NCBI GenBank assembly: GCA_026003255.1
Contig: BPGX01000002.1
Coordinates: forward strand, 186,001-250,000
Source: Bacteroidia bacterium
Lineage (GTDB): Bacteria > Bacteroidota > Bacteroidia > B-17B0 > Aurantibacillaceae
DNA: 64,000 nucleotides
Reading direction: 5' to 3'
Under the pieces are notes generated by a model that worked only from the letters and a program-made list of their open reading frames with translations, searched no databases and was not told the origin of the DNA. Every line of letters begins with the position of its first letter. Positions within the stretch are counted from its first letter, which is position 1. The translations under genes and the position numbers were made by a program. Of the stretch, positions 1-64,000 are shown one piece after another.

Positions 1-1022
1 TGAAAGATGGAAGTTTTATCAAATTGCGCACTAAAGAAGAAGACACAGCGATTGTAAAAGCAACTAAAGCAGAATTAGGTGTTCCTTATTCACATCAATC
101 AAACGAAACATTTGGTATGCAGTTTTATTTTGGTCCGAATCATTACAATACTTTGAAGAAATATGAAGATTGGGAATTAGAAAAAATTATTCCTACGGGC
201 TGGTGGGTGTTTCGTTATATCAATACCGGTTTAGTAATTCCGATTTTTAACTGGTTGAAAGGGACATTGAATTTTGGCATTATTTTGATTATTCTGAATA
301 TCATTATCAAAATTATCCTTTTTCCTATTTTTTACAAGAATTATATGAGTGGTGCAAAGATGCGTGCTTTGAAGCCAGAGTTAGATAAAATTAATGAAAA
401 GTATGGACCGAATGGCGACCCGGTGAAGAAGCAACAGGAGATAATGGCCTTGTATCAGCGGGCAAAAGCCAATCCAATGATGGGTTGTTTGTTATTATTG
501 ATTCAATTTCCACTATTAATTGCATTATTTAATTTTGTTCCGGCGGCGATTGAATTGCGTCAGGAAGCGTTTTTATGGGCAGATGATTTGTCTACTTATG
601 ACAGTATCTGGGATTTTGGGAAAATTCCAATTATCTATTCCATTTACGGAGATCATGTTTCTTTGTTTGCTTTGCTAATGTTTATCTCAACAATACTTTA
701 TACTTGGATGAATAGTGAAATGCTTTCACCACAGCAAAATCAACAGGTTCCGGGTATGAAGTTTATGATGTATTTTATGCCGGTAATTTTTCTGGCCGTG
801 ATGAATAATTATTCAGCAGGATTAAGTTGGTATTATTTTACAGCCAACATCTTGACATTTGGACAAACCTATTTGTTACGATATATTATTAAAGATGAAA
901 AAGTGAGAGCCGAGATAGAAGCTAACCTTAAAAAACCTGTAAAAGTAAGTGGATTTCAAAAGCGTTTGCAAGAGATGATGAAACAACAACAACAGATGCA
1001 AAACGTTAAGAAAAAAAGATAA
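1..1022 (+). CDS. yidC: Membrane protein insertase YidC/Oxa1, C-terminal part (5' end outside the window)
   Basis: Frame stays open upstream of the listed TTG (KDGSFIKLRTKEED...); YidC/Oxa1-type hydrophobic core (MRALKPELDKINEKYG, NPMMGCLLLLIQFPLLIALF) and basic C-terminus. Confidence 0.93.
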   Translation, partial: KDGSFIKLRTKEEDTAIVKATKAELGVPYSHQSNETFGMQFYFGPNHYNTLKKYEDWELEKIIPTGWWVFRYINTGLVIPIFNWLKGTLNFGIILIILNIIIKIILFPIFYKNYMSGAKMRALKPELDKINEKYGPNGDPVKKQQEIMALYQRAKANPMMGCLLLLIQFPLLIALFNFVPAAIELRQEAFLWADDLSTYDSIWDFGKIPIIYSIYGDHVSLFALLMFISTILYTWMNSEMLSPQQNQQVPGMKFMMYFMPVIFLAVMNNYSAGLSWYYFTANILTFGQTYLLRYIIKDEKVRAEIEANLKKPVKVSGFQKRLQEMMKQQQQMQNVKKKR

Positions 1023-1242
1023 TGGATTGTTTTAATTTTTATTGTAATTTTTTTTGAATAATCTTAAATACAATAGAACTCAGATACCACAGATTGAAAA
1101 CAGATTCCCACAGGTTATTTTTTACAAGATTTTTATTCGTTGGCGTATTATTTGAAATCTTGTGAATAATATGAATTCTAAAAATTTAATTTAGCATTTT
1201 CTCAATATGCCAGAGAATCAACCTGTTTAATAAATACAATGG

Positions 1243-3737
1243 TTATAGTTTGACAATTTTAAATGGTATTTTAATACCGTCAATAATAATACCTAATATG
1301 TATATACCACTCGTGTATTCTTCTAAATTTAAAGTTGCTTGAATTTGATCATTATTGTTAGTAACAATATTTTTTAAGAAAAATTTTCCCCCTAATAGAT
1401 TATACATCTCTATTTGATATTTTGAGTTAGAAGGGTTTTCAAAATTTATATTTAATAAATCAGAAGCCGGGTTAGGATATACTTTTATATTGTATTTCAG
1501 TTTTAAAAATTCTTCTATCCCTATGACCACACAGGAACCACTTGTTAATTGTATCATGTCGTAAAAACCACATTGTCCATAGATGTTTAAATCACTTGTT
1601 GAAACTTGATAATCACCTCCATCAACGTCAGATGTATATGGTTGTAATTTTCTTCGTAATGAGCCAGGAATGCTGAAGGGTTGATTCCCTAAAGTTCTGT
1701 AATACATTACAGCTGTACTGTCTATAACATGCATTAATCCTATGCCGTGACCGATTTCGTGATACATGACTTCTAAAAAGTCAACATTAAATGCAGGTAA
1801 GGTGTTGAATAAAGTATCATAGAAAAATTTATTAAGATACGACTTATTTATTCTAATATCAAAATCAACAAGCATTCTTGTAGGTGGTGATGGACAAATT
1901 ATATTTGCATTAACTCTAGTTTCTGCTATTATATTTGGATTTGAAAATTGGGATGGTTCTGCAACAAAAATATTACATATAGTATCCATTACGCCAAATC
2001 CCTGCAAAGCTGTATCTGTACCTAATTTAATATTAACTCCTGTTAAGCAAGTCCAATCTTTAATTGCTTTTTTTACACACATAACCATGTTGGGATTATT
2101 TCCAACACTTGTATCCAATCTAATAACATAACCTCCTGTCAGAGCATTGCTCTTGTATAGGTTGGCTTTTAATTTTTGAATAGTAGGAAGTCCTGATTTT
2201 ACAATAGTGTTGTAAATGGAGAAATAAACGGAAAACGACTTTGAGGCAAGATTTAAGTTACTTATAACACTATCACCTGAATTAGTAATTACAATAAAAT
2301 TGCCGCTGCCTGGCGTATTGGTTAAAGAAGGGTTGATAGTATCAATAGTTGAAGGCATTCTTATTTGTATCATAGTATCATTCCAAGATAAATAATCTAT
2401 GTTATCAAGTTTATTTAAATATGGAAAACCTAATTTGTCTGCATTTCTAAATTTTACTTGTCCGCTTCCCCTTGTTGCACCAAAATTATTTCCTTTTATG
2501 GTAAGTATTTCGTTTAAACCTCCATTTATAGGCGAGTTAAAATCTTTTATTGTAGGTGGACAAACGGATATACTATTTGTTAAATAGCCGTTATAGGTTA
2601 AACTATTATACGAGTTTAGTGTTGTGCCTGTTGAAGATGTAGTATAAAAACAGCTATTAATGGCTGTAACAGAATTGGTAAGAGTAACGTTGACATTACC
2701 ACAATTAACTATTCCCATTTTCACATGAGCCAGTAATTGATAAGAAGTAGTTATTTGAGTTCGTACCGGAGTACCTGGAAAATTTGAACTTATAGCAAAA
2801 GCAAAAACATTTGAGGAATTATCAATCATATAGGCATTAGCAGGTAAATAATTTGAAGGATTACTAAAATTCGGTCCATTTGTTACTGTAACATTAGAAG
2901 CAGCAACTACGCTTGAACCAAAAACTGTAGAATTATAGGTAAGCCAAACAGGAACATTGTCAAGATAAGTAGAATTATTGTCTGCTTTGATGTTTACATC
3001 AAACTCAAAAATTGAACCCGAAATTACAGGATTGGTTACCTCAAGAAATAGATCATTGACATAAGTTTTGTTGAGGGAGTTTTTAGAAACTAATTGAATT
3101 TTAGCTTCAATAATTGTATTAAAATTTTTGTATCTTTCAGTATACGGAATATCTATTTGCTTATCTTTTTTTGTTTCTTTTACACTTATGTTTTTTTTTT
3201 AATGATAAATTTATTTCCCGTAATACTAGAAATATCCCTGTATAAATCCTCTAATTTTACATATGGTTGTGGTTCGTATGGAGGAATACAATTGTAACTT
3301 AATTTTTCAGGGTTGGATATATCTATCATCAATTTTATCCTATGATTGTTTCTTTCGTTCTTTGGATATAGAAAAATCAATGCATTAGTAGTTTCAACAA
3401 TACCATTTCCATGAGCACTCAAACCAACATATTCTATTCCTGTTTGTGGGTCAAAATATCTTCCCCCATCTACCTCTATTTTTATTATACTATCCGCAGG
3501 CATTTTCCCTTTAATCATTCTTGTCACCTTAAAGGACATCAAAGTAAATAATTGTCTTTTATCTAAAAATGAAACATTTTTATTAGTATAATACCCTTCA
3601 AAAACATAATCAGATTGATTTATATGTTCTTGCAACCAGTTATAAGAGTTGTAATAATTTTCTGTTTGAGCTGCCCCTTTTAATACAATTAAAAATAAAC
3701 CAACTAAGATCAAATATAAAAAGATTCTCAAGTTCAT
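1243..3737 (-). CDS. Secreted matrixin-like metalloprotease with IPT/TIG-like domain and T9SS C-terminal sorting domain, split by a frameshift at an A10 tract
   Basis: ORF 3186-3737 has a signal peptide and ends ...IIKKKT*. The other frame is open from 3198 to 1243 with no ATG until 2829. HEIGHGIGLMH zinc motif; C-terminal KVYPNPASDLLNINF...GIYILGI sorting domain. Confidence 0.75.
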
Positions 3738-4112
3738 ATTTATTTTTTAAACGTTAATTATTTTTCAAAAAAAATATTCTTTTGCAAATTTAATAAAAAT
3801 TTATTTATATTAACAATTTACAGAGGCAGAAATGTTTTTACATCCTACGTTTTTTTCTTAATTTATTATTAATGATTTTGAATTAAGGAAAAATGGATAA
3901 TTCAAAATATAGTGAATAAAAGGAATTAGTATTAAAAATTAAATGAAGAAAATCCTTAAAACAGATGATTTTTTTGTAAGTGACTCTTAGCGTCTTTCAA
4001 GTTGCATTTGGATTTTTATTCATTTATTTTTTCTTTTTTAAATGTAATAGTTAGATGAGATAAATTTGAAAAATTTCATGTAGATTTGATGTTTTGATAT
4101 AATGCGATTAAC

Positions 4113-4120
4113 TAACTTTG
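4113..4120 (+). promoter_or_regulatory. Bacteroidota-type -7 box (TAnnTTTG)
   Basis: TAACTTTGC about 23 bp upstream of the 4143 start codon. Confidence 0.5.
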
Positions 4121-4142
4121 CATGGAATAATAATTTAAGTGA

Positions 4143-5003
4143 ATGTCTGAAAAATACATTGATGTTGAGAAGGTATTAAAAGAAAAAGTGCCTAAGTTTT
4201 ACAAAGTTATTCCACGTTTTTTAGTTTCATGGGTAAAAAAAGTTTTGCACGAAGAGGACATTAATTATGCAATGTCTTCTTTTGGTCATCTAAGAGATTT
4301 AAAATTTAATGATAGTGTTTTGAAGTTTCTTGACGCAAAAGTTATTTCACACGGCGTGGATAATATTCCTGAATCAGGTAGTGTTATTATAGCATCCAAT
4401 CATCCATTAGGGGGATTAGACGGGATGGCTTTGATTAAAGCAGTGAGTGAGAAAAGAAAAGATATTAAGTTTATCGTCAATGATGTTTTATTAAAATTAG
4501 AAAATTATTCTGGTATTTTTGTAGGTGTGAATAAGTTAGGTAGTACACCAAAATCATCGCTTCTGGAAGTAGAGAAAGTATTTGCATCGGATAATGCCAT
4601 TTTATTTTTTCCTGCTGGCTTAGTTTCCAGAAAGCAGAAGATTAATGGCAAATGGCAAATTCAGGATTTGATGTGGAATAAAACGTTTGTTCAAAAAGCG
4701 GTGCAGTATTCAAAGCCCATTATTCCCACATTTATTGAAGGAAAAAATTCTAATTTCTTTTACAATCTGGCGTATTGGAGAAAAAAACTTGGAATTAAGG
4801 GAAATATCGAAATGCTTTTTTTACCGGATGAAATGTTTAAACAAAAACATCAAACCATTCCAATTTATTTTGGTAAACCTATTCGCCCTGAAATTTTAGA
4901 TAAATCAAAAAATTTTAATGAATGGGCAAATGTGATTAAAAATTATGTTTACTCTGGAAGTATTCAGAAGAATATAAGTTTTGAAGAATATCTAAAAAAA
5001 TAA
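4143..5003 (+). CDS. 1-acyl-sn-glycerol-3-phosphate acyltransferase (PlsC-like) family protein
   Basis: SNHPLGGLDGMALI (NHx4D-like) and FFPAGLVSR motifs. Confidence 0.75.
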   Translation: MSEKYIDVEKVLKEKVPKFYKVIPRFLVSWVKKVLHEEDINYAMSSFGHLRDLKFNDSVLKFLDAKVISHGVDNIPESGSVIIASNHPLGGLDGMALIKAVSEKRKDIKFIVNDVLLKLENYSGIFVGVNKLGSTPKSSLLEVEKVFASDNAILFFPAGLVSRKQKINGKWQIQDLMWNKTFVQKAVQYSKPIIPTFIEGKNSNFFYNLAYWRKKLGIKGNIEMLFLPDEMFKQKHQTIPIYFGKPIRPEILDKSKNFNEWANVIKNYVYSGSIQKNISFEEYLKK

Positions 5004-5034
5004 TTCAGAGGTGTTGAATTCGTAAATCAATGCC

Positions 5035-5664
5035 ATGACAAGAGAACAATTAATTGAAAGAAATAAGCAAGTTTTAAGAAAATACATTCCAGAAAAAGCG
5101 ATTGAAAGAATAAGTGAAATGATATTGGAATATGATTTTAAATTAATAATAAAGGGCGATAGACGAAGTAAATGGGGAGATTTTAGGGCATCTTATGGTG
5201 ATAGAAATTATTCAACCATTACAATCAATAAGAGTTTGAATCCATATAGTTTTTTGATTACTTTGGTTCATGAGATTGCACATTGCAAGACCTATAGAGA
5301 GTTTGGAAATAAGGTAGATGCGCATGGAAGAGAGTGGAAAAAAAATTTTCAGATTTTAATGCAGCATTTTTTAAACACAGATGTATTTCCAATTGATGTA
5401 CTGTATGTTTTAAGAAAACATCTTCAAAATCCACTTGCTTCTGCAAATGCAGATGTTGAGTTATACAAAGTGCTGATGAATTATGATTCAAAAGAAAAGG
5501 TTGTATTATTAGAATACCTTTCAGATGGCCAGAAATTTATCTTTGAAGAAAATCTTTATCAAAGAATTGGATTGGTAAGAAAAAGAATTGAATGTGTGCA
5601 ACTTTCTACTAATAAAAAATATCTATTTTCACCAATTGTGGAAGTGGAACTTGTGGAGGAATGA
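5035..5664 (+). CDS. SprT-like domain protein (putative zinc metalloprotease)
   Basis: LVHEIAHCKTYREFGNKVDAHGREWK, a SprT-type HExxH...H pattern. Confidence 0.8.
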   Translation: MTREQLIERNKQVLRKYIPEKAIERISEMILEYDFKLIIKGDRRSKWGDFRASYGDRNYSTITINKSLNPYSFLITLVHEIAHCKTYREFGNKVDAHGREWKKNFQILMQHFLNTDVFPIDVLYVLRKHLQNPLASANADVELYKVLMNYDSKEKVVLLEYLSDGQKFIFEENLYQRIGLVRKRIECVQLSTNKKYLFSPIVEVELVEE

Positions 5665-5885
5665 ATTGGGGTTTCATTTTAGATTTTTATTTATTAGTGC
5701 TACATTTAAGAAGTTCCAGATATTAAATTTGTATTCTCCTATAAATCTTTCTTTGAACAAATCTAAATCAATAGAACACGGATACCACAGATTGAAACCG
5801 ATTTCCACAGATTATTTTTTTAGATTATTATTCGTTGATGTGTTATTGAAAAATTTCATGTAGATTTGCCTAAAAATAAAGTTTT

Positions 5886-6665
5886 ATGAAAAATCATGAA
5901 ATTGATTACAAAATTTATGGTGAGGAACTACAATGTGTAGAAATAATATTAGACCCCAATGAGACAGTAGTTGCGGAGCCGGGCAGTTTAATGTATATGG
6001 ATGATGGAATTAAAATGGAAACAATTTTTGGGGATGGTTCGCAACAATCTTTTTTAGGAAAATTATTTTCAGCAGGTAAAAGATTATTAACTGGTGAAAA
6101 TTTGTTTATTACGGCTTATACCAATCTTTCTTCGCAAAGAAAACAAGTTACTTTTGCTGCTCCCTATACAGGTAAAATTATACCAATAAATTTAATGCAA
6201 TACAATGAGAAAATCATTTGTCAGAAAGATAGTTTTTTGTGTGCCGCAAAAGGAGTGAGTATTGGTATTGAGTTTCAGAAAAAATTGGGTGCAGGATTAT
6301 TTGGTGGCGAAGGTTTTATCATGCAAAAGTTAGAAGGTGATGGCATGGCGTTTATGCATTCGGGTGGATATATTATTCATAAAAGTTTACAAGCGGGTGA
6401 ATTGATAAAAGTGGATACGGGTTGTATTGTAGCGTTCACCAGCAGTGTAGATTATGATATTCAATTTGTAGGAGGAATAAAGAATACATTGTTTGGTGGC
6501 GAAGGGGTATTTTTTGCAGTATTGAGAGGACCGGGTGAAGTATGGTTGCAATCCTTACCAATCAGTCGCTTAGCCGGACGCATACTGTCCTTTGCTACGA
6601 CCACATCCAGACGTGAAGAAGGAAGTATATTAGGTGGATTAGGGGATTTATTAGATGGGGATTGA
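5886..6665 (+). CDS. AIM24/TIGR00266 family protein
   Basis: EPGSLMYMDDGIKMET, GEGFIMQKLEGDGMAFMHSGG, VQFVGGIKNTLFGGEGVFFA-type motifs. Confidence 0.85.
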   Translation: MKNHEIDYKIYGEELQCVEIILDPNETVVAEPGSLMYMDDGIKMETIFGDGSQQSFLGKLFSAGKRLLTGENLFITAYTNLSSQRKQVTFAAPYTGKIIPINLMQYNEKIICQKDSFLCAAKGVSIGIEFQKKLGAGLFGGEGFIMQKLEGDGMAFMHSGGYIIHKSLQAGELIKVDTGCIVAFTSSVDYDIQFVGGIKNTLFGGEGVFFAVLRGPGEVWLQSLPISRLAGRILSFATTTSRREEGSILGGLGDLLDGD

Positions 6666-6715
6666 TTTTAATAACAGGGAACTATAAATTGATGACTTAT
6701 TAAGTTAATAATTAG

Positions 6716-7504
6716 ATGAAGTTTACAAATCATGTTTATTGCTACTTGATGTTTATTTGTTTGAGTTTATTTGCTTTAAAAGCTCAACAAAAATGTGATA
6801 TCAGAGATTATTACGATGATTTTATTGAAGTGAAAAGAATGAAATCCCAAAATCATTATTTTTTAATTAGTAATATTATTCCAATCCAACAAAATAATTG
6901 CGTTTCAGAATTTATAAATAATAATCAGAAATTTCTGAGCTATTTACTTACTAATTTTTCATCTACTGTAAATCGTAAGGATTTTTTAAGCATTTCGGAT
7001 AGTGTTCAATTAAAAAGATCTTTCATAGAACATTTAAAGAAGGATAGTATTTTTAATCCATTGATGCAAGAATTAAATGATAAGTCCATTTTGAAAATCA
7101 AGAAAAAAGATACTGTAACAATGAATGAAATTCTTAGTATAGCCGTTAAATTCTTTTCAATTCAGAATATCAATGAAGAAGGGTATTATTTAGGTAAAAT
7201 ATGTATTGACCCCAGATTTTTAATAAATACAGAACCTATTAGAAAACCGTTTATAGAAGCATTTTGTTTTTCCACTGTATTTAAATACCTTGATGATGAA
7301 AATATAAAACTTTATGATGAATTTATTAAAGCTATTAAGGAAATTTACACTATAAATCTTGGAAATAACAATTCTGAAAAATTATTGAGGGCACAAGGTG
7401 CTTTATACATACTGATGAAACAAAATGAAAAATTGAAAAAATCAGTGAAGAAAGAGTATGAGTTACAAAAAGATTATTTGCCTTTTATTTTAGTATCAAA
7501 ATAA
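6716..7504 (+). CDS. Hypothetical secreted protein
   Basis: Full-length ORF with N-terminal hydrophobic signal. Confidence 0.6.
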   Translation: MKFTNHVYCYLMFICLSLFALKAQQKCDIRDYYDDFIEVKRMKSQNHYFLISNIIPIQQNNCVSEFINNNQKFLSYLLTNFSSTVNRKDFLSISDSVQLKRSFIEHLKKDSIFNPLMQELNDKSILKIKKKDTVTMNEILSIAVKFFSIQNINEEGYYLGKICIDPRFLINTEPIRKPFIEAFCFSTVFKYLDDENIKLYDEFIKAIKEIYTINLGNNNSEKLLRAQGALYILMKQNEKLKKSVKKEYELQKDYLPFILVSK

Positions 7505-7544
7505 TTTGATGTTTTATTCAAAGAATTTAATGTACATTTGTATT

Positions 7545-8324
7545 ATGAAAGTGTTTCTTCAAAAGATAAACAAAAAATGTTTTTTTGTTTTTTTATTTTA
7601 TATCTTTGATTTTGCGATTCTTTTCTCTCAAATAAAAATTACAAAAGCAGAAGATTTTGAAGAAGGACTTGTTCTGGAATTTCAAGAATGCAAGCCAGAC
7701 AGTGTGTTTCCTGGTCCTTCTGGTAAAAATCAAATATGGGATTTTTCTAATTTGAAACCTACTTCAAATAAAATTACTCAAAAAATCATGTCCATCAAAT
7801 CTACCAGTTATGATGATTATTTTCCCGATGCTCAACTGGCAGAAGTAAATTCCGACGGAACGTTTGTCTTTTTTAGGAAAACAAAATCAGAAAATTATCT
7901 CGTGGGTTTTGCAGATGAAAGACAGGAAATGACAATGAAATATGTAGATAATATGATTTTCATGAAACGTCCTATTCAATTTGGTGATAGTATTTCCGAT
8001 ACATTCAGAAGAGAATATTCCACGAGTTATTTTGAATTCAAAGGAAATGGTACAGTCACAATTGTTGCTGATGGATATGGAAAGTTAATTTTACCCAATA
8101 AAACTTATGATAAAGTATTAAGAGTGAAAATTGTTCAAGAAAGCTTAGATACACTTGATCAATACAAAACAAAAAATAAAACTACCAATATTACTTATTT
8201 GTGGTTTAATAATGAAAACAAATCTACTTTATTAAAAATAAACGAACTCACAACGCCCTTTTTTACAAATAAAACAGTTCTATACTTATTAAGCGAAACA
8301 AACGAAAAGAAGAAGAAAAATTAG
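7545..8324 (+). CDS. Hypothetical secreted protein
   Basis: ORF with signal sequence; the listed start at 7506 could instead be ATG 7545 (MKVFLQK...). Confidence 0.55.
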   Translation: MKVFLQKINKKCFFVFLFYIFDFAILFSQIKITKAEDFEEGLVLEFQECKPDSVFPGPSGKNQIWDFSNLKPTSNKITQKIMSIKSTSYDDYFPDAQLAEVNSDGTFVFFRKTKSENYLVGFADERQEMTMKYVDNMIFMKRPIQFGDSISDTFRREYSTSYFEFKGNGTVTIVADGYGKLILPNKTYDKVLRVKIVQESLDTLDQYKTKNKTTNITYLWFNNENKSTLLKINELTTPFFTNKTVLYLLSETNEKKKKN

Positions 8325-8335
8325 TTTCTCAATTG

Positions 8336-9100
8336 TTACTTTTTTCTACACAAATAAATTTTCTCTCCTTTTGGTAATCGGTAATAATCTATTTCTTCAT
8401 CTGAAAATTCTTTAGTGTAATCGTATTCTTCTACTATAAATCCAACACTTCTTAATCTATCCGGATAATCCAATCCATATAATCGCACGTGATCTTTTTG
8501 CCAGAAGTGTTTTTCGCGTTCTTCTGGTGATGTAATGCTTTTATCTTCGTAAGTTTTTTCTCTGCTGGTATCCTGCGGTACCTGAAAAATGCCCCAGCCA
8601 CCGGGTTTCATCATTCTGTACAATTCTTTCATACATTGAATATCATCATCCACATGTTCTAACACATGATTCGCCAAAATCACATCAAAAGTATTATCTG
8701 GTAATGGTGAATGATGTAAATCAAAATGTAAGTCCGCAATAGGCGATTCAATATCAGCTGTGAGATATTCCAGATTTGGCATTTTTATGAAAATGGGCAA
8801 AAAACATTGCTCTGGTGCGATGTGTAATACTTTTAATTTATCAGTAAAAAAATTGGTTTTATTTTTCAAGAATAACCATAACAAACGATGTCGTTCAAGA
8901 GAAAGCGTTCCGGGAGAAAGCACGTTGTCCCTTTTACTTTTTTCGGAATAACCATAAGGTAAAAATTTGCGGTAAGTTTTTCCATTGATGGGATCTTTGT
9001 ATCTTTTTCCGTAAAATAATAGAGGAGCAAAAAATTTTACCAGATAACTAAGACGAATTAAAATAGGTCTTGGAATTTTTTTTAGCAAATAATGAAACAT
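8336..9100 (-). CDS. SAM-dependent methyltransferase (class I)
   Basis: VLHIAPEQ..., FDVILANHVLEHVDDDIQCMKELYRMMKPGGWGIFQVP. Confidence 0.85.
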   Translation of the reverse strand: MFHYLLKKIPRPILIRLSYLVKFFAPLLFYGKRYKDPINGKTYRKFLPYGYSEKSKRDNVLSPGTLSLERHRLLWLFLKNKTNFFTDKLKVLHIAPEQCFLPIFIKMPNLEYLTADIESPIADLHFDLHHSPLPDNTFDVILANHVLEHVDDDIQCMKELYRMMKPGGWGIFQVPQDTSREKTYEDKSITSPEEREKHFWQKDHVRLYGLDYPDRLRSVGFIVEEYDYTKEFSDEEIDYYRLPKGEKIYLCRKK

Positions 9101-9163
9101 AATAATTTACACACGGCTGCAATAAAAAGAAATTTATGAATACTTATGTACACGAAAAATAAA

Positions 9164-10630
9164 TTATTCTATAATTATTTTTTGTAAGTAAAAGGATCCA
9201 GTATTTTCATCTTTTGCATTGACGAAATAAACGCCTTTTTGAAGATTGGAAGTGTTGACGCTGAATATATTATCTTGTATTTCAGAAAACATTACATTCT
9301 GATCAACTTTTCTTCCCATTATATCTGTGATGTAAAAGTGAATGTTTCTAGATGATGTATTTAGAAGTAGATAAAATTGTCCTTTATTTGGATTGGGAAA
9401 AATGGTTAAGATATGAGCTTCCGGGTCATTTTGTAGGACGTAGGTTGGTGAAGGTTGTTTATAAATGTACATCGCATAATTTTCATAATTTTCATTTGCT
9501 CCTTGTTTGTATTGAACAATTTTTTGTGTAATCATGTTACCGTAGTACGCGTTTCTGGTAAGAATTTCTTTTCGCCCCCAATCCCAAATCCAATTACCAA
9601 TTGTTCCGTCCCAGATGTAATCTTTTTCTTCTATGTTTTCATCATCAATAGGATCATAGTAATACTCGTATTTTTCAGAATTTAAATAAACACCGGAGGC
9701 ATATCTTTGTTGAAAAATAAATGTTGAAGGCAAATTATTACAAAGATCTTCAATATCATTGCTAATCCATTTATACCATGTTGTCAATATCTTTCCCAAA
9801 GTATCCCATTTATTGGTGTTATAATTCCATTCCATTTCAATAGCTTCTTTTATTTTACCATTTGAATCATAAAAATAAGATTCTTTGGTTTTGTAGGTAA
9901 TAACATTATTGTTATCAAACTCTTCATAAATAATTGAGGTATATTTTTGTTGAGAATTGTAGTATACGGATATTTGATAATCTAGCTTTAATGTATCATA
10001 ACAATTAAATCGACGATATACTTTTTCTGAAACTAATTTATTGTAAATGTTGTAATTTCTCACATACTTTGTTACAACACAGAAAGTTTGAGTAGAATAA
10101 TCATAATTTTGATCCTCAATTACACTTGGTTTATTTGATGATGTATAATAAAAAGTATCTCTATTTGCTGGAATCCATTCATTTGTCCAATGGTTGAAAT
10201 TATGAAGAGCAACACATTGCTTCCTACCCAAGTTATCATATCTGTAAATAACTCTGTAATTTGGCAAAGAATCTGAATAAATTTTTTCTTCTAATAATTT
10301 TCCGGTGTTTGGAGAAGTTGTATAGTATAAATAGGTAGAAGAATCCTGATAATACCAAGCAGGATTGATAAACCTGTCCCATTCATAATGTACACTCGTC
10401 AAGGGTAGATATTGCAACGCTTGATCTTCGTATATTTTCTTGTCATTAGATTGAACATACAATGTTCGAACGGAAGGTATTGGTGCTCTTATTCTATATC
10501 TTGAATCAATTACTTGATTGCCTAAAAAACTTATGTGAGGATTAAACCTTCTACTTTCAAACACCTCTTCTTGTGAATAAATTATTTGCCATAATAAAAC
10601 TCCAACTATTACTAATAATTTTGTTTTCAT
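9164..10630 (-). CDS. Hypothetical secreted protein with T9SS C-terminal sorting domain
   Basis: Signal peptide from MKTKLLVIVG (10630); C-terminus FPNPNKGQFYLLLN...KGVYFVNAKDE. Confidence 0.8.
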   Translation of the reverse strand: MKTKLLVIVGVLLWQIIYSQEEVFESRRFNPHISFLGNQVIDSRYRIRAPIPSVRTLYVQSNDKKIYEDQALQYLPLTSVHYEWDRFINPAWYYQDSSTYLYYTTSPNTGKLLEEKIYSDSLPNYRVIYRYDNLGRKQCVALHNFNHWTNEWIPANRDTFYYTSSNKPSVIEDQNYDYSTQTFCVVTKYVRNYNIYNKLVSEKVYRRFNCYDTLKLDYQISVYYNSQQKYTSIIYEEFDNNNVITYKTKESYFYDSNGKIKEAIEMEWNYNTNKWDTLGKILTTWYKWISNDIEDLCNNLPSTFIFQQRYASGVYLNSEKYEYYYDPIDDENIEEKDYIWDGTIGNWIWDWGRKEILTRNAYYGNMITQKIVQYKQGANENYENYAMYIYKQPSPTYVLQNDPEAHILTIFPNPNKGQFYLLLNTSSRNIHFYITDIMGRKVDQNVMFSEIQDNIFSVNTSNLQKGVYFVNAKDENTGSFYLQKIIIE

Positions 10631-10768
10631 AGTGGTAAATTTTGATACAAAGATACAATTTTTTTTACAAATTAAAAACATTTTAAGTAACCTTACTCTT
10701 TTGCAAATAAATCTGCATATTCATTGTAGAAGCAAAAAATCTTACTTTTGCCCTTTGTTAATTCCACT

Positions 10769-11953
10769 ATGCATCATTCACATCGTGAGATATTTTTTAA
10801 ACACGTTGCTCAAACTTCTCCTACACCATTAGGCATTGAAATACAAAAAGCAGAAGGAGTTTATATCTACGATATTTCAGGAAAAAAATATCTTGATTTT
10901 ATTAGCGGTATTGCCGTCAGTAGTGTTGGACATCAACATCCACAGGTTAAACAAGCCATCGTAGACCAATTGAATAAATATGCACACATCATGGTCTATG
11001 GCGAAACGATTCAACATCCTCAAACCGAATACGCTCAATTACTCACACAGCACCTTCCATCTTCATTAGATTGTATTTACTTTGTCAATTCCGGTGCAGA
11101 AGCCATTGAAGGGGCAATGAAACTGGCTAAGGGCTACACTGGTCGACCTGAAATTGTTGCCTTTGAAAATGCCTACCACGGTAGTACTCAAGGTGCTTTG
11201 AGTATTATGGGCAACGAATGGCTGAAAAGTAAGTATCGTCCTCTACTCCCTGCCGTTAAAATCCTGAAATGGCAGGATAATTCCGAACTTGAACAAATTA
11301 CTTCTCAAACGGCCGCTGTTTTTATAGAACCCATTCGTGCTGAATCCGGAATACAAATACCGGACGAGAACTTTTTGCAAGCCCTAAATCAGCGCTGCAA
11401 AGAAACAGGAACTTTATTGGTATTCGATGAAATTCAAACGGGATTCGGAAGAACCGGCAAACTCTTTGCTTTTCAGCATTTTGGAATTGTCCCTGATATT
11501 CTGGTACTTGGAAAAGCAATGGGCGGTGGCTTACCCATCGGGGCTTTTATCGCATCTCATTCTCTGATGGAAACATTTACCCATCATCCATTAGGACATC
11601 TTACTACTTTTGGCGGAAATGCTGTTTGCGTAGCTTCTGCCTTAGCAACATTAAATGTGATACTCCAGCAAAATCTCATTGATAACGCACTCCGGATTGA
11701 ACAACAACTGAAAAACAATCTCGTTCATACTCGTATACAATTTTTACGTATTAAAGGTGCAATGGGAGCCATTCAATTAGAATCTTCAGAAATCGTAATG
11801 AAAACAATTGAACTGGCAATCAATAAAGGACTCATAATTGATTGGTTTCTTTTTGCTCCTGATTGTATTCGCCTTGCTCCACCACTCACTATTACCAGCG
11901 ATGAATTACAAAAAGGTATTGAAATAATTTTAGAATGTTTAGATAATGTATAA
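10769..11953 (+). CDS. Class III PLP aminotransferase (acetylornithine/ornithine aminotransferase-like)
   Basis: FVNSGAEAIEGAMKLA, LVFDEIQTGFGRTGKLFAF, DILVLGKAMGGGLPIGAF. Confidence 0.9.
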   Translation: MHHSHREIFFKHVAQTSPTPLGIEIQKAEGVYIYDISGKKYLDFISGIAVSSVGHQHPQVKQAIVDQLNKYAHIMVYGETIQHPQTEYAQLLTQHLPSSLDCIYFVNSGAEAIEGAMKLAKGYTGRPEIVAFENAYHGSTQGALSIMGNEWLKSKYRPLLPAVKILKWQDNSELEQITSQTAAVFIEPIRAESGIQIPDENFLQALNQRCKETGTLLVFDEIQTGFGRTGKLFAFQHFGIVPDILVLGKAMGGGLPIGAFIASHSLMETFTHHPLGHLTTFGGNAVCVASALATLNVILQQNLIDNALRIEQQLKNNLVHTRIQFLRIKGAMGAIQLESSEIVMKTIELAINKGLIIDWFLFAPDCIRLAPPLTITSDELQKGIEIILECLDNV

Positions 11954-13754
11954 ACATATTAATATACTTACATATTTAAATGCTTTTATCTATTTGTTTA
12001 CTAATTTAATGGCACAAACAAAATATGATACTGATTCCCGTTATTTTCAAAAACCTTCTCCATTCTATTTTTTGAATGACACTACCTTGCAAATTACACA
12101 ATACATAGATACATCTGTTTTAAGTTTTCAGTATTCTTTGCCTTTTTATTTTAATGGTCAAATAGGGACAGCACAACCCGATTATTTGTTGCAACAGAAT
12201 GATTTTGAAATAGGTAATAGAGTTTTAAGTGTTTATTATCCAGATATAATTACATTAGAAAATATCAATATCTACAAAACAAAAGGATTTTTTGCCAAAT
12301 TGGAGGGAATTGCTGGCAGCAAGGATGAGCAGCATTTCAGAGCATTTTTTACATCTCCAATAAAACAACAGCATCAGATTAATTTTTTTCTACGAAGAAG
12401 CACGAATACAGGATTTTATCAACATCAGAAAGCCAGTATTACCAATCTTTTTACGGATTATCATTGGTTTGGCAAAAAACGTTTTTCAATGGATACCAAA
12501 TTGTTGCTTAACTTTCTGAAACATCAGGAAAATGGCGGTATTACAATAGATACATTGTCGTATAATGATTTGTTTCTGGACAAAACTCTTGTTCCTGTTT
12601 CTCTTTCAAGTGCTACAAAAAAATACAACAATCACACTGCAGAACTAAATGCTCATTATAGATTTGGAAAAGATACTATCAACCTCAATGCTATATCTAT
12701 TGGTATCAGAGCGTTTCAGGAATTGTATCAATACACGGATAATTATCCCTTTTCTGGCTATTACAATTTTATTTTTTTAGATACAATCAAAACAAACGAT
12801 AGCTTGAATAGTTGGAAAATAGAATTGCCTCTTACCTATTCCTTTAAGCTTAACAACACCATTGCTCAATTGACCTATTACTACCAATATAATAAGATTC
12901 ATTTCTCTTTTGATACAGTTTTACAAAATCATTTTTTAGAAGGAAAAACCTTTCATTCTTTTCAATATTTAAAATTTTCTGGAAACAGCGGCACAGAACT
13001 AAAATATATCATCAATGGCACACAGAAAAATAATTATTATTTCAAAGTTTTTTCAAATATTCACTACAAAAAATGGTCAACAGAAATGCAGGTAAGTACA
13101 TTTCAACAATCCCCTACTTTTCAGCAAAATTTCTGGTATAGCAATCATTTTATCTGGGAAAATCATTTTCAAAACATACTTACATCTACTTTTCATTTTT
13201 CACTTGCTTTTGATAAATTCATTCGCCTTTCTTATACAGGACGAACAATCAAGAACTTTGTTTACTTTTTAGATAATTATCCACAACAATACACTAATAA
13301 TTTAATGGTACATCAATGGCAATTACAATTAAATTTTCTGCTTTTGAAGCATATAGGTATTAAATCCAATTATTATTATCAATGGAAAAGCGCTGATGTA
13401 ATAGCACTTCCGCAGCATTTTCTGGATGTTGATTTGTATTATCAGGGCAGATGGTTTAAGAACAATTTACTTGTCAATACAGGTGTACAATTTATTTCTG
13501 CATTAAATTATTTTGATACCTATCAATACAATCCTGCTACAAGTATTTACAGTGTGATGAGTAGAAACTTTCAGACAGGGAATTATCCGCAAATTGGACT
13601 TTATTTTTCTGGTCGCATCAAGCCCGTGAATTTTTTTATCCGAATGGATAATCTTTTATCTGGATTTATCGGGCAGCCCTATTATTACCTTCCACATTAT
13701 ATGATGCCTGACCGTGCCTTACGAATGGGTATCAGCTGGATGTTTTTTGATTGA
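11946..13754 (+). CDS. Putative outer-membrane beta-barrel (porin-like) protein
   Basis: Signal-like N-terminus, alternating aromatic beta strands, C-terminal aromatic residues. Confidence 0.6.
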   Translation: MYKHINILTYLNAFIYLFTNLMAQTKYDTDSRYFQKPSPFYFLNDTTLQITQYIDTSVLSFQYSLPFYFNGQIGTAQPDYLLQQNDFEIGNRVLSVYYPDIITLENINIYKTKGFFAKLEGIAGSKDEQHFRAFFTSPIKQQHQINFFLRRSTNTGFYQHQKASITNLFTDYHWFGKKRFSMDTKLLLNFLKHQENGGITIDTLSYNDLFLDKTLVPVSLSSATKKYNNHTAELNAHYRFGKDTINLNAISIGIRAFQELYQYTDNYPFSGYYNFIFLDTIKTNDSLNSWKIELPLTYSFKLNNTIAQLTYYYQYNKIHFSFDTVLQNHFLEGKTFHSFQYLKFSGNSGTELKYIINGTQKNNYYFKVFSNIHYKKWSTEMQVSTFQQSPTFQQNFWYSNHFIWENHFQNILTSTFHFSLAFDKFIRLSYTGRTIKNFVYFLDNYPQQYTNNLMVHQWQLQLNFLLLKHIGIKSNYYYQWKSADVIALPQHFLDVDLYYQGRWFKNNLLVNTGVQFISALNYFDTYQYNPATSIYSVMSRNFQTGNYPQIGLYFSGRIKPVNFFIRMDNLLSGFIGQPYYYLPHYMMPDRALRMGISWMFFD

Positions 13755-13809
13755 AGTTTAATGACAATTCTATGACAATTCCACTTTTTCTCTTCTTTAT
13801 TTTTGCCGT

Positions 13810-15054
13810 ATGAAATTATATTTACAGAGTTCGCATCTTTACGTTATTGCTTTTTCGCATAAAAAATTACCGCTCAATCTCATTGGGAAATTATACCTAA
13901 ACGCTGCCGAAACAGAATCGTACAAAAATCATTTAGCTCAAATACAACAACACTTTTCTGCCTCCGAAATAATGCACATCAGCACCTGTAATCGCTGTGA
14001 ATTTTATCTCGTTACACAAAATAATGTGTCAAAAGAACAAGTAAAAACTTTTTTCTCTTCGTTTTATTCTTCCCTATCAGAAGAAGAAAAGACCAGAATC
14101 ACTGAAAAAGTCATTTTTAAAAAAGATGAAGACGCTGTGCAATACCTTATGGAAGTGGCATCTTCTCTGCAATCAATGGTAGTGGGCGAACGAGAAATCA
14201 TTACGCAAGTGCGAAATGCTTATGAACATTGTCATTCACTTGGTCTTACTGGGGATTTGTTGAGAATCGTTATGAAAAAAGTTATTGAAACCGGTAAAAA
14301 AGTTTTTTCTGAAACCGATATTGCTAAAAATCCTGTTTCAGTTGCATCCTTAGCTGCCCGACAAATTAAACAACTCAACATCCCTTCTCATCCAAAAGTT
14401 ACACTCATTGGTTCTGGTGTTACGATGCAAACGTTTATGAAGTATTTCCATCAGGAAAATTTTCAATACACTTTTGTCAGTCGTAAAAAAGAAAATAGTG
14501 AGACCTTACAAAAGAAATATGGCGGTACTTTTATGGGTTTGAATGAATTGAAAAATTTAGATAATTATCCAACAAATATATTGGTGGTCTGCACTTCTTC
14601 GCCAACTCCAGTAATTGACGAATCTTTATATCATAAATTATTTTCTACTACTCAAAAGCCCATTATTGTGGATTTAAGTAATCCATCCGACATTAGTGAT
14701 GAAGTCAAAAAAAAGTTTCAATTTGAATACATTGACATTAGTTCTCTCAAACAGCAAGCCAGACAAAATTTATTAAAACGTAAACAATCTATTAAAGATG
14801 CAAAACAAATCATTGAATCTCAGTTGTTGGAATTTATGCAGGTCTTTAGAGAACGTTGTGTAGAAAACATTATTCGTGAAATTCCGCAAGAACTCAAAGA
14901 ATATAAACACAAAGCATTGAATGAAGTGTTTAGAAAAAAATTAGAACAATTAGAGCCCACTCACAAAGAATTAATTCAGGAAATAGTGGATTATTTAGAA
15001 GGCAAATTTAATACGGTTACATATAAAAAATTAAAAAGCATACTTTTGCAGTGA
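13810..15054 (+). CDS. hemA: Glutamyl-tRNA reductase
   Basis: HISTCNRCEFYLV, SSLQSMVVGEREIITQVRNAYE, VSVASLAARQI; adjacent to hemC. Confidence 0.95.
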   Translation: MKLYLQSSHLYVIAFSHKKLPLNLIGKLYLNAAETESYKNHLAQIQQHFSASEIMHISTCNRCEFYLVTQNNVSKEQVKTFFSSFYSSLSEEEKTRITEKVIFKKDEDAVQYLMEVASSLQSMVVGEREIITQVRNAYEHCHSLGLTGDLLRIVMKKVIETGKKVFSETDIAKNPVSVASLAARQIKQLNIPSHPKVTLIGSGVTMQTFMKYFHQENFQYTFVSRKKENSETLQKKYGGTFMGLNELKNLDNYPTNILVVCTSSPTPVIDESLYHKLFSTTQKPIIVDLSNPSDISDEVKKKFQFEYIDISSLKQQARQNLLKRKQSIKDAKQIIESQLLEFMQVFRERCVENIIREIPQELKEYKHKALNEVFRKKLEQLEPTHKELIQEIVDYLEGKFNTVTYKKLKSILLQ

Positions 15055-15066
15055 ATTATATTTTCA

Positions 15067-16683
15067 ATGAATAAAAAAATTGTTATCGGCACTCGTGGCA
15101 GTGCATTAGCCCTGTGGCAGGCAAGGTATACTCAAAATCTTTTAGCGCAAATCGGTATAGAAAGTGAATTGAAAACTATTGTTACCAGCGGAGATAAAAA
15201 TCAACAATGGGAAAATAGTTTTGATAAATTAGAAGGTAAAAATTTTTTTACTAAAGAAATTGAAGAGGCGTTATTAAAAAAAGAAATTGACCTTGCGGTA
15301 CATTCCTTCAAAGATGTGGAAGCCAATTTTGATAATTCAGATAGTCCTTTGATAATAGCCGGCTTAAGCAAAAGACATACGCCTAATGATATACTCATCA
15401 TACATAAAGACAAAGTGGATAAACAACAATTGTTACACCTCGTTCAAAATGCAAAAGTTGGCACATCTTCTGCTCGTCGCTATGCTCAATTGAAATCGCT
15501 TCGTCCTGATGTTGAAATCTTTCCATTAAGAGGTAATGTTCCTACACGCATTCAAAAATTGCAAAATCGACAATATGATGGGATTATTTTAGCACAGGCA
15601 GGTATTGACAGATTACAAATTGACTTGAATGATTTTTATATATTTCCACTTCCTTTACATTATTTTGTACCAGCAGCTGGTCAGGGTATTATTGCTTTTC
15701 AAATACGAAGTGAAGATAAAAGGTTATTGGAATACATTCAAAATATCAGTGATGAAGACGCCAATGAATGTGGAAAAATAGAACGAAAGTTATTGAAGCA
15801 AATGGGCGGAGGATGCAGTAAGCCCATTGGTGTATTGTGTGAAAAAAGAAATGAGAAATGGAGATGCTACATAAGTTTTAATGATAATAAAGAAAACCTT
15901 TCGCTTTTGTCTATCATAGAACATTCGGATTCTGAACATCTTTTACAAACTGCACAGAGACAAATTGAAAAACTGCAATCCTTATTTCAAACTCCAATAA
16001 ACAAAAATATCTTCATTAGTAAATCATTAGATGAAAATAATTATTTAAAAAAACTCTGTCAACGCTTACACTGGAAACTGACCGATATTTCACTTATTCA
16101 AACGAATAGTGTTTCAGTTTCATCCATTCCAGATTGCGATTGGATTTTTTTCAGTAGTAAAAATGCTGTAAAATATTTTTTGAATAGTTTGTCTGATGCA
16201 AAAGAATTGGCAAATAATAAACACATTGCTTGCATTGGAAAAAGCACAGCATATTTTCTTGAATCCCAGGGTTTTTCAGTACATTACTATGGGTCAGATA
16301 CAAATTTAGAAAACATTGCAAACGAATTTTCAAAACATTGTAAAAATCAAAGGGTCTTATTTCCCTGCTCTACCATCAGTAATCAAAGCATTGGTAATCT
16401 GATTCAAGAAATTGCAGAAGTGAATTATTTGCCTGTATACTCTACTATGGAATTAAACATTACTCTTTCTGAATCTTTTGATGTGTTAATTTTTACGAGT
16501 CCATCTAATGTTCGTGCCTTTTTCAAGAGCAACAATGTGTCTTTACAAGCACGATACATTGCAATGGGAGAAAGTACAAAAAAGGAATTATTACAACATA
16601 ATATTCCTGACTCACATATTGAAGTACCAATTGCTTTTGATGATGTGGCTATTGCAGGCGCTTTATTGAGTGTAGTTGAATGA
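15067..16683 (+). CDS. hemC: Porphobilinogen deaminase fused to uroporphyrinogen-III synthase
   Basis: HemC motifs IGTRGSALALWQA, VHSFKDVEA, RRYAQLKSLRPDVEIFPLRGNVPTRIQKL, QMGGGCSKPIG; C-terminal about 220 aa HemD-like (DWIFFSSKNAVKYFL, CIGKSTAYFLESQG, LIFTSPSNVRAFF). Confidence 0.93.
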   Translation: MNKKIVIGTRGSALALWQARYTQNLLAQIGIESELKTIVTSGDKNQQWENSFDKLEGKNFFTKEIEEALLKKEIDLAVHSFKDVEANFDNSDSPLIIAGLSKRHTPNDILIIHKDKVDKQQLLHLVQNAKVGTSSARRYAQLKSLRPDVEIFPLRGNVPTRIQKLQNRQYDGIILAQAGIDRLQIDLNDFYIFPLPLHYFVPAAGQGIIAFQIRSEDKRLLEYIQNISDEDANECGKIERKLLKQMGGGCSKPIGVLCEKRNEKWRCYISFNDNKENLSLLSIIEHSDSEHLLQTAQRQIEKLQSLFQTPINKNIFISKSLDENNYLKKLCQRLHWKLTDISLIQTNSVSVSSIPDCDWIFFSSKNAVKYFLNSLSDAKELANNKHIACIGKSTAYFLESQGFSVHYYGSDTNLENIANEFSKHCKNQRVLFPCSTISNQSIGNLIQEIAEVNYLPVYSTMELNITLSESFDVLIFTSPSNVRAFFKSNNVSLQARYIAMGESTKKELLQHNIPDSHIEVPIAFDDVAIAGALLSVVE

Positions 16684-16763
16684 ATAATCAACAATAAATA
16701 TAAAAATCCACATCACTTTTATCAACAAAAGATATTTGAAACAGAATAAACACATATTTTTTT

Positions 16764-16945
16764 AGCCCAAATTATGCAACAGAATGGATGAAGTTTGAAT
16801 TTTCTATAAAATACATCCTGCTATTTTTTTTAACCACAATGGACACAAAGAAAACATACAAAGCACGCAAAGTTGCTATGCACTTGCAAACGAGAAATAC
16901 TTTGTGGTCTTTGTAATAAACTTTGTCTTCTCTGTAGTTCAATAA
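16764..16945 (+). repeat. MITE-like interspersed repeat, type 'AACCACAATG' (copy a)
   Basis: Starts CCCAAATTATGCAACAGAAT; internal AACCACAATGGACACAAAG...ACTTTGTGGTC; similar to 44503-44827 and 51527-51817. Confidence 0.65.
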
Positions 16946-17133
16946 ACCCAAATTACTCATTAGAACTTCTCAAACGATGTTATCTTCTATGCTACAGTTG
17001 GTTTTAGGCAATGTTTATTTTCACCAGTTTGTAGTGATAAGAATAAAGAACAAAGCCGTCATTGCGAGGAAGCATCACTTCTGAAGCAATCTCTTTTGAA
17101 TAATCTTAATTTCTAATGCACAATTTGGGTTTA
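16945..17133 (+). repeat. MITE-like interspersed repeat, type 'CATTGCGA' (copy b)
   Basis: AACCCAAATTACTCATTAG ... GTCATTGCGAGGAAGCA...GAAGCAATCTC ... CTAATGCACAATTTGGGTTT; terminal inverted repeats. Confidence 0.7.
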
Positions 17134-17178
17134 ATATAAATCATTCAAATAATTTCATTTAATTTTGCAAAAAAGTTT

Positions 17179-18036
17179 ATGAAAAAAGTATTCTTTTTAA
17201 TTTTTACACTGTTCGTTATTATTTCTTGTGATAAAGTGAAAAATCCGCGTGAGGCAAATACTTCATTGGTAGGCGTGAATTACATAGAGAAGGATAATAG
17301 CTCTGTTGTGAATATTAAAAAAGTTTTATTAGAAGATTACACCGGACATACCTGTGGCAATTGTCCAAAGGCAGCTACCAAAGCAGAGGAATTAAAAGCA
17401 CAATACAAAGATACTTTGATTGTTATTGCCGTTCACGTGGGAAGTTTTGCCGAACCTACACCATCGTATCCCGCCGATTATCGTACTACTGTTGGAACAG
17501 ATTGGGATAACTTTTTTGGTGTGTCAGCTGCCGGTCTTCCAAAAGGCATGATAAATCGTGTGGGATTCCCTTCTACTTCTCACATTTATTCATACACGCA
17601 ATGGGCATCCGTTGTTCCAACCTTAATTCGCACATCGCCAAAAGTTACGCTTTATCTTAAAACACAATATGATACTGTTAATCGTGTATTGAATGTTCAA
17701 CACAAAATAAAGTTTTTACAAAACTTCTCTAACGATGTTTATCTTAATACGCTTATCATTGAAGACAGCATTGTTGGTAAACAAAAGGATTATTCAGTTT
17801 ATCCAGATGATGTAGAAAATTATATGTTCCGCTATATGTTGAGGAGTTCGTTGAATGGTTCGTGGGGCAATCTCGTGAAGTCCGCTCCTATCAATGTAAA
17901 TGATAGTATTACAAAAAATATTAATGGTTATTATTTAAGTCCAAATTTCAAAGATAAGCAAGTGTATGTGGTCACTTTTTTGTATGATAATGTTACCAAA
18001 GAAGTGATTCAATGTGAAAAAGTAAAAATACGGTAG
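17179..18036 (+). CDS. Omp28-related outer membrane lipoprotein
   Basis: Lipobox-like IISC; LEDYTGHTCGNCPKAATKAEELKAQYKD. Confidence 0.85.
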   Translation: MKKVFFLIFTLFVIISCDKVKNPREANTSLVGVNYIEKDNSSVVNIKKVLLEDYTGHTCGNCPKAATKAEELKAQYKDTLIVIAVHVGSFAEPTPSYPADYRTTVGTDWDNFFGVSAAGLPKGMINRVGFPSTSHIYSYTQWASVVPTLIRTSPKVTLYLKTQYDTVNRVLNVQHKIKFLQNFSNDVYLNTLIIEDSIVGKQKDYSVYPDDVENYMFRYMLRSSLNGSWGNLVKSAPINVNDSITKNINGYYLSPNFKDKQVYVVTFLYDNVTKEVIQCEKVKIR

Positions 18037-18057
18037 TATAGGAAATAATGTATTTTT

Positions 18058-19029
18058 ATGCCCAAAAGAATTATGCACGCTTTAATGAATACAAATTTTA
18101 ATTTCCCTCATCAAACGGCTTTTTACAAAGGTAAAGTAAGAGATGTGTATACCATTCAGGATAAATTTTTGGTAATGATTGCATCGGATAGAATTAGTGC
18201 ATTTGATGTAGTGCTTCCAAGAGGAATTCCATACAAGGGGCAAGTTTTAAATCAAATTGCGTCTCACTTTCTCAAGATGACAAAAGAGATTGTGCCGAAT
18301 TGGTTGTTAGACAGTCCTCATCCGAATGTTAGTATAGGATTGAAATGTCAGCCCTTCAAAATTGAAATGGTCGTGCGAAACTATCTGGTAGGACATTTAG
18401 CACGATGGTATAATGCTGGAAATCGTATAATATGCGGTGTTCATCTTCCAGATGGATTAAAGGAATTTGATAAATTGCCACACCCAATTATCACGCCTAC
18501 TACAAAAGCAGAACAAGGACACGATCTGGATATATCCCCAAAAGAAATTATTGAACAAAAATTAGCAACAGAAGAACAATATGAACAATTAGAACAGTAT
18601 AGTTTGCAACTCTTTGCAAAAGGTCAGAAATACGCCAGAACAAGGAATCTGATATTGGCAGATACAAAGTATGAATTTGGTTTGTACGAAGGTAAAATTT
18701 ATTTGATGGATGAAGTGCATACACCCGATTCTTCAAGATATTTTTATCTGGATACTTATGAAGAATCTTTAAGAAAAAGAGAACAACCCAAACAATTAAG
18801 TAAAGAATTTGTAAGACAATGGTTGATAGAAAATAATTTTATGGGCAAGGAAGGTCAGCAAATTCCTGAAATGACCGATGCCAAAGTACAGGAAATTTCC
18901 GAAAGGTATATTGAATTGTACGAACAAGTAATGGGCGAAAAGTTTGTAAAGACAGATTATACAAATATAGAAGAGGAGATTTACAATGCAGTATTGAATT
19001 CGCTCAAACAAATATCAGTGAATGTATAA
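18058..19029 (+). CDS. purC: Phosphoribosylaminoimidazole-succinocarboxamide synthase
   Basis: GKVRDVYTIQDKFLVMIASDRISAFDVVLPRGIPYKG; LADTKYEFGLYEGKIYLMDEVHTPDSSRY. Confidence 0.96.
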   Translation: MPKRIMHALMNTNFNFPHQTAFYKGKVRDVYTIQDKFLVMIASDRISAFDVVLPRGIPYKGQVLNQIASHFLKMTKEIVPNWLLDSPHPNVSIGLKCQPFKIEMVVRNYLVGHLARWYNAGNRIICGVHLPDGLKEFDKLPHPIITPTTKAEQGHDLDISPKEIIEQKLATEEQYEQLEQYSLQLFAKGQKYARTRNLILADTKYEFGLYEGKIYLMDEVHTPDSSRYFYLDTYEESLRKREQPKQLSKEFVRQWLIENNFMGKEGQQIPEMTDAKVQEISERYIELYEQVMGEKFVKTDYTNIEEEIYNAVLNSLKQISVNV

Positions 19030-19031
19030 AT

Positions 19032-19577
19032 ATGTCGGCGTATCTTACGATTAAAGCATTGCACATAGTATTCATAGTTTCGTGGTTTGCAGGATTATTC
19101 TATTTGGTGCGGTTGTTTATTTACACTCGTGAAGCGCAGGACAAGCCCGAACCAGAGAAAACCATTCTCACAGAGCAATTGTTATTGATGCAAAGTAAGT
19201 TATGGAAGGTTATTACATTTCCAGCAATGGTATTGACTATTGTATTTGGCTTATGGATGTTGTTTTATATTCCATCGTATTTAGCTCAATCCTGGATGTG
19301 GAAAAAATTAATTTTTGTAGCTGGTTTATTGATTTATCAATGGTATGTTTATAAAATACATATTCAACAAAAGCAGTTGATATTTAAAGTATCCTCAATT
19401 TTTTTAAGAATACTGAATGAAGTGGCTACGATTTTTTTAATAGCCATTGTTTTTTTAGCAGTATTCAAAACCAGCACGGATTATACAAGGCATTTCGTGG
19501 TTTTAATAGGATTTATTGGATTGATAGCGGTGTTTTTTTATTTGTATAATAGGAAGAGAAGAAATAAGAATAATTAG
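19032..19577 (+). CDS. hemJ: Protoporphyrinogen IX oxidase HemJ-like membrane protein
   Basis: KALHIVFIVSWFAGLFYLVRLFIYTREA, MQSKLWKVITFPAMVLTIVFGLWML; typical HemJ pattern. Confidence 0.85.
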   Translation: MSAYLTIKALHIVFIVSWFAGLFYLVRLFIYTREAQDKPEPEKTILTEQLLLMQSKLWKVITFPAMVLTIVFGLWMLFYIPSYLAQSWMWKKLIFVAGLLIYQWYVYKIHIQQKQLIFKVSSIFLRILNEVATIFLIAIVFLAVFKTSTDYTRHFVVLIGFIGLIAVFFYLYNRKRRNKNN

Positions 19578-19600
19578 TTATAACCTAGAATTAATAGTTT

Positions 19601-20023
19601 TTAATTTTTCCTTTCCCACAACCAATAATCAACACTGTATTTTCCACCACCAAATGCTACTAAAACAAATAACATTATCATATAGTAGAGTGGAATTTCA
19701 AAGCCATTGTCGGATGCAGCAAATCCATTCTCCCAATGCACAGTTTTAATTGCTACTATCATAATAACTATTAACGGAAAACTTATCCATCTTGTCAAAA
19801 GGCCTAATAATAAAAGAAAAACACCTGCCATTTCAAATGATGCTGAAAGATAGGCATTTAAGTATGGCATAGGCATTCCCATCCCTTCAAACCATTCGCC
19901 AACACTGTGAATATCTTCCCATTTTGTTTTAGCAGGTTCGTAAAAACCATAAGCCAATATGCCTCTTACCATTAAGAGTGCAGCATCCTGAAGTTTGTTG
20001 AGAATAAGAGTGATTTTTTTCAT
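19601..20023 (-). CDS. DoxX family membrane protein
   Basis: RGILAYGFYEPAKTKWEDI...AGVFLLLLGLLTRWISFPLIVIMIVA. Confidence 0.85.
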   Translation of the reverse strand: MKKITLILNKLQDAALLMVRGILAYGFYEPAKTKWEDIHSVGEWFEGMGMPMPYLNAYLSASFEMAGVFLLLLGLLTRWISFPLIVIMIVAIKTVHWENGFAASDNGFEIPLYYMIMLFVLVAFGGGKYSVDYWLWERKN

Positions 20024-20058
20024 AGCATTGAAGTTTCATGGTTAATAATTAGATTTTC

Positions 20059-20805
20059 TTATTGAAAGCCAATAATAATTTGACTATTCATACTTTCTCT
20101 TATAAATTGTTTGATTTGTTCTTTAAATTTCAAATTACTTTGTTGCAATACTTTTTGTTCAATTTCTGGAATACTCAAAGGTTCTTCGTTTAATTGCAAA
20201 ATGATTTTTACACTCAAAGCATTTGCATTGGTAAAAACAACTTCTTTGCTTTCTGGATGTCTATGAACTAATACAAAGTATTGACCCTTTTCTTTTTCTG
20301 AAATTTTGGAAGGATGTAATAAGTGTACAGGAAATTGTAACGCCAGTATTTTAATTTCTGGATTTAAGACCAATTTGTCTTTTAAGATATTTCCTTCTTT
20401 GTGATGTGGAGGAAATTCTTCATCTGGCATCATAAACATTTCAATCTCTATCCATTCAAAGTGCAACAAATCAGGAATAAGCGGATGCTTTTCAATCAGT
20501 GATAATTCGTTTTGAATCACATATTCTTTGAATTCTTCTGGCATTCGCCATACCTGAAAAGTTTGACATTTATGGTGGGTATAAAAATTATTTATTAATA
20601 GTTTCATTTGTTCTTCTCCGAGAAAATCTGTAAGAATGGGATAAGCATTGGTAATAGTATCATAAGCGATATTGAAAATCAGTTCTCTATAATAACGAAT
20701 TCCCTTTTCCTTGACTCCGTGTAATTTTTTTATCAATTCATCATTACCAGAACGAGTATATTCAGCAAGTATGGATTGCTGCCGTTGATATGAAGTGCTC
20801 AGCAT
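20059..20805 (-). CDS. DUF2063 / HvfC(BufC)-type MNIO partner protein
   Basis: R.A.YPILTDFLGEEQMKLLINNFYTHH... DLLHFEWIEIEM; 7-bp overlap with the DUF692 gene. Confidence 0.85.
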   Translation of the reverse strand: MLSTSYQRQQSILAEYTRSGNDELIKKLHGVKEKGIRYYRELIFNIAYDTITNAYPILTDFLGEEQMKLLINNFYTHHKCQTFQVWRMPEEFKEYVIQNELSLIEKHPLIPDLLHFEWIEIEMFMMPDEEFPPHHKEGNILKDKLVLNPEIKILALQFPVHLLHPSKISEKEKGQYFVLVHRHPESKEVVFTNANALSVKIILQLNEEPLSIPEIEQKVLQQSNLKFKEQIKQFIRESMNSQIIIGFQ

Positions 20806-21626
20806 ACACTTGTTTTTTCAAATACTTTATTATAAATGAACCGCAATTGATTGATTTCTCTTTGTAATTCGTTCAATTCTGGGATATTAAAATCTCTTTC
20901 AAGCAATACGGGTACTGGTTTTTGCAGCCATTGCAGGGTGTATTCAAATAATTCATACACCGGGTCAATAATTGGCTCACCGTGTGTGTCAATGATTAAA
21001 TCATCATCTAATTTTAAGTGTCCTGCCATGTGAATGTAAGCTACTCTATCTTTTGGTAGTTGTTGAATAAACTCTTTTGCATCGTATTGATGATTAAAAC
21101 TATTGACATAAATGTTATTGACATCCAACAATAATAAACATCCGCTTTCTTCTAATACAGCATTGATAAAATCTATTTCTTTCATTTCGGCGGCAACTGG
21201 AGAATAATAACTTACTATTTCCAGAACTAATGGTCGTTCTAAAAAATCCTGTACTTGTTTTATTCTATTGGAAACATGCTTGACAGCTGCTTCTGTAAAC
21301 GGGATGGGCAATAAATCATAAGTATGGGCATTATCGCATTTAGAAAAACTTAAATGTTCAGAATATATTTTGGATCTTGTGTTATCTAAAAAATTCTTTA
21401 GTTGCTTAAGAAACTCTTTATCCAATTCGTCTGGGCTACCGATTGATAACGATAAACCATGTGCAAATAAAGGATATTGTTGTAGTTTTTTATCAAATAA
21501 TTGTTTCCAGTATCCACCCACATTTATCCAGTTTTCAGGAGCTACTTCAATAAAATCAACATCCAGAATATTTCTATTCTCTTCCCACTCTTCTGCAAAA
21601 TCCTTTCTGTATCCAATGCCAATCAT
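20799..21626 (-). CDS. DUF692 / multinuclear non-heme iron oxidase (MNIO; HvfB/BufB-like)
   Basis: GIGYRKDF..., DVDFIEVAPENWIN, HGLSLSIGSPD, SEHLSFS, LVLEIVSYYSPV, LLLDVNNIYVNSFNH, YIHMAGH, DTHGEPI. Confidence 0.93.
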   Translation of the reverse strand: MIGIGYRKDFAEEWEENRNILDVDFIEVAPENWINVGGYWKQLFDKKLQQYPLFAHGLSLSIGSPDELDKEFLKQLKNFLDNTRSKIYSEHLSFSKCDNAHTYDLLPIPFTEAAVKHVSNRIKQVQDFLERPLVLEIVSYYSPVAAEMKEIDFINAVLEESGCLLLLDVNNIYVNSFNHQYDAKEFIQQLPKDRVAYIHMAGHLKLDDDLIIDTHGEPIIDPVYELFEYTLQWLQKPVPVLLERDFNIPELNELQREINQLRFIYNKVFEKTSVC

Positions 21627-21889
21627 AAATTTAATTTTTGTAATAATTCTTTTTTGTATTGTTCTATTTCTTCTTCATTGAGATTTTGAAAATCTGATAT
21701 TTTGTGACTTAAATAGTGATTTAACCAATCGTTTTCTTTTGTATAATTTCTACATAGTTTACACGTTTTATAATGTAAATGCATTAAAACTTTTTCATAC
21801 CATTTCAAGGGTGTTATTTCAGATTTATGTAAATACCTTGTATATTGTTTACAACTTAACATTTTTACTTGATTTTTGATTGAAGACAA
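21623..21889 (-). CDS. Small zinc-binding (ZAS-like) putative anti-sigma factor
   Basis: 88 aa with HYKTCKLC (Hx3Cx2C); overlaps the sigma-factor gene and the MNIO gene (ATGA). Confidence 0.7.
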   Translation of the reverse strand: MSSIKNQVKMLSCKQYTRYLHKSEITPLKWYEKVLMHLHYKTCKLCRNYTKENDWLNHYLSHKISDFQNLNEEEIEQYKKELLQKLNL

Positions 21890-22461
21890 ACTTTTAGTTG
21901 TAATTTGCTTCTATGTATGATTTGCCAAACATTATCTTCACTTACATTGCATTCTTCACAAATTTGTCTGGTGCTTTTATTAAAATAAAATTTAAAGAGA
22001 ACAATTTGTTTGTGTTGTTCTTTAAGTGCATTTAAACAATCCACTAAAAATTTCCATATTTTATTTTTTTCTTCCTGAGATTCCTTTTGTTCAATTTCAA
22101 ACAACGACTCACTCACCCATTTCTTGTTCCAACTACCATTTTTATTAAACAATAATTTTTCACTGTCAAAATCAAGATGCTTTTGCTCTCTTTGTTTTGA
22201 ACGAAAATGTTGAAGAATTTTATTATTCAAAATAGCAAATATCCATGTTTCCAGAGACGACTTTCCTTCAAACTGGTGTAATTTTTCATAAGCAGTTAAT
22301 ATACTTTCTTGCACAATATCTTTTGCTGTTTCTTTACAACCCAATTGTATACATGCATGGGTATAAAATTTTTTGTAAGAATTCAATATAACATTTTTGA
22401 AATCTAATTTTATATCTATGTCTTGTGGATAGTTTGTCATATTTTGGATTTTAAAAAACAA
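21865..22461 (-). CDS. ECF-type RNA polymerase sigma factor
   Basis: ETAKDIVQESILTAYEKLHQFEGKSSLETWIFAILNNKILQHFRSK; sigma4-like LNALKEQHKQIVLFKFYFNKSTRQICEECNVSEDNVWQIIHRSKLQLK. Confidence 0.92.
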   Translation of the reverse strand: MFFKIQNMTNYPQDIDIKLDFKNVILNSYKKFYTHACIQLGCKETAKDIVQESILTAYEKLHQFEGKSSLETWIFAILNNKILQHFRSKQREQKHLDFDSEKLLFNKNGSWNKKWVSESLFEIEQKESQEEKNKIWKFLVDCLNALKEQHKQIVLFKFYFNKSTRQICEECNVSEDNVWQIIHRSKLQLKVCLQSKIK

Positions 22462-22503
22462 TCCCGATACATAAAAGCACCGGGATTGAATTTTAAGGAT
22501 TGA

Positions 22504-22884
22504 TTACTTAGGCTGTTTTTTCTCACCGCATTTACCTTCACCACATTTGCCTTCTTTGCCTTTGGCTTTTTTCTCACCACATTTTCCTTCACCGCATTTA
22601 CCTTCTTTACCTTTGGCTTTTTTTTCACCACATTTTCCTTCACCGCACTTGCCTTCTTTACCTTTGGTTTTGTCGGATTTAGCATCAGATTTGTTTTCAC
22701 CACACTTTAAATCATTCAACATTTTGGAGATGCTGTGGTTGTTGAGAATTTCAGAACGCACTTCAGAACCTGTTCCGAGGATGTTCATTTCAATGTTGGT
22801 GTTGTTGGCATTTAAGTTACCTAATGCTGCAAAAGCAGCTGCTGCGATGGTACCTGCTAAGAGGTTTTTGCTTTTCTTTTCCAT
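22504..22884 (-). CDS. Bufferin/HvfA-like MNIO precursor peptide with six EGKCG motifs
   Basis: ATG 22884 (MEKKSKNLLAGTIAAAAFAALGNLNANN...) followed by 3x (EGKCGEGKCGEKKxKGK). The listed start at 22920 would run into the promoter. Confidence 0.88.
   Translation of the reverse strand: MEKKSKNLLAGTIAAAAFAALGNLNANNTNIEMNILGTGSEVRSEILNNHSISKMLNDLKCGENKSDAKSDKTKGKEGKCGEGKCGEKKAKGKEGKCGEGKCGEKKAKGKEGKCGEGKCGEKKQPK
22522..22674 (-). repeat. 51-bp tandem repeat x3 in the precursor gene
   Basis: Three consecutive units encoding KGKEGKCGEGKCGEKKA-type 17-aa repeats, with some base changes. Confidence 0.85.
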
Positions 22885-22905
22885 AGTTTTAGATTTTGAT
22901 TGTTT

Positions 22906-22940
22906 AATATATAGATGCAAATATAACTTTTTCCTGACAA
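22906..22940 (-). promoter_or_regulatory. Predicted ECF promoter site 1 (MNIO/bufferin-like operon)
   Basis: Minus strand TTGTCAGGAAAAA-N10-CATCTATATATT, 22 bp before the ATG. Confidence 0.8.
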
Positions 22941-22945
22941 ATTAT

Positions 22946-23956
22946 TTAATTTAATATTACAATTTGATTCTTTTGATTGAAAATATTCTCATCTAATTCT
23001 TCATCAAATGGGATAATGTTCAATTTTTTAAATATAAATAATTGATTTTTTTGAATAATTGAAATTTGCTGAAAATGACTGGGATAAGTAATCTGATAAG
23101 ATTCTTTCTCTACAAATGTTTTATTGTTATTTGTTTGAAAAAAGCCGCTAAATTCTATCTTCCCTTCTGGACTAAACCTTGTTACATTAATTATATCTGA
23201 ATTTATTTGTTTAATATAAAACCAAGATCCGGCTCCTTCACCTGCCAGCCATTTTGCTTTATGCGGTATTTTGGGATTTCTTTCAGGGGGAGGTAATGTA
23301 AAAGTCGGTTTAGCTTTTTTAGGAGTTTTTTCTTTATTCTGATCATCTTTATGAAACACATTAGGAGACAATCTTATCTCATTAGAAAATGAACGAACGT
23401 TTCCAAGTGGCGTAGGTGTGATGGTTTTTTGTAAAATTATTTTTAAGCGATTAAAAAAAGATGGTTTGCCTGATAATACAATCGTTTGAACAAAACGAGA
23501 GCAATTAGACCCATTCCATAAAAAAGGACCATACGGAATAAAATTTTTTTGTAAGTTTTTAGCCGTTTTATACGCGGAATTAAAATTTATTGGAATGTAA
23601 GAGGCATAGAGATCGCCATCTCCATGACAGGAAGGATTATTAACTACCTCATTTAAAATGCTTTCTACATTTAGTATTTTATTCATTGAAATTTTTGCTT
23701 TTGTGCGTATTTTCAAATCCGGATCTGTTTCCTGATCACGCACTCTTCCATATTGAAATGGTGCATGATATCTTCCAAAATCAAAATAATAACAATTGCC
23801 AGATTTTGATTCTATTAAAATTATTGCAGCGTGTCCAACCTTGTAATAATAATTTTTGTTTATACCTATCCATCTTAATATCGGATCATACCATGAAGTA
23901 GGCTGTTTACAAAATGTTTCAGGCCATGCGAGTATGATAGCAAATCCGTTATACAT
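22946..23956 (-). CDS. Hypothetical protein, possibly cysteine-peptidase-like (DUF6695-type?)
   Basis: HAAIILIESKSGNCYYFDFGRYH...NGSNCSRFVQTIV suggests a papain-like or NlpC-like fold; family assignment uncertain. Confidence 0.5.
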   Translation of the reverse strand: MYNGFAIILAWPETFCKQPTSWYDPILRWIGINKNYYYKVGHAAIILIESKSGNCYYFDFGRYHAPFQYGRVRDQETDPDLKIRTKAKISMNKILNVESILNEVVNNPSCHGDGDLYASYIPINFNSAYKTAKNLQKNFIPYGPFLWNGSNCSRFVQTIVLSGKPSFFNRLKIILQKTITPTPLGNVRSFSNEIRLSPNVFHKDDQNKEKTPKKAKPTFTLPPPERNPKIPHKAKWLAGEGAGSWFYIKQINSDIINVTRFSPEGKIEFSGFFQTNNNKTFVEKESYQITYPSHFQQISIIQKNQLFIFKKLNIIPFDEELDENIFNQKNQIVILN

Positions 23957-24665
23957 GGTTCGGTATTAATGATATTGAATGAGTAGTTTGATTTAAGACA
24001 TCCAGATATTTTATTTCATTTTTATCACTTGATAATTTAACTTGCGTAACACTCACCGTTTGGATACCTGATGTTCTTTTCATAATGATATTGTTATCTG
24101 TGTCTTTTGAATGTCTTCCACAATGAAAATTCCAGATGTTGCAATCATCTAATGCCTTATGCTTGTTTATCCAATTTTCAAACCATTTGAATCTAACCTT
24201 TTGAATGTCTTTTTCATACAATGTTGCAGATTGCCAAAGATGAAAGGTATTTGTATTAATTTGTCTAACATATTTAAATTGCCCATCCCATCTGAATTCA
24301 TAACTTGATGACTCTATATCAAATAACAGTAAAGTAAAAGGTTCTATATTATCCAGATTAACTGTATCCATAAATTCTTCAAAAGTAGAGTAGGAAAAAA
24401 TATCAATAAGTATTTGTCCTCTGCTTTTTCTATAAGGCGGATTAGGTATATGTTTTTCAAAACACCCATTTAACAAACAGCAAGTAATTTTATTAAGGTC
24501 TGTAAGTATCCAGGTGCCACCAGAAATAGTATCTTTAGGAAAATATAGAATTTTATTGTTTATCGTATATGACTTAGGGGCAATCGTTATACGAGATGGT
24601 TGTTCATCTCTGTTGGATGTAAGAATAAAACCATTTTTTAAGGGAATATAACTTACTGTGCACAT
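23949..24665 (-). CDS. NRDE/TANGO2 family protein
   Basis: N-terminal MCTVSYIP...FILTSNRDEQPSR; GGTWILTD. Confidence 0.85.
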   Translation of the reverse strand: MCTVSYIPLKNGFILTSNRDEQPSRITIAPKSYTINNKILYFPKDTISGGTWILTDLNKITCCLLNGCFEKHIPNPPYRKSRGQILIDIFSYSTFEEFMDTVNLDNIEPFTLLLFDIESSSYEFRWDGQFKYVRQINTNTFHLWQSATLYEKDIQKVRFKWFENWINKHKALDDCNIWNFHCGRHSKDTDNNIIMKRTSGIQTVSVTQVKLSSDKNEIKYLDVLNQTTHSISLIPNHV

Positions 24666-25162
24666 TGCTTTAAAAATCTTATAGTGGCCGGATGAATACC
24701 AAAATTTTCTGGAATAAGCTTATTTAAACCCTGTTCTAACATGGCTATTTTTATTAAAGCCATGTGGTGAATGGCGTGTTCCATGCAATACAATAACTCT
24801 CTTTGAAAATTGGATGAAATGGTGTATTTATTATGATCTTCATCAGATAAATTGCCGATAATTTTCAATTCAATGTTTTCTTCATATTTACATAAATTAT
24901 TCTTAATCTTATCAATTGTATGCAATGCATATTTTCGGTCATTTTCAATTAATGGGTTGCGTTCTCTGTTATCGTAACAAACCTCTCCATTAAAATATCC
25001 ATTCATTAAGCAGATATAAAATTCAAGGATGTGCCGAACATGTTGGCCAATACTATGATTATCTAATATCCTGCTTTTATAAATATAATTTGAATCGCCT
25101 ATGTGACTCAATACATGTTTTAATTGATTTAATGTTGTTATACAAAATGTTTCCATTATCAT
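24653..25162 (-). CDS. DinB family protein
   Basis: SIGQHVRHILEFY, HAIHHMALIKIAM. Confidence 0.8.
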   Translation of the reverse strand: MIMETFCITTLNQLKHVLSHIGDSNYIYKSRILDNHSIGQHVRHILEFYICLMNGYFNGEVCYDNRERNPLIENDRKYALHTIDKIKNNLCKYEENIELKIIGNLSDEDHNKYTISSNFQRELLYCMEHAIHHMALIKIAMLEQGLNKLIPENFGIHPATIRFLKQCAQ

Positions 25163-25701
25163 TAAGGTTTAATTATTTCAATTATTTTTTGTCGTGTGTT
25201 TATTGATTCACCCTGCACTTCTACTTTAGTTATTTTAGGTAACCAGAAAGTTCCACCATCAATCTGAATAAATATATAATTAACAATAGCTTCCTGACCA
25301 TTGATTGTACTAAAAACTTTGAATTTTCCATCTGTATCTTTTTTAATGATAAGTTTTCTTTTTTTATATGAAACAAAATGAAATTCAGCATAATTTTTTG
25401 AAATAAATGTATATTCTATTCCATAAGCATAATTTCGTTGTACCCAGGTCAGTGGTTCTTTACGATTGTTATTTGTGTATTTTATCCAATAAATAGTAAC
25501 TGGTCCGTGAACGTATAAGTAATTTTCTTTAGTAACATTAATATCAAAAATCACTTCATTAGCATCTTTACTTCTTCCAATTTTAAACAGATTATACGAT
25601 ATAATACTGTTGTTATTTTCAGTAAAAGATGTTAAGAGTAAAAAAGTAAAAACAAAAAGACAAACTGTTCTAATGTTTTTTATTTTTGAATTAGTAAACA
25701 T
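25162..25701 (-). CDS. Secreted protein, DUF4833-like
   Basis: YVHGPVTIYWIKYTNNNRKEPLTWVQRNYAYGI...; signal-like N-terminus. Confidence 0.6.
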   Translation of the reverse strand: MFTNSKIKNIRTVCLFVFTFLLLTSFTENNNSIISYNLFKIGRSKDANEVIFDINVTKENYLYVHGPVTIYWIKYTNNNRKEPLTWVQRNYAYGIEYTFISKNYAEFHFVSYKKRKLIIKKDTDGKFKVFSTINGQEAIVNYIFIQIDGGTFWLPKITKVEVQGESINTRQKIIEIIKP

Positions 25702-26242
25702 ATCCAGTTTTTTCAATTTCATTTGTTTCTACTCCAAGAGTTAATACAATGCGATTTACAAAATTAAAGTAAGCTACTACCAGTGTCGCATCCAATATCG
25801 CTGCATCACTCAGTCCTTCTTTTCTTAAAATGCCAACAGCGTCCGGATAATCCGGATTTTTTGTTATAACACTTGCAAATTCACATAATGCCAATTCTCT
25901 TGTATTCAAACCAACAGATCGAAAATCCTGAATAAATTGCTTGATTCTATTTTCATCTTTCCAATAATGTAATAATGCTTCTGCATGATGCGTTTGACAA
26001 TATTTACAAGTGTTGCAAACAGACGTTATTACAGCCATCATTTCTCTCTCTGCCCTTGAAAGTTCAGATTTTGAAAACATGATTTCTAAATACAAATCCA
26101 TGTGTTTTACTATACTTTCAGGACGTAAGCTTTGAATCTTATGTACTTCGGCCAGCTTGCCTCGTTTCTTAATAATTTCGTCGTAAATTTCTTTCAAGCG
26201 ACCTGTAGATTCTTCATATTCTATAATCTTAATTTTTGCCAT
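25691..26242 (-). CDS. Peroxidase-related / AhpD-CMD-like protein
   Basis: LSRAEREMMAVITSVCNTCKYCQTHHAEALLHY (CxxC...H). Confidence 0.85.
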   Translation of the reverse strand: MAKIKIIEYEESTGRLKEIYDEIIKKRGKLAEVHKIQSLRPESIVKHMDLYLEIMFSKSELSRAEREMMAVITSVCNTCKYCQTHHAEALLHYWKDENRIKQFIQDFRSVGLNTRELALCEFASVITKNPDYPDAVGILRKEGLSDAAILDATLVVAYFNFVNRIVLTLGVETNEIEKTGYVY

Positions 26243-26255
26243 ATATCTCGTTTAA

Positions 26256-26900
26256 TTATGAAGACGGAATATTTTGTAGAATTTCTTTAATCGTTGAACG
26301 TTTTTTGTAATCCGGGTCAAAGTGTCTCCACACAATTTTTCCTTCTTTATTCAATATAAAGGTAGCAGGTACGGGCAATCGTTCACTATCATCGGAGTGT
26401 GATTCTTTTAATTTGGCTCCTAATAATGAATTGTACATCAATCTTGAAATACTATCTGGTTTGAAAGTTACATCAAATAAATCAGATATTTTATATCCTT
26501 CATCGTAAAGAATTGGAAATTTTGCACCTGATTTTGCAATGGATTTTTCTATAAATTCTTGCTTTTCCGGTGAAATAACGACTACACTAGCGCCTTTTTC
26601 ATGAATTAAGTTTAAACTATCCTGTAAATGAGCAAGATGCCTGTTACAAAATGGACACCATTGCCCTCTTATAAAAACAACAACTACTGGCCCTTTTTCT
26701 AAGGCATCTTTCAGAACAAATGTATTTCCCTTCACATCTTTTGCGATAAAGTTTTCTACTTTAGATCCTACTTTTAAACCCTTTGCTTCTGTTACTGGCC
26801 TATTTGTAGTGTTTTGGCTTGTTATCATATTTGACCATATTAAATTAATCATGATGAGAAGAAGTGAGTTGCATTGAAGCAACCTGAAATAATTTTTCAT
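26256..26900 (-). CDS. AhpC/TSA-type peroxiredoxin-like thiol protein (secreted)
   Basis: VVVVFIRGQWCPFCNRHLAHLQD; GKIVWRHFDPDYKKR; internal ATG 26900 gives a signal peptide. Confidence 0.85.
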   Translation of the reverse strand: MKNYFRLLQCNSLLLIMINLIWSNMITSQNTTNRPVTEAKGLKVGSKVENFIAKDVKGNTFVLKDALEKGPVVVVFIRGQWCPFCNRHLAHLQDSLNLIHEKGASVVVISPEKQEFIEKSIAKSGAKFPILYDEGYKISDLFDVTFKPDSISRLMYNSLLGAKLKESHSDDSERLPVPATFILNKEGKIVWRHFDPDYKKRSTIKEILQNIPSS

Positions 26901-27456
26901 ATAACTCGTTTTGTATTGAAATAGTTTTATCTTTGGAATACCAAGAATGAAGTTCTTTTTCAAATTCATCCCAGGTTTTGCCCTGTGGATTTTGTTTCCA
27001 ATTGATAAAAATTGCCTGTGCTTGCGATGGTCTTGGTCCCCATACAAAAAGTTCATTTCCTAACTCATCAAATACAATTAGCTTAGGAATGGACTTACTT
27101 CCATTGGTATGGTACTTTTCAATCCAGGAAGGGTTTTCATCTCTTAGTATAATATTCAAACGAATATTTTCCGAACATTCTGCGATTTTAGCAAGAACGG
27201 GTACAATTTGTGCACAATCTCCGCACCACGGTTCAGCAATTATGTACCAATTCATTTTTTTACTAATTTTTTTCAACAAGTCGACTAAAGTATTCTGTAA
27301 TTCAATTGTTTTATTCAAACGTTCCATTCTTTTGATGTTGAGCCGAATAAACCCTAACAACTTTTCATCATACTGATTCTTTTTGTTTTCATCTAATAGA
27401 GACGTTGCCCATTCAAAATATTCAGGATATGAAAAAACCTTGCCTTGAATCACCAT
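26845..27456 (-). CDS. Thioredoxin-family protein (CGDC active site)
   Basis: WYIIAEPWCGDCAQIVPVLAKIAE...SIPKLIVFDELG. Confidence 0.85.
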   Translation of the reverse strand: MVIQGKVFSYPEYFEWATSLLDENKKNQYDEKLLGFIRLNIKRMERLNKTIELQNTLVDLLKKISKKMNWYIIAEPWCGDCAQIVPVLAKIAECSENIRLNIILRDENPSWIEKYHTNGSKSIPKLIVFDELGNELFVWGPRPSQAQAIFINWKQNPQGKTWDEFEKELHSWYSKDKTISIQNELYEKLFQVASMQLTSSHHD

Positions 27457-27461
27457 AATTT

Positions 27462-27902
27462 TTATTTTTTATATTTCTTTAATGCTTTTTTACCAAGTTC
27501 TATAAATTCATTAGGATTATGATACCCCACAACCGCGTATACCACATTTCCTTCGCTGTTCAGAAATAACAATGTCGGGTAAGAGTATACTCCATATTTT
27601 TCAGCTAGGATAGCCCCTTCACCTTCTTCACCATCTAATGATAAATTAATAAAATTTTCATTATAAAATTTTCCGACTTCTTCATTAGAAAATGTTTTAT
27701 ATTTTAATTTTTTACAAGGACCACACCACGAAGCATAAATGTCTAGAAAAATCAATTTGTTTTCTTTTTTTGAAAGAGATAAAGCATCTTTGAATTTTCC
27801 TTCATAAAATTTGATTCCAACATATTCTTCGTTTACACTTTTTTTAATAGTAAAGGGGATAATTAGTAAATAAATCAATGAAATTACAATGGATGTTTTC
27901 AT
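27462..27902 (-). CDS. Secreted thioredoxin-like protein (CGPC)
   Basis: FLDIYASWCGPCKKLKYKTF...YGVYSYPTLLFLNSEG. Confidence 0.9.
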   Translation of the reverse strand: MKTSIVISLIYLLIIPFTIKKSVNEEYVGIKFYEGKFKDALSLSKKENKLIFLDIYASWCGPCKKLKYKTFSNEEVGKFYNENFINLSLDGEEGEGAILAEKYGVYSYPTLLFLNSEGNVVYAVVGYHNPNEFIELGKKALKKYKK

Positions 27903-27913
27903 AGCTTTAGTTT

Positions 27914-28558
27914 TTAATGATTTACATATAATTTGCCTGATGTAATTATATTTTCAGAAGTATTTAATATCTTAAAATAATATACCCCATTGTGTAAGTT
28001 TAATACAGGAATTTCAAAGTAACCATTTGAACTATTAACGTCCTGTGTCAAGACTTTTTGTCCATCTGGGGAATATAGATGAAGGATGTAATTATTAGAT
28101 ATGGTTGAATTAGACGAATTGATGTATATTCTTACTAAATCGCTGGCTGGATTGGGAATGACCTTGTATGATAATTCTCTATAATCAACTATTTTAATCT
28201 CAATGGGTTCAGAATATCCATAACCTCCTAGATATAATTTGTAATTTAAAGTTTCATTTTTTGGTGGATTTGCATCGGTGAATGTATAGGACACGGGTGC
28301 AGAAATACTTCCACAAATTCCTTTGATGTCACCGATTCTTTTATACTCTTCTCCTTCGTTTTTTCGCCATACTTCTATACCCTGACATGTTTTCCCGGAG
28401 GTGATGGTACATAAAATTTGAATTTTACCGTTTATTTCAGTTATATGTAGATTATCTAAAATTGATTCTGCTTTTTGTCCATACATCCAGAATATGTTTA
28501 ACAGAATCAAACAATAACTGATTAAAGATTTAAATAATCTATTATGAAACATAACCAT
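27914..28558 (-). CDS. Secreted protein with T9SS C-terminal sorting domain
   Basis: Signal peptide; VIPNPASDLVRIYIN...NGVYYFKIL. Confidence 0.8.
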   Translation of the reverse strand: MVMFHNRLFKSLISYCLILLNIFWMYGQKAESILDNLHITEINGKIQILCTITSGKTCQGIEVWRKNEGEEYKRIGDIKGICGSISAPVSYTFTDANPPKNETLNYKLYLGGYGYSEPIEIKIVDYRELSYKVIPNPASDLVRIYINSSNSTISNNYILHLYSPDGQKVLTQDVNSSNGYFEIPVLNLHNGVYYFKILNTSENIITSGKLYVNH

Positions 28559-28572
28559 TATGCTTTCATTTT

Positions 28573-28607
28573 AATATATAGATGCATGTTTGCTTTTTTC
28601 CTGACAA
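28573..28607 (-). promoter_or_regulatory. Predicted ECF promoter site 2 (thioredoxin/peroxiredoxin operon)
   Basis: Minus strand TTGTCAGGAAAAA-N10-CATCTATATATT, identical boxes and spacing to site 1. Confidence 0.8.
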
Positions 28608-28620
28608 AATTAATTTGATT

Positions 28621-30282
28621 TCAACTAGCGCAGCAGCTTAGGGCGGCTACATTTTTTTTGAATCCAATAGCAGCTAATTTAATAGCTTCTGATAATGTCA
28701 AATAAGGATGTAAACTTTCAGCTAATTCTGATACAGTGATACCATACTTGATTGCCAAACTCAATTCCATTACCAATTCTCCTCCTTCCGGAGCAACTAT
28801 TCTTGCACCTAACAATTTATCTGTCTCCGGATGACGAATGAGTTTTACAAACCCACGCGTATCCATGGCTGCAATAGCACGAGGAACATCACTTAATGAA
28901 ATTTTGCTCACTTCGTAAGGAATGTTTTTCCTCTCACATTCTGCTTCATCCATACCAACGCCAGCCACCTGCGGATCTGTAAAAATTACCCATGGCAGTC
29001 CGGTATAATCTACCCTTTTAAACTCTTCTACGCAACATGCTGATGCATTGATGGCTGCTATTTTACCTTCATAAGCCGCGGTATACACATAAGGAGGATT
29101 TTGATTACAATCTCCTACTGCAAAAATGGTTGGTACACTTGTTTGTAAAAATTCGTTCACAATAATATGACCGGAAGGAAGCTTTGCTACACCAATTTTT
29201 TCTAAACCAAGTAATTTGGTATTGGGAGTGGTACCTGTTGCAACTACTATATGCCCATTTTCAACAAATTCAAAAGGTGCATTAGTTTTAAAATCTTTCC
29301 CTTTAATAATAATTTTTGAACCTACTCTTTCTACTTTGTCAATTCTGTGATTGGGATAAAATTCTATGCCTTCATTAGCCAGATGTTTTTGTATCTCTTC
29401 GCTTATGTCTGGCATTTGATTGCGAATTGCTCTTTCTGTAAATTCAATGATTCGGATTTTTACTCCCATACGATTATATGCGCTGGCAATTTCCAAACCA
29501 ATGTACCCAGCTCCAAGGATGGTTAAAGATTCCGGTTTTTCTTCCAGATCAAATAGAGTGGCATTAGTGAGATAACCCACTTCTTTGAGTCCTTCAATGG
29601 GTGGAATTTGTGTAGTTGCACCAGTTGCAATAATGATTTTATCGGCTGTATATTCTTCTTTTTCATTAACAACTATGGTCTTTTCATCAACAAATGTTGC
29701 AAGCCCTTCAACAACTCTCACCAGTTCAAGATTATCCAGCAAACCGATGTACTTTTTCTTTTGCATCTCTGCGACCAGTTGTTTTTTTTGTTGGATGATT
29801 TTCTGAAAGTTTACAGAAGGTGGAGAAAAACTGATTCCTTCAAAGTTGGAATGCGAACCATGATAAATGGTTTCTGCTGCCCGAATCAAAAATTTGGAAG
29901 GCACACAGCCGATATTTACGCACGTTCCACCAATTGGCAATCCGCCATTAATAAGCAATGTAGTTTTTCCTTGATTATTACATTCAATAGCAGCCGCAAA
30001 CGCTGCTGAACCGCCGCCGATGATAATAACATCGTAATGGCTTGTATCAATGTTACAGCAACTCATAGATTTAACTTTATATTGTTTTGTATTATTAATA
30101 GTGTGTACTATAACATCTTTGGAAATAAGATCAGGATTGAATACTACTTCACCCTGTCCGGTTTTGTAATTAATCTGTACATCCTGTACACCATGTTTAT
30201 TTTTTAATAATTTGCTAATACTGACTGCGCAATGTTCGCAGGTCATTCCGGTGATTTCCAATTTGATTTTTTCTGTTTTCAT
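28621..30282 (-). CDS. merA: Mercuric reductase with N-terminal HMA domain
   Basis: GMTCEHC HMA; GGTCVNIGCVPSK redox motif; C-terminal ...ALSCCAS vicinal cysteines. Confidence 0.95.
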   Translation of the reverse strand: MKTEKIKLEITGMTCEHCAVSISKLLKNKHGVQDVQINYKTGQGEVVFNPDLISKDVIVHTINNTKQYKVKSMSCCNIDTSHYDVIIIGGGSAAFAAAIECNNQGKTTLLINGGLPIGGTCVNIGCVPSKFLIRAAETIYHGSHSNFEGISFSPPSVNFQKIIQQKKQLVAEMQKKKYIGLLDNLELVRVVEGLATFVDEKTIVVNEKEEYTADKIIIATGATTQIPPIEGLKEVGYLTNATLFDLEEKPESLTILGAGYIGLEIASAYNRMGVKIRIIEFTERAIRNQMPDISEEIQKHLANEGIEFYPNHRIDKVERVGSKIIIKGKDFKTNAPFEFVENGHIVVATGTTPNTKLLGLEKIGVAKLPSGHIIVNEFLQTSVPTIFAVGDCNQNPPYVYTAAYEGKIAAINASACCVEEFKRVDYTGLPWVIFTDPQVAGVGMDEAECERKNIPYEVSKISLSDVPRAIAAMDTRGFVKLIRHPETDKLLGARIVAPEGGELVMELSLAIKYGITVSELAESLHPYLTLSEAIKLAAIGFKKNVAALSCCAS

Positions 30283-30316
30283 AGTTAGTTAAATTGAAAT
30301 TTGAATTCTTTGTTTC

Positions 30317-30580
30317 TTATTGATTGAACTTTAAACACTCATCTCCACATTCATGTCCTTCTTCACCATGCAAATAAACATGCTCTTCCTTGCTACATGA
30401 CTGCGTGCAAACATGTTCCTTTAAATCAACATTATTATTATCAGCTGGGTGGCTATTTGCTTGATTTAATATTTTACACTCTTCCGTACATTGATGACCT
30501 TCTTCTCCATGTGGTGGATTGGCTTGTTGACAGGCATTCAGCATTAAAGTACTGCCAAGAATTAAAATTAATTTTTTCAT
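30317..30580 (-). CDS. Small lipoprotein with duplicated HGEEGHxCxxEC motif
   Basis: Lipobox LNAC; two copies of HGEEGH(Q/E)C(T/G)(E/D)EC plus HVCTQSC; lies between merTP and merA. Confidence 0.8.
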   Translation of the reverse strand: MKKLILILGSTLMLNACQQANPPHGEEGHQCTEECKILNQANSHPADNNNVDLKEHVCTQSCSKEEHVYLHGEEGHECGDECLKFNQ

Positions 30581-30605
30581 AGTTTTAGGTTTTAGAAATT
30601 ATTGA

Positions 30606-31217
30606 TTAGTTATTTTTGATTTCACTTTTAACTACTTTGTATCCTGTAGCATTGATAGCTGCAATAACTCTATCCAAATTAGTTTGTGTTTTATCAAATT
30701 TTACAACTGCTTTGCCTGTTTTATGATTAGCTTCAGCGGATACAAAACCCGGAAGTTGTGTAACGGCATGTTTTACATGTTCTTCACAACCTTTGCAGGT
30801 CATTCCGGCAATTTCAAAATCGGCTTCTACTATATTTTCTGAACTGACAACAATTACTTTTTCTGATGTTTTAGGATAAAAAATGTGTGAATAATAAGGG
30901 AATGACAACATCAAAATGGCAAAAGCAGTTACTAATCCTAAAAATGTTTTAGTTTGAAAAAATGACGGTTTTTCTTCATCCTCACAGACACAGGCCATTT
31001 CTGCACGTGGTTTTAGTTTTTGATACCATGCAAATCCAAGAACCAAAGCGGTAATTCCAATAAGAAAAGGTCGGACGGGCTCTAACCATGAAAAAGTTGA
31101 TGCAATTCCGCCAATTCCAGCTATCATTGATAGCACAGGGGTGATGCAGCATAAAGAAGCTGCAAAAGCGGTAACCACTGCTGTAATCCAGGTTTTGTTG
31201 TTGTTTGTTGTTTTCAT
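30606..31217 (-). CDS. merTP: Mercuric transport protein MerTP (MerT-MerP fusion)
   Basis: ASLCCITPVLSMIAG...WLEPVRPFLIGIT (MerT); C-terminal ADFEIAGMTCKGCEEHVKHAV (MerP/HMA). Confidence 0.9.
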   Translation of the reverse strand: MKTTNNNKTWITAVVTAFAASLCCITPVLSMIAGIGGIASTFSWLEPVRPFLIGITALVLGFAWYQKLKPRAEMACVCEDEEKPSFFQTKTFLGLVTAFAILMLSFPYYSHIFYPKTSEKVIVVSSENIVEADFEIAGMTCKGCEEHVKHAVTQLPGFVSAEANHKTGKAVVKFDKTQTNLDRVIAAINATGYKVVKSEIKNN

Positions 31218-31588
31218 AGCACTTCTTGTTTTTTAAGTTGATGGATAGATTTAAATAATGGACGAAGTAATTTTTCGTTTTCTTTTACAAGAGAGTAATA
31301 AATAGTTTGCCCTGAACGACGATTGGTAATAATTCCCGCATCTTTCAATTTGCGTAGATGTTGTGAAACAGCAGGAATACTCATATTAAGAATGTCAGAT
31401 AAATCACAGGGGCAGAGTTCTCCTTCTTCTTCCAGAAGATAAAGTATTTTCAGCCGAACATCACTCCCTGCCAATGAAAAAATGCGTGATAATTGTTGAA
31501 AAACGTTTTCATTTTTTTGAATTGTTTTTTTGCATTCTTTAATAATTGTTTCATCTGCAAACAATCTTGTACAACTTTCTTTTGTCAT
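31214..31588 (-). CDS. ArsR/SmtB-family metalloregulator
   Basis: LAGSDVRLKILYLLEEEGELCPCDLSDILNMSIPAVSQHLRKLKDAGIITNRRSGQTIYYSL. Confidence 0.93.
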   Translation of the reverse strand: MTKESCTRLFADETIIKECKKTIQKNENVFQQLSRIFSLAGSDVRLKILYLLEEEGELCPCDLSDILNMSIPAVSQHLRKLKDAGIITNRRSGQTIYYSLVKENEKLLRPLFKSIHQLKKQEVL

Positions 31589-31637
31589 AGTTTTAATTAT
31601 TGATGTTTTTCAGGTGCAAATATATTTATTAATTCAT

Positions 31638-31659
31638 TATTTAAGCAAATGCTTAAATA
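31638..31659. promoter_or_regulatory. Predicted ArsR-type operator (10-2-10 inverted repeat)
   Basis: TATTTAAGCA-AA-TGCTTAAATA just upstream of a TATATTTGC -7-like box (minus strand) and the arsR start. Confidence 0.7.
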
Positions 31660-31715
31660 TTAAAAAATGTTAAATGCATTTATTCTATTTATTGATAGCA
31701 TAATTGATTTCTTTG

Positions 31716-31750
31716 AATATATAGTTGATTAAATAATTTTTTCCTGACAA
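31716..31750 (-). promoter_or_regulatory. Predicted ECF promoter site 3 (upstream of the mer operon)
   Basis: Minus strand TTGTCAGGAAAAA-N10-CAACTATATATT; same spacing as sites 1 and 2; 128 bp before arsR. Confidence 0.75.
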
Positions 31751-31820
31751 TTTTCGTTAATGTTTTTCCAAGCAAATATTTAAACGAAATGGACAACTTT
31801 TCCAATTTGAAACATTGCTT

Positions 31821-32023
31821 TATCCCAAATTATTCATTAGGCGTCTCTCAAATGATGTGCATTCTTAATTACTGCTACTTTTAGGAATTATTTGTTTTCA
31901 CCCTTCCACAGGTGGAAGGGTAGTTATATGAATAAATAATAAACCCGTCATCGCGATGGTGTGTGAACGCACGAAGCAATCTCTTGTGAATATTCTTGAT
32001 TTCTAATGCATAATTTGGGTTTA
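31821..32023 (+). repeat. MITE-like interspersed repeat, type 'CATTGCGA' (copy c)
   Basis: TCCCAAATTATTCATTAG...CCGTCATCGCGATGG...CGAAGCAATCTC...CTAATGCATAATTTGGGTTTA. Confidence 0.7.
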
Positions 32024-32262
32024 TGAATAGACAGGGGTATGAACCTGCAGCTTGAATTCTTTGATGATAATTAATGGCGAAAATGTTAGAGTTTTTGTAG
32101 AAATGATAATAATACATCTTCTATTGTTCATTTATTATGAAAACAATTAAATACATATATCAATGATTGATATTTACTAACAATGATGATTTTAAATGAT
32201 TAAAATTTTTTGATGTAATAATAATAAAATTTAATGTATTTTTGCATATAAAATATATTCTT

Positions 32263-32667
32263 ATGAAAGTAGGAGAAACATTTATTCATGAATTTCAATT
32301 TTCACAAAAAGATGTAGAAGAATTTGCAAGAGTAACGGGAGACAACAATCCTGTACACATTGATCCGGAATATGCAGCTAAGACAATGTTTAAGCGGCCT
32401 ATTATGCATGGTATGTTGGGAGCAGCATTGTTTAGTAAAGTTTTTGGGACAATGTTTCCCGGAGAAGGCACAATTTATTTGAAACAATCACTAAACTTTC
32501 TAAAACCAATGTATGTAGATACTCCATACATTGCGGAATTTACAGTAAAAGAAATTATTACTGAAAAAAATCGCGCAATTGTAGAAACACTTATTAAAGA
32601 CAAAGTAAGCGGTAATGTTTGTACGTCTGGTGAAGCTGTAATAATGAATGTCAATAAAATAAAATAA
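32263..32667 (+). CDS. MaoC-like (R)-enoyl-CoA hydratase
   Basis: FARVTGDNNPVHIDPEYAAKTMFKRPIMHGMLGAALFS. Confidence 0.9.
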   Translation: MKVGETFIHEFQFSQKDVEEFARVTGDNNPVHIDPEYAAKTMFKRPIMHGMLGAALFSKVFGTMFPGEGTIYLKQSLNFLKPMYVDTPYIAEFTVKEIITEKNRAIVETLIKDKVSGNVCTSGEAVIMNVNKIK

Positions 32668-32700
32668 TAATCTACATCATTAACCTTTAAATTTACAACT

Positions 32701-33438
32701 ATGAAAGGAAGGGTTGCATTAGTTACAGGCGCTACTGGTGGTCTTGGAACCGCCATGTGTAAAAAATTATATCAGGATGGTTTCAAAGTGGTTGGTAATT
32801 ATCACACTAAAGAAAAAGCCGAAAAATGGATGCAACAAATGAAGTCAGAAGGGTATGATATTCCCTTGTTTTATGGAGATGTAAGTGATTTTAATTCTGC
32901 AAAAGCAATGATCGAACAAATTGAAAAAGAAGTAGGACATATAGATGTTTTGGTAAATAATGCTGGAATTACACGAGATACTCGTTTAATTAAAATGACT
33001 TATGAGCAATGGGATGCAGTGATTAAAACGAATTTGTATAGTGTTTTCAATTGTACAAGAAATGTCATTGAGAAAATGATTGAGCGTAAGTTTGGAAGGA
33101 TCATCAATATCTCTTCGGTGAATGGACAACGAGGACAGATTGGACAATGTAATTACAGTGCTGCTAAAGCTGGTATGCATGGGTTTACCAAATCATTAGC
33201 ATTAGAAGTAGCAAAGTATGGTATTACCGTAAATACCATTTCACCGGGTTATGTGGCTACCGATATGGTCATGGCGGTTCGTGAAGATATTTTAGCAAAA
33301 ATTATTGAACAAATTCCGATAGGCAGATTGGGAGGCACACATGAAATTGCCTTTCTGGTCAGCTTCCTTGCCAGTGATGAAGCAAGTTTTATTACGGGTG
33401 CTAATTATAGCATTAATGGTGGTCAACATATGTATTAA
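32701..33438 (+). CDS. Acetoacetyl-CoA reductase (PhbB/FabG-like SDR)
   Basis: VALVTGATGGLGTAMC, LVNNAGITRD, YSAAKAGMHGFTKSLALE, TVNTISPGYVATDMV. Confidence 0.9.
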   Translation: MKGRVALVTGATGGLGTAMCKKLYQDGFKVVGNYHTKEKAEKWMQQMKSEGYDIPLFYGDVSDFNSAKAMIEQIEKEVGHIDVLVNNAGITRDTRLIKMTYEQWDAVIKTNLYSVFNCTRNVIEKMIERKFGRIINISSVNGQRGQIGQCNYSAAKAGMHGFTKSLALEVAKYGITVNTISPGYVATDMVMAVREDILAKIIEQIPIGRLGGTHEIAFLVSFLASDEASFITGANYSINGGQHMY

Positions 33439-33462
33439 TAATGTCTAATTTGTATATGGACT

Positions 33463-33497
33463 AAAAAGCCGTGTCAACTGCATGATACGGCTTTTTT
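33463..33497 (+). terminator. Rho-independent terminator (probably bidirectional)
   Basis: AAAAAGCCGTGTCA-actgca-TGATACGGCTTTTTT hairpin after the SDR gene. Confidence 0.85.
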
Positions 33498-34755
33498 ATT
33501 TTCTTTGCAGCAAACATTCGTTTGTGAATTCATCTAATAAACACATCTGGATAATCAATGAATACGCCGGAAGCCCTTATCACGGAATGGAATTCAGGCA
33601 TTATTATTTATCTAAAGAGTTAATTAAACTTGGATATAAAGTAACCATCATTAGTGCCACCTATTCTCATTTATTTAAAAAAAATACCGCCTGCTACAAA
33701 ATGGTTTTAACTTTGAACAAATTGATGACATTCATTATGTGTGGATTAAAGTTCCCACATATTCGTCTGCACATTCTGTAAAAAGAGTTCTTAAATGGTT
33801 TTGGTATACATTATCGTTGTTTTTTTTACCAGTAAAAAAAATAGGCAAGCCGGATTATATTATTGTTTCACCGATGCAAACAATGCCCATATTCCCGGCA
33901 TACAGATGGGCAAAAAAAATTGATGCTAAATTAATTTTTGAAGTAAAAGATATATGGCCATTGTCGATTCAGGAATTAGGAGGATATTCAGCCAAACATC
34001 CTTTTATACAGATATTAAAATTTTTTGAACGATTTGCTATTACAAAGAGCGATGCAATTGTTTCAGTGCTTCCGAATTATCAGGAATATTTAAAGGATGA
34101 GGGTTTTAGTAGGAAGTTTCATTATATTCCAAATGGAATAGATGTAAATGAGGTAAATAATACAGAACCATTATCAGAAGAAGTAGAGCGATTAATTCCT
34201 AAAAATAAATTTATAGTTGGATATGCCGGAACGATTGGTAAAGCAAATGCTTTACATTATCTTATTGAAACGGCTATTATTTTAAAGGACAATCCGGATA
34301 TTGCCTTTGTGATTGTTGGGGATGGAAATGAGAAAGAGAAATTAAAACAAATGGTGAACAAAAGTAGCTTAAATAATGTTCATTTTATTAACTCAGTACC
34401 TAAAAAACAAATTCAAAGTTTATTGAAAAAATTTGATGTGTGTTATATTGGATTAGAACATAAGCAGTTATTCAGGTATGGGGTATCACCAAATAAATTA
34501 TTTGATTATTTGTATGCTTCAAGACCAGTGATATTTGCGATTTATTCACCCGGGAATGTTGTAGAACAGGCAAATGCTGGTTTCTGTGTTTACAATTCAT
34601 ATCCAGATGAAATTGCAAACAGCATTCTAAAATTGCATAAAATGCCTAAAGAAGGACGAATGGAAATGGGAAATAAAGGGCGTGAATTTGTTTTAAAACA
34701 TCACTCTTTTGAAATATTAGCAAAAAATTACAAAAAACTATTAGAAAATTTATGA
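33482..34755 (+). CDS. GT4-type glycosyltransferase, split by a frameshift at an A8 tract (33677-33684)
   Basis: First ORF has HIWIINEYAGSPYHGMEFRHYYLSKELIKLGYKVTII; the second frame reads KYRLLQNGFNFEQIDDIHYVWIKVPTY... directly after the A-tract; GT-B motifs IVGYAGTIGKANAL, GVSPNKLFDYLYASRPV. The first codons overlap the preceding terminator, so the true start is uncertain. Confidence 0.75.
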
Positions 34756-34801
34756 GATAAGTTTCTGATTTTAATCATTTTTCTATAAGTAAATAATTCT
34801 C

Positions 34802-34809
34802 TAACTTTG
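34802..34809 (+). promoter_or_regulatory. Bacteroidota-type -7 box (TAnnTTTG)
   Basis: TAACTTTG upstream of the ferredoxin start at 34829. Confidence 0.5.
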
Positions 34810-34828
34810 TCCGCAAACACAGATTTAT

Positions 34829-35182
34829 ATGGCAATAAAAATAACAGATGAGTGTATAAATTGTGGAGCATGCGAACCAGAGTGCCCTAATAATGCCATT
34901 TATGAAGGAGGTGCTGAATGGCGCTTCTCTGATGGGACCAAATTATCGGGAATGGTGCATGGTAAAAACTCTGGTATTGATGTGGATGCTGACGCCCCTC
35001 AACCTCCCAAAAGTATGGATGTTTATTATATTGTTACGGATAAATGTACCGAATGTGTGGGTTTTTTTGATGAACCACAGTGTGCAGCTGTATGCCCGGT
35101 AGATTGCTGCATTAAAGATGAAGACAATGTGGAAAGTCCTGAAGAATTATTAGAAAAGAAAAAGTATCTTCATGGTGAATAA
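34829..35182 (+). CDS. 2x[4Fe-4S] ferredoxin
   Basis: [16 protein letters not shown] and [22 protein letters not shown]. Confidence 0.93.
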
Positions 35183-35597
35183 ATTAATGGTTGCATTCTA
35201 ATATTGTAAAAACGCTCAATAACTCCAAAAAACATAATAGGTTTTTACGGCTTTTATTTTTCGTTTTTCTAAAAAGACAAATAAAACCTAAAATCCTCAA
35301 GTAAAATTACTAGAATTTTTATATAACTTGTTGGAACCCTTGTTAATCGTGCATCTCATCAAATTTAATTATCGGGTTGGATGCACAATTTTGGTGCATT
35401 ATATTTTTGGGAAAATGTATTCTAAATCCTGCTTCTATCAATGATTTTGAAAGTATTTGTAAAAATCACTTGCGGATTTTAGATAAAAATAAAGTTTCAA
35501 ATCAATCAGAAAGTTGTTAAATTTTATGATTGGTAATTAATTTTGATAAGCGAGAAGGGAATTAGAATATTTGTCTGTAACTTTGTATTAAAAAAAT

Positions 35598-38500
35598 ATG
35601 AAAAGAAAATTAAACTATGTAAAGTTATCATTACAAAATGCTGTTCTTTTTGTTTTGATTTTGACACAATATAATATTCTTTTTAGTCAGGAAAATTGGG
35701 TAAAATTAAGAGAAGAAGGGGCCAATTTTTATCAAATAAAAGCCGCATTTGAAGCCCAATACAAACACAAAAAAGAGAAATTCCATAAAAATAAAATCAA
35801 AATTGAAAAAGAAGAAGGAGGAGAAAATTTATTTAGAAGATGGGCATGGTATGCAGAACCACGAGTTTATCCAAGTGGTGATTTAAAGTATGCTTCTTTT
35901 TCTTATGCTCTTGAAGAGTACAACAAGTGGCTAAATGAAAATACTGTCTTTAAAACATCTAACGGAGGTGCTGCCATTCCCACTGCTACTACTGCCAATT
36001 GGACACCGCTAGGTCCATTTGGTGATCCAGTAGGTAGTAATGCTGGAAGAATGATATGTGTTCGTTTTCATCCTTCTAATCCTAATAAAATTTACGTTGG
36101 CACCGCTGCTGGCGGTATGTGGATGAGTAATGATGGAGGAAATACATGGACCACTACAACTGATAACCTCGGATCGTTGGGAGTTTCGGATATAGCAATA
36201 GATCCTACCAACCCTAACATCATTTACATTGCTACTGGTGATTATGATGCAGGAGATACCTACTCTATTGGTGTGTATAAATCTACAGATGGTGGATTGA
36301 CGTGGAATCCAACTGGCCTGGTCTATACCACTAATCAACAAAGAAGAATTGGAAGATTGCTCATTAACCCATTGAATCCTACTACTGTTTTTGCTTTTAC
36401 GTCAGGAGGTATATACAGAACTAGAAATGGTGGTAGCACGTGGACTTTAGTTCAATCTGGAAACTTTAAGGATGGCGAATATAAGCCCAATGATACAACA
36501 ATTATTTATGGAGTAACTAGTTCAGGATTTTATCGCTCCACAAATGGAGGCAATTCGTTTACATCCATATCCTATGGGGCAGTCGGTAGTATCATTCGTT
36601 TGTCAATCGCTGTAACACCTGCTAATCCAAACTATGTTTATTTATTAGCGAGCAAAAATGATTATGGTTATGGTGGTGTGTATCGTTCTACCTCTTCCGG
36701 CGCTACTGGTACTTGGTCAGTGATGAGTACAACTCCAAATATTTTTGATTGGAGTACCAATGGAAGTGGAACAGGAGGGCAAGGATGGTATGATATTGCT
36801 ATCGGTGTATCACCCACTAATCCTAATGAAATTGTTTGCGGTGGCGTAAACTCATGGAAATCTACCAATGGAGGTGCATCATGGACATTGTTCACACATT
36901 GGTATGGTGGTGGAGGAAAGCCTTATGTACACGCTGACTTGCATGATGTGCAATATACTTCTTCTAACACTATCTATCTTGTAACAGATGGTGGTTTGTT
37001 TAGAACAACAAATGGTGGTACTTCTTTTACAGCCATTAATGGTTTAATGAACATTGCACAGATTTATAAACTTGGTTTATCTGCCACTTCATCATCCTTA
37101 ATTGTAACAGGACATCAAGATAATGGTACTAATAAATGGAATGGTACAACCTGGTCAGAAATATACGGAGGAGACGGAGCAGATTGTTTTATCAGCTGGA
37201 ATAATAATAATACGATTGTAGCGTCTTATGTTTATGGTGATTTTCAACGTTCAACTAACGGTGGAGGTTCATGGACATCTATTGCCCCTTCTACCAGTGA
37301 AAGTGCAGCATGGGTAGCACCCATTATTCAGCATCCATCTAATCCTAACATGTTTTTGTGTGGATATGAAAATGTATGGTTATCTACTAACCAAGGTACA
37401 TCATGGACAAAACCCGGAAATGTTGGTAGTGGAACCGGCGAAATTTTAGGTGTAAAAATAGCTCCTTCTAATACGAATGTAATTTATGCTTTTAGAACCA
37501 ATGCTTTATACAGAACTGCCAATGGAGGAGTAAGTTGGACTAATATCTCTTCTGGTCTCCCAGTTGGTTCTGCGGCAATTACAGACATTGCTATTGACAA
37601 CACGAATGAAAACAATATTTATGTTACATTTTCAGGGTATTCATCAGGAAATAAAGTATTCCATTCTACTAACGGCGGCGCATCTTGGACTAATTACTCT
37701 TCTGGATTGCCTAATATTCCTGTGAATTGCATTGTTTATACAAAAAATTCATCCGATGCAATATATGTCGGTACAGATGTAGGTGTTTATTACAGGGAAA
37801 TAACGATGAGTTCATGGTTACCTTACTCTCAAGGATTACCCAATGTTATAGTAAGTGATATGGAAATTGATTATTTAAGCAACAAACTTCGTGCTGCTAC
37901 TTATGGCAGAGGAGTGTGGGAAACGGATTTATATAGTAATCCTTCTGCTACGCCTAATAGTTTCTTTACTACTTCTTATTCGGTAGCATGTGTTAACACG
38001 CCTCTACAGTTTTATGACGCATCTTCTAATAGCCCTACTTCCTGGAACTGGCTTTTTCCGGGTGGGAATCCTTCCTCTTCTACTGCACAAAATCCGTCTG
38101 TAACTTATACTGCTACAGGAACTTATACAGTGTCTTTGACGGCCTCTAATGCAAATGGAACAGGAACGACTTATACTTCTACCATTTCTGTATTGCCTTC
38201 TCCCACTGCAGCTTCAACTTCAACCACCCTTTGCTCTGGATATGGCACATACATTACAGCCAATACAAATGCTTCTTCTGTAAGTTGGAATACAGGTGCT
38301 ACTACCACTTCCATATACGTCAGTCCTACTATTACAACAGTTTATACATACACTGCTGCTAATGGGTCCTGCCAAGCTATAGCTAATGTTACTGTCAATG
38401 TTTCTCCTACTCCGGCACAACCAACTGTAAGCGCAAACGGTGCAACATTAACTTGTAATCCTTCTGCGGCTAGCTATCAGTGGTATCTCAATGGGTCACC

Positions 38501-38879
38501 AATTTCTGGTGCTACTTCACAAACATACGTCGCTACGCAAGATGGTTGGTATAGTGTGTGGATAAGTAACAGCAGCGGATGTCAAAGTTCATCAAGTTCC
38601 GTTTATGTTGTTGTAACTGGAATTCTATCAAGTGCTTCTCAAAATGGAATTTATATTTCACCAATACCTGCAACAAATTACATTGAGATTAAAACATCAC
38701 AATATAAACATTTGCAAATAAGGTTGCTTGACATTAATGCTCGAGAAATTATGGATAAATCTATTTCGCTTGAAAATAATTACTCAAGCATTGACATTTC
38801 GAATTTACAAAGTGGTGTTTATTTCTTAGAAATAATGGGTGATAATTTTAAATCTGTTGAAAAGATAATAAAAAATTAA
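35598..38879 (+). CDS. Large secreted BNR/VPS10-like beta-propeller protein with PKD-like domain and T9SS sorting domain
   Basis: Repeated S-x-NGGxSWT / TDGGLTW motifs; PKD-like SWNWLFPGGNPSSSTAQNPSVTYTATGTYTVSLTASN; C-terminal ISPIPATNYIEIKT...GVYFLEIM. Confidence 0.88.
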   Translation: MKRKLNYVKLSLQNAVLFVLILTQYNILFSQENWVKLREEGANFYQIKAAFEAQYKHKKEKFHKNKIKIEKEEGGENLFRRWAWYAEPRVYPSGDLKYASFSYALEEYNKWLNENTVFKTSNGGAAIPTATTANWTPLGPFGDPVGSNAGRMICVRFHPSNPNKIYVGTAAGGMWMSNDGGNTWTTTTDNLGSLGVSDIAIDPTNPNIIYIATGDYDAGDTYSIGVYKSTDGGLTWNPTGLVYTTNQQRRIGRLLINPLNPTTVFAFTSGGIYRTRNGGSTWTLVQSGNFKDGEYKPNDTTIIYGVTSSGFYRSTNGGNSFTSISYGAVGSIIRLSIAVTPANPNYVYLLASKNDYGYGGVYRSTSSGATGTWSVMSTTPNIFDWSTNGSGTGGQGWYDIAIGVSPTNPNEIVCGGVNSWKSTNGGASWTLFTHWYGGGGKPYVHADLHDVQYTSSNTIYLVTDGGLFRTTNGGTSFTAINGLMNIAQIYKLGLSATSSSLIVTGHQDNGTNKWNGTTWSEIYGGDGADCFISWNNNNTIVASYVYGDFQRSTNGGGSWTSIAPSTSESAAWVAPIIQHPSNPNMFLCGYENVWLSTNQGTSWTKPGNVGSGTGEILGVKIAPSNTNVIYAFRTNALYRTANGGVSWTNISSGLPVGSAAITDIAIDNTNENNIYVTFSGYSSGNKVFHSTNGGASWTNYSSGLPNIPVNCIVYTKNSSDAIYVGTDVGVYYREITMSSWLPYSQGLPNVIVSDMEIDYLSNKLRAATYGRGVWETDLYSNPSATPNSFFTTSYSVACVNTPLQFYDASSNSPTSWNWLFPGGNPSSSTAQNPSVTYTATGTYTVSLTASNANGTGTTYTSTISVLPSPTAASTSTTLCSGYGTYITANTNASSVSWNTGATTTSIYVSPTITTVYTYTAANGSCQAIANVTVNVSPTPAQPTVSANGATLTCNPSAASYQWYLNGSPISGATSQTYVATQDGWYSVWISNSSGCQSSSSSVYVVVTGILSSASQNGIYISPIPATNYIEIKTSQYKHLQIRLLDINAREIMDKSISLENNYSSIDISNLQSGVYFLEIMGDNFKSVEKIIKN

Positions 38880-39132
38880 TAATCTTTACATAAAACAGAC
38901 ATTACCTAGTGTTCGCCGTGTATTTTGAAAAAGTCAAATGATGGAGTAAATTTATTCATAGAATAATTTGGTAAAAGTATATAATTTATTTTGTGTATTG
39001 TTTGTTTATAGTTCTATTCTTTGTTCTTTTGATGTATAATAAAAAGTGCTTGTCTTCGTTAAAGTGTTTAAAAATCTTAATTAATTATTATATTACTCAA
39101 GGTTTTAATTAGATTTGCCTAAAAAAACATTT

Positions 39133-40692
39133 ATGAATAAATATAAAATTCTCTGGACGGATGACGAAATTGAAATTTTAAAACCACATATATTGTTTTT
39201 ACAAAATAAAAATTATGATGTTATTACTGCTGTGAGTGGAGACGAAGCTTTAGAAATTATTCATAAAGACAAGCAAATTGATGTAGTATTACTAGACGAA
39301 AACATGCCAGGATTAAGTGGATTGGATACTTTACAAAAAATCAAACAGATTAATGCGTCCATTCCAGTTATAATGATTACTAAAAGTGAGGAAGAACACA
39401 TAATGGATTCTGCCATTGGAAGGCAGATAGCAGATTATTTGATAAAACCCATTAATCCCAACCAGGTGCTCTTATCATTAAAGAAAGTTTTAGAGAACAA
39501 AAAACTTATCACTGAAACAACAACACAGTCGTATCGCCAGGAATTCATTGAAATAATGAATAGCATTCAGTCCGCGGATTCATGGCAGGTATGGAGAGAT
39601 GTTTATAAAAAAATTGTCTTTTGGGAACTGCAACTAGATGCTTCAGAAGATAAAAGTTTGTTTGATGTATTGTATTCGCAAAAGCAAGAAGCAAATAAAG
39701 AATTTGCAAAGTTCATAGAAAAAAATTATATGTTATGGTTACATAAAAAAGTACAAAATGTACCAACAATGAGCCATACGTTAATTAAAAACAAATTTAT
39801 AAATCTAATTCATCCCGATATTTCTATTTTTTTTATCTTAATTGATAATTTAAGATACGATCAATGGAAAATCATTGAACCTATTTTAGCAGAATATTAC
39901 AAAATTGAAGAAGAGAGTTTGTATTACAGCATTTTACCAACCACCACTCAATATGCCAGAAATGCTTTGTTTGCAGGGCTTTTACCTTCGGAAATAGAAA
40001 AAACTTTTCCGCAATGGTGGAGCAATGACGAGGATGAAGGTGGAAAAAATCTTTTTGAAGAACATTTATTTCAAGCACAATTAAAACGATTGACTGGAAA
40101 AGATATTAAGTTTTCATTTAATAAAGTAACGAACCATCAGGCCGCTAAAAAGCTTATTGAAACGATACCCCAATTGACACAAAATCCATTGAATGTAATA
40201 GTGTATAATTTTGTAGACATGTTGAGCCATGCCAGAACTGAAATGGAAATCATTAAAGAACTGGCAGAAGATGAACCTGCTTATAGAAGTATTACAAAAT
40301 CATGGTTTTTACACTCACCACTATTTGAGATTATAAAGTTATTACAAGAAAAAAAAGTTCCTATTATCATTACAACGGATCATGGTACAGTTCATGTAAA
40401 AGACCCCATCAGAGTATTGGGTGATAGAAATGTAAATACCAATCTTCGGTATAAACAAGGCAAAGCATTAGAATACAATTCAAAGGAAGTAGTAGAATTT
40501 AAAAATCCATCGGATATATTTTTACCAAAATTACATCCAAGTTCAAGATTTATTTTTGCAAAGGAATATGGCTTCTTTGTATATCCCAACAATTATGGGC
40601 AATATGTCAATTTATATAAAAATACTTTTCAACACGGAGGAATAAGTTTAGAAGAAATGATTATTCCATTTTTACGATTAATACCGAGATAA
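39133..40692 (+). CDS. porX: PorX-like response regulator with PglZ domain (T9SS regulator)
   Basis: Receiver domain (ILWTDDEIEILKPHILFL, VVLLDENMPGLSGLDTL) fused to a PglZ-type alkaline-phosphatase-like domain (FFILIDNLRYDQWK, ITTDHGTVHVKDP). ATG at 39133. Confidence 0.92.
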   Translation: MNKYKILWTDDEIEILKPHILFLQNKNYDVITAVSGDEALEIIHKDKQIDVVLLDENMPGLSGLDTLQKIKQINASIPVIMITKSEEEHIMDSAIGRQIADYLIKPINPNQVLLSLKKVLENKKLITETTTQSYRQEFIEIMNSIQSADSWQVWRDVYKKIVFWELQLDASEDKSLFDVLYSQKQEANKEFAKFIEKNYMLWLHKKVQNVPTMSHTLIKNKFINLIHPDISIFFILIDNLRYDQWKIIEPILAEYYKIEEESLYYSILPTTTQYARNALFAGLLPSEIEKTFPQWWSNDEDEGGKNLFEEHLFQAQLKRLTGKDIKFSFNKVTNHQAAKKLIETIPQLTQNPLNVIVYNFVDMLSHARTEMEIIKELAEDEPAYRSITKSWFLHSPLFEIIKLLQEKKVPIIITTDHGTVHVKDPIRVLGDRNVNTNLRYKQGKALEYNSKEVVEFKNPSDIFLPKLHPSSRFIFAKEYGFFVYPNNYGQYVNLYKNTFQHGGISLEEMIIPFLRLIPR

Positions 40693-40693
40693 G

Positions 40694-41134
40694 ATGCTAA
40701 ACTACATCATTCGTGAAAAAGAAGATTGGAATCAATTTGTTCTATTCATTCATAAGAACTTTCGTGAGAAAAGGATTTTTTTATTGAAGGGGAATTTAGG
40801 TGCTGGAAAAACAACTTTTGTTCAGGCATTTTGTAAAATGTTGAATTGTTCCGAGCATGTTACTAGTCCTACTTTTTCAATACTTAACATTTATCATGAT
40901 GATAAAAAAAATCCTATTTATCATTTTGATTTATATCGATTAAAAAGTTTATATGAATTAAAAGATATAGGTTTTGAAGATTATTTATATTCTGGTAATT
41001 ATTGTTTCATAGAATGGCCAGATTTAGCCATTGATCTTATAAAATCAGATGATTGTCTTATTAAAACAACATTAGAAGTGAATATTCAATTTATCCCTGA
41101 ATTAAATTATCGGGATATATTTATTAAAGAATAA
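40694..41134 (+). CDS. tsaE: tRNA threonylcarbamoyladenosine biosynthesis ATPase TsaE
   Basis: LLKGNLGAGKTTFVQAFCKMLN, VTSPTFSILNIY, IYHFDLYRL, FIEWPD. Confidence 0.95.
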   Translation: MLNYIIREKEDWNQFVLFIHKNFREKRIFLLKGNLGAGKTTFVQAFCKMLNCSEHVTSPTFSILNIYHDDKKNPIYHFDLYRLKSLYELKDIGFEDYLYSGNYCFIEWPDLAIDLIKSDDCLIKTTLEVNIQFIPELNYRDIFIKE

Positions 41135-41289
41135 TTTGAAATGATTTTTGGATTGAATGCTAATGGAAAAAACTATTTAATAAAACTCATTCAAGATTTT
41201 CATTTTAGATTATGAAAATTTTTTATCAATAATGTTTAAATGAAAAAATAATTGTACTTTTGTGTTACTAACCAATAAAATTTACAACT

Positions 41290-41685
41290 ATGGGATGTAT
41301 TACAAGCATTGCTATTGCAGCATGGCTGATAGCATTCACTGGAGGAGTACTACTCCTTTACAAAGTACAAAAAGAAAACTTACAATGGCCTTTTAGAGTA
41401 GCAGGATGGCTGGTGATTATTGTTGCATTAGGAGGCATGCTATGTTGTTCGTTAAGATGCATGATGAGGAGTTGTCATGGGGATACATGTGGAAGACCGC
41501 CGATGATGATGCCGTATATGCATCATGGGATGTGTCAATCGCATTGTGGTGGGGAAAAATGTTACAAAGGAGGGCGATGCGAAAGAGACAATGACGAATG
41601 TTGCGAAGAAGAGGACGAAGAAGTTCATGAAAAAGAAGTGAAAATCGTTATTCATTCGGACAGTGCCGATGTGAAAAAGAAGTAA
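41290..41685 (+). CDS. Small membrane protein with Cys/Met/His-rich segment and acidic tail
   Basis: Two N-terminal TM segments, then CCSLRCMMRSCHGDTCGRPPMMMPYMHHGMCQSHCGGEKCYKGGRCERDNDECCEEEDEE. Confidence 0.65.
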   Translation: MGCITSIAIAAWLIAFTGGVLLLYKVQKENLQWPFRVAGWLVIIVALGGMLCCSLRCMMRSCHGDTCGRPPMMMPYMHHGMCQSHCGGEKCYKGGRCERDNDECCEEEDEEVHEKEVKIVIHSDSADVKKK

Positions 41686-41721
41686 ACGAAACTTTTTTAA
41701 TCACCCTGCTTATTGAAAAAT

Positions 41722-41755
41722 AAAAAGCCCTTCATGTTTTTTGAAGGGCTTTTTT
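41722..41755. terminator. Bidirectional Rho-independent terminator
   Basis: AAAAAGCCCTTCA-tgttttt-TGAAGGGCTTTTTT between convergent genes. Confidence 0.9.
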
Positions 41756-41772
41756 ATTATTGTATTAGATTA

Positions 41773-43893
41773 TTATTCTTTAATGATTTTTCTCACCATT
41801 TTTTGACCATTTAATTCAATCTGTAAAAAGTAAATACCTTCTGGAACAGATGGAATGCTGACATTTATACTATGCTCTCCAACTTCTAATTTTTGAGGTA
41901 TTGATTTCAATACTGTTTTACCTAAAATATCCGTAATGTAATATGTAACTTCAGATGCATCACTCAGATGGAATTTTATAATAAAGTTTCCATTAGTTGG
42001 GTTAGGTGATACATTTAATCCGATACTTTGTGTTAGTTCATTGACGCCAGTTGGTACAGAGAAATTTATATCATCTAAGAAGAAGTTATTTCCAAATCCG
42101 TTAGTAGCATCTTCCTGAAAGATGAAGCGAATTCTAACATTGGGTTTCGTTTTGAATGAATTAAAAGCAGGATTGCTTGTTAGCGTGTAGAGTTTAAATT
42201 GTGAGGGTGTTGGATAAAATGGTGTTGATGTTACTCCTCCTGAACCGCTCGCCAAAGTAGACCCACTTGGTTGATAGATATTTGTCCATGTTCCACCACA
42301 ATCTGCACTGGCTTGGACAATGAGTTTATCTTGATGGGTAGAGGTTTTTTGTGCGTAAGCGTATTTAAATGTGAAAGTGGCACCTGGATTATTTAAGAAA
42401 TCATAAGAAGGTGTCTCAAGCGTTTCCTGAACACCAGCAGGTTCAAGTGAACCATTAATGAACATTGCATTAGTTCCGGTTGCACCTCCACCTGTATATA
42501 CTTGCCATGTTGTTCCTCCACTTCCGTTAATGACACTCCAATTTGGTGGTAAGCTGGTACTACCTTCAAAACTTTCAAAATTACTTCCAGTGATGTTAGG
42601 CGTACCGTTTAATACATTTACAGAGAACGTGTAAGTAGTACAACCGGCAAAGTTGCAAGTTGTTAATGAAACGGTTTGAATACCGGGCGTAGAAAATACT
42701 ACAGTGGTAACAGATGCAGAAGGATTGGCAAAAGTAGCACCACCCGTGGCTGCCCATGTTCTGCTGGCTACGGGACCATTGAAAGATTTATCTGTTACTG
42801 TTAAAGAACTACCACTACACACTGTAAAGGACGCTGGATAACCATACGCAATAGGATAGCAGGTAGCCGTATCATTCACTCCTGTAGCAGTAAGATTAGC
42901 CGTTGTAGATAAGTTATTCCTGCCAGACGTTGAAGATGCTAAAGCCGTTCTCATTTTATTGGTTTGACCTGCAGTAAACATTTTGGGGCAGGAGCTATAA
43001 TCCATAATGTTTTCAACATTTTCAGGAGAAGAACAACCGGAACCTGTAGCACTGCTAGGGCAAGTACTGAAAAATCCCTTTGTAATAGGAGTATCGCTCA
43101 CTCCATCATCACCGCAGCTTACCCCGGGATTATTAGTGTTTCCCCATGTATGACTGAGATTCAACCAGTGTCCAATTTCGTGAGAAAGCGAACGTGCTTG
43201 TGTACCACTTAAAAATTGATAGTTATATACAATAGCATCTCTGGAAGAACCGGATGTCCATGTACCCGGTTTGTAGGTGTAACCAACTATAATTCCTCCA
43301 CTTGTGCTACAGTTAGGCGCAGATTGACAAATTTCCTTTACGATATATATGTTCAAATATTTTGTCGGATTCCATGTGTACGGATATGGAAAGTTAGCTT
43401 GTACCCAATTGGTATTGGTATTATAGTAATGAACAATTCCACTTGTACAATTACCATTAGGATCTTTATGAGCCAGCATAAAAACAATATCACTGTTGAT
43501 GTATAGTGATTTAAATGCGGAATAAATGGTACCAGTATCTGAACCCTGTCTTGCAAAATCACGATTAACTTGTGCAAGGGCATTGATAAGTGTAGCATCT
43601 GAAATATTTTCAGGACCATTTAAATGAAGCACGTGGAATACAACTGGCACAGTATATTGAAATGCCGCTATTTTCCCTTCGTGCAATTTAAGAGATGCTT
43701 CATAGTTCTTATAGGCCTCTTCTAATTCTTTTTGAGCGGCTTCGTATCTTTTTCTAGCTTCGGGGTCTTGCTGAAAAGCGTGTTCCATGGCTTCATACGT
43801 GATGCACGGAATGATTTTGTCTGGTGATTGCTGAGCAAAAACATTTAAATGCATCAGCAAGTAAGAAAAAATAAAAATACTAATTTTTTTCAT
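41773..43893 (-). CDS. M43-family (pappalysin-like) secreted metalloprotease with PKD-like domain and T9SS sorting domain
   Basis: SHEIGHWLNLSHTWG, ENIMDYSSCPKMFTAGQ; C-terminal VSPNPTNGNFIIKF...GIYFLQIELNGQKMVRKIIKE. Confidence 0.92.
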   Translation of the reverse strand: MKKISIFIFSYLLMHLNVFAQQSPDKIIPCITYEAMEHAFQQDPEARKRYEAAQKELEEAYKNYEASLKLHEGKIAAFQYTVPVVFHVLHLNGPENISDATLINALAQVNRDFARQGSDTGTIYSAFKSLYINSDIVFMLAHKDPNGNCTSGIVHYYNTNTNWVQANFPYPYTWNPTKYLNIYIVKEICQSAPNCSTSGGIIVGYTYKPGTWTSGSSRDAIVYNYQFLSGTQARSLSHEIGHWLNLSHTWGNTNNPGVSCGDDGVSDTPITKGFFSTCPSSATGSGCSSPENVENIMDYSSCPKMFTAGQTNKMRTALASSTSGRNNLSTTANLTATGVNDTATCYPIAYGYPASFTVCSGSSLTVTDKSFNGPVASRTWAATGGATFANPSASVTTVVFSTPGIQTVSLTTCNFAGCTTYTFSVNVLNGTPNITGSNFESFEGSTSLPPNWSVINGSGGTTWQVYTGGGATGTNAMFINGSLEPAGVQETLETPSYDFLNNPGATFTFKYAYAQKTSTHQDKLIVQASADCGGTWTNIYQPSGSTLASGSGGVTSTPFYPTPSQFKLYTLTSNPAFNSFKTKPNVRIRFIFQEDATNGFGNNFFLDDINFSVPTGVNELTQSIGLNVSPNPTNGNFIIKFHLSDASEVTYYITDILGKTVLKSIPQKLEVGEHSINVSIPSVPEGIYFLQIELNGQKMVRKIIKE

Positions 43894-44313
43894 AAGAATG
43901 TGTTTTTGGAACTACAAATTTACAAATTATTTTTGAGAAATTGATGAAAAATTAACAAAAAAATATCTATTTTTTTTTCAATGGCAATATAATTTAATGA
44001 GCGGAATGATCTCAGAAGATTTTGTAATATCCAATATGTTTTCAATAACACCAAATAATATTTCAGTAATGATATATCATTCTTGTAACTTTAGAACAAA
44101 TAGTACATAGATAACACAGATTGGTAGGGATTTTTCACAGATTATTTTTTTGAAATTATCACTAATGGCACTAATTCGTGTATTCGTGGTTAAAAAGAGA
44201 ACACAGATAACACAGATAACACTGATTTAGGCAGATTATTTTATTTCAGGATTTTCATTTCTTAGTTTATTTTTTTCAATAAATAATTTTAAGAATATCC
44301 AATAGTTTATTTT

Positions 44314-44506
44314 AATCCAAATTATGTATTAGAAATTATGTGCATTCACAAGAGATTGCTTCGGGTGTTAACACGCCCTCGCAATGACGAGCTTATTCTT
44401 CATTCTTACAACTATCAAACTGGTGAAAACAAAATAATGTCTAAAACCAGCAGTAATATAGAAAAGCATAATATTTGAGTAATGTTTAATGAATAATTTG
44501 GGTTTA
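44314..44506 (-). repeat. MITE-like interspersed repeat, type 'CATTGCGA', inverted copy d
   Basis: CCAAATTATGTATTAG...AAGAGATTGCTTCG...CCTCGCAATGACG...AATGAATAATTTGGGTTTA; internal part is the reverse complement of copies b and c. Confidence 0.7.
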
Positions 44507-44827
44507 ATCCAGATTATGCAATAGAATCAATAGAGTTTGAATTTTCTACAAAATCCATATAATATATCTTAACCACAATTCACCTTGTTAAATATAGCAA
44601 CTATCTAACAGGGTGAACACTAAGAAAATAAACAAAGTTCACAAATCCCTTATATATTTTGCAAACGAGAAATGCTTTGTATTCTTAATAAAAAACTTTG
44701 TGATTTTTGTGGTTCAAAATATCAGACAATTTAATTTAAAATCAAATTGGCGATATAAATTTTTATTCTAATATCAATGAAATGAAACAATATGTAAGTT
44801 TGCTAATTTTAATGTATAATTGGGGTT
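44503..44827 (+). repeat. MITE-like interspersed repeat, type 'AACCACAATG' (copy e)
   Basis: TTTAATCCAGATTATGCAATAGAATCAATAGAGTTTGAATTTTCTACAAAATCCAT...AACCACAATTCAC...TTTTGTGGTTC...TAATGTATAATTGGGGTT. Confidence 0.65.
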
Positions 44828-44850
44828 AAAGTAACTGCTAGTTAGCATTA

Positions 44851-46020
44851 TTAAGGACTCTTCAAAAGAGCCATATAAAATCCGTCAAAACCTTGAGAAG
44901 GCAATAATGTTTGTTCCTTTAATAATTTAAACTCTGGATGTTGATTCAAAAACCATTGAATTTGATCTTCGTTTTCTTTTTTAAGAATACTACAAGTTAC
45001 ATAAAGCAAATAACCATCAGGTTTTAGCATTTCACAATAATCCTTTAAGATGTTTCTTTGGATATAAATGAGTTCATTTAAGTTTTGCGATGAGAATTTT
45101 AATTTGGTATCCGGATTTCGTTTAATAACACCAGTGCCACTACAGGGGGCGTCAATTAATACAATATCGGCAGAGTGCTTTAAACGTTTGATTATTTTTG
45201 AAGAACTAATGGGTTTAATTTGTATGTTGGAACACCCCGCACGGTTTGATCTTTTATGTAATTCATGGAGTTTTTTATCTTCTACATCTAATGCTATGAT
45301 TTGTCCTTTGTTTTGTTTGAGTGCGGAGAGATGTAGTGTTTTTCCGCCAGCACCGGCACAAGCATCTATGATGCGATGGGCGTTTTGAAGCACTTCTTCT
45401 GGAATAAAGCGAGCGACTTTTTGAGAAGATAAATCCTGAAATTCGTAATATCCTTTTTTGAATAAATCATTTTGGCTTAAAAATTTTTTATTGGTGATGA
45501 TTAATGCCTCAGGACATTCAGTGTTTTCAATGGTTTCAATACCTAACTTAAAAAGTTCTTCTTGAAGTTGTTCTTTGGTGATTTTAATTGTATTAGTTCG
45601 AATTACCAGTGGAGCGGATTGATTGAGTGCTTTTGCTTCTGTTAGCCATTGATCTTTTCCAAGCGATTGAATACCTTCGTTCCATAAGTCATCATTAAAA
45701 GAAAGTAATATTCTCTCCGGGATATCAGCATTTGAAGTGATTTCATTGATAGTATATTGATTTAACGTATTGAGATTTTGAAAATAATAGTTGACGATAC
45801 CGAGAATACTTTTGTCAGCAGAGAGATATTCGAGCAAGTAATAATATCTAACAATGTTGTATACAGTTTCAGCAATGATGCTTCTATCACGCTTACCAAG
45901 TTTTTTGTTGGTTTTAAAGAGGTATTCTAAAACTTTGTCTGAATAATAGTTTTCGTAAATGATTTTTTGAAGAGCGGTAATAATATTGTTTAAGATGGGT
46001 GTATAGATTTTCATTGGCAA
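44851..46020 (-). CDS. RsmB/NOL1/NOP2/Sun family RNA m5C methyltransferase
   Basis: RIIDACAGAGGKTLHLSAL, ADIVLIDAPCSGTGVIKRNPDTKLKF, YLLYVTCSILKKENEDQI. Confidence 0.93.
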   Translation of the reverse strand: MPMKIYTPILNNIITALQKIIYENYYSDKVLEYLFKTNKKLGKRDRSIIAETVYNIVRYYYLLEYLSADKSILGIVNYYFQNLNTLNQYTINEITSNADIPERILLSFNDDLWNEGIQSLGKDQWLTEAKALNQSAPLVIRTNTIKITKEQLQEELFKLGIETIENTECPEALIITNKKFLSQNDLFKKGYYEFQDLSSQKVARFIPEEVLQNAHRIIDACAGAGGKTLHLSALKQNKGQIIALDVEDKKLHELHKRSNRAGCSNIQIKPISSSKIIKRLKHSADIVLIDAPCSGTGVIKRNPDTKLKFSSQNLNELIYIQRNILKDYCEMLKPDGYLLYVTCSILKKENEDQIQWFLNQHPEFKLLKEQTLLPSQGFDGFYMALLKSP

Positions 46021-46080
46021 AGCAGATAAAATGCGGCAAAAGTGTAATTTATTTTTTAATACAGGTATTAAAAATTTCCT

Positions 46081-46089
46081 TATATTTGC
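46081..46089 (+). promoter_or_regulatory. Bacteroidota-type -7 box (TAnnTTTG)
   Basis: TATATTTGC upstream of ATG 46109. Confidence 0.5.
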
Positions 46090-46108
46090 AGTAGAAAATT
46101 ATTTACCT

Positions 46109-46480
46109 ATGAAGAATATGAGTTATTTTTTTGGTGTGATAATGGTTTTTGTGGGTTCTTTATTGTATATGTCTTGTAAAAAAGATACTACTTGTAAAGT
46201 GAATGTAAAATGTGTGAATGCTTCAACGGGTGCTGCAGTGGATGGAGCACTGGTGAAGTTGTATGCTCCTGTAAAAACAGCATCTGGAGGAACAGTGGTA
46301 GCAGATGTGAAAGCGGAAGGAACTACTAATTCTGATGGAGTAGTATCTTTTAAATTTAAGTTGCCCGCGATATTTAATATCAGAGCAGAAAAAACGAGCG
46401 ATTCATTAGTGGGTACGGGAATGGTTACATTAGAAGAAGGTAAAACGGTAGATGCCACGGTTCAAATGAAGCATCAATAA
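46109..46480 (+). CDS. Hypothetical lipoprotein with a carboxypeptidase-regulatory/Ig-like fold
   Basis: Lipobox LLYMSCKK; VNASTGAAVDGALVKLYAP...GTTNSDGVVSFKF. Confidence 0.65.
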   Translation: MKNMSYFFGVIMVFVGSLLYMSCKKDTTCKVNVKCVNASTGAAVDGALVKLYAPVKTASGGTVVADVKAEGTTNSDGVVSFKFKLPAIFNIRAEKTSDSLVGTGMVTLEEGKTVDATVQMKHQ

Positions 46481-46487
46481 TTTAAAT

Positions 46488-47171
46488 TTGAACGAACCAT
46501 TGTTAGTAATACGATATACCTTTTGTTTAATTTTATTAGGAGCACTTTTTGCGTGTGATAGTCCTGTATTTCACAATAAGAAATCAGAAGGATTGATAGA
46601 ATATAAAGTAGAAGCGGTAGATAAAACACATCCATTGGCAGGTTTAGCTCCGGATAAGGCGATTTTAAAATTCAAGGATGATAAGTATATGATTGAGATG
46701 AGTACAATGGGTGTGTTTAAAACCATTTTTATATTAGATGCGAAAAAAAAGACATTAACAGAGATGATTAAGTTTATGGATATAAAAAAAGCGTGTATTG
46801 AAACTCAGGAAGACCTTGTAAAAGAAGCCAATCTGTATGCTCTGAAATTTAAGAATACAAATGAAAAAACAACATTGGCAGGATATAAGTGTCATAAATT
46901 ATGGGCATATTATGTCTCCAATCCGCAAGACAGTTTTGAAGTATTGTATACAAAAGAATTAGAACCGCAAAATATCTATGATTTAAGTGCGTATAAAGGC
47001 ATCAATGGGATGTTGATGAAATATCGGTTGAGAAAATGGGGACTGGAGTTGGAATTTACAGCACAAAATGTTTCTCTACAACAAATTCCGGACGAAGAGT
47101 TTGAATTACCAGCATACTACAAAGTGATTAGTAAAGAAGAGATGGAACAATTTATCAAGAGTTTGCAATAA
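46488..47171 (+). CDS. Hypothetical lipoprotein (DUF4412-like)
   Basis: Signal/lipobox ALFACDSP; IEYKVEAVDKTHPLAGLAPDKAILKFKDDKYMIEMSTMG. Confidence 0.6.
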   Translation: MNEPLLVIRYTFCLILLGALFACDSPVFHNKKSEGLIEYKVEAVDKTHPLAGLAPDKAILKFKDDKYMIEMSTMGVFKTIFILDAKKKTLTEMIKFMDIKKACIETQEDLVKEANLYALKFKNTNEKTTLAGYKCHKLWAYYVSNPQDSFEVLYTKELEPQNIYDLSAYKGINGMLMKYRLRKWGLELEFTAQNVSLQQIPDEEFELPAYYKVISKEEMEQFIKSLQ

Positions 47172-48297
47172 GATTAATTAGTTTCAATATATTTTCTTCG
47201 TTACTAAATTCTTTCAGTAGCGATTGTCTTTGTTCAATCGCAAAATCATCAAATTCCAGTGTTTGAACTGATTGAATAGTAGTTATCATTTCATCGTGAT
47301 TATTCTTGATGAAGAATGAAGCATTCGGTTTTAGTGATGTACCCGCAATCATTTTTTCATTGCATACGATAAATCGTGCTGTAAATAAGCTGTAGAGTAA
47401 TTTTAGTTTTAGTCCGGTGGCTTGATGGGTGTAAAGCCAAACAATGTGAGCATTCTGGATGAGTTGTTTCATCTCATTGGTGTCGGGATTGGGGACAATT
47501 TTTATGTGAGGATATTTTTCTGCTTTTTTGTAAAGAAAGTCAGGCGGATTTTTGCCAGCAATAAAAATTGGTAAAGAAATGTATGGTGCTATTTTTTCAA
47601 TGAGGAATTCAGCAGCTTTATAGTTTTCTGCTACACTTAAATTTCCGTGATATAATAAATAATCGCCTTTCCCTTTCCATACGCTTATATCATTATATGG
47701 ATGAAATGAGGGTAGATGAATCGAATGTATATTTGAATAGTATTGATGAGTGTATTTGTCGTCTGCTTGAGTAACGGGCAAAAGAATATTTGCTTTTGGA
47801 AATGCTTTTTTTTCGTAGAAATAAAGTTTGATACTCTCAATTAAAAAATAAAATTTTTTGATAAGATTTTTTTCAGATAAAAATAGATGATAGTAATAAT
47901 GATGTTCAATATTGCTTAATCGAAGGATTTTTAATCGGTGTTTCAAATCAGGATGATTGATAAAATAAGCACAGTGTAAGGTTTCAAACAAAATGGGATA
48001 ATTGTCTTGTTTTAAATTATTCAAAAGTTCGTGAGATTTTCTGGAAACAACTGTATAGGGCAATAAACACAAATGTTGAGAAAAGGTGGCATTGCGTTTG
48101 TAATAATAAATTTTATGGCAATAATTAGAAAGTTCTTCGGATGGAGTTTTTGAATTGTATTGAAAACAATGCAGGATAACTTTGATTCCTTTTTGATAGA
48201 GGTATTTTATTTTATAGAAAACATCAATAATTCCACCATAATCAGGAGGGTAAGGTATGTCAAAAGCAACAATGTGTATATATGAATCTTTCTTCAC
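47155..48297 (-). CDS. Glycosyltransferase (GT4-like)
   Basis: IVAFDIPYPPDYGGIIDVFYKIKYLYQKGIKV; LLYHGNLSVAENYKAAEFLIEKI. Confidence 0.85.
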   Translation of the reverse strand: MKKDSYIHIVAFDIPYPPDYGGIIDVFYKIKYLYQKGIKVILHCFQYNSKTPSEELSNYCHKIYYYKRNATFSQHLCLLPYTVVSRKSHELLNNLKQDNYPILFETLHCAYFINHPDLKHRLKILRLSNIEHHYYYHLFLSEKNLIKKFYFLIESIKLYFYEKKAFPKANILLPVTQADDKYTHQYYSNIHSIHLPSFHPYNDISVWKGKGDYLLYHGNLSVAENYKAAEFLIEKIAPYISLPIFIAGKNPPDFLYKKAEKYPHIKIVPNPDTNEMKQLIQNAHIVWLYTHQATGLKLKLLYSLFTARFIVCNEKMIAGTSLKPNASFFIKNNHDEMITTIQSVQTLEFDDFAIEQRQSLLKEFSNEENILKLINLIANS

Positions 48298-48299
48298 AA

Positions 48300-48995
48300 T
48301 TAAACAGGCAATTTTTCAAGCATAAATGCTCTGTAAAAATTTTCAAGGATTTGGTGTTGTAAAGTATTTATATCAATCTTCAAAATTTGAGATGCAGCAT
48401 TGTACACATCTTTTATGGATATTGTTTCATCATTGTTATAAAAAAGTATTCTTTTTGCAGAAGTATTTTTTAGGTGCAATAAAATATTCTCGTTCCCTAA
48501 AACAATTGATTTATCAAATGCAATGTAATAATCTTTAATGCCATTTATATTTTTTAGATTATCTGGCAAATAATCGGATGGAATGATAACAGGGTGTTTG
48601 AATTTTTGTTGTGTAAGAATGTCAATAATTTCTTTCCATGCTTTATGACAATATAGAATAAGTGGCTTGTTTAATAATTGCGCTGTTTTTACTTGTTGAG
48701 TAAAAATTTTTTCTTGTTCGGGATAATTAATCTCAAAACTTTTGTCTAATCCGCATTCACCAATAGCCAGACAAGATTTTTCAGAGGCATTAATAAAAAA
48801 GAGTTCTACAGATTTATTGTAATTTTCTTTGTCAATATACCACGGATGAATCCCTGTTGAATACAACAATGGTTTTTGAATTGTATCAATAGGAATGTTT
48901 ACTACTTCAATAGATGCTTCCTGAAAGGAATTTTTTGTGAAAACATTTATATACATAACACAAGCAAATTTAGTAAAAGAATAAGCATTATGCAA
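48300..48995 (-). CDS. TatD-family hydrolase (divergent)
   Basis: STGIHPWYID, AIGECGLDKSFEINYPEQEKIFTQQVKTAQLLNKPLILYCHKAW. Confidence 0.8.
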   Translation of the reverse strand: MHNAYSFTKFACVMYINVFTKNSFQEASIEVVNIPIDTIQKPLLYSTGIHPWYIDKENYNKSVELFFINASEKSCLAIGECGLDKSFEINYPEQEKIFTQQVKTAQLLNKPLILYCHKAWKEIIDILTQQKFKHPVIIPSDYLPDNLKNINGIKDYYIAFDKSIVLGNENILLHLKNTSAKRILFYNNDETISIKDVYNAASQILKIDINTLQHQILENFYRAFMLEKLPV

Positions 48996-49059
48996 ACTTC
49001 TTCAAACATTTTATTTTTATCCATCTACGTTTTACTTTAAGTATATTCGCAGAAATCAT

Positions 49060-51228
49060 TTGATTATTATGAGTAAAAAAACAGATAGCGTTTACGATAA
49101 AGTTTTAAAATTATTGAAGGATGTATATCCACGTTCGTTGAATTATAAACAAATTACTAAAAAACTCATCTCTTCTATTCCGGTTGAAAAAGAAGAGGTA
49201 AAAGACATTTTGTTCAATTTGCATCAAAAAGGATTAATATCAGAACACAAAATTGGGAAATATCGCTATAAGATGCCAGATAAATTTGTAACAGGAATTA
49301 TTGAATTTACTTCCAGAGGAGATGCCTATCTCTTAACCGAAGATGGACACGAAGATATTTACATCCACCCAGACGATACCGGAAAGGCCTTTCATGGAGA
49401 TTTTGTAAAAGTTAAACTATTAGATAAAAAACGAAGAAAACAATTAACCGGAAAAGTTGTCGAAGTACTTAAACGGGCTAAAACGCAATTTGTTGGTAAC
49501 ATTCAAATTAAAGACGATTATGCTTTTGTAGTCCCTGACTTCAACAAGATGCATAAAGATTTTTTTATTCGTGAGAAACACATTAATGGTGCAAAGAATG
49601 GAGATAAAGTGGTAGTAGAACTTATTGAATGGAAAGATGAAGATAAAAATCCGATTGGTAAGGTGGTGAAAGTTTTAGGAAGACCCGGTAAGCACGAAAC
49701 AGAAATACACGCCATAATGTTTGAATTTGGCTTGCCATCTGAATTTCCTGAAGAAGTGGAAGAAGAAGCCAACGCAATACCAGAAACAATACCTGAGGAA
49801 GAAATAAGAAACCGGAGAGATTTTAGAGATGTGTTGACATTTACAATAGATCCAATTGACGCAAAGGATTTTGATGATGCTTTGTCTATTCAAAAACATC
49901 ACAGTGGTTTATGGGAAATTGCCGTGCACATTGCCGATGTATCGCACTATGTAAAGCCGAATACAGAATTAGATAAAGAGGCCTTGTTGAGAGGAACTTC
50001 TGTTTATCTGGTAGATAGGACAATACCAATGTTGCCAGAAAAATTGAGTAACAACATTTGTTCTTTACGGCCAAATGAAGATAGATTGTGTTTTAGTGCT
50101 GTTTTTTTGATGGACGATAATGCCAGAGTACATCATCAGTGGTTTGGAAAAACGATTATTCATAGTAACCGGCGATTTACCTACGAAGAAGTGCAAAAGA
50201 TTTTGGAAAGCAAAAAGGGTGAATATGCAGATGAATTGTTATTGTTAGACAAATTGGCTAAAAAAATGCGTACGGAGAGAATGAGAAACGGATCAATCAT
50301 TTTTGATAAAATAGAAGTAAAGTTTCATCTGGATGAAAGTGGAATACCGACTAGTGTATATTTCAAAATACAACAAGATGCCCATCGTTTGATAGAAGAT
50401 TTTATGCTGTTAGCGAACAAGTCAGTGGCAAAGTTCTTGAGTGAACCACCGGATTATTTAGATTCTAAAAGAAAGAAAAAATATGCATCTGTTTATCGTG
50501 TACACGATGCACCATCCGAAGAAAAATTAGAAGAGTTTGCCAGAATTTGTGCGCAATTTGGATATAAAGTTGATATTAAAAATCCTGACAAAACGGTACA
50601 ATCTATCAATAAAGTTTTGCAGGAAGTAAAAGGTAAAAAAGAATCGAATATGTTAGAAATGCTGGCTATTCGCAGTATGGCAAAGGCCATTTATTCTACT
50701 GATAACATTGGACATTACGGATTAGGATTTGATTATTACACGCATTTCACTTCTCCTATTCGTCGTTATCCGGATATTTTAGTGCATCGTTTGTTGGAAG
50801 CAAGATTGAATGAAAAAATGTATTCCAATAAAGAAGAATTAGAATTTTTTTGTAAACAATCATCTGAACGTGAACGAGTAGCTACGGATGCAGAAAGAGC
50901 GTCTGTAAAATACAAACAGGTGGAATATATGATGGATAAGATTGATCAGATTTTTCCAGCAGTGATAACAGGTGTTACAGAATGGGGCATATATGCTGAA
51001 ATTACGGAAAATCTTTGTGAAGGAATGATTCGCTTAAAAGATTTGCAGGATGATTTTTACATTTATGATCCAGATAACTTCCGATACATTGGAAAACATT
51101 ATAGAAAAATTTACGCCCTTGGGGATCAGATTCTTGTCAAAGTAAAATCTGCGGATTTATTCAAGAAACAATTAGATCTGGAGATTGTAAGCCCCCATCA
51201 GAAATTGCACAAAAAGAAGAAACATTAG
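49060..51228 (+). CDS. rnr: Ribonuclease R
   Basis: TFTIDPIDAKDFDDALSI, HIADVSHYVKPNTELDKEA, IPMLPEKLSNNICSLRP, HFTSPIRRYPDILVHRLL, C-terminal S1 domain. Confidence 0.97.
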   Translation: MIIMSKKTDSVYDKVLKLLKDVYPRSLNYKQITKKLISSIPVEKEEVKDILFNLHQKGLISEHKIGKYRYKMPDKFVTGIIEFTSRGDAYLLTEDGHEDIYIHPDDTGKAFHGDFVKVKLLDKKRRKQLTGKVVEVLKRAKTQFVGNIQIKDDYAFVVPDFNKMHKDFFIREKHINGAKNGDKVVVELIEWKDEDKNPIGKVVKVLGRPGKHETEIHAIMFEFGLPSEFPEEVEEEANAIPETIPEEEIRNRRDFRDVLTFTIDPIDAKDFDDALSIQKHHSGLWEIAVHIADVSHYVKPNTELDKEALLRGTSVYLVDRTIPMLPEKLSNNICSLRPNEDRLCFSAVFLMDDNARVHHQWFGKTIIHSNRRFTYEEVQKILESKKGEYADELLLLDKLAKKMRTERMRNGSIIFDKIEVKFHLDESGIPTSVYFKIQQDAHRLIEDFMLLANKSVAKFLSEPPDYLDSKRKKKYASVYRVHDAPSEEKLEEFARICAQFGYKVDIKNPDKTVQSINKVLQEVKGKKESNMLEMLAIRSMAKAIYSTDNIGHYGLGFDYYTHFTSPIRRYPDILVHRLLEARLNEKMYSNKEELEFFCKQSSERERVATDAERASVKYKQVEYMMDKIDQIFPAVITGVTEWGIYAEITENLCEGMIRLKDLQDDFYIYDPDNFRYIGKHYRKIYALGDQILVKVKSADLFKKQLDLEIVSPHQKLHKKKKH

Positions 51229-51470
51229 TATTTTTCTACTTTAATAATATTTACCGGACAATTTTTAGCGGCTTCAAGGTTGGATTCATATTCTTCTGAA
51301 TGCACGATTACTGAATAAATTCCTTTTTTTTCTTGCGCCCCTAGTAATACACTTTTTCCATCTTTTTTAGACATTCTCCAACGTTGAGGTGCTGCTTCTA
51401 CACAAGCATTGCAGCCAATGCATTTACTCCTATAATGTGTGATTCGTATTTGATTTTTTAATTTTACCAT
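51225..51470 (-). CDS. Ferredoxin-like small protein
   Basis: YRSKCIGCNACVEAAPQRW...AAKNCPVNIIKVEKY. Confidence 0.8.
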   Translation of the reverse strand: MVKLKNQIRITHYRSKCIGCNACVEAAPQRWRMSKKDGKSVLLGAQEKKGIYSVIVHSEEYESNLEAAKNCPVNIIKVEKY

Positions 51471-51526
51471 TCCAAAAATTATGGGCTTAAATTTAGTGGA
51501 ATAATTGGATACTTGGGGTTATATTT

Positions 51527-51817
51527 ATCCTATGCAATAGAATTAATGGATTTTGAATTTTCTATAAAATCAATTTGTTATATTCTAACCACAATGAACA
51601 CAAAAAAAATAATCAAAGTCCACAAAGTTTAGATACATTTTGTAAGTGAGAAAATACTTTGTGGTTCTTTGTAAAAAAATTTCGTTTTCTTTGAGGTTTA
51701 AGTAAATTAAAAATGAAAGTAATTAATACCAAACTGGTGATGAATATTTTTGCTGAAATTTCAATAGAATAAAGCAATGTATATAGCATATTAATTTTTA
51801 ATGCATATTATGGGTTT
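51527..51817 (+). repeat. MITE-like interspersed repeat, type 'AACCACAATG' (copy f)
   Basis: CCTATGCAATAGAATTAATGGATTTTGAATTTTCTATAAAATC...AACCACAATGAACAC...ACTTTGTGGTTC...TAATGCATATTATGGGTTTA. Confidence 0.65.
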
Positions 51818-51819
51818 AT

Positions 51820-52533
51820 TCATTCTGTCGGCAAGTAAAGTTTCATAGTTCCTTTTTTAAACAACACTTCGTCCAAATGCCCCATTTTTTGTCTGTCTGT
51901 TGTAATTAAGTGCATATGCAAATAGGTGTCGTGATGCGTAAAAATTGCTTTATGTTCGGTTGAGAAAAAGCCAATAATTTCGGATTGTTCGTTTTTAACT
52001 TCGTAGTTCTTTTGTCCCTTGTGTGCTTCGTCTGGTGAACTTACATTTGACCCTTTCGGCAAATTCACAATATGTTGTCGCCTTTTCAACTGTCCCTGAG
52101 AGCTTAAACATAAAAGGTCGTGGAGAGTTTTTAATCACTTTGTCAAGATATATTTCAAGTTGTTGAATTGTTTGAATGCTGTCAGGCAAAGTTTGTTCAG
52201 TCCATTTTGAAATATTAGCATAAGCATAAAATGGGGCTTTTATGTCATAAGTTTCTTCAACTTTCATTGTCGAGTCGGAAACAACTGTCGATTTATAGGA
52301 TTTACCATCAATGATTAAAATTTCTCCTGATAAATATTCAACTGTTCCGAGGCCATATAAATTTGTCTTGTTGGTTATAGTGTCAAGTTTTATGTTTCTT
52401 AAAGTTGTCCTTTCCACATCACATTTTTCATTTCGCCAACAATTTTTACTTCGTTGGTTGTCTGTTGTGCTTTTATCGAGCAGTTTGTTAAGGTCAAAAT
52501 TGTTAGTCCGAGAAGTGTTGTTTTAAAATTCAT
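51820..52533 (-). pseudogene. Alpha-acetolactate decarboxylase-like gene with two frameshifts
   Basis: Signal/N-terminus MNFKTTLLGLTILTLTNCSIKAQQ...MWKGQL; shifted frame LYGLGTVEYLSGEILIIDGKSYKS...LSGTVEKATT; shifted again HIVNLPKGSNVSSPDEAHKGQKNYEV...THHDTYLHMHLITTDRQKMGHLDEV. Confidence 0.75.
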
Positions 52534-52578
52534 TTTTATCATTTATTGTTTGTTGTTTCTGTGTCGTCCTACAATGAG

Positions 52579-52712
52579 GCATAACGTTTTGCAGCTACCC
52601 GAAGATGGCGATTTCGAAGCACTTCACTGTCAACCAAGCACAAACTTTGATAGAAGCACAAAGCTTGATTTAACCACTGAACCGCCACTTTTGGGTAGGT
52701 GCTGTTATGGGC
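52579..52712 (-). repeat. attC-like imperfect palindrome A
   Basis: CATAAC-GTTTT-GCAGCTACCCGAAGATGGCG / CGCCACTTTTGGGTAGGTGC-T-GTTATG; 124 bp from AAC to GTT. Confidence 0.75.
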
Positions 52713-52714
52713 TG

Positions 52715-53362
52715 CTATTTGTTCTGTCTCCATTGTGATGTCGCCCTAATTCCATAATGAATTCCGTTAATTATTTCTGGCATTATGTTGTCAGTAAGTG
52801 AATTTAATTGAAAAGGCTCAAACCTTGCATTTTTTCCAGGAAACGGAATAGTTGTCACATAGTTTTTGTCAAACGATGTAAAGTAAGTCCCTTGAACACC
52901 TAACAAACTAATAAATATTTGATAAGGTGGTATTGTCTTATACAACTTTTCGTGAACTGCCTTACTTGCTTCAACAAAATCTCTGATAGCATAAAATAAA
53001 TTTTCAACTTTGATATAATTGAAACGTCCGTCCAATGAATTTTGATTTTCTATTGGATGTATAAACGTTTCCGTTATTCCGTTTTGAAAACAAATGTAAT
53101 ATTCATTGTTGGGTGTGTAACTTAGAATTCTATCACCAAGGTCGGAATATCTCGTGTCTAAGCCAATAAGCCGTCTAAATGAATGTTGTATTTTGAATTT
53201 ATGGTCTATGTCGTTCCAGTCTATTGGGTTGTTGTCTAATATATTTTCCGGGATGAAATGGATTAAAATTCCGTTGGTGTTAATTAAGTTTTCATTCACT
53301 TCTTTGTTTTCAACGCTGTCAATTCTTTGACTAACGTATTCTTTCATTTGTTCTATGTTCAT
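52715..53362 (-). CDS. Hypothetical protein (cassette gene)
   Basis: ATG 53362 (MNIEQMKEYVSQRID...); the longer listed ORF runs into palindrome B. Confidence 0.6.
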   Translation of the reverse strand: MNIEQMKEYVSQRIDSVENKEVNENLINTNGILIHFIPENILDNNPIDWNDIDHKFKIQHSFRRLIGLDTRYSDLGDRILSYTPNNEYYICFQNGITETFIHPIENQNSLDGRFNYIKVENLFYAIRDFVEASKAVHEKLYKTIPPYQIFISLLGVQGTYFTSFDKNYVTTIPFPGKNARFEPFQLNSLTDNIMPEIINGIHYGIRATSQWRQNK

Positions 53363-53386
53363 TGTTGTCGTTTTATAGTTGCACAA

Positions 53387-53511
53387 AACGGTTTGCGGTT
53401 TGGCGTAGTGGCGAATTGTTAGCACAAAAGTTTAATCAAAGAACTTCAATTGAACCTACCACTATACTGTCATACGAAGCACTGCACCCGCCATTACGCT
53501 AAACCGCTGTT
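53387..53511 (-). repeat. attC-like imperfect palindrome B
   Basis: AAC-GGTTT-GCGGTTTGGCGTAGTGGCG / CGCCATTACGCTAAACCGC-T-GTT; 125 bp. Confidence 0.8.
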
Positions 53512-53532
53512 ATCGGCTTCTCTTCTGTCCGT

Positions 53533-53859
53533 CTATTTGATTTTCTTTTTCTTCTTGTCAAGATAGTCGCCAAGATTATTGAGTTTTGAGTTCCAAAACT
53601 TCTCTAATTGTCTAATGAAATCTTCTATTTCTTTTAGTGCTTCAAGTTGGGCATAGCAGTTTCGCTGTCTGCCGTCATTGTCGCTTTTTTGAATAAATAA
53701 AAGTCCGTTGTCTTCTAATATTTTCAAATGTTTAGAAACGGCTGGTCTCGACATATTAAACTTGTGAGCAATGGTGTTGACGTTGGTTGGCTCTTGAGAA
53801 ACCATCATCAGAATTTCTCTACGAGTAGGGTCGGCAATGGCTTTAAAAATATCTGTCAT
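53533..53859 (-). CDS. ArsR-family transcriptional regulator (cassette gene)
   Basis: MTDIFKAIADPTRREILMMVSQEPTNVNTIAHKFNMSRPAVSKHLKILEDNGLL; ATG overlaps the upstream stop (ATGA). Confidence 0.88.
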   Translation of the reverse strand: MTDIFKAIADPTRREILMMVSQEPTNVNTIAHKFNMSRPAVSKHLKILEDNGLLFIQKSDNDGRQRNCYAQLEALKEIEDFIRQLEKFWNSKLNNLGDYLDKKKKKIK

Positions 53860-54272
53860 TTGCGTAAGTATTTTATCAAGTTCACCGTCAATACTTTGTT
53901 TAGCCAACCATTAGTCAATATTCGGCTTACGATTATCTTATTGAAAAATCCTTCAAAGCCACTATGTACAAATTGTAATTGAGTTTTGTTACCCAATTCC
54001 TTTAATTCAAAACTCACAGTGGTATTTTTCAATGTACCACCACTCCAACTAAACGATAGTTTGCTTTGATGTTCAACTTCCAAAACTTCACAGTCAACAA
54101 TACCGTTAAAACCAGGATAAGGCTTTGTTTTAAATTGAAACTTGTGTCCAATTATTGGTTTTAAATCACACGGCATTAACCATTCGCTCAACGCTTCACT
54201 GTTTGTTAGTGCTTCCCAAACGTCTTTTATCTGGTGGTCGTAAACTTTAGTAAATTCAATTCTTTTTGCCAT
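53856..54272 (-). CDS. SRPBCC/AHSA1-domain protein
   Basis: MAKRIEFTKVYDHQIKDVWEALTNSEALSEWLMPCDLKPIIGHKFQFKTKP...; typical partner of this ArsR type. Confidence 0.88.
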   Translation of the reverse strand: MAKRIEFTKVYDHQIKDVWEALTNSEALSEWLMPCDLKPIIGHKFQFKTKPYPGFNGIVDCEVLEVEHQSKLSFSWSGGTLKNTTVSFELKELGNKTQLQFVHSGFEGFFNKIIVSRILTNGWLNKVLTVNLIKYLRK

Positions 54273-54273
54273 T

Positions 54274-54832
54274 TTAATTGTTACTATAAGCGATTTTAAT
54301 AATTTCAATCAGTTGTGCGTCAAAGTCGGCAATAGATTCCAAAGTTGTTTGGTAATTTATGCGTTCGAATGCCACTGTCTTGGCTTTTTTTGAACAGGTC
54401 TGTTTTAAAATCGGAAGGAAAGTTTAATCCTATTGTAATTTTTTTGTCCTTTGAGGCTTTTACTATACAAAACTGATTAGTTCGATAAAACGGAATATAC
54501 GTTTTGCAAGGCTGAACCCTTACATCTTTACCAATTTTTAAAAGTGTTGCTTCAATTTTTTTAAATGCCTTCAATAGTTCGGCAGAGTTAAAAAGATTTG
54601 GAATGAAACTATCTGTTTCTGCATAAATATTTGTTTCAGAAAAGTATTCGTAAATTTTTTGAGCCTGAAAGTGTCCAAGGTTATGTTCAGACTTTAAAAA
54701 GTCAATTACCTGCTTTTTGTCAGCCAGTTTAGACTTTTTTACTAATGTAAGCTATTGCTCCAAGGTCTTACCTGTTTTATCTTCGAGGTTACGCAATATT
54801 CTTCACCCATTTGTTTATGTCCTAATGCCATA
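54274..54832 (-). pseudogene. DUF4287/DUF5655-like gene with several frameshifts or stops
   Basis: MALGHKQMGEEY..., NLEDKTGKTLEQ*LTLVKKSK, ADKKQVIDFLKSEHNLGHFQAQKIYEYF..., and after an A7 tract KAKTVAFERINYQTTLESIADFDAQLIEIIKIAYSNN in another frame. Confidence 0.7.
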
Positions 54833-54837
54833 AAGTT

Positions 54838-55386
54838 TTATTTAGAAGTTTGAAATTGTTTGCGTAAAGAATATGAAATGGCAGTGCCTGCTAAAAACCA
54901 ACCCACCAGCATATTCAGCCATCTAGCCAAAACGTATTCTGTTGAGAAACCCCACCAATTCCACATTGGAATAAAAAAGGCAAATCCCACCAATACTCCA
55001 ACTAAGAGTATAAACTTAACTCGTTGAGAATGTTTTGTAAAATTGGTCAGTAATAGAAGATATGTCATGATAAACCAAACTACCACTTGTGTCAATACTT
55101 CAACAAGCATAAACTTGGCTGGATTGTAAAAAGAAGCGTCATTTTTTGCAATAAAGTAAACGATGTCTTTGGCTTTTCCGTCAACAGTTTTGGTGTCGTT
55201 ACCGTTTGGCCAAATGTACATTCCACTCTCGGGTAAGTTTTCATTTAGTGTCTTGTTCACTTGCTCCGCATTAGTTGCTGTTTTGTATGGCAAGCGAAGC
55301 AAAGGGTTAAACCATTCTGTTGCTCCCCAAAAGAACATGACCAAAGTTCCGATGGCTGTTCCGATTAATAGATTTTTTGTCTTCAT
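54838..55386 (-). CDS. Hypothetical membrane protein (cassette gene)
   Basis: Multi-TM ORF MKTKNLLIGTAIGTLVMFFWGATEWFNPLLRLPYK... Confidence 0.7.
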   Translation of the reverse strand: MKTKNLLIGTAIGTLVMFFWGATEWFNPLLRLPYKTATNAEQVNKTLNENLPESGMYIWPNGNDTKTVDGKAKDIVYFIAKNDASFYNPAKFMLVEVLTQVVVWFIMTYLLLLTNFTKHSQRVKFILLVGVLVGFAFFIPMWNWWGFSTEYVLARWLNMLVGWFLAGTAISYSLRKQFQTSK

Positions 55387-55403
55387 TTATATAAATTTTA
55401 TTA

Positions 55404-55452
55404 TGTAACTAAAAAGTTACGCAAATGTATAGGAAACTTTTTGGTTACGCAA
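55404..55452 (-). promoter_or_regulatory. Paired operator-like palindromes around a TAnnTTTG promoter
   Basis: GTAACTAAAAAGTTAC and GGAAACTTTTTGGTTAC flank TATACATTTGCG (minus strand) upstream of 55386. Confidence 0.6.
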
Positions 55453-55543
55453 ATTTATTTTTGTCTTTTCTGTCAAACGGTTGAAAAGGAGTCTTTAGAT
55501 GTCGAGTTCGGTTAGGTGGTTTGGGTCTGTTAGAGTTGCCGAT

Positions 55544-55667
55544 AATGGTTTCGGGCTTTGCGTTCGGGCGGATTTCGGATCTCAAAACTGTCAGCCCAGC
55601 ACAAAAGTTGATGCGAAGTAGAATGTTCAATTAACCATTTTACCCGCCATTGAGCCAAACGCCTGTT
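55544..55667 (-). repeat. attC-like imperfect palindrome C
   Basis: AAT-GGTTTCGGGCTTTGCGTTCGGGCGG ... CCCGCCATTGAGCCAAACGCCT-GTT; 124 bp. Left arm shares TTTCGGGCTTTGCGTTCGGGCGGATTTCG with element D. Confidence 0.7.
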
Positions 55668-55681
55668 GGCTGCTGCCCTTT

Positions 55682-56476
55682 TTATTTCTCAAGTTTTTGT
55701 AGCTCTGCTAAAGTTGCTTCTCCAACTCCGTGAGCAGATGCTGGATTTTGACCTGTTACCACTCTTTGGTCTTCTGTAACATGTTTTTGCCAAAGTCCTG
55801 ATTTCTCAAAAATAGCACCACGTTCAATTAGTTTACTTTCAAGTAGAAAAGGAACCACATTTTCAAGTTTAACGGCTTTTTCTTCTTCATTAGTAAACGC
55901 ATTTATTTTTTTACCGTCAACTAAATATTTTCCGTTGCTAAGTTTGATATTCACGAGCCCAGCGGGTCCGTGACAAACTGCACTCACTACACCATTGGCT
56001 TCATAAATTTTGCGGGCAATCTCGGCAATCTCCTGATTATCGGGAAAGTCCCACATGGCTCCGTGCCCCCCCGCATATAGAATTGCTACATATTTAGAAG
56101 CGTCAACTTCACTTGGCTTCAATGTATTTTCCACTTTGTTGCGATACTCGGAATTTTCCCAAAATTTTTTGTTGATAGGGTCTTCCAGATTAAATCCATC
56201 CACAGGAGCTTTTCCGCCTTTTGGGCTTACAAAATCAATTTCGTAACCGGCAGAATGCAAAACATCCCAAGGGTGAGCCACTTCTGCAAGATAATAACCT
56301 GTGGGCTGTCCAGTACTGCCCTTTTTGTCGTGGCTTGTTACCACAAAAAGAATACGCTTTTCCATTTTTGTAACTAGTTTTTTTGTTTGTGCTGCTGCTT
56401 GGTTAAAAACAGAAGTAATGGTGCAGACAGCAATAACCATTAAACCTGCTTTTATTTTGAACATTGTCTTTCTCAT
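55682..56476 (-). CDS. Secreted DJ-1/PfpI family protein (type 1 glutamine amidotransferase domain)
   Basis: ILYAGGHGAMWDFPDN, VVSAVCHGPAGLVNIKLSNGKYLVDGKKINAFTNEEE. Confidence 0.9.
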   Translation of the reverse strand: MRKTMFKIKAGLMVIAVCTITSVFNQAAAQTKKLVTKMEKRILFVVTSHDKKGSTGQPTGYYLAEVAHPWDVLHSAGYEIDFVSPKGGKAPVDGFNLEDPINKKFWENSEYRNKVENTLKPSEVDASKYVAILYAGGHGAMWDFPDNQEIAEIARKIYEANGVVSAVCHGPAGLVNIKLSNGKYLVDGKKINAFTNEEEKAVKLENVVPFLLESKLIERGAIFEKSGLWQKHVTEDQRVVTGQNPASAHGVGEATLAELQKLEK

Positions 56477-56571
56477 ACGCTTTGAATTTTTTATTTGACA
56501 ATGCAAAGTTCTGCAACAGAAAGCTTTAGGCAAAGGAAGTAAATCACAAGTTTTGTGTGATGTATGTCACA

Positions 56572-57138
56572 CTATTTGGAAAGGCGACTAAGGGTTTCTC
56601 TTGATACTCCAAGATACGAAGCAATCAATGATTTGGGAACACGTTGAAATAAGGTTGGATAAGATGCAAAAAGTTGTTCGTAACGTTCTTTTGCAGAACT
56701 ACTCAAAAGAGATAAAATTCTTTTTTGTAGAGCAACATATCCTGCATTAGATTTTCGTCTGAAAAAGTGTTCTATTTTATGCAAATTGGAACAAATTTTA
56801 TCTCTATTGTGCAAACTCAGGCATAAAACTTCTACTTCTTCAATACAATCTATAGTTAGAGACGCTTTTGTCTGATTGAAATAAGCTTGATAGTCTGTAA
56901 TCCACCAGTCTTCCCAAGCAAATTGTAAAATATGCTCTTTCCCATCATCAGAGTTTGTGAAAGTGGCTTTTAAAAGTCCTGACAGAACAAAATAATCATT
57001 TATGACCGGGTCTCCCTGCTGTACAAGATATTGATGCTTCTTAAATCTCCTTTTGGTAAAGTGCGAAAGAATATACTCAAATTCACTATCAGTCAGTGGG
57101 GTAATTGCTTCAATATGTTTTCTTAAAAGTTCACTCAT
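56572..57138 (-). CDS. Crp/Fnr-family transcriptional regulator
   Basis: KRRFKKHQYLVQQGDPVINDYFVLSGLLK, QRVPKSLIASYLGVSRETLSRLSK; ATG 57138. Confidence 0.9.
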   Translation of the reverse strand: MSELLRKHIEAITPLTDSEFEYILSHFTKRRFKKHQYLVQQGDPVINDYFVLSGLLKATFTNSDDGKEHILQFAWEDWWITDYQAYFNQTKASLTIDCIEEVEVLCLSLHNRDKICSNLHKIEHFFRRKSNAGYVALQKRILSLLSSSAKERYEQLFASYPTLFQRVPKSLIASYLGVSRETLSRLSK

Positions 57139-57171
57139 TTCGATATCAGACTGGCTTATAGGGTTGCAGCC

Positions 57172-57295
57172 AACGTTTTCGGGCTTTGCGTTCGGGCGGA
57201 TTTCGAAGCACTTCACTGTCAACCAAGCACAAACTTGGATAGAAGTACAAAGCTTGATTTAACCACGTCAGCCCCCATTGCGGCAAACGGCTGTT
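57172..57295 (-). repeat. attC-like imperfect palindrome D
   Basis: AAC-GTTTTCGGGCTTTGCGTTCGGGCGG ... CCCCCATTGCGGCAAACGGCT-GTT; 124 bp. Interior nearly identical to element A. Confidence 0.75.
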
Positions 57296-57312
57296 ATAGC
57301 CAGTGGTTCTTT

Positions 57313-57822
57313 TTATTTGTCGTCCGAACAAGCGTGCCAACAACGGTTTTCACAGTCGTGCCAGCAATCAGTGTGTTCGTCTCTTGCCATTTCTTCACCA
57401 AATGTTTCACGGTATTTTTCTTTTGTTGCCAAGAAAGCATTTTTTAAGTCAATCGCATCTTGTTCACCACGCATACCGAAGTATGGAAAGTGATGTAAGT
57501 AATGTCCGAATACCGTTTCGCAATCTTTGTGATAGGCTCTTGTGTCAAGTATGTGGTAATGCCAAAACTTGTCCATAATCTTGTTAGGCACAATACCTTT
57601 ACCATACTTTTTACATAAGTGCAAGTAGCGTTTGTATTCTACTTCAGCACTTTCGCATTGTTCGTGTGTCCAGTTTTCTCCTTCTTCTGGTTCACGAAGT
57701 TTCATCTTAACCATTTCAAGGTCAAGATTGGCGATTACAGGGTCAATGCCCTTTTGATTGATTAGGTAAGAAACTCTTTCTACACTAATCGGGTCTGGAT
57801 AAACTAAAACTTTCTGTTCCAT
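57313..57822 (-). CDS. Glycine-rich-domain-like protein with Cys/Trp/His-rich C-terminal tail
   Basis: MDKFWHYHILDTRAYHKDCETVFGHYLHHFPYFG; tail DEHTDCWHDCENRCWHACSDDK. Confidence 0.7.
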   Translation of the reverse strand: MEQKVLVYPDPISVERVSYLINQKGIDPVIANLDLEMVKMKLREPEEGENWTHEQCESAEVEYKRYLHLCKKYGKGIVPNKIMDKFWHYHILDTRAYHKDCETVFGHYLHHFPYFGMRGEQDAIDLKNAFLATKEKYRETFGEEMARDEHTDCWHDCENRCWHACSDDK

Positions 57823-57840
57823 TGCTTTGATGTTTTTGGT

Positions 57841-58479
57841 TTATGAATTGTTTGCTGTTAGCCAAAATCTTTTTAGGAAGCGGTCTTTACTTCCTTCAAT
57901 TGGTGTCCTGCCGTGAAAAATTCGGTGATTGTCCACAACAAGAATGTCGCGCTCTTTTAATTTTATTTTAATCGGCTGCGTCAATCTGATTAAACGTTGA
58001 AATTCAAGCATTGCTGGATTCTGTTTGTCTTCATTTTTTACAAGCCAAAATGAATAATAAAACTTTCTGTTTCCGTTTTCGTCTGTCGCCACAAAAGGAT
58101 AGCTCTCTTTGTCGTCCGGGAATATTTTATGTTCAAAGAGTTCAATTGTCTTGAGTTGTTGTTTATAGTCGTCTGAGAGTTGCTGATAAATTTTTTCTGC
58201 GTCAATCAAAATACTGTCACCACCCAAGTCGGTCTGTTTGTAGCAATACCAAATTATGTATTTGGCTTTGTGGTGGTCGGTGTGGAAGTCAAGTCCACGA
58301 GCAGAAGTTACCATTCCTTTGCTTTCAGGTTTCACAACAACATCAGTAATGAAAATAACCTGTCCTAACGAATTTATTAACTCGTTTAATTGTACTTCGG
58401 TCTGGTCAGTCAGGTGAAGAAAACCGTTGTCTAAAAGTTCTTTTGTCACGCTGTTAATATGTTGTGTTTCTGTCGTCAT
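57841..58479 (-). CDS. TauD/TfdA-type Fe(II)/2-oxoglutarate dioxygenase
   Basis: LDFHTDHHKAKYIIWYC (HxD), NHRIFHGRTPIEGSKDRFLKRFWL; ATG 58479. Confidence 0.88.
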   Translation of the reverse strand: MTTETQHINSVTKELLDNGFLHLTDQTEVQLNELINSLGQVIFITDVVVKPESKGMVTSARGLDFHTDHHKAKYIIWYCYKQTDLGGDSILIDAEKIYQQLSDDYKQQLKTIELFEHKIFPDDKESYPFVATDENGNRKFYYSFWLVKNEDKQNPAMLEFQRLIRLTQPIKIKLKERDILVVDNHRIFHGRTPIEGSKDRFLKRFWLTANNS

Positions 58480-58491
58480 ACCATTGGCTAT

Positions 58492-58614
58492 AACGTTTTG
58501 CAAATTGCCGCAGGTGGGGATTTGGGAGCGCTTACTTGTTCCACAGTACAAAAGTAAATAGAAAACACGAACTTTAATTTACTTCTATCTCGCCACTTGC
58601 GGCAATTTGTTGTT
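58492..58614 (-). repeat. attC-like imperfect palindrome E
   Basis: AAC-GTTTTG-CAAATTGCCGCAGGTGGGG / CGCCACTTGCGGCAATTTG-TT-GTT; 123 bp. Confidence 0.8.
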
Positions 58615-58626
58615 AGTGCCAGTACA

Positions 58627-59772
58627 TCATTTCATTTTATTTATTTCATATATAAATTTAATTTTATTATAATTAAAATAGGCAGATGATTGTTTTAAAA
58701 ACTCCTCAACATTTTCAGTTTTTTTTAAGTCCATTTTGTCTAAAAAATGTTTTCCATACTTTGAAAGTAAAATATCAATCATGATAGCAGATAAAACATA
58801 GGCATCTGTGCTATTAGGATAATTGAAGATGTCATTAAAAATTTTTTCTGTAATAAACGGATATTTCGTTTTGAATTCCATTAAAAGTTGATCAAAATTA
58901 TTTTTACCACTTCCACCGAAATAAGTTGCAAATGCTTCGCTCAAAAAATGTCCCCATTTAAAGTGAGCGTCTAATATCAAATGAGTTAATTCGTGTGGGT
59001 AATAAAATAAACCATTTCCGGAAAAGAGAATTTTGGCTTCTGGAAATGCACGTCCGGTAGTGTATCCGGCATAAAAGAAGTTAAAGCCCAACAAATACCC
59101 TAATGATTGGGGAGATTGACAAACTACATAAGTAATGGTATCAGGGTTTAATCCCCAAAAACTACTTATGTGGCTAATAAATTCATAAGATTTTTTAGCA
59201 TCTACAAGGTTTAAGTGTAATGATGGTTCATAAATATAATGTATAGTATTGAATGATTCTTTTTTCCAAAAAGAAGTTCTTTTATTAAAAAGATTCGTGA
59301 GATATAAAGTATCGTTTTGATTATAAATAGCTACCTCCGTAATAGCAAATGGATTTGAATTTTGGTATATCAGAGAGTCGGAGGGTGATTTATTAAAATT
59401 CCAAAAAGCAGTAACGATGTAACAAAGTGTGTCTTCAAAATAAACAGATAGAATATATGGCTTGAAATAATTTAGTAAATATTTTGGGGGATACTGAAAC
59501 AGGGATTGATAAAATAATGCATACTCTAAATCCCCCCATTTATCAATATCTTGTGGGTTCCACATTTTTTTTCTTTCAGAAGGTTCTTCTGTGTAAAGAA
59601 ATTTTATCCAGTGATGGATGTATGGAATGATATTAGAATTATTAGTTGTATCACACAAAGCATGAAGATAATATGAAGGTGTGTGTTTGCTGTTTAAATT
59701 AATTTGTGAAGTTCCTAAATTTGGAATCATCATCAGAATGGCTATTATTATGCGTGAAATATTTTTAATCAT
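58627..59772 (-). CDS. Secreted HExxH (gluzincin-like) metallopeptidase in the lanthipeptide cassette
   Basis: Signal peptide; YYPHELTHLILDAHFKWGHFLSEAFATYF; start overlaps the lanM stop (ATGA). Confidence 0.75.
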   Translation of the reverse strand: MIKNISRIIIAILMMIPNLGTSQINLNSKHTPSYYLHALCDTTNNSNIIPYIHHWIKFLYTEEPSERKKMWNPQDIDKWGDLEYALFYQSLFQYPPKYLLNYFKPYILSVYFEDTLCYIVTAFWNFNKSPSDSLIYQNSNPFAITEVAIYNQNDTLYLTNLFNKRTSFWKKESFNTIHYIYEPSLHLNLVDAKKSYEFISHISSFWGLNPDTITYVVCQSPQSLGYLLGFNFFYAGYTTGRAFPEAKILFSGNGLFYYPHELTHLILDAHFKWGHFLSEAFATYFGGSGKNNFDQLLMEFKTKYPFITEKIFNDIFNYPNSTDAYVLSAIMIDILLSKYGKHFLDKMDLKKTENVEEFLKQSSAYFNYNKIKFIYEINKMK

Positions 59773-62651
59773 AAAAATTTTTTTGGGGATTCTAATGTTA
59801 AAACAAAAGGAATATTTTTATCAACAAATGTTTTTAATATAGCATAAGCAATGCCTGATGTACCAAGAAATAAACCATTTAAACTATATTTGCCATTGGT
59901 AAATCCTGTTTTCCATTGATAATTTATCCCATATTTATTTGCTTCAGCTATTAGTTGATTATTTGTTTCACTGGCTATTTTATTGAAAATGCCTTTTAGA
60001 TTAAAATTTATTTCATTTAATATCAAAGCGTTTCCAAATAAACCATGACAGAGGCAATGAGAGGCATTTGGATTAGTATTGTTTATCAAATCAGAAGATA
60101 TGATTATGTTGTGAAGACAAAAATCAATGTCAGTTTTCTTTAAAAAAGTATAGAAATTTGCAAAAGAGAGTAAAATGCCGGAGGAGCCATGGCACCAAGA
60201 AGGTGAGGCAAAAGTTTTCTTTTTATATCTTAAATCTAACCAAGATTTATTTGTAGCATCATAGTTATTCTGAATTTTATTTATTACTTTTCGTATAAAA
60301 TCTATATCATTTTTATCATAGCCAAATGTTTCATGAAACTTACTTAATGCAAATAAAAAGCCTGCGTTTCCATGTGCAAATCCAATAAGTCCTTTAAATT
60401 TATATGAATTCCAATATATTTCATCTTGCTCTTTTATAGAGGTATCTATAAGATATTTTTTTACTAAATGAATACATTCTTCTAAATAAGTTGCATTGGT
60501 ATTTACATAATAATTCAATAAAAAAACTAATAAACCAGCAGCACCATTTACAACATCAAGATGGACATCCTCATTAATGTTTTTTTTGATAAAAGGTATT
60601 ACTTTATATTGAAAGATTTCATCAATGTCAATAATATGAACATTTAGTAATTCTTGATAATGCCATAAAAAATACAAAGATGAGAATGGATAGTTATAAG
60701 GAGAAAATAAATAATAAGATTTCTCAGGATTAAAATTATTAAATGATTTTAGAGATATATTTAATAAGTACTCAGAGATTTGTTTATACTGCTCATTTCT
60801 TGTAGAATTATATAAATATAAATAAAATAAACCGATACCATCAAAACCATCATAAATTCCAGGTTTTTTTATAGCAACTTCCCATTGTCCAGATCTGCCA
60901 ATGGAAAAATCTATCCATTGAAAGCCATTACTCATTTCTAATGAGTCATCAATAATTTTGTCGCCAATTAATTGAGCGCAGTTAACTATATTTTCATTGG
61001 TATAATAATATTTTGGTAAATTTTTATTGGTATTAACTTCAATTGGTGTATCAATATCTATTTTATCTATGCAAGCAATGGATTTTTCAATTAGAGATAC
61101 CTGAAAATTTAGTATGTTAGAATCAAAGCCATTAATTCTTCTTATTGTTGAGTGAATGCCCGATTCTTTAAATAAAAAAATTTTATCTTGCTTGTATTTT
61201 ACAAATAAGTCCTCTGGATTATATTGAAACAAGGGAATATCCATATTGTACAAACACTCTTTTTCTATTTGTATTAATTGCATGGGAAAGCAATCGGGGT
61301 CATATGTTTGTTCTAAATATTTAAAAAACTGCCACCGTTCGTTACTTGAAATTAATAAATCCGGATGAAGACTTTCATTTAATAATATGGAATAAATATT
61401 CGTATGTCTTAGTAATAGTCGTGATGTGCAACTAGATTGTTTTGAAATGTAAATTATTTGTTCAAGTAGCCATTCTTTATTTTGTAAAATAAAAGCAGCA
61501 GCGTCTCTAAATCCTTTAATAAGTAATGAGCAATATTCTTGTGGAGAATGTAAAATTGTTTCAGAAGGTAAATGGTTCGGTCTTAATTCTTTTTTAACTT
61601 GATAAATATATAATTGTCCATTATTATTAATCGCAAGTTTTGTATTATATTCAAAAAAATTTTTAGATCCTATTGTCGCGAAATTTATACCAGGATCATT
61701 AGCATTATTAGGTGTTAAAAAGGGTAATATTCCGGTTCCAATTACAGATTCTTTAAAAATATCTTCTATTTCTGGCAATATATCATTCACAGAATTTTTA
61801 AGTGTTGGCTTAAATATACATTCAAGATCTAAAAAAATCGGTATTCCATTATATGCAATAACATTATCTTTGATTATATCCGATATACCAAGAATATAAA
61901 AAAATGCCAAATATTTACCCAGTGTAATATAAAAGTCATCAACTTTCTCTGTGCTATTAACAGGGTAATATTCAACAAACTCTTCAAAATAATGATTGCC
62001 CTTTCCTAATCGTTTAATTGAAAGGTAAGGGATTGAATATCCTTTCTTATGAAGATTTCTTATAAACGAGTCAAATACGTCTATACTTGTGAAATCTTTT
62101 GTTTTATACATTAAACTTTTTCCATAGCTAAAAATAATTTTAGCATGAGCATTTCCATTATGATGAAAATCGCCAAGAGGCCAATCTATTTCAATAGGAA
62201 AACCATTAATTTTAAAGAAATGACAAATATTTTCTTTGCTTTTTTCTAAATTCAAAAAAAACACTTTAAAATAGTTGATACTCTGTCCTATTCTAGTATT
62301 TACAACTCTTTCGCATTCTTTATATGAATTAAAAGTTGTAAATAATAATTCTTTTTCTGAAAGGCTAAAAAAAACTCTATTGTATTTTTCATACTGAATA
62401 TTTGATGAATAAAGTAATGGAATTTTTAGAATATTAAAAATATATTTACTTATTTTTTGAGTGATAGAATTAAGTAATTCAGGAGATTTTTCAATTTCGC
62501 TGATTTGTTTTTTTAGTTCCCAATTAATAACTTGGGCAATGGATGGGAAAAATTCATCAGTAATTTCAACAAACTTGAATTCTTCACGATTTAATAAAAG
62601 TAAGAATGATTTTGAGCTTGCCCGCGATAGTATTTCCTTGATATAATTCAT
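59769..62651 (-). CDS. Class II lanthipeptide synthetase (LanM-like: DUF4135 dehydratase + LanC-like cyclase)
   Basis: GDFHHNGNAHAKIIFSYGKSLMYKTKD (DUF4135); C-terminal LanC-like domain with SWCHGSSG and HCLCHGLFGN Zn-ligand motifs. Confidence 0.9.
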   Translation of the reverse strand: MNYIKEILSRASSKSFLLLLNREEFKFVEITDEFFPSIAQVINWELKKQISEIEKSPELLNSITQKISKYIFNILKIPLLYSSNIQYEKYNRVFFSLSEKELLFTTFNSYKECERVVNTRIGQSINYFKVFFLNLEKSKENICHFFKINGFPIEIDWPLGDFHHNGNAHAKIIFSYGKSLMYKTKDFTSIDVFDSFIRNLHKKGYSIPYLSIKRLGKGNHYFEEFVEYYPVNSTEKVDDFYITLGKYLAFFYILGISDIIKDNVIAYNGIPIFLDLECIFKPTLKNSVNDILPEIEDIFKESVIGTGILPFLTPNNANDPGINFATIGSKNFFEYNTKLAINNNGQLYIYQVKKELRPNHLPSETILHSPQEYCSLLIKGFRDAAAFILQNKEWLLEQIIYISKQSSCTSRLLLRHTNIYSILLNESLHPDLLISSNERWQFFKYLEQTYDPDCFPMQLIQIEKECLYNMDIPLFQYNPEDLFVKYKQDKIFLFKESGIHSTIRRINGFDSNILNFQVSLIEKSIACIDKIDIDTPIEVNTNKNLPKYYYTNENIVNCAQLIGDKIIDDSLEMSNGFQWIDFSIGRSGQWEVAIKKPGIYDGFDGIGLFYLYLYNSTRNEQYKQISEYLLNISLKSFNNFNPEKSYYLFSPYNYPFSSLYFLWHYQELLNVHIIDIDEIFQYKVIPFIKKNINEDVHLDVVNGAAGLLVFLLNYYVNTNATYLEECIHLVKKYLIDTSIKEQDEIYWNSYKFKGLIGFAHGNAGFLFALSKFHETFGYDKNDIDFIRKVINKIQNNYDATNKSWLDLRYKKKTFASPSWCHGSSGILLSFANFYTFLKKTDIDFCLHNIIISSDLINNTNPNASHCLCHGLFGNALILNEINFNLKGIFNKIASETNNQLIAEANKYGINYQWKTGFTNGKYSLNGLFLGTSGIAYAILKTFVDKNIPFVLTLESPKKFL

Positions 62652-62669
62652 AATAAAAAATAGAGAAAA

Positions 62670-62693
62670 GGAGCAGCGTATACACGCTACTCC
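62670..62693 (-). terminator. Attenuator-like hairpin between the candidate precursor and lanM
   Basis: Minus strand GGAGTAGCGT-GTAT-ACGCTGCTCC followed by TTTTCTCTATTTTT. Confidence 0.7.
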
Positions 62694-62702
62694 CTCTAAC
62701 TT

Positions 62703-62945
62703 TTAATCTTCCAGACCAATAGCAAATTCACAATCTCCTGCAACTAATTTAAATCCTGAAGGGGATTCATCAGGATCTGCTTTTTGAATTTGTACAGTTG
62801 GTATATCAGGAAAGCAACAATGAACAGTAGTGCCATCGCATGGGCGGCCACTGCCAGTTCCGGTTGAACCCAATGCACCATTGTACCTTTCTACAAGAAA
62901 TTCAAGGTCTGATTTTTTCATTCTCATGATTTCTGTAAGTGCCAT
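62703..62945 (-). CDS. Candidate lanthipeptide precursor peptide
   Basis: 80 aa MALTEIMRMKKSDLEFLVERYNGALGSTGTGSGRPCDGTTVHCCFPDIPTVQIQ...; Ser/Thr/Cys-rich centre, directly upstream of lanM. Confidence 0.75.
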   Translation of the reverse strand: MALTEIMRMKKSDLEFLVERYNGALGSTGTGSGRPCDGTTVHCCFPDIPTVQIQKADPDESPSGFKLVAGDCEFAIGLED

Positions 62946-63069
62946 AATTTTAAAATTTAAGGTTATGCTTACTCTTTTTTTAGGATTTTCAGCGTCCTCC
63001 CTTTTTATTATTTATAATGCTCAATATTTAACGTAATTTTTTCATTTATATTGTAATTGTATATGTATT

Positions 63070-63127
63070 GGCACTAACGGTTTGCGGCTATGCGCCGTTT
63101 TAATGGCGTATAGCCGCTGTTAAGCGA
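63070..63127 (-). repeat. attC-like palindrome F (short form)
   Basis: CTAAC-GGTTT-GCGGCTATGCGCC-gttttaat-GGCGTATAGCCGC-T-GTTAAG; 46 bp from AAC to GTT, 12/13 bp stem. Confidence 0.8.
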
Positions 63128-63143
63128 AGTTACCTGAAACAAA

Positions 63144-63776
63144 TTATTCATTCTCCAATCTTAAAATTTCTTTTCTTATTTCTTCAATAACTTCAATATT
63201 ATGGATTTTTTTATTTTTACCTTCTGTTATTGAAATAATATAAAAAACTTTTCCACCATATTTTTGGGTAAACTTTTCATGAGTTTTCTTTTGCTGTTCT
63301 CTTTCGTTAATTATCTGAGTTATATATTCATAGCCCGCTGGTTTTATTTGGAGCCCAATATATTTATCCTTTATCTTAATAAAATAATCAACATTGTATC
63401 CTCTATCCCATTCATCTGGTGCAGGTTCGATTTTTATATTTAAAATATTTTGAAGCTGACCATAGATTGTTTGAATTTCAGATTGATAACCATCAAAGGT
63501 CCTATTAATTACAAGATTATAAATGAAGTTTATACAATCAGTTTCAGTTATATCCTCTATTTCAGCTTTGCATACATCCGTAACTTTAATAAATAAAGTT
63601 TTGCCAAGATATTAAAGATGTTCTCTCGGATATACATTTGAAAGGTAATAAGTTTCCCAATCTTCTTTTGTTTTAGGAGCACATTTTCTGATTAATTCTG
63701 CAACAGGGCCAACATTCTTCTTTTTAGTCAAGCCCCATCGCATATTCGCTTGATTTAATATCCATTCTTTTGGCAT
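63144..63776 (-). pseudogene. MjaI-type restriction endonuclease-like gene with one in-frame TAA
   Basis: MPKEWILNQANMRWGLTKKKNVGPVAELIRKCAPKTKEDWETYYLSNVYPREHL*YLGKTLFIKVTDVCKAEIEDITETDCINFIYNLVINRTFDGYQSEI...; stop at 63612-63614. Confidence 0.65.
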
Positions 63777-63991
63777 AATTCTTTTTTCTCCAATCTTAAA
63801 AACTTTTCTTTATAGTCATAATTTTTGGTCTTTTCAGCAACTGCTAAACCGCTTTTTATTAAGTAAGAATTGATAAATATTTTATTTTTCAAATAAACAT
63901 AAGCTTCTACTGGTTCGGTAGTGCCATTATTGCATTTATCAAATTTTATGATAACTTCTTTTCTTAGAAGCTTTTCTTTTAAATAGTTCAA
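63755..63991 (-). CDS. Small ORF resembling the C-terminal part of a thermonuclease (SNase)-like protein
   Basis: EAYVYLKNKIFINSYLIKSGLAVAEKTKNYDYKEKFLRLEKKE; may extend beyond the window. Confidence 0.4.
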   Translation of the reverse strand: MNYLKEKLLRKEVIIKFDKCNNGTTEPVEAYVYLKNKIFINSYLIKSGLAVAEKTKNYDYKEKFLRLEKKELCQKNGY

Positions 63992-64000
63992 AGTATTTTC

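Follow-up and report, generated by a model that had tools for sequence, protein, structure and literature searches.

The locus described here raises the question of whether a class II lanthipeptide-type pathway, rather than a single gene, can travel as one cassette. The usual picture of an integron cassette is one small gene that can work without partner genes. The source genome (G000) is a draft Bacteroidota assembly of 3.05 Mb (89.6% complete, contamination 5.26%), and the window, the whole stretch of 64,000 nucleotides that was analysed, comprises positions 186001-250000 of its 624-kb contig C2. All genomes compared are metagenome-assembled or draft. A first-pass annotation had proposed that a precursor peptide, a LanM synthetase and a secreted HExxH peptidase form a complete lanthipeptide locus packaged as a single mobile cassette. 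At the level of sequence, the genes present, their boundaries and sporadic distribution, the folded and covarying sites, and an array laid out behind a recombinase and an attI-like site make it probable that such a pathway travels as one mobile cassette of an integron-like array.

The three open reading frames were all found where they had been placed, on the reverse strand (Table 1). The repeats reported at the two ends, GTTAGTGCCAGTACAT and ATGTATTGGCACTAAC, likewise proved accurate, pairing in inverted orientation at 15 of 16 positions. The delimitation of the mobile unit as the block between two palindromic elements, termed E and F, stood in part: both elements are real, but under the naming rules for integrons the attC of this cassette is E, and F is that of the preceding cassette, so the mobile unit spans ~58494-63077. 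It thus measures 4.6 kb and runs, in gene sense, from 63077 down to 58494, starting at the GTTA of F. The remark that a three-gene cassette would be unusual fits the description of cassettes as carrying a single ORF in general, two or none also being observed (PMC8618304).

Table 1. Coordinates of the features of the cassette and its array (window positions unless a contig is named).
Feature	Position	Strand	Evidence or remark
Mobile cassette (precursor, LanM, peptidase and own attC-like site), putative	58494-63077	-	Homology break at 63079; ends 15/16; three-gene unit of G446 framed by sites
Predicted secreted HExxH (HELTH) peptidase, 381 aa	58627-59772	-	4-bp overlap with LanM stop
Class II lanthipeptide synthetase LanM, 960 aa	59769-62651	-	Family profile, Pfam domains, motif alignment
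Terminator-like hairpin between precursor and LanM	62670-62693	-	Four loci
Precursor peptide, 80 aa	62703-62945	-	Four conserved Cys (36, 43, 44, 72), without GG leader
Cassette-start arm of inverted ends	63063-63078		Gene sense GTTAGTGCCAATACAT
Cassette-end arm of inverted ends	58612-58627		Gene sense ATGTACTGGCACTAAC
Element E, attC-like site of the cassette	58491-58615	-	R1 103.4 bits (training member); covariation
Element F, 48-nt attC-like site of preceding cassette	63075-63122	-	R1 38.5 bits, E 2.8e-6, outside training set
attC-like site closing next downstream cassette (TauD-like dioxygenase and 169-aa ORF)	57171-57296	-	R1 108.5 bits (training)
attC-like site	55543-55668	-	R1 102.9 bits (training member)
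attC-like site	53386-53512	-	R1 103.2 bits (training member)
attC-like site	52582-52707	-	R1 122 bits (training member)
Tyrosine recombinase without insert, one in-frame stop	G000:C2:254410-255534 (L004:14410-15534)		Beyond window
Direct-repeat attI-like site	C2:254306-254366		First cassette of window array starts here

E and F are members of a single family of sites, which in gene sense read TAACA, a stem, the partner stem and CAAAACGTTA or CAAACCGTTA. A near-exact stem scan recovered E and F only, and with a looser stem score chance matches dominated at low thresholds; a covariance model of the attC-like sites, R1, was therefore built instead. R1 detects 15 sites in G000, 58 in G446 and 50 in G121; G384 has none. 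The model also picks up a site of 81 nt that was outside the training set, at window coordinate 66104 (L004:12104-12184; E 1.3e-5). In an alignment of 11 sites from four contigs 87% of cells are paired, a figure that drops by half when the partner is shifted one column, and both-sided changes occur in 14 of 23 pairs (0 of 500 shuffles). The single-strand fold is conserved, with an R box, an L box and a spacer at its centre that stays unpaired. Within the array the sites share one polarity, that of the array genes. No gap columns were identified within the consensus L stem of the 11 sites, which thus lack extrahelical bases as defined for attC (PMC2727003).

The pairing of cassette ends follows the pattern expected of excised circles. 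The start and end of an integron cassette derive from one site on the circle, and its own ends are complementary while those of neighbours need not be. In the LanM cassette, GTTAGTGCCAATACAT pairs with GTTAGTGCCAGTACAT, and over positions 4-12 of 11 cassettes own ends are complementary at 76 of 99 positions, against 41.9 when ends are re-paired (0 of 200,000 re-pairings; p<5e-6). A 15/16 inverted repeat enclosing a block without a recombinase could also suggest a non-autonomous transposon with 16-bp terminal inverted repeats, mobilized by a transposase in trans, with the palindromes being unrelated intergenic repeats. This reading is improbable, since each neighbouring block has its own end pair, matching only each other, the palindromes form one covarying family of fixed polarity, and different cassettes follow the same site, with the breaks at GTTA.

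Copies elsewhere argue strongly for a single mobile cassette, homologous loci breaking at G^TTA in differing contexts, as judged from their sequences. Conserved synteny through E or F, named in the first-pass annotation as evidence against a cassette, was observed in none of them, and homology ends at G^TTA in all homologous loci found. G282, a genome of another order than G000, has the precursor together with the first part of LanM on contig JAOABX010000025, differing at 2 of 856 bp (99.8% DNA identity). The match starts exactly at GTTAGTGCC, and a different site and a permease cassette lie upstream. Misbinning was ruled out as the source of this match, as the contig belongs to the host lineage; its aldehyde dehydrogenase is 93% and 84% identical to those of congeners and 71% to that of G000, and up to the array it displays 83% synteny with the congener G419, in which the array is absent. 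A second copy in G000, on contig C19, retains LanM (86%) and the precursor (96%), lacks the peptidase, and begins at the same base, GTTAGTGCC, behind a different site. The site and cassette upstream of it are 99.9% identical on contig C27, where a different cassette follows, both breaks falling at GTTA. Contigs C19 (L003) and C27 (L027) also carry insertion sequence (IS) copies and near-identical recombinases beside the shared cassette and site.

In G446, a genome of a third order, the precursor (74%), LanM (42%) and a peptidase orthologue (43%) in the corresponding place are found in the conserved gene order and framed by sites; the contig starts with GTTAGGCGA and the unit ends with TCGCCTAAC and a site. 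LanM proteins of this kind are sporadic, occurring in 1 of 89 genomes of the order of G000, 1 of 16 of the order of G282 and 1 of 23 of the order of G446. Both cassette ends are visible only in the window, in G446, where the contig starts at GTTA, and in a cassette of G121; the far end is missing in two copies, due to an IS in C19 and the contig end in G282. Several copies are interrupted by contig ends, of which the repeated sites are probably the cause.

A larger relative was identified on contig C68 of G121, where an 8.7-kb cassette with matching ends lies between two sites and comprises a regulator-like ORF, a Cys-rich precursor with a GG leader, LanM, an HExxH peptidase, a C39-ABC transporter and HlyD. 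That contig (L028:1-9085) ends at sites on both sides. In G441 (C180), a site is followed by a regulator-like ORF, a GG-leader precursor and LanM up to the contig end. In an even sample of 395 genomes from the class, six bear LanM; in four of the six LanM lies behind an attC-like site, and in G384 and G429 it does not. The latter two were excluded as cassettes, having no R1 sites nearby; G846, with at most one marginal R1 match, and G849, with a degenerate downstream site only, were likewise rejected. Among viral contigs, none of 33 pattern matches was a relative, and plasmids yielded LanM only (~26-27% identity), without a precursor; neither set contained a related cassette.

Beyond the window, the array on C2 ends at a recombinase frame of ~375 codons that is interrupted by a single in-frame stop. 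After this frame comes an attI-like direct-repeat site, TCAGACCTAT...TCAGACCTATAAACTA^GTTAGCACTC, where the first cassette starts. The same type of site follows an intact 376-aa recombinase, 64% identical to that of C2, on contig C9 of G282, and also marks the start of the LanM array on contig C17 of G282, there without a recombinase. The order recombinase, attI-like site, cassettes is found in two taxonomic orders, the recombinase having an in-frame stop in C2 and being intact in G282. Direct-repeat sites of this type, TCAGAC(C/T)TAT, number 3 across 16 genomes; each stands where an array begins, and two are beside a recombinase gene. In G045 and G050 a recombinase directly adjoins the array, and in C19 a 283-aa tyrosine recombinase is placed divergently beside it, matching the integron-integrase model in two stretches with a score of 208.9, below the cut-off of 265. 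All three aligned array-side recombinases lack the IntI-specific insert of ~40 residues. In IntI structures this insert binds extrahelical bases, and the correspondence between recombinases without the insert and sites without such bases is suggestive only.

A full-length IntI is encoded in the assembly at L026:4401-5408, on contig C26, scoring 443 bits over TIGR02249 (cut-off 265), which might suggest a canonical integron whose ordinary attC sites are moved by this enzyme. Such an explanation is very improbable. C26, 6.6 kb long, carries no matching sites and is probably a contaminant, because a neighbouring ORF ends in a sorting domain typical of Ignavibacteria (assembly contamination being 5.26%, as above); moreover, extrahelical bases are missing from the attC-like sites, and the IntI insert is missing from the array-side recombinases. 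As both of these attributes are missing, the system is termed integron-like rather than canonical. It resembles attC/IntI cassettes, superintegrons and CALIN arrays in its single orientation and precise G^TT boundaries, in its folded sites of variable sequence with TAAC...GTTA boxes, an unpaired spacer and own-end complementarity, and in the candidate attI-like site beside a tyrosine recombinase. It differs in the consensus stem and the missing insert, in a recombinase orientation that varies, being the same as the array in some cases and opposite in others, and in cassette content, with three genes in 4.6 kb here and six ORFs in 8.7 kb in G121, against the single-ORF rule (PMC8618304). Integrons are known within the phylum, the IntegronFinder 2.0 survey having described a complete integron within Bacteroidetes in Salinibacter ruber (PMC9024848). 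The arrays described here, by contrast, come from the class to which the window belongs, and their recombinases score under the cut-off of the IntI model.

The synthetase displays the expected class II architecture, with DUF4135 (E=8.9e-62) and LANC_like (E=1.4e-47) Pfam domains and a score of 499 bits against TIGR03897 lanti_2_LanM (cut-off 304); its closest solved structures are LicM2 (6st5) and CylM (5dzt). The cyclase zinc ligands Cys820, Cys868 and His869 are all present, and the P-loop Asp/His, Lys, Asp, Asn and Asp residues are retained. In the kinase DxH motif, however, which in CylM comprises Asp347 and His349 (residue roles from PMC4550811), the Asp is kept and Ile replaces His (D258-I-I260). 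Across the five LanM proteins located behind attC-like sites the motif reads DII, DII, DII, DIM and DLI; two other LanM proteins keep the His, and CylM reads DLH. CylM H349A still gave a little dehydrated product (PMC4550811), and by analogy these variants may have kinase activity that is weak or altered.

The 80-aa precursor carries Ser, Thr and Cys, adjoins LanM and keeps its four Cys invariant. The two copies in G000 present a dN/dS of ~0.06, and in the comparison with G446 the conservation spans the whole precursor and exceeds that of its enzyme (74% versus 42%), which is unusual for a lanthipeptide. Conservation over the whole length, unlike that of a lanthipeptide with a variable core, suggests, from sequence comparison, a fixed target or role. 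The order precursor, hairpin, LanM is found in four loci, the hairpins being strong (z -5.6 to -8.1) and unrelated in sequence. The substituted DxH motif of the site-associated proteins, the His kept in two other LanM proteins, the lack of a GG leader and the conservation of the entire peptide are also what would be expected if the pathway were mobile but non-working, LanM having lost its kinase and the 80-aa protein being modified differently or not at all. This is unlikely, though the most credible of the alternatives: the P-loop residues and zinc ligands are kept, and related cassettes pair this type of LanM with GG-leader Cys-rich precursors, in one case with a C39 exporter.

The peptidase begins with a signal-like stretch. 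It has no Pfam match, no meaningful NCBIfam match and no sequence match among solved structures, and its structure model is poor (mean pLDDT of 46). In G121 a related peptidase (25%) lies 3' of LanM, with HE.TH invariant. Class II clusters usually, though not universally, include a LanT with a C39 peptidase that cleaves at a GG leader. The cassette was reported to lack LanT, which was verified, and no immunity gene or exporter was identified in the window cassette either. No C39 peptidase domain was found in the G000 assembly (89.6% complete) or in that of G282; export would thus proceed via another transporter, or the product may not be exported by the usual route. The description of the locus as complete therefore goes too far, given the missing transporter and immunity gene, the absence of a C39 peptidase from the G000 assembly and the kinase motif without its His. 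Overall, the locus is similar to the CylM and LicM2 type of cluster in its DUF4135 and LanC domains, zinc ligands, upstream precursor and attenuating hairpin, and differs in the Ile of the DxH motif, the lack of LanT, immunity genes and a GG leader, and the HExxH peptidase partner.

In the favoured reading of a lanthipeptide-type pathway carried as one cassette, the terminator-like hairpin separating precursor from LanM would allow the 80-aa peptide to be made in excess, the predicted tasks of LanM are dehydration of Ser/Thr and thioether ring formation in the cytoplasm, and that of the secreted peptidase is trimming of the peptide outside it. A tyrosine recombinase would act on single-stranded, folded attC-like sites and cut at G^TTA, the cassette ends (GTTAGTGCC... 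and ...GGCACTAAC) would join to form a single site once the circle is excised, and the circle would re-insert at another attC-like site or at the attI-like site. More broadly, the data tilt towards an integron-like platform of this Bacteroidota class, with recombinases without the insert and matching sites without extrahelical bases, that moves whole peptide pathways between orders as single cassettes (precursor, LanM and peptidase, in one case also an exporter and a membrane-fusion protein). A biosynthetic pathway of three to six genes carried as one cassette would, if true, offer peptide natural products a direct means of spread, and an integron-like system of this kind would fall below the cut-off of the curated IntI model used here. 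A limited literature search, weak evidence in itself, found no report of lanthipeptide cassettes. With recombinase, attI-like site and cassettes laid out together, the mechanism is directly testable.

The remaining cassettes of the array (L004:9755-13604 and window positions 52582-58551) encode a DNA-methyltransferase-like ORF, DJ-1/PfpI, a Crp-like regulator, a TauD-like dioxygenase and several unknown ORFs. The window also contains a 90-nt intergenic repeat, at 44490-44579 and 51506-51595, whose two copies are 78% identical and unrelated to the attC-like sites.
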